DNA of 25,182 bases from a virus, in IMG/VR virus record IMGVR_UViG_3300020438_000254, positions 1-25,182 of that record, one strand, 5' to 3'. Under the pieces are notes generated by a model. It made no database searches, had not been told where the DNA came from, and worked only from the letters and a program-made list of their open reading frames with translations. Shown one piece after another: positions 1 to 25,182 of this stretch. A program made the position numbers and the translations under genes. The number at the start of each line of letters is the position of its first letter. Within the stretch, counting starts at the first letter, position 1.

Positions 1-1
1 A

Positions 2-1381
2 GCTGAGGAAACTGCTGCTAAAATTGCAATGAAGCAAGCCGAGCAAAAAGCAGCCGATGAGGCTGTACAAAAAGAAGTTGAGGAAAAAGCTGCTGCAGAT
101 GCAGAAGCTCAAGCTCAACAAGAAGAAAAAGTTCAATCAGCTATAAAGGTTGGCGTTGAGTCAGGTGCAGAGCGCCTTGTCAAAGACGTTGAAGCTAAGC
201 TGGCTGAGAAAGATGCTAAAATGGACGAAGTCCTTAAGCAGCATGAAGCCGATCTCAAAGAGAAGGCTGAAGAAATTGAGAAGATGCGTGATTCCAAGCG
301 TGTTTTTGACAATCGCGGACGTGGAGACGTTACCAAGTTTGGCAAGGAGTTTCTCCAAGCTCATATACTTGGAAAAGTTACTCGAAAAGGTTGGGACACT
401 ACCTTTGCTAAGGGTGTTCTAGAAAAAGCAGGCGTAACTTATGATGCTACTAGCTCAGCTGGTATCGACGTAAGTGTTTCTCAGGCATTTGAAGAGGAAG
501 TAAGACTCGAGCAGAAAGTTGCTCCTCTCTTCCGTGAAATTCAAGTAGCTTCTGGTGCAACTGTACTACCAATTGCCCCTGATACTGAGAGTGCAAACTT
601 CAATAACACTGGTTTAGAAACAACCGCTAACCTTTTAGAAGAGTCCGGTGCAAGTGACAACAACTATAACGTTAACCGCGTGTTGTTGCAAGCTTTCAGA
701 CTAGTTTCTGGTACTTTCATCGCAAATGATACAGACGAGCAAGTTGTTATTAGCGTTCTGCCAATAATTACTTCAGCTCTTGCACGTGCACATGCGAAAG
801 CAATTGATTCTGCAATTCTGATTGGAAACTCTTCAATTGCAGGTCTCGTAGGTGGAGCTGGTACTGATGGTGCTGGATCTTTCCTCGCAGCAGATTCTGC
901 TCTTGTAACTGATCCTGATGCATCTGGTACTTCCGATGCAATCACAGGCGCAAACTTGCTTTCAATTCGATCTGAAATGGGCAAGTATGGTATGAATCCA
1001 AATGATGTTGCATACATCGTTGGTATCGACCAATATTACAACCTCATCGCTGATGCAGCCTTCTCTGACGTGTCAGAAGTTGGTAGTGACACAGCAATGA
1101 AGCTGATCGGTGCTGTTGGAAGCATATACGGATCTCCCGTAGTTGCAACTGATGCACTCGCACAAGGTACAAAAGAAGGCGGAGCCTTCACAGGTACAGC
1201 TGCTTGCGCAGTTAATGTACGTAACTATGTTATCCCCCGACTGAAGGGTGTTAGCATTGAGACTGACTACGAAGTAGCTGGTCAGCGTACAGCCATTGTA
1301 GCGGCACAATCTCTCGGATTTAACGAGTTGGTTGCTGGCGTAACAAACAATGAGCCTGCAGTACGGATAGAGTATCAGTAA
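2..1381 (+). CDS. Major capsid protein, HK97 fold (5' end outside window)
   Basis: This is the shell-forming protein of the phage head. The frame is open to the window's first base (codons read from position 2), so the ATG at 29 is probably internal and the gene is 5'-truncated. About 105 N-terminal residues, counted from that ATG, are rich in Ala, Glu, Lys and Gln and look like a continuous coiled coil. This matches the scaffold-like delta domain of HK97-type capsid precursors. The rest has the expected order: a segment with VAPLFREIQVASGATVLPI (E-loop region), a long helix with ALARAHAKAIDSAILIG (spine-helix-like), then MNPNDVAYIVGIDQYYNLI and GSIYGSPVVATDAL, typical of the family's A-domain. 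Arginine codons are 14 CGN against 2 AGA, unlike most neighbours, which fits very high expression. A terminator follows directly. Family assignment is from pattern recognition only. Confidence 0.86.
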   Translation, partial: AEETAAKIAMKQAEQKAADEAVQKEVEEKAAADAEAQAQQEEKVQSAIKVGVESGAERLVKDVEAKLAEKDAKMDEVLKQHEADLKEKAEEIEKMRDSKRVFDNRGRGDVTKFGKEFLQAHILGKVTRKGWDTTFAKGVLEKAGVTYDATSSAGIDVSVSQAFEEEVRLEQKVAPLFREIQVASGATVLPIAPDTESANFNNTGLETTANLLEESGASDNNYNVNRVLLQAFRLVSGTFIANDTDEQVVISVLPIITSALARAHAKAIDSAILIGNSSIAGLVGGAGTDGAGSFLAADSALVTDPDASGTSDAITGANLLSIRSEMGKYGMNPNDVAYIVGIDQYYNLIADAAFSDVSEVGSDTAMKLIGAVGSIYGSPVVATDALAQGTKEGGAFTGTAACAVNVRNYVIPRLKGVSIETDYEVAGQRTAIVAAQSLGFNELVAGVTNNEPAVRIEYQ

Positions 1382-1421
1382 AACTGATACCCTTAATTAG
1401 AATTACACTAGTGATTCTAGT

Positions 1422-1455
1422 AACTAGGGGGAGGCAACCCCTCCCCCAAGTTTTT
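1422..1455 (+). terminator. Intrinsic terminator after the capsid gene
   Basis: An 8-bp GC-rich stem, GGGGGAGG (1427-1434) with CCTCCCCC (1440-1447), closes a 5-nt loop. It can be lengthened by AACT (1422-1425) pairing with AGTT (1449-1452) across one A/A mismatch. A run of five T (1451-1455) follows. This is the textbook architecture of a factor-independent terminator. No promoter is visible between it and the next gene, so downstream head and neck genes probably depend on read-through. Confidence 0.85.
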
Positions 1456-1467
1456 AATAATTGACTT

Positions 1468-2055
1468 ATGGCAGATTTAATAACTTTACAGACATATAAA
1501 GATGCAGAGGGTATAAGTACTCCTAAAGAAGATTTGCGGATCAACGCATTGATTCCGTCCGTTAGTCAATTAGTGAAAACTTATTGCGGAAATAGTTTTG
1601 TTGACTACTATTCATCAGCAAAAACAGAATTTATTAATATTGATTGGGGAACTTATATTGTACAATTAACTGAGAGCCCAATTAATAGTATTACAAGTGT
1701 ACAAGAGCGCACATCTTATAGTGGCGACTACACTACATTAACAACTGGAGCATATGAATACTACTTAGAATCCAATACTGATAGTATTTTTAGAACTACT
1801 TCGGCAGGATACAAGAACTGGCCTACAGGTGTAGGAGCTGTTAAAGTAGTTTATACAGCAGGTTGGAGCACTATTCCAAAAGACTTAGAATTAGCAGTAA
1901 TTGATTTAATTACTTACTACTTGAAAGATGAGCACAAATCTCGAAGAACTTTAGCTGGGGCAAGTATTCAGAATGAATCAAGCACTTCTCAGAATAATAA
2001 TGTAGCATTTCCAGATCATATTAAAAGGGTACTAGACCTATATAAGAATTTTTAA
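1468..2055 (+). CDS. Head-tail connector (gp6-like adaptor)
   Basis: This 195-residue protein most likely forms the adaptor ring that sits on the portal and starts the neck. The N-terminus (LITLQTYKDAEGI, then LRINALIPSVSQLVKTYCG) is the helical start seen in gp6/YqbG-type connectors. A beta-rich middle follows, then the family-like stretch VVYTAGWSTIPKDLELAVI and a helix with DLITYYLKDEHKSRR. Length and position directly after the capsid gene fit the family. There is no good Shine-Dalgarno sequence before the ATG, which lies 13 nt after the terminator T-tract, so translation initiation may be weak or leader-dependent. The stop codon overlaps the next start (TAATG). Function is inferred from sequence pattern and position. 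Confidence 0.75.
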   Translation: MADLITLQTYKDAEGISTPKEDLRINALIPSVSQLVKTYCGNSFVDYYSSAKTEFINIDWGTYIVQLTESPINSITSVQERTSYSGDYTTLTTGAYEYYLESNTDSIFRTTSAGYKNWPTGVGAVKVVYTAGWSTIPKDLELAVIDLITYYLKDEHKSRRTLAGASIQNESSTSQNNNVAFPDHIKRVLDLYKNF

Positions 2056-3434
2056 TGGCTACAAAAGATACAGAGAAGTTCTTAGAAAACTTAAACAAAT
2101 TTGTAGGAAAAAATGTTAGAACTAGGCTTAATCAGTTTTATACCAAAGTAACAATGACATCATGGAGCTTAGGACAGGGTTTTAAAGAAGGATATGAAAT
2201 GGTCAAAGCAAATAGACCAAACTCTGACTGGCCCGAAGTACCTGATACCATGTGGAAAGAGTTTGGAGGAGCAGCAGTTGACTCTGTATTTGCTTATGTT
2301 GATTTACCTAGATCCTGGCCGGTGCCTATTAGATACCAGAAAGGTGACCATGTTGTTTATGGAACTAGAAGAGATGTGGCTAAAGCGTACAGAACAGCTA
2401 AAGATGCCGGAGTTAGAGAATTAAATAAATACTTAAAATCCCAAGGTGGTAGAAGTTTAAGGGGGATGAAAGCTGAGAATGACCTAGGAATGGATTTAAA
2501 AGCTGCATCACAAAGTGAAGTAGGTATGTTTAAGCAAGAGTCTCATAGAGCGCACCAAGGAGTAACAACTGTTGGTGCAGCACAAATGTCAGCAGCAATG
2601 AAGTTTTTAGAGTTAACAAAAGATTTTGGTGGATTTTCAACTTCGGAAGAAGCAAAAGATATAATGGAAATCTATGAGCACATAGAAGCAGTTTGGGAAA
2701 CTACAGGAACTAAAGCTAAAGGTGCTAAGGTTAGTTTAAAAGAAGGGCAGTCTGTAGGAATGCGGTTAGGTCCTCGTTCCGTAAATAAGGTAGGAGCAGA
2801 ACCCTATGATTGGAAAAACTTAAAAAAGCCATTTGAAGAATCAGTTAGAGCTTATTTGGACAAAATACCTATAGCTGAGAGAAGCGGTTCAAAAAGTATA
2901 AGAGAAAATGCGGAGGATCAATCCGAATATGTAGTAATTGACACTCTTATAGATAATATACGTGGAGCAACTTTAACAAGAGGTGATAAAAGAATTTCAG
3001 AAAGAAAAGCCTCCTCCGCAGAAAATGATAGAATAGGTAAAAAGACAAAAGTAAAGAAGTCTAGAAAGAAGGCAAAAACTAGAAGACATAAAGGAATAAA
3101 GGCAAAATCTAATCACGCAGATTTAACTACGTTATTAGGTTTATTAAATGCAAGATTACCAGAAGTTGTAGCAAAAAATATGGGGGATCCTAGATTAAAT
3201 TATAGAACAGGAAGATTCGCAGATAGTACACGAGTAGTAGAGGTTACTAAAACTCCTCAAGGATTTCCAAGTGTAGGATACACGTATGAGAGAGATCCAT
3301 ATCAGGTTTATGAAACAACAAGTGGTACTAGATTTGCTGATTCAAGCCGAGATCCAAGAAAAATTATTGATGGGTCAATTAGAGAGATTGCCGCACAAAT
3401 GTTTTTAGGAAGACTATTTACTAGGAGAGTTTAA
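2055..3434 (+). CDS. Neck/tail-completion protein with basic linker (gp10-position)
   Basis: A 459-residue protein in the slot where HK97-type phages carry the small head-closure and tail-completion proteins, but several times longer. Residues 1-300 are mixed helix and loop without a motif I recognise. Residues about 305-350 are extremely basic (KKTKVKKSRKKAKTRRHKG is the core). The last ~105 residues look like a compact conserved domain with NARLPEVVAKN, LNYRTGRFADSTRV and DPRKIIDGSIREIAAQ; the RTGRFADS signature resembles gp10-like neck proteins. The layout suggests an N-terminal extension joined to a neck domain by a positively charged tether that could touch packaged DNA, which is inference. 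It begins by TAATG overlap with the connector gene and ends the same way, with AGGAG at 3423-3427 serving the next gene. Arginine codons are mostly AGA. Confidence 0.55.
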   Translation: MATKDTEKFLENLNKFVGKNVRTRLNQFYTKVTMTSWSLGQGFKEGYEMVKANRPNSDWPEVPDTMWKEFGGAAVDSVFAYVDLPRSWPVPIRYQKGDHVVYGTRRDVAKAYRTAKDAGVRELNKYLKSQGGRSLRGMKAENDLGMDLKAASQSEVGMFKQESHRAHQGVTTVGAAQMSAAMKFLELTKDFGGFSTSEEAKDIMEIYEHIEAVWETTGTKAKGAKVSLKEGQSVGMRLGPRSVNKVGAEPYDWKNLKKPFEESVRAYLDKIPIAERSGSKSIRENAEDQSEYVVIDTLIDNIRGATLTRGDKRISERKASSAENDRIGKKTKVKKSRKKAKTRRHKGIKAKSNHADLTTLLGLLNARLPEVVAKNMGDPRLNYRTGRFADSTRVVEVTKTPQGFPSVGYTYERDPYQVYETTSGTRFADSSRDPRKIIDGSIREIAAQMFLGRLFTRRV

Positions 3435-3886
3435 TGACTTCAAGAACATATGCCTCGAAGCGCTCAAATATTGTTTCTGCTCTTGTAGATAAATTAAAGA
3501 CTATTGACGGACAAGGAGCTTTTTTAACCGATGTTGGTGATAATGTTCTTCCAAGACTAAAATTCTGGGATGAAGTACAAGATTTTCCAGCTATTCATTT
3601 AAATGCAGGTGCAGAAACAAGAGATTATAGAGCTGCAGGAGTCAGGGATAGATTTTTAACCATTACCATTAGATGTTATGTTCAATCAGAAGATGCTCAG
3701 GAAGCTTTGAACGAACTAATGGAAGATGTAGAAACAGTCGTTGAGGATAATTCTCGACTAACGTATACTGATAAAGCAAATAATGTTCATTATACGCAAC
3801 AAATCACAGTCGTAAGCATAACAACTGACGAAGGTGTACTCGAGCCTTTAGGAGTAGGCGAAATGCTAGTAGAGGTTCGTTATTAG
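3434..3886 (+). CDS. Tail terminator / tail completion protein (gpU-like)
   Basis: This 150-residue protein probably caps the finished tail tube and docks it to the head. The N-terminal helix RSNIVSALVDKLKTI, the core DFPAIHLNAGAETRDYRAAG, the strand RFLTITIRCYVQ, a helix with EALNELMEDVETVVE and a final strand ending EMLVEVRY match the alpha/beta pattern of gpU/gp15-type terminators. Position between the neck protein and the major tail protein fits this role. It overlaps the upstream stop by 1 nt and has AGGAG 6 nt before the ATG. A 61-nt gap follows before the major tail gene. The assignment rests on pattern and gene order. Confidence 0.65.
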   Translation: MTSRTYASKRSNIVSALVDKLKTIDGQGAFLTDVGDNVLPRLKFWDEVQDFPAIHLNAGAETRDYRAAGVRDRFLTITIRCYVQSEDAQEALNELMEDVETVVEDNSRLTYTDKANNVHYTQQITVVSITTDEGVLEPLGVGEMLVEVRY

Positions 3887-3947
3887 AAAATTCTGGCACG
3901 AATAAATATTCACGACCAGTCTTTTCAGGTTCATAGGAGATTAAACT
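3887..3947 (+). other. Intergenic gap before the major tail gene
   Basis: Sixty-one bases with no gene. AGGAG at 3935-3939 is the ribosome binding site for the gene at 3948. No -35/-10 pair of the P1/P2 type is present. Short CTGG/CCAG and GAAT/ATTC complementarities could form only a weak hairpin. Confidence 0.5.
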
Positions 3948-5642
3948 ATGGCAGAATATTTACATTTTAGTAGAGACTCGCGCCTCTACATGGAAAAAGA
4001 CGGATATCTCTGGTCTGTTCCTGTGCTTGATGGATTTAGCTTCTCTCAGGCAACGAATGCCTCAGAAATAACGTTAAACGAAATGGAGGACTCTACGGGT
4101 AAATCACGTAGAGGTCGTAAAATGTTTACCGACTCTCTATCCGCGGCAGAATGGTCTTTTAGTACTTATATTCGACCTTTTAAGTCGGCAGGAGTTTCAG
4201 GTAGCCTAGATGGTGGTGCCGCAGGCGCTAATGCAGCCGCTGGTGGCTCAAAGAAAGGTATAGCAGATAGTACTGCAAATACTCATCACGCTGTTGAAGA
4301 AGCCCTGTGGGTAGCAATGGCAGGTAAAAATACTTATACCGCAACTACTGGGCGTTGGGCATCCCCCGCGGCAGGTGGTGCAATTAGCGATTTCACTTTA
4401 GGAGGTCTTTTAGAAGATAACGGAGGTGCGGCAGATTCATATACATTTACAGTAAGTAACAGTACTTTAGGTGGCAGTACAACAGGTGCAAGCACTAATA
4501 GTACTAATGGTGCTAATGCTGTTATAACGGTAACTTTAACTTCTGATGGAAGTGGAAGTGGTACTCATGATATGGATGTTACTGCAACTATTTCAGAAAG
4601 AGGAATTGGTTGGGTTACTGGAGATGTAATAACACTTACTGGTGCGTCTTTAGGTGGTAATACTACTGATGATAATGTAACTCTTACAGTAACTTCAACA
4701 AGTGCAGCAGCCGATACGACAGACTTAGATATTAACTTTTATGACTCTAGCCGTGCATCTTTAGGTACATTTAATTTATATTTTGTATTTAGTGATAGAA
4801 CTGATGGACGATTACTTTATAAGTTAGAAAATGCGGTTGTAAATGAAGCTTCAATTGACTTTGATATTGATGGTATTGCAACTGTTAATTGGTCAGGAAT
4901 GGCAGGTCAAATTAAAGAAGTACAAGAAGATACTACTGATGCCAATACTATTGGAGCAGGTAAGTATCATGCAGATGCTACTTCTCCTGTAACAGGTTCT
5001 CATGGAGTTGGAGCAATATGGATTGACACTAACGATAGTGACCGATTCTATATTAACAAAACTGCGGGGGATAACTGGTGGGCAGCAATTGATGAAGGTA
5101 CAACGGATACCGGAAACTTTATTCGTAACCGACTAACTCAGCTGACTCTTGCTCCAGAAAGTACTTTCCAAAGCTCTACAACATTTACAAATGCTGCAGG
5201 AGCTTCAGATACTTATGAGACTAGTTACTCGGTAGCACTAACAGGAGGAAATGTTACTATTAGTAATAATATTTCTTATTTAACACCAGAAGAACTTGGT
5301 AAGGTTAACCAACCAATTGAGCACATTACCGGAACACGAACTGTAACAGGAAGTGCAACTTGTTATTTAGCAAGTTCAGATGCTGCTACTAACCGAAGTC
5401 GGGACTTGTTCGCAGACTTAGTATCAGACGTTAATACTGTTATTAACAAATTTGCAATTACATTGCAAGTTGGTGGAACGGATACTACAAAGCCTCGTTT
5501 TGAAATTTCGATGCCTACTGCGCACTTAGAAATTCCAAGCCACTCTGTAGAGGATGTAATCTCACTGGAGACTAACTTCCACGGTCTGGGTACAGGTGTT
5601 AGTGAAGGTGATGAAGTAACACTCAAGTACATTGGTGTATAA
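3948..5642 (+). CDS. Major tail (tube) protein with beta-domain insertion
   Basis: At 564 residues this is long for a tail tube subunit (often 200-400). The N-terminal ~85 residues (HFSRDSRLYMEKDGYLW, then TNASEITLNEMEDSTGKSR) and the C-terminal ~140 (ELGKVNQPIEHITGTRTVTG to DEVTLKYIGV) look like the tube-forming halves. Between them, roughly residues 150-265, lies a Gly/Ser/Thr/Asn-rich, beta-predicted stretch with GIGWVTGDVITLTGASLGG, probably a surface-exposed decorative domain. A second loop carries GAIWIDTNDSDRFYINK. Arginine codons are CGN in 14 of 18, a bias shared with the capsid gene, which supports a major virion component. AGGAG lies 8 nt before the ATG. It is followed by a strong promoter, so it may be the last gene of its transcript. 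Confidence 0.72.
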   Translation: MAEYLHFSRDSRLYMEKDGYLWSVPVLDGFSFSQATNASEITLNEMEDSTGKSRRGRKMFTDSLSAAEWSFSTYIRPFKSAGVSGSLDGGAAGANAAAGGSKKGIADSTANTHHAVEEALWVAMAGKNTYTATTGRWASPAAGGAISDFTLGGLLEDNGGAADSYTFTVSNSTLGGSTTGASTNSTNGANAVITVTLTSDGSGSGTHDMDVTATISERGIGWVTGDVITLTGASLGGNTTDDNVTLTVTSTSAAADTTDLDINFYDSSRASLGTFNLYFVFSDRTDGRLLYKLENAVVNEASIDFDIDGIATVNWSGMAGQIKEVQEDTTDANTIGAGKYHADATSPVTGSHGVGAIWIDTNDSDRFYINKTAGDNWWAAIDEGTTDTGNFIRNRLTQLTLAPESTFQSSTTFTNAAGASDTYETSYSVALTGGNVTISNNISYLTPEELGKVNQPIEHITGTRTVTGSATCYLASSDAATNRSRDLFADLVSDVNTVINKFAITLQVGGTDTTKPRFEISMPTAHLEIPSHSVEDVISLETNFHGLGTGVSEGDEVTLKYIGV

Positions 5643-5659
5643 CCCCTTAAAAATAATTC

Positions 5660-5688
5660 TTGACATTGTTGGTGTTTTGAAATATAAT
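5660..5688 (+). promoter_or_regulatory. Consensus sigma70-type promoter (P1)
   Basis: TTGACA (5660-5665) and TATAAT (5683-5688) are separated by exactly 17 nt, a perfect match to the bacterial housekeeping promoter consensus. Transcription would begin near 5695, about 50 nt before the ATG of the gene at 5743. The 13-mer ending in the -10 box (5676-5688) matches the promoter at 19603-19615 in 12 of 13 positions. Confidence 0.85.
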
Positions 5689-5703
5689 ATATAGGGTAAA
5701 GAG

Positions 5704-5724
5704 AGGGGCTCTTTTGAGCCCCTT
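5704..5724 (+). other. Leader hairpin (possible attenuator or weak terminator)
   Basis: GGGGCTC (5705-5711) pairs perfectly with GAGCCCC (5716-5722) around a TTTT loop, extended by A5704-T5723. It starts about 10 nt after the predicted start of the P1 transcript. The following TTATCATAT is T-rich but not a clean T-tract. It could end transcripts arriving from the major tail gene, attenuate P1 itself, or protect the new 5' end. The sequence alone does not decide. Confidence 0.6.
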
Positions 5725-5742
5725 ATCATATAACGGATTAAA

Positions 5743-6627
5743 ATGGCAAATTTTATCTTTAAAAAAGATCAGGTTCAAGTATATGTTGTACACAACAGTC
5801 TTAAGTATAGAATTGATATAAGTGAGATAGAGTTCAGCCAAACGTTTAAAGAAAATAGTTATGATGTAAAAACATTGCATAGTGAAGACTATTTTGAAGG
5901 ATCGGTAGTTAATACGGCTAATCCTGTTAATTTTAGCCTTAACACTCCGATATTACAAGAACCAACAAATAAAATTATATTTGATAGGCTTCTTGATGTT
6001 GCAACATTTGATTTATACATTTCTACAAAGTATGATGACTTTAAGCTAGAAACTTGCGCAATTCTATCAGGGACGTTCGAGATCGAGGGATCAAGACCTC
6101 TAAGATTAGCAATAGAAGGCGAAGCATCAAAACTTTCACGCCATACTGGCAGTATACCAGGTACCTTACAAAATACTGGTATTACTACAAGTACTTACAT
6201 GTTGTCAAAGTTTGCGGCTTTGACTATAGGAACTACTAATGTTTCTCCTCTATCGCTATCTATTGAGTTGCAGAATGAATTTGAATGGAATAAGTATGTA
6301 ACAGTAAATGGAGCAGTTGATGCAACAAGCGCTGCTAATTCCATGTATCCTTCTTCATTCGTTATTGGAAAAAAGATTCTAGGAGGCTCAATAGAATTAT
6401 TATTAGAAGAAAATTCCTCAAGTATGCTAACTTGGAATACTGATACTAGTATACGTATAAAAGTAGGTACTACAACAGGGACTTTTTATGGTATAGATTT
6501 TAATTTAGCAAATTGTTCATTTACGAACAGAATAAAAACTGGTGATGTTTTTACAGAAGAATATGACTGGAGAATGATACAGAATCCAACAGCGCTTTCG
6601 AGCGTTATAACTTATACAACCACGTAG
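5743..6627 (+). CDS. Second tail-tube-like structural protein
   Basis: This 294-residue protein lies between the major tail protein and the chaperones. I read it as two beta-rich halves: ISEIEFSQTFKENSYDVKTL with NPVNFSLNTPIL in the first, and GGSIELLLEENSSSMLTW with NCSFTNRIKTGDVFTEEYDW in the second. Strands that cross from a decorated loop back to a barrel are typical of tube proteins, so it may be a minor tube ring or a partner subunit. Codon use argues against its being the main tube subunit: arginine is AGA/AGG in 6 of 8 cases, against CGN in the 564-residue protein. It is the first gene after promoter P1 and its leader hairpin. The Shine-Dalgarno is weak. It could instead be the true tube protein, with the larger gene a different structural component. 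Confidence 0.5.
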   Translation: MANFIFKKDQVQVYVVHNSLKYRIDISEIEFSQTFKENSYDVKTLHSEDYFEGSVVNTANPVNFSLNTPILQEPTNKIIFDRLLDVATFDLYISTKYDDFKLETCAILSGTFEIEGSRPLRLAIEGEASKLSRHTGSIPGTLQNTGITTSTYMLSKFAALTIGTTNVSPLSLSIELQNEFEWNKYVTVNGAVDATSAANSMYPSSFVIGKKILGGSIELLLEENSSSMLTWNTDTSIRIKVGTTTGTFYGIDFNLANCSFTNRIKTGDVFTEEYDWRMIQNPTALSSVITYTTT

Positions 6628-6641
6628 GAGATAGCAGTAAT

Positions 6642-7094
6642 ATGGAGTTAAAAAAATTAGTGGTAGATAGTAAATCTGCCTGGATGGAGTTTCCTGGACT
6701 TGAAGGTTTTGAGGTAGAAGTTGTTAATCTTTCTCGAAAAGAGTTAACAGGAATAAGAAAAAGATGCACAACATCAAAATTTAACAGAAAATCTAGACAA
6801 ATTGAAGATGTTTTAGATGAAGAAAAGTTTGTTGAACTTTTTGCAAAGAAAAGTGTCAAGAATTGGAAAGGACTAACTCTAAAACACTTAGAGACCCTTT
6901 TATTAGTTGACACATCTGGACAAGACTTAGAAAAAGAAGTACCTTACAGTACAGAAAATTCTGAGGTTTTAGTAACTGACTCTAACGAATTTGATACATG
7001 GCTCAACGAGGTAGTCTTTGACCTAGATAATTTTCGTAGCGAACCAAAGAGAGAAGTGCATAAAAAGACTGGAGGAACTACACAAAAATCTTGA
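6642..7094 (+). CDS. Tail assembly chaperone, upstream part (G-like)
   Basis: This 150-residue protein occupies the lambda G position, directly before the tape measure gene. G-type chaperones coat the tape measure and recruit tube subunits. It opens with MELKKLVVDSKSAWMEFPGL, has a helical centre, and ends with a polar tail (HKKTGGTTQKS) before a TGA in the context TGAC. AGGAG at 6626-6630 lies 11 nt upstream of the ATG, a little far. The next reading frame starts 8 nt beyond the stop, is open back to 7027, and has no ribosome binding site of its own, so a fraction of ribosomes probably change frame to make a fused product of about 265 residues. Function is inferred from size, position and this frame arrangement. 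Confidence 0.7.
   Translation: MELKKLVVDSKSAWMEFPGLEGFEVEVVNLSRKELTGIRKRCTTSKFNRKSRQIEDVLDEEKFVELFAKKSVKNWKGLTLKHLETLLLVDTSGQDLEKEVPYSTENSEVLVTDSNEFDTWLNEVVFDLDNFRSEPKREVHKKTGGTTQKS
7059..7094 (+). promoter_or_regulatory. Putative programmed frameshift region (+1 or -2)
   Basis: The upstream chaperone frame and the downstream frame differ by +1 (equal to -2), and both are open across 7027-7094. Two slip sites are plausible. At AAA-AAG (7062-7067) the lysine tRNA can move +1 from 7062 to 7063 and still pair with AAA. At CAA-AAA (7083-7088) both tRNAs can move back 2 nt onto CAC-AAA, with one wobble mismatch. The second lies 6-9 nt after a Shine-Dalgarno-like GGAGGA (7071-7076) and just before TCT-TGA, features that stimulate backward slippage. 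The zero-frame stop is the inefficient TGAC. Confidence 0.6.
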
Positions 7095-7101
7095 CTCTGG
7101 A

Positions 7102-7440
7102 ATGACGCCGGATCGTTATTTTGAGATGCAAGAACAAATGGGTCTTGAAATAATTGAAGATGATATCCCTCCAAGTTGGGATGATATGCCAGAAATTGTT
7201 ATTGATGCAGTAAATACGTTTAATCAATTAGGAGATAGAGCGTATCCCGAAATTGGCTATATGGGAAAGGATTATACAAATTTACATCACTATATCGACT
7301 TATATGATATTAGTGATAAAGAGTTTTTCTTACAGCTACTTAACTGGCTGGACTCTCGAGCAATAGAGAAATCACAAGAATACATTAAACGAGAGCACGA
7401 AAAACTAAAGAGAAAAAGTAGTGGCGTCAAACGAAATTAA
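7102..7440 (+). CDS. Tail assembly chaperone, downstream part (T-like), likely fused by frameshift
   Basis: 112 residues are counted from the ATG at 7102, but the frame is open from 7027. The residues before that ATG (RLEELHKNLDSG) look like genuine protein running straight into MTPDRYFEMQEQMGLE. There is no Shine-Dalgarno at a usable distance from the ATG, so I favour synthesis as the C-terminal part of a G-T fusion over independent initiation. The body is acidic and helical, with IPPSWDDMPEIVIDAVNTF and a GYMGKDYTNLHHYI segment, a pattern I associate with chaperones of marine phages. In lambda the T part binds tube subunits while the G part binds the tape measure. The 3' end overlaps the tape measure start by 20 nt. 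Confidence 0.65.
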   Translation: MTPDRYFEMQEQMGLEIIEDDIPPSWDDMPEIVIDAVNTFNQLGDRAYPEIGYMGKDYTNLHHYIDLYDISDKEFFLQLLNWLDSRAIEKSQEYIKREHEKLKRKSSGVKRN

Positions 7441-10400
7441 GGTTAAAATTAAGGTAGATGACGATGGTAGTCTTTCTTTAGTTCAGAAAAAATCGAAAGG
7501 TGCGGCAGACGCTATTGATAAGGTTGGTTCTGCTACTGAACAAACTGGAAAATCTGCCAAAACAGCGGATAGAAATTTAAAAGGCTTATCCAGACAGTCT
7601 GCCAATACTACTAAGAATTTCTCAAAGATGCAACAGGGAATGACCGGAGGGTTAGTTCCTGCTTATGCTATTCTTGCTTCTAATGTTTTTGCATTAAGTG
7701 CTGCGTTTCAATTCTTTAAAAGAGCGGCTGACGTAAAAAATCTTGAAGCTTCTCAAATTGCTTTCGCACAAAATACTGGTATAGCATTAGGTAGTATTAC
7801 TCAAAGGCTTCGTGAGGCTTCTGATGGTATGTTAGGATTTCAAGAAGCTGGACAAGCAGCAGCTATAGGCCTTGCAAAAGGCTTCTCCCCCTCTCAATTA
7901 GAGGCTCTAGCTGAGGGCGCACGAAAAGCATCAACCGCCCTAGGTAGAGACTTTCAAGATTCTTTCGATAGATTAGTACGAGGTGCTTCAAAAGCAGAAC
8001 CCGAACTCTTAGATGAATTGGGTATTACTCTGCGTCTGGAAGAAGCCACTAATCGGTATGCTCAAGCTATTGGTAAAAATAGAAATGAGTTAAACTCTTT
8101 TCAACGTAGCCAAGCAGTTTTAATTGAAACCCAAAGACAGTTAAATAAAAACTTTGGAGATGTAGAAGCTGCAACTAATCCCTTTATAAAACTCGGAAAA
8201 ACTCTTGGTGATATTATCAAAGATGTTACTCAGTTTTTCTTGCCCGCCTTTGAAGGCTTGGCAGCTATACTTAATAAAAGCGCTGGAGCTGCTATTGCTG
8301 CATTTGGATTGTTAGCCTTAAGTATAATTAAAACTATTGTACCTATGGATACAATCGAAGAAAAAATGGAAAAAATAGGCAACGATGCAGTAACAGACAT
8401 GCAAAAAGCCGAACAAGCAGTAAACGACTATAATGATGCTTTAAAGGCGACAGCCGCTACTGCGGAACAAGCACGAGCAGAGGGTAAGTCAGAAGTCATG
8501 AGCACCGCAAAAAAAGAGTATGGAGGAACGAAAGTTAAAACCCTACAAGCTGCGATGACTGGCAATATGACAAAACAACACCATAATTTATTAAAGGAGT
8601 CTTTTAAAAAAGCAGAACAGAACACAAATAAACATGGAGAAGTTCTTAAAGGCATCCACAAAGGAAAGAATATAGCCGTAGTTAGAGACTTGGAACAATC
8701 TTATAACAAAATGATGGCTACCGAAAAAACCTTTGTACGTTCAACTACTAATAACTTCAAAAGACTAGAATTATCAGCTAAAAAATCATTTGCACAAATT
8801 AGCCTTATAGGTAAGAGGACTTTTTTAGGACTAGCAAGCGTTGCAAAAACAGCAGGAAAAGCAATGAATACAGCATTTAAATTTGCTGGGTTTATTGGAA
8901 TGTTTGTCATGATAAAAGATATAGTTTCAGGTTTAATTAATGCACCTTTTACCATGGTAATGGCATTTGCAAAGGGCATTGACATGACACTTAGTATATT
9001 CGCTAAGTTAGTTAATGGAATTGCTCGTATGTGGTTAGGTATGACAGATTTGTTAATTAATGTTCTTGGTGATCTTTTTGGTCCGGGTTTTGGAAAGATG
9101 GCTAATAGCTTTTTAACTATGGTGCGAGACATGATCTCTTCCTACATAAATTTCTGGTTAAAAGGTATAAATAAAATAACTAGTTTTATTAATAAACTTT
9201 TACCAGAAACCAAACAGATTAGCGAAATATCAGAGTTCAAATTTGATAAAGTTACTTTACTTAATGAGGAAGAGGGTCAAGTCAGTACTTTAGCTAACGA
9301 TTTTGAAGGATTAAACGACAATTTAACAGTCACTGAAGATTTAGTAAAAAATAGCAGTTTTGGGCGTTTTCTTGAAGGTGTAGAAGGTAGAAATAAATCT
9401 ATTAAAGCCTCTGCGGAAGCTTTAAAGTCTTTTAAAGAGGGCGTTGATAAAATGAGTAACTCTCTAGGACAAAGTTTGGCTTCTATTTCGGCAGAAACTG
9501 ATCAATTAAAGAAATCAAAAATAGCATGGAACGGTTTATTCAGCCTAGATATTCCTGGACAATATGAAAAAATTAACGCAAAAGTAAGCGCTTATGTTAG
9601 ACAACAAGATGGCTCAATGAAACGCGTAACAAAGTTTGTTATGACGGATAAAGATCGAGCAAAAGCCTTAGAAGAGTTAAAAACAAAATTAGGTGATGTT
9701 GCAAAAATCTCCCCCGAATTTGGAACCGCTTTAGAACAAGCCACTTTAAAAGGAGATGCAGGTTTAGAAAAGCTAGCAATCAGACTTAGAGATGCTCAAG
9801 CAAATGCACAGTTTTTCACAGAAGGAATTGGACAACTAAGTACATCAGTAATTGATAGTCTGGGCTCAGGAGATATTGTAACAGCAATACGTAATATAGA
9901 AGAATTAGAAAAAGCCGCCCAAGAGGGTGGTGAAGGAATGAAAGGTTTAACAAAGGATGGTACATTATTAACCGATATGTTAAAGCAATTGAGAGAAGCA
10001 TTTGGTGAGGATTATGATACAGGTGAAATTCTTGCACGATTAAAACAAGAAGAAGAAATAAGACAACAGCAGATAATAGATTCAAAATTACTTGGTGGAA
10101 TACAAAACGAGATTGGGGGATATCTAAAGACAAATGCTTCGTTAGAAAAAAATATAAGCGATCAAAAATTTATACAGTATCAGCTAAGTTTGAATCTGGG
10201 TATAGCAAAAGAAACAGAGTTAAATAAAACTTTAAGACAATTAGAAGTAGAAGAAAAAATTCTTGCAATAAAGGCAAAACAACAATTATCTTCTAAAGTA
10301 GGAAGTTTAACAGGCTCCAAAACATTAGGTGGTGCAGCAACTATGTCCGCTGATATGGAGCTTATGGAAATGCGTACAAAACAGCAAGAAACAAAATTTT

Positions 10401-11518
10401 TAGCTGACATGGCAGCAGCAGGAGACGATGAAGAAGGCCAGGCAGCCTTTGATACTGCGGCAGCAGGTCTTGAAAAAGTCCGAAAAGAAATGCAGTTAAT
10501 GAAAGCTCTTCAATTCGGACAAACCTTAAGAAACTTAGGCGAAGATTTTAAAGCACTTGGGCCCGAAGGCGAATATATGGGCGGTATGTTAACCGGCCTT
10601 AGTACTATGGTGGAGTCTTGGACTATTGGAATGGAGCAAATGAAGACGGCTTCTGGAGATATGAGTAAGACTGTTCAAGGTGCTTTAACTATTGCTGGTG
10701 GAATGATACAAGGTTTGATGCAAATGCAGAAAGCTTCCTCAGACGCAAAAATCAAAAAAATAGATGATGAAATAAAAGCAGAGAAAAAGAGAGACGGTAA
10801 GTCACAAGCAAGTTTAAATAAGATAAAAGAACTAGAGAAGAAGAAAGTTCAACAGCAGAAAAAAGCGTTTGAACAAGAAAAGAAACTAAAAATTGCTTCA
10901 ACGATTATTAATACCGCGGCTGCTGCCGTAAAAGCATATGAGCTGGGGCCAATAATTGGACCAATTATGGCAGCAATGATAATTGCTATGGGTATGAAAC
11001 AATTATCGATTATTAAAGGCACTAGCTTTCAGGGAGGAGGAGATTTATCTGATACTGCCCCTACCTCGGTAACCGCAGGTAAACGAAAAAGTTCTGTAGA
11101 CTTAGCAAAGTCTCAATCAGCAGCGGGTGAGCTGTCCTATCTACGGGGAGCATCAGGTATAGGAGGTCCAGAGAACTTCCAGCCAGCCTTCTATGGTAGG
11201 AAAAATAGAGCAGAGGGCGGAAGAGCAGGATACGTTGTTGGAGAACAAGGGCCAGAACTATTTGTACCTACAGGACCAGGAACAATTGTTCCAAATGACG
11301 ATGTAGGTGCTATGGGAGGTGCTACAAACGTAACTTTCAACATTAACACTATTGATGCAGTTGGTGTTGAAGAAGTTCTTACAGAACAGCAAGGAAATAT
11401 AATTGGAATGATTAGATCAGCAGCAAATGAATACGGAGATCCATTTTTAGAAGCAGTTGATACAAGCATCTATAGTGCTCCTGAGACTTCTGGGTACGGC
11501 CCAGCTAGGAGAGCATAA
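7421..11518 (+). CDS. Tail tape measure protein
   Basis: At 1365 residues this sets tail length; by the usual ~0.15 nm per residue rule the tail would be about 200 nm. GTG is the start: the frame is in phase with MASNEIKVKIKVDDDGSL, while the next in-frame ATG is about 65 codons later. Hydrophobic stretches lie near residues 76-97, 288-308, 488-560 and 1156-1200, separated by long helical, coiled-coil-prone, Lys/Glu/Gln-rich regions, including a charged coil at 1110-1155 before the last one. Near 1265-1295 it carries AGYVVGEQGPELFVPTGPG, the classic C-terminal tape measure motif. It is translationally coupled to the chaperone gene by a 20-nt overlap. It ends PARRA, with AGGAG (11507-11511) embedded for the next gene. 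Confidence 0.93.
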   Translation: MASNEIKVKIKVDDDGSLSLVQKKSKGAADAIDKVGSATEQTGKSAKTADRNLKGLSRQSANTTKNFSKMQQGMTGGLVPAYAILASNVFALSAAFQFFKRAADVKNLEASQIAFAQNTGIALGSITQRLREASDGMLGFQEAGQAAAIGLAKGFSPSQLEALAEGARKASTALGRDFQDSFDRLVRGASKAEPELLDELGITLRLEEATNRYAQAIGKNRNELNSFQRSQAVLIETQRQLNKNFGDVEAATNPFIKLGKTLGDIIKDVTQFFLPAFEGLAAILNKSAGAAIAAFGLLALSIIKTIVPMDTIEEKMEKIGNDAVTDMQKAEQAVNDYNDALKATAATAEQARAEGKSEVMSTAKKEYGGTKVKTLQAAMTGNMTKQHHNLLKESFKKAEQNTNKHGEVLKGIHKGKNIAVVRDLEQSYNKMMATEKTFVRSTTNNFKRLELSAKKSFAQISLIGKRTFLGLASVAKTAGKAMNTAFKFAGFIGMFVMIKDIVSGLINAPFTMVMAFAKGIDMTLSIFAKLVNGIARMWLGMTDLLINVLGDLFGPGFGKMANSFLTMVRDMISSYINFWLKGINKITSFINKLLPETKQISEISEFKFDKVTLLNEEEGQVSTLANDFEGLNDNLTVTEDLVKNSSFGRFLEGVEGRNKSIKASAEALKSFKEGVDKMSNSLGQSLASISAETDQLKKSKIAWNGLFSLDIPGQYEKINAKVSAYVRQQDGSMKRVTKFVMTDKDRAKALEELKTKLGDVAKISPEFGTALEQATLKGDAGLEKLAIRLRDAQANAQFFTEGIGQLSTSVIDSLGSGDIVTAIRNIEELEKAAQEGGEGMKGLTKDGTLLTDMLKQLREAFGEDYDTGEILARLKQEEEIRQQQIIDSKLLGGIQNEIGGYLKTNASLEKNISDQKFIQYQLSLNLGIAKETELNKTLRQLEVEEKILAIKAKQQLSSKVGSLTGSKTLGGAATMSADMELMEMRTKQQETKFLADMAAAGDDEEGQAAFDTAAAGLEKVRKEMQLMKALQFGQTLRNLGEDFKALGPEGEYMGGMLTGLSTMVESWTIGMEQMKTASGDMSKTVQGALTIAGGMIQGLMQMQKASSDAKIKKIDDEIKAEKKRDGKSQASLNKIKELEKKKVQQQKKAFEQEKKLKIASTIINTAAAAVKAYELGPIIGPIMAAMIIAMGMKQLSIIKGTSFQGGGDLSDTAPTSVTAGKRKSSVDLAKSQSAAGELSYLRGASGIGGPENFQPAFYGRKNRAEGGRAGYVVGEQGPELFVPTGPGTIVPNDDVGAMGGATNVTFNINTIDAVGVEEVLTEQQGNIIGMIRSAANEYGDPFLEAVDTSIYSAPETSGYGPARRA

Positions 11519-12591
11519 TGGCAGCTTTTACTACTGGATATACGGATATTTTACCAGATCCGAATAATAAAATAGGAGATGCAGGAGAAACTTTAGCAAC
11601 AGGTAGTGCAGGTCCTGGATATGCTTCTGTTCAGTTAACTTCAGATCAAAAAGTTATTATGTCCAGAACTAATTCTAACAGGATATCAGCACGAGCCATA
11701 GCCGGACATAAATGGAATATTAATATAGGATATAATCCTATGACACAGGCACAGTTTAATCCGGTTTATTCTTTTTTATTACACAGAGTAGGTCCAATTA
11801 ATCCTTTCTTTATTTCTTTACCTCAATATAGAACTCCTCAAGATAGTGTATTTAGTACTATTTTACAAGACGATACTCATCCTTTGGTGATGTTCACCAG
11901 CACGTCTGTTGCTGCAGGTTCTACTTCTATGATGATTAGAGGACTACGTAGCGGAGCTTCAAAAGGAGTAAAAACAGTATCTAGTATTGGAAATTATACT
12001 GTTACTAGCGGTAAGGAAGGAACAACTTATACGAATGTTCCCGGAACTGGAGGAGGAGGAACCGGAGCTACTTTTAATGTAACTCCAGCAAGCGCTGGCT
12101 CAAATATAACTCCTACAGTAACCGTTTATAATCCTGGTTATGGGTATACTGGAAATATTACTATTGATGGTGCTAATGCTGGAGGAAGCGGTACTTTTAC
12201 TGTAACTCCTGCGGTAGATTCAGGATCAGGATCAGATAGATACTTTCAATACAACTATCAAGGTTTAGGTACTCCTACTGCTGGTGATCTATTTACTGTA
12301 ACCGATAATAAATTCTCCAACCATAAAAAAGCCTATATGGTAACTAGAGTTGAAACTAATGATATTTATAAATCTGGTACAACTCAACCTACCGTTAATG
12401 AAGTATTAATTCATTTTACCCCTGGTTTATCAAAAAATATAAGTGCTAGCGATGCCTCTGCAAGTAATTTTCAATTAAACTTTTTTAATCCTTTAATACG
12501 TGTAGTATCTCCTAAAGGACTGCAGCAGTATTCATTAGATGTAAATAACTTATATAAATTTAGCCTCAGATTAGAAGAAGCCTTGTCATGA
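11518..12591 (+). CDS. Distal-tail-like minor tail protein
   Basis: A 357-residue protein right after the tape measure, where siphophages encode the distal tail or lambda M/L-type minor tail protein that starts the tip. The N-terminal half contains ARAIAGHKWNINIGYNPM and PFFISLPQYRTPQDS, which read as a beta-sandwich ring domain. The C-terminus returns to that fold with PLIRVVSPKGLQQYSLDVNN and YKFSLRLEEALS. Between them, residues about 155-240, lies a Gly-rich insertion with GGGGTGATFNVTPAS and NPGYGYTGNITIDGANAGG, resembling the insertion in the 564-residue tail protein. It starts at TAATG with AGGAG 6 nt upstream, and its stop overlaps the tip gene (ATGA). The exact family is not certain. 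Confidence 0.6.
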   Translation: MAAFTTGYTDILPDPNNKIGDAGETLATGSAGPGYASVQLTSDQKVIMSRTNSNRISARAIAGHKWNINIGYNPMTQAQFNPVYSFLLHRVGPINPFFISLPQYRTPQDSVFSTILQDDTHPLVMFTSTSVAAGSTSMMIRGLRSGASKGVKTVSSIGNYTVTSGKEGTTYTNVPGTGGGGTGATFNVTPASAGSNITPTVTVYNPGYGYTGNITIDGANAGGSGTFTVTPAVDSGSGSDRYFQYNYQGLGTPTAGDLFTVTDNKFSNHKKAYMVTRVETNDIYKSGTTQPTVNEVLIHFTPGLSKNISASDASASNFQLNFFNPLIRVVSPKGLQQYSLDVNNLYKFSLRLEEALS

Positions 12592-15500
12592 CAGTAAAAG
12601 TAATACGCCCTTTAGATAACGATGTCAGTTCACAACTTTTAGGTGAAGAAGGATTTTTATACGCTCACCTAATAAAATTCGAAAAACCTATAAAAACTGT
12701 TACGGGTGCTGTTGCTGAAAATGCAAGAGATTACTCATATTTAACAGATGCCTCTTTTAATATTCAATTTGATGATGAAAGTCAAGATTCTTTAGGTTCT
12801 AATAACGGAACTCAAACATATGTAGCAGAACGCTTATTGAGAGTTGGTCAAGTTGCTGAAACAATACAAGCAAAAGCAACAAGTATGACCGTAAAGATAG
12901 ATAGTATTGGATTAAATACTATTTTATCTCCTGCTTCTACCACTATTAATATTACTACCAAACTTATAACTATAGGAGAAAGCTGGTTAGAAGCTGGTTT
13001 TTCCGAAGGTGATAAATTAAGAATATCATCAAATGATGGTAATAATGGTAAGTTTATTATTATTAATAGTTTTCAATCTGATGGTACTAATGATGATAGA
13101 GTTATTGATGCAACTCTTCAAGCAGGAGTTGTAGCTGCTACTAATAATGCTACTTATACTTTCACTATAGAAACTGAGGAACACTCTAGTCCTTTCATGG
13201 ATAAGACTGATAGTAGTTATGCACATTATATAAATAGAGAAGTTTTTGTTTACAAAGCAATAATTAACCCTTCTGATGGTACTGTTATTGGAATGAATAG
13301 CACTACAAAGAAAGGAGGACCTTTTTTAATTTTTAAAGGTATTATTGCTGGAGTTGATGTAAGAGAGGATCCCTCTAAAGATTCCACAGTTAATTGGAAA
13401 TTAACCAGTCACTGGGGAGACTTTGTAAAGATCAATGGTCGTTTAACTTCGGACACTGAACATAGAGGTATAAATGGTCAAGGACAAACCGACTATGCAG
13501 CATTAATTAGACCAGAGTATATTAATGACTACGGTTTTATGCACTCTGAGCAAGCTCTAAATCTTATTGTTACTTATAAAGCAACAGAAACTAGATATAA
13601 ATTCAAAAAAACAGGGTTTCTGGGCCTGGGCAGCGGAAAAACTATAGAGTACGAAGTTGAAGTAGATAGAGAATTAGAGTTAAGGATGAATTTAGAGGCC
13701 AGACGACTTCCTGTTGTTTATGGTGTAAATAGAATTGACAGTTTTCCTATCTTTTTAGACTTAGATAGAAATGTAACTTCGGAAGTATATGTAGCTTATG
13801 CGTTATGCGAAGGAGAAGTTGCAGGTTTATACGATATTTATATAGATAATAAAAGTAGAGTTTGCGCAGATATAAATGACTCCACCAGCAGAGGTGGAGG
13901 TTCTGATGCAGTAAGTGTTGTTTGTGAAGGAAGAAAAGATAGAGGAGATACTTTATCTTCAAAAGACTTACAGGCCGCTTCAGCTAGCGGAACAGCAATT
14001 GCAGGTCCTTTTGGCTCAATTAATATAGGCGGAGTTAACTTTATGTCCGGTCCTAGAGAGCAAGTATATTATGATCCAGTTACAGGTTGGGAGCCTATTA
14101 CAGGTAATGCAAATCTTACGGCTCCCGCAACTGGAATTAGACATGAAAAAGGGCACCATTTTACTACTCCAATTAATGGCAGAATAATTTTTCATAGAGG
14201 AAAACCAAATCAAGACGCTGATAATATGTTGGTTGCAAAAGCTGCAGAAACTTCTACTAATGGAGGCTTCTTACTTCAACATCAATATTTTACTGACGAT
14301 AATAGATCTAACTATTGGGGTCCGAATCATAGATTACTAGATACCGCATATGTAGTAGCAAAATATGAAATAACAGAAGAAGACTTAGAAATACCAGAGT
14401 TAGAGTTTGTTGTTCGAGGAAGAATATTAGATTGTCACAATTATGATTTTAGTTATAGAAATGATCCTGATGCAAGTTTAACTTCTGCGGCTATTAGTAA
14501 TTTTAATTTAGGGGATACTGTAACTATACATAAAACTAGTGATGATAGTGCAATTGGATCAAATAATGTAATAGCAGATTTTTCTACATACTATGATGAA
14601 GATTATTCAGCGGATGGAGATCAACATTATGTAATGAGATTGCAAAATGACCCAGGATTAGGAGACACAACAAAATTTTATGCTAAAGTAGGTAGTAATA
14701 AATGGTATATGGTTACACATACTCATCAAAGTCTATCTGGAACAGTAGCAACCGAACTAGAAGTAGGTATTCAAAGTATTGCTGCACAATCTCCTACAAC
14801 CAATGGAGTAAATATTGTTTTAGCAGATGAAAGCGGACATGGAGCTTTTATAGCTTTAGTTATTGATTATGCAAAAGAAGTAAGTCCCATGGCATCTACT
14901 AGTGCTCCTGATGAAGTGCGTGCAAAAATGCATTTCTCAACTTTTATTGCTGATAGTGTAAATACGTCAACTAGAACATTACAACAGGTTTCTAATTTTA
15001 CAGATGGTTGGAATACTACAGATTTTCCTTCCATACGAGTACCTAGAGCAATAGTGTTAGAAGGGGGTACTAATACTCTCAACTATTATGCTGGTGAACA
15101 AATAGAGTTATCAAGAACAAAATCAGATGGTACTATTAAAAAACAAAAAAGATTAATTATAGGTAGTAAACAAATTGGAAGCAAAGTAGTTGCTTTATTA
15201 GATAGAGATTGGGATGTAGATGCTGATAGTGATTTTACTCTTGAGCCTAAAACTTTTACTGGAGTTACGGGACGAGTGGCAGACACTTTTAAAGTATTAG
15301 CAAAGGGAGATCAACGAGTTTCAATTAATCCTCCTATGCAACTTTTAGATTATCTTACTAATAAGAGATATGGTAAAGGACTAGATCTTGAGAAAGATCT
15401 TGACCTTGATAGTTTTAAAACTGTTGCAAGACTTTGTGATACTCGTTCTGATATTACTCTTATTTTTCAAGCAACAGGTTCTGATGCCGCAAGTTTTACT

Positions 15501-18500
15501 GTAGGAACTTCTTATAAATATCCTGCAACTGGAACAATTTTATGGCAAGCCGAGGTAAAAAGCACGGAAGATGTTACTTATAACAGTGTAACATATCGTC
15601 AAGTTGTATTTACAAACTGTATTGGAAAGCTAGCGCATAGATGGTTTGATTGGAAATACTATGATGCAGGCATGGTTCTATACGATAAAAGTAAGGGGCG
15701 GGCATGGAAAACGACAGGAAGTGGAACTACTACTGTTCCTAACAGTTTCCTTGATAATACAGAGTTAGTTCTTACACGAGTTGGCTCAGGAGGTACAGCA
15801 TCTCCTAAGGTTTGGTTGGGTTCTTTCTCAGGAGAAGGAAATGCGGCAACAGGAAGTATTACATTTGATGGAAATCCTGTTATTAAATCAACGCTAAGTG
15901 GTGTTGTAGGATTTGGCTCAACTGGGTATTCTTTATATGATTCTGACGATGTTAAATATTGGAGATATTTAGGTTGGCAGTCTCAAAATCAAAGAGAAGT
16001 AACTAGACATCAGTGTTGCCCTGTTTTAGATGCTAATACAAGCGTTTTTGAAAATATAAATAGTTTATTAGCACATTTTAATGGTATTCTAAGGTACTCT
16101 AATGGAAAATATGAATTAGATGTTCAGTCTTCTGCGGCTTTAGCAGGTTACACAGCTAATGACCCTAGAATTATTCGTGAAGATGATTTAGTTGGAACAA
16201 TTAGTGTACAAGATGATGGACAAAAAGGGTCTAAAAATACGGTAGCTGTTAATTTTCCTGATCCACAACAAGAATACGGTAATCGTGCAGTAACTTATTT
16301 TAATTCAACTTATTTAGCTGAAGATAGAAATATACCTAAAAAACACGATATTAAAACTCCTCATATTTTAAATTATTTTAATGCACGAATTAATGCAAAA
16401 CAATATTTAGACCAAAGTAGATACGGAAAGAAAATTAATTTTATTATGGAGCCAAAAGGAAATCTTCTTCTGGCAGGTACTATTGTACAAATGTACTATC
16501 CTAGATTTGGATGGGGTAGTCAAGACTTTGTTGTACAACAGTTTTCTGGACAAACTACAACAACATTTGTACCACACGGATTTAAAGTAGGTGATATTGT
16601 ACGTTACGAAGATATTAGCAATAATAGTGAAAGTATGAATAGTGAGTATAATAATAACTATTTTACTATTTCTGCAGTTCCATCGTCAACTACTTTTACA
16701 ACAGATCAACCTAGTATTTCAACATATTCCGCTAATAATTTAGGAAAAGTTTATAAAAAAGGTGAATATTATAGAATTACTAATTTGAATTTTAGAGAAG
16801 ATTGTTCTGTACAAGTAACGGCAATGGAACACAATGATGAGTCGTTTCTAATAAGTAAAAGAAAAAGTGATATTGTAGGATTAGTAGAAGCCCCCAATGT
16901 AGGAGTAGAGGATAATCCCGGCGCACCTACCGCCTTATTTGCAGACCCAGTAGATGAAGCAAAAGCTATAAAAGTAAGATGGACTAATAATAGTGATGGG
17001 TATAAAACAGAGGGAGGTGTTACCACATGGAAAAAAGCGTGGAGTACTGAAGTATGGATAAATAATCAAGCAAGTTTTACAGCAACTGACAATACATCGC
17101 ATAATGCAAAATTTGCTAATGGAGCAGTGCTGCATGAAAGACTTACTGAAGGGCAGGTTGATACTACTTATACTCCCGAAGGTGCAGGAACTCAAACACG
17201 TTATCATTGGGTTAGACATATAAAACAATTTGTACCTGTTGGGGGAAGTGCAAATAATGTGATTGACCTTGAATCAGATTATTATCCTGCAAGTAATACA
17301 GACGGAGTTAGTGCGGCAGCAACAGGTAGTGTGCCAAATAGAACTATCGAAATTCTTCCCTTAAATGGAGTTACAGTAACATATGAGGGTACTACTAGAA
17401 TATTACCAGCTCTTAGTAATGGTACTCAAACTAACTTAAAATTTAGAGTAAAAGTATCTAACTTTGACACTAGTAAAAAGTGGTATTATAGATATTCTGT
17501 CATACATGCTGATCCTAGTAATGCAGGAGCAACTATAGGAGGATCTTCTTATATTTTATCAAATAATGCTACTGCAAGTAGTAATACAAGCGACAATCAA
17601 TATAAAGGAGTACATCATTGGGGTGGCTCCTCCAATACCCAAGCTTTTGATGACTTTATTTTACACACTACTTTAGAACCACAATCTCCTGCAAATAGTA
17701 ATTTATTTTCAAAAATATTACAAGTAGAAGTATTCGAGTTAGATAATACCAATGGTATAACAAATAGCGATGAAGCTTTAAAAGAAGATAATGTTGCACT
17801 ATCATCAATAAATATTGCTCGCCCTAATTACTTAGTTGATTATACTAATGCTACTCATACTTTTATTGCTGCTGCCGATGGTACTGCGGATGTTACTGGC
17901 TTCTCATGCTTACCTAGAATTTATAGAAACTCAGGAAAGGGAATGGTTGAGTTAACGTATGCTCCTTATACAAGTTCGGTAGGAGATGATACTTTTAGTT
18001 ATGGCGACGATACAAGTCATACTACAGATCAAAGCTCTGGAAGTTTAGATGGAATAACTCCTGTTAATTGTGTTGCTGCAAATGCATCAAATGGTACTAT
18101 TACTATAACTTCTGGCAGTAGTATTGCAACCTCTGGATTAAGTGTTAACGAAGCAACAATAAGAGTTCAAGTAAAAGATAATAAAGCTATTAAAAATACT
18201 AATAATTCAGCTATTGAATGTAATATTGAAACTAAAGTTTATCACTTATTTAAAGTGCCAAATCCTGTCAGAGAAGGCACTACAATAATAGTAGATGTGA
18301 GTGACAGTGGTAGTGATGTTATTGATAGTGCTTTTTATGATGATTTTGTTGCTAGCGGTAATTTAACTACACAACATGCTCAGGACGCTGCCGCATATGT
18401 AATTAGTAAAACAGTAGATAATTTTATAAGACCAAATGATATTTTAACAATTACAAATGGTACTGCCGCCCAAGGATCAAGAATTTTTATAGGCACTGGT

Positions 18501-19562
18501 ACAGCAAGCAGTTCCTCTGTTGGAGCAGGAAATTGGAGTTCAAAAGTAGTTCAAAAGTTTGATGGTAGTGTAATTGTTGATGGTACTCTAAGTGCAGATA
18601 AAATTACTGCAAATACAACATTTACAAATAACTTAAATGTAGCAAGTATACTAAAAGTTGGAGATGGTACGAATGCGGGACAGATTCAATCTCCAAATAA
18701 ATCCTCTTATCTTGATAATGACAATGGATTTTTCTTAGGATCAGATGGTAGTGTTTATATTGGAAACGCAACTAACCATTTAAAATATGATGGAACAAAC
18801 GGGTTCCAAGTAGCAGGTACCTTGTCCGTTGCTGGCCCAGCAGGAAATGTAGGAGCAAGTACAGCTAATATTTATGCAAGAGCTGCTAGTGCTCCCACGA
18901 AACCATCTAATAGTTATACTACAGTAGCCGCCGCAGTATCTAACACTAATCCTTGGAGTGAAACAATACCTAGCGGTACTGCCCAACTATGGGTATGTGC
19001 AGGTGCTAGAGCGGCTCATGCACCTGTTAATGATGGTAGTACTTATTGGGTTTGGTTGACTCCAGTTGAATTCGAAGGCCCAGCAGGAGCGGATAGTACC
19101 GTAGCAGGGCCAGCAGGACCTTCTGGTCCGGGAATGTTTAGAATAACTGCAGGAGATAATACTCTAGATGGTAATGATATAACAGCAAGCAAAATAGATG
19201 GTGCTATAAATAGAACTTATGCAATCGAAGGAGATACATGTATAGTTGTAGGTGCCAATGGTACCACTATAAAAGCTTTTACATGTATAACTACAACTAC
19301 AGCTACATCATACGCTTCCCTAGAAACTGCTGGTAATTTAACATCTATATGGAGTGCGGCAACAGCATTTATTGGCGGAGATCTAGTAGTTGATGGAGGA
19401 ATCACTGGTAATAAATTAAGCATAGTATCAACGGGTGGAGGAAATAGCGGAATTTTTATGGACTCAACCGGCGGAGCAGCCACAATAAAAGTAAAAGAGT
19501 ATAGTGATATAGGTGGTACAACTGCACAAAGAGATCGAGTAATAATTGGTTTCTTAGGTTAA
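12588..19562 (+). CDS. Giant tail tip / host specificity protein (J-like)
   Basis: At 2324 residues this is about twice the length of lambda J (~1130) and is the largest gene here. The first ~300 residues (IIAGVDVREDPSKDSTVNW, SHWGDFVKINGRLTSDTEH) look like a separate hub or L-like domain. The centre has J-type signatures: RHQCCPVLDANTSVFENINS near 1140 and NYFNARINAKQYLDQSRYG near 1260. From about 1440 a fibronectin-III-like segment starts (APTALFADPVDEAKAIKVRW). The C-terminal third is fibre-like: IVDGTLSADKITANT near 1998, short collagen-like Gly-X-Y tracts near 2083 and 2164-2182 (GPAGADSTVAGPAGPSGPG), and VVDGGITGNKLSI near 2265. It would plug the tail, hold the tape measure end and trigger infection. 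Separate L, K and I homologues, including a K-type peptidase, are absent. Promoter P2 follows. Confidence 0.88.
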   Translation: MTVKVIRPLDNDVSSQLLGEEGFLYAHLIKFEKPIKTVTGAVAENARDYSYLTDASFNIQFDDESQDSLGSNNGTQTYVAERLLRVGQVAETIQAKATSMTVKIDSIGLNTILSPASTTINITTKLITIGESWLEAGFSEGDKLRISSNDGNNGKFIIINSFQSDGTNDDRVIDATLQAGVVAATNNATYTFTIETEEHSSPFMDKTDSSYAHYINREVFVYKAIINPSDGTVIGMNSTTKKGGPFLIFKGIIAGVDVREDPSKDSTVNWKLTSHWGDFVKINGRLTSDTEHRGINGQGQTDYAALIRPEYINDYGFMHSEQALNLIVTYKATETRYKFKKTGFLGLGSGKTIEYEVEVDRELELRMNLEARRLPVVYGVNRIDSFPIFLDLDRNVTSEVYVAYALCEGEVAGLYDIYIDNKSRVCADINDSTSRGGGSDAVSVVCEGRKDRGDTLSSKDLQAASASGTAIAGPFGSINIGGVNFMSGPREQVYYDPVTGWEPITGNANLTAPATGIRHEKGHHFTTPINGRIIFHRGKPNQDADNMLVAKAAETSTNGGFLLQHQYFTDDNRSNYWGPNHRLLDTAYVVAKYEITEEDLEIPELEFVVRGRILDCHNYDFSYRNDPDASLTSAAISNFNLGDTVTIHKTSDDSAIGSNNVIADFSTYYDEDYSADGDQHYVMRLQNDPGLGDTTKFYAKVGSNKWYMVTHTHQSLSGTVATELEVGIQSIAAQSPTTNGVNIVLADESGHGAFIALVIDYAKEVSPMASTSAPDEVRAKMHFSTFIADSVNTSTRTLQQVSNFTDGWNTTDFPSIRVPRAIVLEGGTNTLNYYAGEQIELSRTKSDGTIKKQKRLIIGSKQIGSKVVALLDRDWDVDADSDFTLEPKTFTGVTGRVADTFKVLAKGDQRVSINPPMQLLDYLTNKRYGKGLDLEKDLDLDSFKTVARLCDTRSDITLIFQATGSDAASFTVGTSYKYPATGTILWQAEVKSTEDVTYNSVTYRQVVFTNCIGKLAHRWFDWKYYDAGMVLYDKSKGRAWKTTGSGTTTVPNSFLDNTELVLTRVGSGGTASPKVWLGSFSGEGNAATGSITFDGNPVIKSTLSGVVGFGSTGYSLYDSDDVKYWRYLGWQSQNQREVTRHQCCPVLDANTSVFENINSLLAHFNGILRYSNGKYELDVQSSAALAGYTANDPRIIREDDLVGTISVQDDGQKGSKNTVAVNFPDPQQEYGNRAVTYFNSTYLAEDRNIPKKHDIKTPHILNYFNARINAKQYLDQSRYGKKINFIMEPKGNLLLAGTIVQMYYPRFGWGSQDFVVQQFSGQTTTTFVPHGFKVGDIVRYEDISNNSESMNSEYNNNYFTISAVPSSTTFTTDQPSISTYSANNLGKVYKKGEYYRITNLNFREDCSVQVTAMEHNDESFLISKRKSDIVGLVEAPNVGVEDNPGAPTALFADPVDEAKAIKVRWTNNSDGYKTEGGVTTWKKAWSTEVWINNQASFTATDNTSHNAKFANGAVLHERLTEGQVDTTYTPEGAGTQTRYHWVRHIKQFVPVGGSANNVIDLESDYYPASNTDGVSAAATGSVPNRTIEILPLNGVTVTYEGTTRILPALSNGTQTNLKFRVKVSNFDTSKKWYYRYSVIHADPSNAGATIGGSSYILSNNATASSNTSDNQYKGVHHWGGSSNTQAFDDFILHTTLEPQSPANSNLFSKILQVEVFELDNTNGITNSDEALKEDNVALSSINIARPNYLVDYTNATHTFIAAADGTADVTGFSCLPRIYRNSGKGMVELTYAPYTSSVGDDTFSYGDDTSHTTDQSSGSLDGITPVNCVAANASNGTITITSGSSIATSGLSVNEATIRVQVKDNKAIKNTNNSAIECNIETKVYHLFKVPNPVREGTTIIVDVSDSGSDVIDSAFYDDFVASGNLTTQHAQDAAAYVISKTVDNFIRPNDILTITNGTAAQGSRIFIGTGTASSSSVGAGNWSSKVVQKFDGSVIVDGTLSADKITANTTFTNNLNVASILKVGDGTNAGQIQSPNKSSYLDNDNGFFLGSDGSVYIGNATNHLKYDGTNGFQVAGTLSVAGPAGNVGASTANIYARAASAPTKPSNSYTTVAAAVSNTNPWSETIPSGTAQLWVCAGARAAHAPVNDGSTYWVWLTPVEFEGPAGADSTVAGPAGPSGPGMFRITAGDNTLDGNDITASKIDGAINRTYAIEGDTCIVVGANGTTIKAFTCITTTTATSYASLETAGNLTSIWSAATAFIGGDLVVDGGITGNKLSIVSTGGGNSGIFMDSTGGAATIKVKEYSDIGGTTAQRDRVIIGFLG

Positions 19563-19586
19563 TACTAACCACCTCAAAAATAAAAC

Positions 19587-19615
19587 TTGACTAAATATGT
19601 CCTTTGAGATATAAT
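19587..19615 (+). promoter_or_regulatory. Consensus sigma70-type promoter (P2) for the fibre cassette
   Basis: TTGACT (19587-19592) and TATAAT (19610-19615) are spaced by exactly 17 nt. The start would be near 19622, so the leader is only about 13 nt and carries GGAG (19624-19627) 7 nt before the ATG at 19635. The 13-mer ending in the -10 box is nearly identical to that of P1. It lies in the only sizeable gap (72 nt) of the tip and fibre region. Confidence 0.83.
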
Positions 19616-19634
19616 TTCAGAATGGAGAATATAC

Positions 19635-19973
19635 ATGACCGCAGCAACATATGACTTAGTGGTCGACCAAGGCTCCGACTTTGCCATTGACTTGACAATT
19701 ACGGAGGGAGGATCGGCTAAAAATCTTACTGGCTACTCAGGCAGGGCCCAGATGCGTTCAACTCATGCATCTTCAAGTGTTACTGCAACCTTTACATGTA
19801 GTGTGCTTAATGCTTCAGCAGGTACAATGAAAATGGAGTTATCCTCTTCTACTACGGCTGGTATTAGCGCAGGACGCTATGTATATGACTTAGAAATTTT
19901 TACCTCTAGTGATGCTGTAGTTAAGCGGTTAATACAAGGAAATGTAACTATTAACCCAGAAGTTACTAGATAA
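19635..19973 (+). CDS. Small beta-sandwich structural protein (baseplate/fibre base)
   Basis: 112 residues, first gene of the P2 transcript. TYDLVVDQGSDFAIDLTITE followed by NLTGYSGRAQMRS, then SAGRYVYDLEIFTSSDAVVK and RLIQGNVTINPEVTR, is an Ig-like beta sandwich pattern. The same order of strands is seen in N-terminal domains of baseplate upper (BppU-like) proteins and in small structural proteins of marine phages. It probably connects fibres to the tail tip; that role is inferred from position. The stop overlaps the next start (TAATG). Confidence 0.55.
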   Translation: MTAATYDLVVDQGSDFAIDLTITEGGSAKNLTGYSGRAQMRSTHASSSVTATFTCSVLNASAGTMKMELSSSTTAGISAGRYVYDLEIFTSSDAVVKRLIQGNVTINPEVTR

Positions 19974-20386
19974 TGCCAGATTCTGCCGGAACAAAAGTTG
20001 CTATTACTGAAGCAGTAACAACAGTAGATGTTACAAATACTACTGATATTGCTGTTACTCTTGAGGATACAACTACAACCGTAACCGTAAATAACTATGC
20101 GGTTCCTTCTGCTTATCAGGATGCTGCAAATACTGTCTTTACTCCTTATAATACAATTACTGCAACAAATGTTTCAGACGCATTGAAACAATTAGCAGAC
20201 CAAGATTTTCGTGGTGCAAGTGCTCCTACAGGTTCAACTGTTTCAGAAGGAGATACTTGGTACGATACAGATGATGAACAATTTAAAGTCTATAGAGAAA
20301 CAAGCTCAGGCACTTTTCAGTGGGTTCCCATAATAGTGGGTGCAGCTGCAGGCGATTCTGATACAATAGACGCAGGATCCTATTAG
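19973..20386 (+). CDS. Small tail fibre-associated protein
   Basis: 137 residues. The N-terminal 50 are almost all Thr/Val/Ala/Asp strands (ITEAVTTVDVTNTTDIAVTL). The C-terminal part, PTGSTVSEGDTWYDTDDEQF with QWVPI, is a short module common in phage fibre proteins, where a W-Y-D-T-D turn marks a beta-hairpin domain. It ends TIDAGSY, similar to the end of the next gene (TVDGGTYS). It starts by 1-nt overlap with the preceding gene, so the two are translationally coupled. It is likely a fibre subunit or linker; no enzyme motif is seen. Confidence 0.5.
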   Translation: MPDSAGTKVAITEAVTTVDVTNTTDIAVTLEDTTTTVTVNNYAVPSAYQDAANTVFTPYNTITATNVSDALKQLADQDFRGASAPTGSTVSEGDTWYDTDDEQFKVYRETSSGTFQWVPIIVGAAAGDSDTIDAGSY

Positions 20387-20407
20387 GGATAATTCGGAGT
20401 TTTATAA

Positions 20408-21523
20408 ATGGCTCAAACAATTCAAATCAAAAGAACTACGGGAACTGGCAAACCTACTAGTGTTGCGCAAGGGGAGCTATTTTATGCCTATGGCAGTAAT
20501 GGAACTTATGGAAAGCGTCTTGCAATAGGAAACGTTAGTGGTGGTGGAAACACTCCAGAAATTATTGGTGGATCACATTTCATGGATATGCTCGACCATA
20601 CCCCTGGAAACTTAACTGCAAGTAGTGCGTTAATTACTGATTCAAGCTCAATGCTTGATGAGCTTAAATTAAAAGCTCAAGGAGAATTAAAACTTTTTGA
20701 AGCAACAGCAAATGGTACAAATTATATAGCATTAAAATCTCCTGCAACAGTTGGCTCTGATTTAACTTATACTTTACCCGCAGCAGTTACTAATGGATAC
20801 TACTTACAAACTAATGGCTCAGGTGTGCTTACTTGGGCAGCATTATCAAGTACTCTAACAGTAGCTGCAGATAGCGGTACAGATGATCCTGTTACACTTG
20901 GTACGGATACTCTTACTTTTGAGGGTACAAATAATGAAATTGAAACTACAGTATCTAATAATAAAATTACTATTGGACTTCCTGATAATGTAACAATTTC
21001 TGGAAATTTAACGGTTTCAGGCACAACTACTACTGTTTCTTCAACTACTGTTACTGTTAACGATCCTTTACTACATTTAGCTGCAAATAATGTTTCTGCT
21101 GATAGTGTAGATATTGGATTTTACGGAACTTATGATGATTCAGGCTCACAAGATGAATATGCAGGACTTTTCCGAGACGCAGGCGATCAAAAATGGAAAC
21201 TATTCAAAAGTTTACAAGCAGCTCCAACCACTACTGTAAATACAAGTGGAACAGGGTATGCTGTAGCAACACTTATAGCGCATCTTGAAGATACAAATAC
21301 AAATATTACTGGTGGATCAATAACAGGTATTACAGACTTAGCAGTTGCAGATGGCGGAACAGGACTTTCAGCAGCAGCAAAAGGTTCAGTACTTGTAGCA
21401 AATACAGCAAATACACTTTCCGCTTTAGATGGCGGAGGATCAGCAGATGGTATGTTACTATATACAGCTTCATCTGATACGATTTCTTGGTCAGCAACTG
21501 TAGACGGCGGAACTTACTCATAA
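20408..21523 (+). CDS. Tail fibre protein, paralogue A
   Basis: 371 residues. The N-terminus TIQIKRTTGTGKPTSVAQGE with KRLAIGNVSG is the attachment-type module found at the start of many phage fibres, and the next gene has a related version. A beta-rich shaft follows: SDLTYTLPAAVTNGYYLQTN, then VTISGNLTVSGTTTTVSSTT and a DPLLHLAANN turn. Near the C-terminus is the fibre motif LAVADGGTGLSAAAKGSVLV, ending TVDGGTYS. GGAG precedes the ATG by a suitable distance. It would bind the tail tip by its N-terminus and present a trimeric shaft; the trimer is known for such fibres, not shown here. Confidence 0.68.
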   Translation: MAQTIQIKRTTGTGKPTSVAQGELFYAYGSNGTYGKRLAIGNVSGGGNTPEIIGGSHFMDMLDHTPGNLTASSALITDSSSMLDELKLKAQGELKLFEATANGTNYIALKSPATVGSDLTYTLPAAVTNGYYLQTNGSGVLTWAALSSTLTVAADSGTDDPVTLGTDTLTFEGTNNEIETTVSNNKITIGLPDNVTISGNLTVSGTTTTVSSTTVTVNDPLLHLAANNVSADSVDIGFYGTYDDSGSQDEYAGLFRDAGDQKWKLFKSLQAAPTTTVNTSGTGYAVATLIAHLEDTNTNITGGSITGITDLAVADGGTGLSAAAKGSVLVANTANTLSALDGGGSADGMLLYTASSDTISWSATVDGGTYS

Positions 21524-21535
21524 TAGGATAACACT

Positions 21536-22654
21536 ATGGCCGTAGTAATTAAACCTAAAAGAGGTACTAATACTCCAGGTACAGATGATATTACATCTGG
21601 AGAAATTGCTATAGATACTTCTGCAAAGAAGTTATACATTAATGATGGCGGTACTGTAAAAGAGATTGGTGGCGGTGGAGCAGGTGGTTCAACTACAGAT
21701 GTAACACAATCTAGTCATGGATTAGCAGTAAAAGAGTGCATTCGTCATAATGGCTCGAGTTGGGTAAAAGCACAAGCAGATAGTGCTACAACTTTAGCAC
21801 TTGGAGTTGTAACTGCTGTAGCAGATAGTAATACATTTACAGTTGCACAATCAGGAAGATTTACAATATCTTCCCACGGTCTTACAGTAGGACAATGGTA
21901 CTACTTAAGCTCTTCTTCTGCAGGTGCTTTAACTGCCACTGAGCCTACAATCTCACAACCACTAGTATATGTAGAAAGTGCGAGTATTATATTTGTTTAT
22001 CCCTATCGTCCAACACAATTACTAGTAAATGGAGGCGCATCTGTAATACCTTCCGATAACACGGTTACCTCTGCAAAAATTGTAGATGGTACTATTGTAA
22101 CTGCTGACTTAGCAGACGATGCGATTACATCAGCAAAAATTGCTGATGATGCTATAACAAGTGCACTAATAGCGGATGATGCTATAACAAGTGCACTAAT
22201 AGCTGATGATGCAGTAGGAGCAGATCAAATAGCAGCCGTATCAACTATTGATATAAATGGTGGATCTATAGATGGGGCAGTAATAGGAGCAAACTCAGCA
22301 GCAGCAGGAACATTTACTACAGTTACAGATGCAGAAGGATCTTTACGATCTGTTCCGCAGTCAGGATCTGCAAAGACTTCATCATACACTTTAGTAGCTG
22401 GAGATGCTGGTAATTTTATTGAAGTAGGAGCAAGTGGTTCAATAACAATTCCTAATAGTGTGTTTAGTGCTGGAGATGCTATTACTCTTTTTAACAATAC
22501 TACTGGAAATATAACCGTTACTTGTTCTATCACTACAGCGTATAAAGCAGGAACTAATACAGACCAGTCCAGTGTTACACTAGAAACTAGAGGATTAGCT
22601 ACAATTTTATTTATTTCAGGCACAGTTTGTGCGATCTCAGGAAACTTATCTTAA
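21536..22654 (+). CDS. Tail fibre protein, paralogue B with decapeptide repeats
   Basis: 372 residues. The N-terminus VIKPKRGTNTPGTDDITSGE with KKLYINDGGTVKEIGGGG parallels paralogue A. The shaft contains six consecutive 10-residue repeats of the type DDAITSALIA (nt 22055-22234), a rod-forming pattern common in phage fibres. After the repeats comes SLRSVPQSGSAKTSSYTLVA with SGSITIPNSVFSAGDAITLF, a beta-helix or knob domain often seen at fibre ends. AGGA lies upstream of the ATG, and only 12 nt separate it from paralogue A. The C-terminal knob runs to the stop with no adhesin domain, and the glycine-rich gene begins 1 nt later, suggesting the adhesin is a separate partner. Confidence 0.68.
   Translation: MAVVIKPKRGTNTPGTDDITSGEIAIDTSAKKLYINDGGTVKEIGGGGAGGSTTDVTQSSHGLAVKECIRHNGSSWVKAQADSATTLALGVVTAVADSNTFTVAQSGRFTISSHGLTVGQWYYLSSSSAGALTATEPTISQPLVYVESASIIFVYPYRPTQLLVNGGASVIPSDNTVTSAKIVDGTIVTADLADDAITSAKIADDAITSALIADDAITSALIADDAVGADQIAAVSTIDINGGSIDGAVIGANSAAAGTFTTVTDAEGSLRSVPQSGSAKTSSYTLVAGDAGNFIEVGASGSITIPNSVFSAGDAITLFNNTTGNITVTCSITTAYKAGTNTDQSSVTLETRGLATILFISGTVCAISGNLS
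22055..22234 (+). repeat. Six 30-bp tandem repeats inside a fibre gene
   Basis: Units begin at 22055, 22085, 22115, 22145, 22175 and 22205 and encode DNTVTSAKIV, DGTIVTADLA, DDAITSAKIA, DDAITSALIA, DDAITSALIA and DDAVGADQIA. The fourth and fifth units differ only at their last base, pointing to a recent duplication. The period is a multiple of 3, so gain or loss of units keeps the frame. Confidence 0.9.
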
Positions 22655-22655
22655 T

Positions 22656-23489
22656 ATGAGCGGAATGTTACAAATGCTTCTTGGAGCAAAAGCCGGAGGA
22701 CCTTATGCAGTTACTGCTTTAATTATTGCAGGAGGTGGAGGAGGTGCAGCCGGTTCGCGAGGAGCGGGAGGAGGAGCTGGTGGAGTACAAGAAAGTGCTT
22801 CCGCAGTTTTAACTCCTTTAACAGATTATACAGTCACAGTTGGTAGTGGCGGAAGTGGAGCTTCTGCTGCTGGTTATCACCCTTCTGCCGGTAGTAACTC
22901 TTCTTTTAATGGAACAACTTCAACAGGTGGGTCAAGATATTATTGGAACACAAGTGCACAAGGAGGTTCAGGACACGGAGGTTATCAAAATACTGGTGAC
23001 TACGGTACAGGAATATCTGGACAAGGAAATAATGGCGGGCCTGGTAGGGATACTATAATAAACTCAACTTTTGTAAGAGATTGTGGTGGCGGAGGAGGTA
23101 AAGGAGCCGCTGGAACTCATACTGGAGGAGCAGGATCAAACTCATGGTCTGCATGGGCAACAGCAACTTCTAGTGGAGCAAGTGGATACTACGGCGGTGG
23201 CGGAGGTGGCGGAGGAGACTACTCTTCATACCATGCCGGAGGTGCCGGAGGTGGTGGAACAGGCGGTGATGGAAGTGTTGCCGGATCTGCAGGAACTGCA
23301 AACACCGGAGGCGGTGGAGGCGGTGGAGGCTGGGATGGAAACATGGTACAAAGTGGAGGCGGTGCTGGAGGTTCAGGAATCGTAATTATTAGATATGCAG
23401 GAGGTCAGAAAGGTAGTGGAGGTACTGTAGCAAGCAGCGGAGGGTATACCTACCATAAATTCACTTCCTCAGGAACATTTACAGCTTAA
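22656..23489 (+). CDS. Polyglycine-rich protein, putative tail fibre adhesin
   Basis: 277 residues from the ATG at 22656. An in-frame GTG at 22629 would overlap the previous gene by 26 nt and is less likely. After MSGMLQMLLGAKAGGPYAV the protein is dominated by glycine tracts (AGGGGGAAGSRGAGGGAGG, later an eight-glycine run) separated by Ser/Tyr/Asn-rich loops. This organisation is known from glycine-rich phage proteins whose polyglycine II sheets display variable receptor-binding loops, such as the gp38-type adhesins of T-even-like phages. The C-terminus, SGIVIIRYAGGQKG and then GGYTYHKFTSSGTFTA, is the typical closing strand of phage Gly-rich domains. It begins 1 nt after the repeat-bearing fibre gene, consistent with a tip partner. 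Its role as host-range determinant is inference. Confidence 0.68.
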   Translation: MSGMLQMLLGAKAGGPYAVTALIIAGGGGGAAGSRGAGGGAGGVQESASAVLTPLTDYTVTVGSGGSGASAAGYHPSAGSNSSFNGTTSTGGSRYYWNTSAQGGSGHGGYQNTGDYGTGISGQGNNGGPGRDTIINSTFVRDCGGGGGKGAAGTHTGGAGSNSWSAWATATSSGASGYYGGGGGGGGDYSSYHAGGAGGGGTGGDGSVAGSAGTANTGGGGGGGGWDGNMVQSGGGAGGSGIVIIRYAGGQKGSGGTVASSGGYTYHKFTSSGTFTA

Positions 23490-23498
23490 GGAAAGAAA

Positions 23499-23810
23499 AT
23501 GCCTCAATATGCACATGTACATGATGGAGATATATTACAAGTTATAGAAGCAGACGCGGCCCATATAGCAGAACGCCCTGCACTAGATACAGGAAAATGG
23601 GTACTTGTTCCAGAGGGACAGATTGCAGGCATTGGAGGAACTTATAATGATTCTGCAAATCGTTTTATGTCAAGAAAAATTTATAATAGTTGGGTATTAG
23701 ATGGAAATTATGAATGGGTACCTCCAATACCTTACCCAGATAATTATGCAACTACAGATAAAAAAATTGTGTGGGATGAAGAAACCACGTCGTGGAAAGA
23801 GGAGGATTAA
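23499..23810 (+). CDS. Small fibre-associated protein with W/P-rich end
   Basis: 103 residues. MPQYAHVHDGDILQVIEAD, a GIGGTYNDSANRFMSRK turn, YEWVPPIPYPDNY and IVWDEETTSWKEED are motifs I recognise from small tail-fibre-associated proteins of marine phages; the Tyr-Trp-Pro-Pro and Trp-Asp-Glu-x-Thr-x-x-Trp patterns are the most telling. It has AAGGAAAG just before the ATG. Its last codons contain AGGAGG (23800-23805), the strongest Shine-Dalgarno in the window, serving the next gene, whose ATG directly follows the stop. Function (structural or fibre assembly) is not resolved. Confidence 0.5.
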   Translation: MPQYAHVHDGDILQVIEADAAHIAERPALDTGKWVLVPEGQIAGIGGTYNDSANRFMSRKIYNSWVLDGNYEWVPPIPYPDNYATTDKKIVWDEETTSWKEED

Positions 23811-24140
23811 ATGTCAACATCACCAGTAGCATCATCAGTTTCAGATATAACAGGAACCGTTAATACGGCTTCTGTTACTGAATTTGTGGCTTCTTCCAAT
23901 CAGACCACTTTTACTGTTGATTATACGGTAGGAGAAATACTAGTATTTTTAAATGGTGTACTACTAGATAACGGTGTTGATTATGCAGCAACAAATGGTA
24001 CTTCAGTAGTATTAGTAAATGGTGCAGCAGCAAACGATGTTTTAACAACCGATACGGGAAAACTAACATTTACTGCATCAATAACAGGAGGCTTTGCATC
24101 AGTAGACGACGCCACAGCATTGGCAATCGCATTAGGATAA
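23811..24140 (+). CDS. Small beta-rich fibre/knob protein
   Basis: 109 residues, one clear domain: SNQTTFTVDYTVGEILVFLN, then GVLLDNGVDYAATNGTSVVL and NGAAANDVLTT. The pattern Q-T-x-F-x-V-x-Y then G-x-I-x-V-F-L-N-G-V and D-Y-x-A-x-N-G is a beta domain often repeated in phage fibres, here as a stand-alone gene. It starts immediately after the preceding stop with AGGAGG 5 nt upstream. It is probably a fibre or neck-fibre subunit displayed on the virion; the receptor role is unknown. Confidence 0.55.
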   Translation: MSTSPVASSVSDITGTVNTASVTEFVASSNQTTFTVDYTVGEILVFLNGVLLDNGVDYAATNGTSVVLVNGAAANDVLTTDTGKLTFTASITGGFASVDDATALAIALG

Positions 24141-24144
24141 AATT

Positions 24145-24480
24145 ATGGCAAATACATTTAAAAATGCATTCGCAGCAAGTGTAAATCACTCAGCTTATGT
24201 TGATTTATATACTGTTCCGTCTAGCACAACGACGGTAATTCTTGGTTTAGCGCTTTGTAATAAGACAGCAAATGCTGTAAATATTACAGTGCAAATGCAA
24301 GATACTTCTGCATCAAACGCAGACTTTCAAGTTCTGGATACAGTAAGTATTCCAGGACGAACAACTTTGGAAGTACTAGCTGGGCAGAAATATATTTTAG
24401 AAACAACAGATGTGTTACGAGTAAAAGCAGGAACTGCATCTGCTATTGATGCAACCCTAGGAATGATGGAGATTACCTAA
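24145..24480 (+). CDS. Small structural protein of the fibre cassette
   Basis: 111 residues. MANTFKNAFAASVNHSAYVD, then TVPSSTTTVILGLALCNKTA, VQMQDTSASNADFQVLDTVS, GRTTLEVLAGQKYILETTDV and LRVKAGTASAIDATLGMMEI describe an all-beta jelly-roll-like domain with regularly spaced strands. Proteins of this shape occur in marine phage tail regions as small virion components. AGGA lies about 6 nt before the ATG, inside the previous gene's end. The stop overlaps the start of the next, truncated fibre gene (TAATG). No catalytic motif is visible. Confidence 0.5.
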   Translation: MANTFKNAFAASVNHSAYVDLYTVPSSTTTVILGLALCNKTANAVNITVQMQDTSASNADFQVLDTVSIPGRTTLEVLAGQKYILETTDVLRVKAGTASAIDATLGMMEIT

Positions 24481-25182
24481 TGGCTTTAACAAAGCTAAAT
24501 ACTCATGGTATAGGTGCTGATGTAATTCTTGCAGAAGATATCGCTGCTAATGCCGTTACGGTTTCCGAAATACAGGATGATGCAGTAACTCAAGCAAAAG
24601 TTGCAGATCAAGCTATAGACGAAGCTAGGATGCAAATTAGTAATGCGGGTACTAACGGTCAATTTCTAAGTAAGCAGTCAGGAAATACTGGTGGATTGAC
24701 TTGGGCAGACGCGAAACAATGGACTGCAACTACAGAAGGATTAGTAACCACAACAAGTGCGCAAAATAATATAGATTTTACCATTCCTGCTGACGTAAAT
24801 CAAATAAAAGCTGTATTTTATGGTTTGTCTCAAGCAAGCGCACAGTTGGTTAAAATAAAAGTAGGAAATGCAGCTGGAACCATTAAGGGCGCAGGGTCCT
24901 ACGGTAATACTTCAACTTATTGGAGTCATGGTAGTGCTCCCAGTCTTGCTGAGAATAACGATGGTATTCAGTTGAATGGCTGGACCGCAGCAGGAAACTA
25001 TTGGTACGGCTCATTAAATATGGAGAGTGTCGCTATGGATGGCAGAAGATGGAGCTATTTTATGGCTCCATATAATGACACATATGGCGAATATTTTATA
25101 CAGTGCAATGGTCGCATTGCGTTAGATTCATCAGAACAAATAAGAAAGATAAGATTTTTAACTGACAGCGGTGGATTTGACG
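24480..25182 (+). CDS. Tail fibre protein, cut by the window end
   Basis: The frame opens with ATG at 24480 and runs without a stop for 234 codons to the window edge. MALTKLNTHGIGADVILAED leads into decapeptide-type repeats (DDAVTQAKVA, then DQAIDEARMQ) like those of the repeat-bearing fibre upstream. A beta-rich globular region follows: NNIDFTIPADVNQIKAVFYG, then WSHGSAPSLAENNDG, NYWYGSLNMESVAMDGRRW and IRKIRFLTDSGGFD at the edge. The LTWADAKQW segment after the repeats is the usual junction between shaft and knob. Its C-terminal domain, where a receptor site would most likely be, lies outside the window. Confidence 0.66.
   Translation, partial: MALTKLNTHGIGADVILAEDIAANAVTVSEIQDDAVTQAKVADQAIDEARMQISNAGTNGQFLSKQSGNTGGLTWADAKQWTATTEGLVTTTSAQNNIDFTIPADVNQIKAVFYGLSQASAQLVKIKVGNAAGTIKGAGSYGNTSTYWSHGSAPSLAENNDGIQLNGWTAAGNYWYGSLNMESVAMDGRRWSYFMAPYNDTYGEYFIQCNGRIALDSSEQIRKIRFLTDSGGFD

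Follow-up and report, generated by a model that had tools for sequence, protein, structure and literature searches.

A probable programmed +1 ribosomal frameshift at a conserved UUU_CGN site in the tail assembly chaperone genes of T5-like phages and their ocean relatives

Introduction

Frameshifting in tail assembly chaperone genes is textbook knowledge. In lambda, two overlapping ORFs lie before the tape measure gene, and a −1 shift at a slippery heptamer near the end of the first one yields a fused chaperone; this tail chaperone frameshift, with gpG and gpGT of lambda, was reportedly found by Xu, Hendrix and Duda in 2004 to be conserved in long-tailed phages. Forward shifts of the prfB type have a stop codon in the A site and a Shine–Dalgarno (SD) sequence that precedes the slip codon by about 3 nt, and the known stimulatory spacings are about 3 for +1 and about 10 for −1. 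Schwartz and Curran (1997) are said to have quantified +1 slippage at UUU/C-CGG/U dicodons in E. coli. In the classic laboratory phage T5, the chaperone genes T5.143/T5.142 (T5p139/T5p138) are annotated as two separate proteins.

Shifts of −1, −2 and +1 are all on record in different phages, and UUU_Ynn sequences are especially prone to +1 slippage in bacteria (PMC5009743). Shifts other than −1 are described in phage tail genes of Listeria phage Tsh, SPP1 (gp17.1*), Mu (gpGT) and the haloarchaeal HSTV-2 (PMC3498833, PMC5009743, PMC9022992), although those of Tsh and SPP1 affect tail tube proteins and Mu uses −2. Bacterial +1 slippage at UUU is known from an error in E. coli argI, from Yersinia YopN-TyeA and from FseA of ICEMlSymR7A (PMC5009743), which are cellular or conjugative-element genes and not tail assembly genes. 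The PA-X site of influenza A, UCC_UUU_CGU, where the +1 shift was demonstrated by mass spectrometry (PMC3498833), has the slip dicodon and the direction discussed here, but in an unrelated virus, protein and ribosome.

The tail module and its overlapping chaperone genes

The window, that is, the whole stretch of DNA analysed, is a virus record of 25,182 bases that carries a siphophage tail module with the order major tail protein (PHROG 3575), p140-like baseplate tube protein (5743–6627; PF23779, E 1e-15), G, T and a 1365-aa tape measure protein (7421–11518; PHROG 3779, E 3e-84, with T5 pb2-like matches), the last being the expected client of the chaperone. From the p140-like gene onwards, all the features of the module discussed here lie on the + strand. 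T5 has the same order (T5p140, T5p139, T5p138 and then pb2), and for the tape measure protein, G and T there are matches in about 900 T5-like (Demerecviridae) phage records, with identities of roughly 25–38%. The tape measure ORF has its GTG start inside the end of T, with a 20-nt overlap (7421–7440), which suggests translational coupling of the two. A 450-aa protein at 29–1381, capsid-like by its position, had no PHROG or Pfam match at E 0.001. Among the phage records, PQ773600 (Corynebacterium phage CPphiVTCCBPA_418) and OR848485 (Listeria phage LM 4-14-1) are 34.8–35.3% identical to the window G, like T5-like phages, and as both are named for Gram-positive hosts they are possibly misassigned or contaminated.

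G, the zero-frame tail assembly chaperone (6642–7094, 150 aa; PHROG 313, E 7e-16), ends in TGA followed by C, the TGAC context pointed out in the initial annotation. The T frame (PHROG 3914, tail assembly chaperone, E 1e-15) is open from 7027 to the stop that ends at 7440; it is offset by +1, equivalently −2, and overlaps G by 68 nt, so that both frames are open across 7027–7094 as that annotation had read them. Thus, as in lambda, two overlapping chaperone ORFs stand directly 5′ of the tape measure gene. A fusion read through the slip site described below has 265 residues, the size that had been anticipated: residues 1–131 of G, ending in Phe, followed by the 134-aa T part (VANQREK..., 7036–7440). 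The corresponding T5 fusion has 278 aa (...HLDTF-VAQKRKELL), and the fusion is free of stops in all 69 ocean representatives. As the +1 offset is kept in 128 distinct homologous loci, the offset and the overlap are not due to chance, and the earlier proposal of a tail chaperone pair joined by a shift into the +1 frame is supported.

The slip site in homologues

The offset is always +1 in 28 IMG/VR relatives, and the motif common to all their overlaps is TTTCG, read in G as TTT_CGN. Both G and T are present in 172 distinct loci among all those collected, with T in the +1 frame in 128 and in the −1 frame in 44. Every one of the 128 distinct +1 loci, which comprise ocean relatives, T5-like phages and T5 itself, has an in-frame TTT_CGN at one single alignment column, located in the window at 7032–7037 (TTT_CGT). 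A slip site that fits the frame is found in 172 of 172 loci, and site type and direction of the offset always agree, an internal control supplied by the family itself. A search of a genome collection with a single protein found no relative. In Aeromonas phage Akh-2 (MK318083) many tiny ORFs are annotated and the G frame is broken, probably by sequence errors, and TTTCGA is still present at the junction.

The T5-like phages share TTTCG despite overlaps as short as 26, 20, 17 and 14 nt. T5 reads GAT ACT TTT CGT AGC TCA AAA GCG TAA, with an overlap of 26 nt. In Vibrio phage 70E34-1a the overlap is only 14 nt, so that the shift must fall within AAC AAC TTT CGT TAA, where UUU to UUC is the sole cognate re-pairing and no other site is plausible. 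The E-site codon varies (AAC, AAT, ACT, CAC, ACG, TCC, TTG, ACC, and GGG in Vibrio phi 3), and the A-site codon of the representatives is CGT in 71, CGA in 5, CGC in 4 and CGG in 1; what is conserved throughout is the core UUU_CG. Exactly TCC_TTT_CGT, the PA-X nonamer, is present in Pectobacterium phage DU_PP_V, although the E-site codon is otherwise unconserved in the phages. When the 20 +1 lineages with less than 70% identity are treated as independent, the probability that all 20 use TTT rather than TTC, given the local codon use, is about 1e-4, and that all 20 use CGN rather than AGR about 1e-8, values that serve only as guides because the lineages are related.

The initial annotation had located the slip elsewhere, either as a +1 shift on AAA-AAG (7062–7067) or as a −2 shift on CAA-AAA (7083–7088) helped by GGAGGA at 7071–7076. 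Its suggestion to align homologues turns out against both places, which are unconserved even in close relatives and fall past the G stop where the overlap is short, as in the 26-nt overlaps of T5 and of locus L025 and in the 14-nt overlap of Vibrio phage 70E34-1a. The conserved TTT_CGT, which was absent from its list, lies 30–50 nt upstream of them.

In all 128 +1 loci, UUU would stand in the P site, the next codon begins with a pyrimidine and T is in the +1 frame, which is the arrangement of the bacterial UUU_Ynn sites. The direct homologues in T5 and other Demerecviridae share the +1 offset and TTT_CGN with the window, and the clade of the window adds an upstream element and longer overlaps. 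Unlike prfB, the A site holds a sense codon, CGN, and in the window the SD-like GAGGT is 19 nt upstream of TTT. Unlike lambda, neither the window nor T5 has an X_XXY_YYZ heptamer with the second ORF in −1; that form is found only in a sister clade.

Where coding passes from G to T

Base variability was measured by codon position in 20 relatives with overlaps of equal length. Before the site, variability peaks at the third base of the G codons (0.78 bits vs 0.23 and 0.13); between the site and the G stop the peak has already moved to the third base of the T codons (0.95 bits vs 0.79 and 0.58), where it stays past the G stop (1.17 bits vs 0.64 and 0.52). Coding thus passes from G to T at the slip site and not at the ATG at 7102. 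In line with this, T-frame homology in the IMG/VR loci begins 5′ of that ATG, and the alignment of G loses its conservation after Phe-Arg. The part of G past the slip codon (7035–7091) is variable in length and sequence and is predicted to be disordered, with pLDDT below 50 from residue 134 of the AlphaFold model, just past the slip codon. The T-frame codons upstream of the first ATG (7036–7101), which would be reached only through the frameshift, are modelled as part of a helix at T residues 2–22 (block mean pLDDT 76–90). Both models were built from alignments of the window and IMG/VR rows only. The residues before the ATG had been judged protein-like from the window alone, and the upstream homology together with the T-frame variability agrees with that judgement; this half of the proposed alignment check stands, as these residues are under T-frame selection.

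No credible relative was found in the PDB by sequence, and no significant match by fold with Foldseek, where the top TM-scores (0.41 by target length), with non-significant E-values, belong to the tail chaperones HK97 2ob9 and YqbN 3klu.

Alternative readings of the overlap

T could instead be made independently of G, with reinitiation after the G stop at the ATG at 7102 or at another in-frame start. The T5-like records annotate two proteins, an ATG equivalent to that at 7102 is present in 65 of 81 representatives, and in the window it follows the G stop by 7 nt. However, no SD-like 4-mer lies in range of this ATG in the window, as the initial annotation had noticed, and in 79 of the 81 representatives the region has no ATG at all with an SD-like 4-mer, so that the conserved ribosome binding site and start that the annotation had named as evidence against a fusion do not appear. 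A start codon is missing at the position of 7102 in loci L005 and L023, and in L003 from the whole 90 nt that follow the site. The methionine (7102–7104), which belongs to a Gly-Met-Thr, is a conserved residue within the domain, and it is preceded by the selected residues of the modelled helix. A TTG in the T frame at −14, with GAGGT upstream, was also considered as a start and rejected: a T-frame TAG (7024–7026) follows it in the window; G codons TTA or CTA before GAN, which is the form most often met in the clade, always create this stop; and a TTC as the preceding Phe codon removes the TTG. The T frame is then continuous through a conserved slip site, and its candidate starts are unconserved or lack an SD, as expected for a G/GT pair. 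Judged on these comparisons, the ATG at 7102 is an internal methionine codon and not the start of T; a separate T, which also leaves the invariant TTT_CGN without explanation, is very improbable.

The same fused frame would be reached by a −2 shift, at the slip codon or at CAA-AAA, and phage Mu does use −2 (PMC3498833, PMC5009743). Although the frame is compatible with a Mu-type shift, the potential for re-pairing speaks against it: two bases back from TTT the triplets follow the variable E-site codon and are varied and non-cognate for tRNA-Phe, whereas one base forward is always the cognate UUC. CAA-AAA, for its part, is unconserved and past the G stop in many relatives, and the PA-X shift at UUU_CGU was shown to be +1 (PMC3498833). 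We therefore regard −2 as very unlikely; its product would carry one extra Phe (DNFFVANQR vs DNFVANQR for +1). Polymerase slippage or a sequencing error could also join the frames or mimic their joining, and a short run of T is present at the site. This run has only 3–4 T, however, and 128 distinct loci, drawn from many metagenomes and isolates, repeat the arrangement and never vary in TTT; since an error would not be conserved, such an origin is extremely unlikely. No conserved RNA structure was accepted around the site, where the consensus energy is about −5 kcal/mol and one pair shows change on both sides.

Proposed mechanism of the +1 shift

A programmed +1 ribosomal frameshift at UUU_CGU (7032–7037) is thus very probably what yields the GT fusion chaperone. 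Most ribosomes would read past the site and produce the 150-aa G. With UUU in the P site and the CGU codon not yet occupied, some of the peptidyl-tRNA-Phe (anticodon GAA) would slide one base forward, exchanging the wobble-paired UUU (7032–7034) for the fully paired UUC (7033–7035). The next codon would be GUA, and the T frame would be continued to give the 265-residue GT (...DLDNF-VANQREK...). The efficiency of the shift would be modest. In T5, the tryptic junction peptide expected under +1 is DNAVMLMQNSAAFDSWINQTVFHLDTFVAQK. On the model of lambda, G would be expected to cover the tape measure protein, with the T part bringing in the tail tube protein.

According to a published table (PMC3498833), CGU is not among the rare codons of E. 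coli, which counts against the frameshift model, as do the published statement that T5 has no predicted signal and the failure to find a stimulator shared by all +1 clades. In-frame TTT_CGN is not clearly avoided elsewhere in the window (2 seen vs 3.0 expected), and for this reason the dicodon alone may be weak or insufficient. Within the window's main genes, TTT_CGT recurs in frame just once, at 20207–20212, in a 137-aa gene downstream.

An upstream element in the ocean clade

In the ocean clade, a second constrained element, CTCAAYGAGGTAGTC, lies at −30 to −16 from the slip codon, at 7002–7016 of the window, where it reads CTCAACGAGGTAGTC. Its codons CTC-AAY-GAG-GTA-GTC are nearly fixed at synonymous positions in the 69 representatives of the clade (CTC in 65, GAG in 69, GTA in 68 and GTC in 67), and four of the six top columns of excess synonymous conservation across the whole fusion fall in it. 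Exact matches to the element are found in at least 119 IMG/VR stretches, and TTTCG starts exactly 30 nt after the start of the element in 78 of the 80 matches examined. The element was not detected in either the T5 or the −1 clade. A search for a stimulator shared by all +1 clades found none, and there is no conserved hairpin near the site.

It is plausible that the element acts as a 5′ stimulator of the shift. Its GAGGU could pair with the 3′ end of the 16S rRNA, but at 19 nt from the slip codon it is outside the known stimulatory spacings. A wider proposal can be made tentatively, and we hold it as a possibility that is rather less than even: that CUCAAYGAGGUAGUC (−30 to −16) would be a new kind of 5′ mRNA stimulator, raising +1 slippage to the level needed in tail assembly, and that the family would have swapped −1 and +1 at one codon position through a single-base indel, which would be tolerable because neighbouring forms such as GAAAAUUUUC can slip either way.

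The sister clade and the change of direction

The 44 loci with T in the −1 frame form a sister clade (in the ranges L075–L099 and L180–L228), in which a canonical −1 heptamer (G_GGA_AAC, G_GGA_AAG or A_AAU_UUU) is present in 44 of 44, at the same column as the +1 site or one before; the site of this clade is GGGAAACTTTTCGA. In an unrooted tree built from 102 G proteins without the columns of the site, the +1 and −1 states need a single change (support 85, from few columns), and the −1 clade, some of whose contigs are about 100 kb long, sits between the T5 and ocean clades.

The −1 form AACTTTTCGA and the +1 form AACTTTCGA are one T apart. The −1 locus L224, which is the first branch of its clade, reads GAA AAT TTT ACT, and eight ocean +1 representatives read GAA AAT TTT CGN or similar, so that they also hold A_AAU_UUU. 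These eight are L035, L104, L111, L117, L131, L162, L166 and L174, and a −1 slip in them would reach a stop within 1–12 codons. A single-base indel beside a sequence that can slip either way would be a simple route between the two directions.

Significance for T5 and its relatives

Tail chaperone shifts as such are known; what is new is a putative one that uses UUU_CGN and is conserved over a large phage family. In the T5-like records examined, G and T are always annotated separately and never joined, and a report of a UUU_CGN site in T5-like phages was not found in the literature searched, which was mostly other than subscription papers. The Sugarland genome announcement states that no frameshift signal was predicted, as in T5, and cites the 2014 T5 morphogenesis paper (PMC6256483), so that the shift proposed here appears to have been overlooked in T5. 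A published tool seeks forward shifts only at runs of 3–4 bases followed by a rarer A-site codon (PMC10885494).

If the +1 reading is true, a GT chaperone would be made by T5 and its relatives, which amount to about 900 matching phage records besides hundreds of ocean contigs, and their gene calls would need correcting. The family would also offer a natural and highly conserved bacterial UUU_CGN site for studies of +1 slippage, in a convenient host, and its sister clade is unusual as a natural example of a programmed frameshift whose direction would have changed while its position and product were kept.
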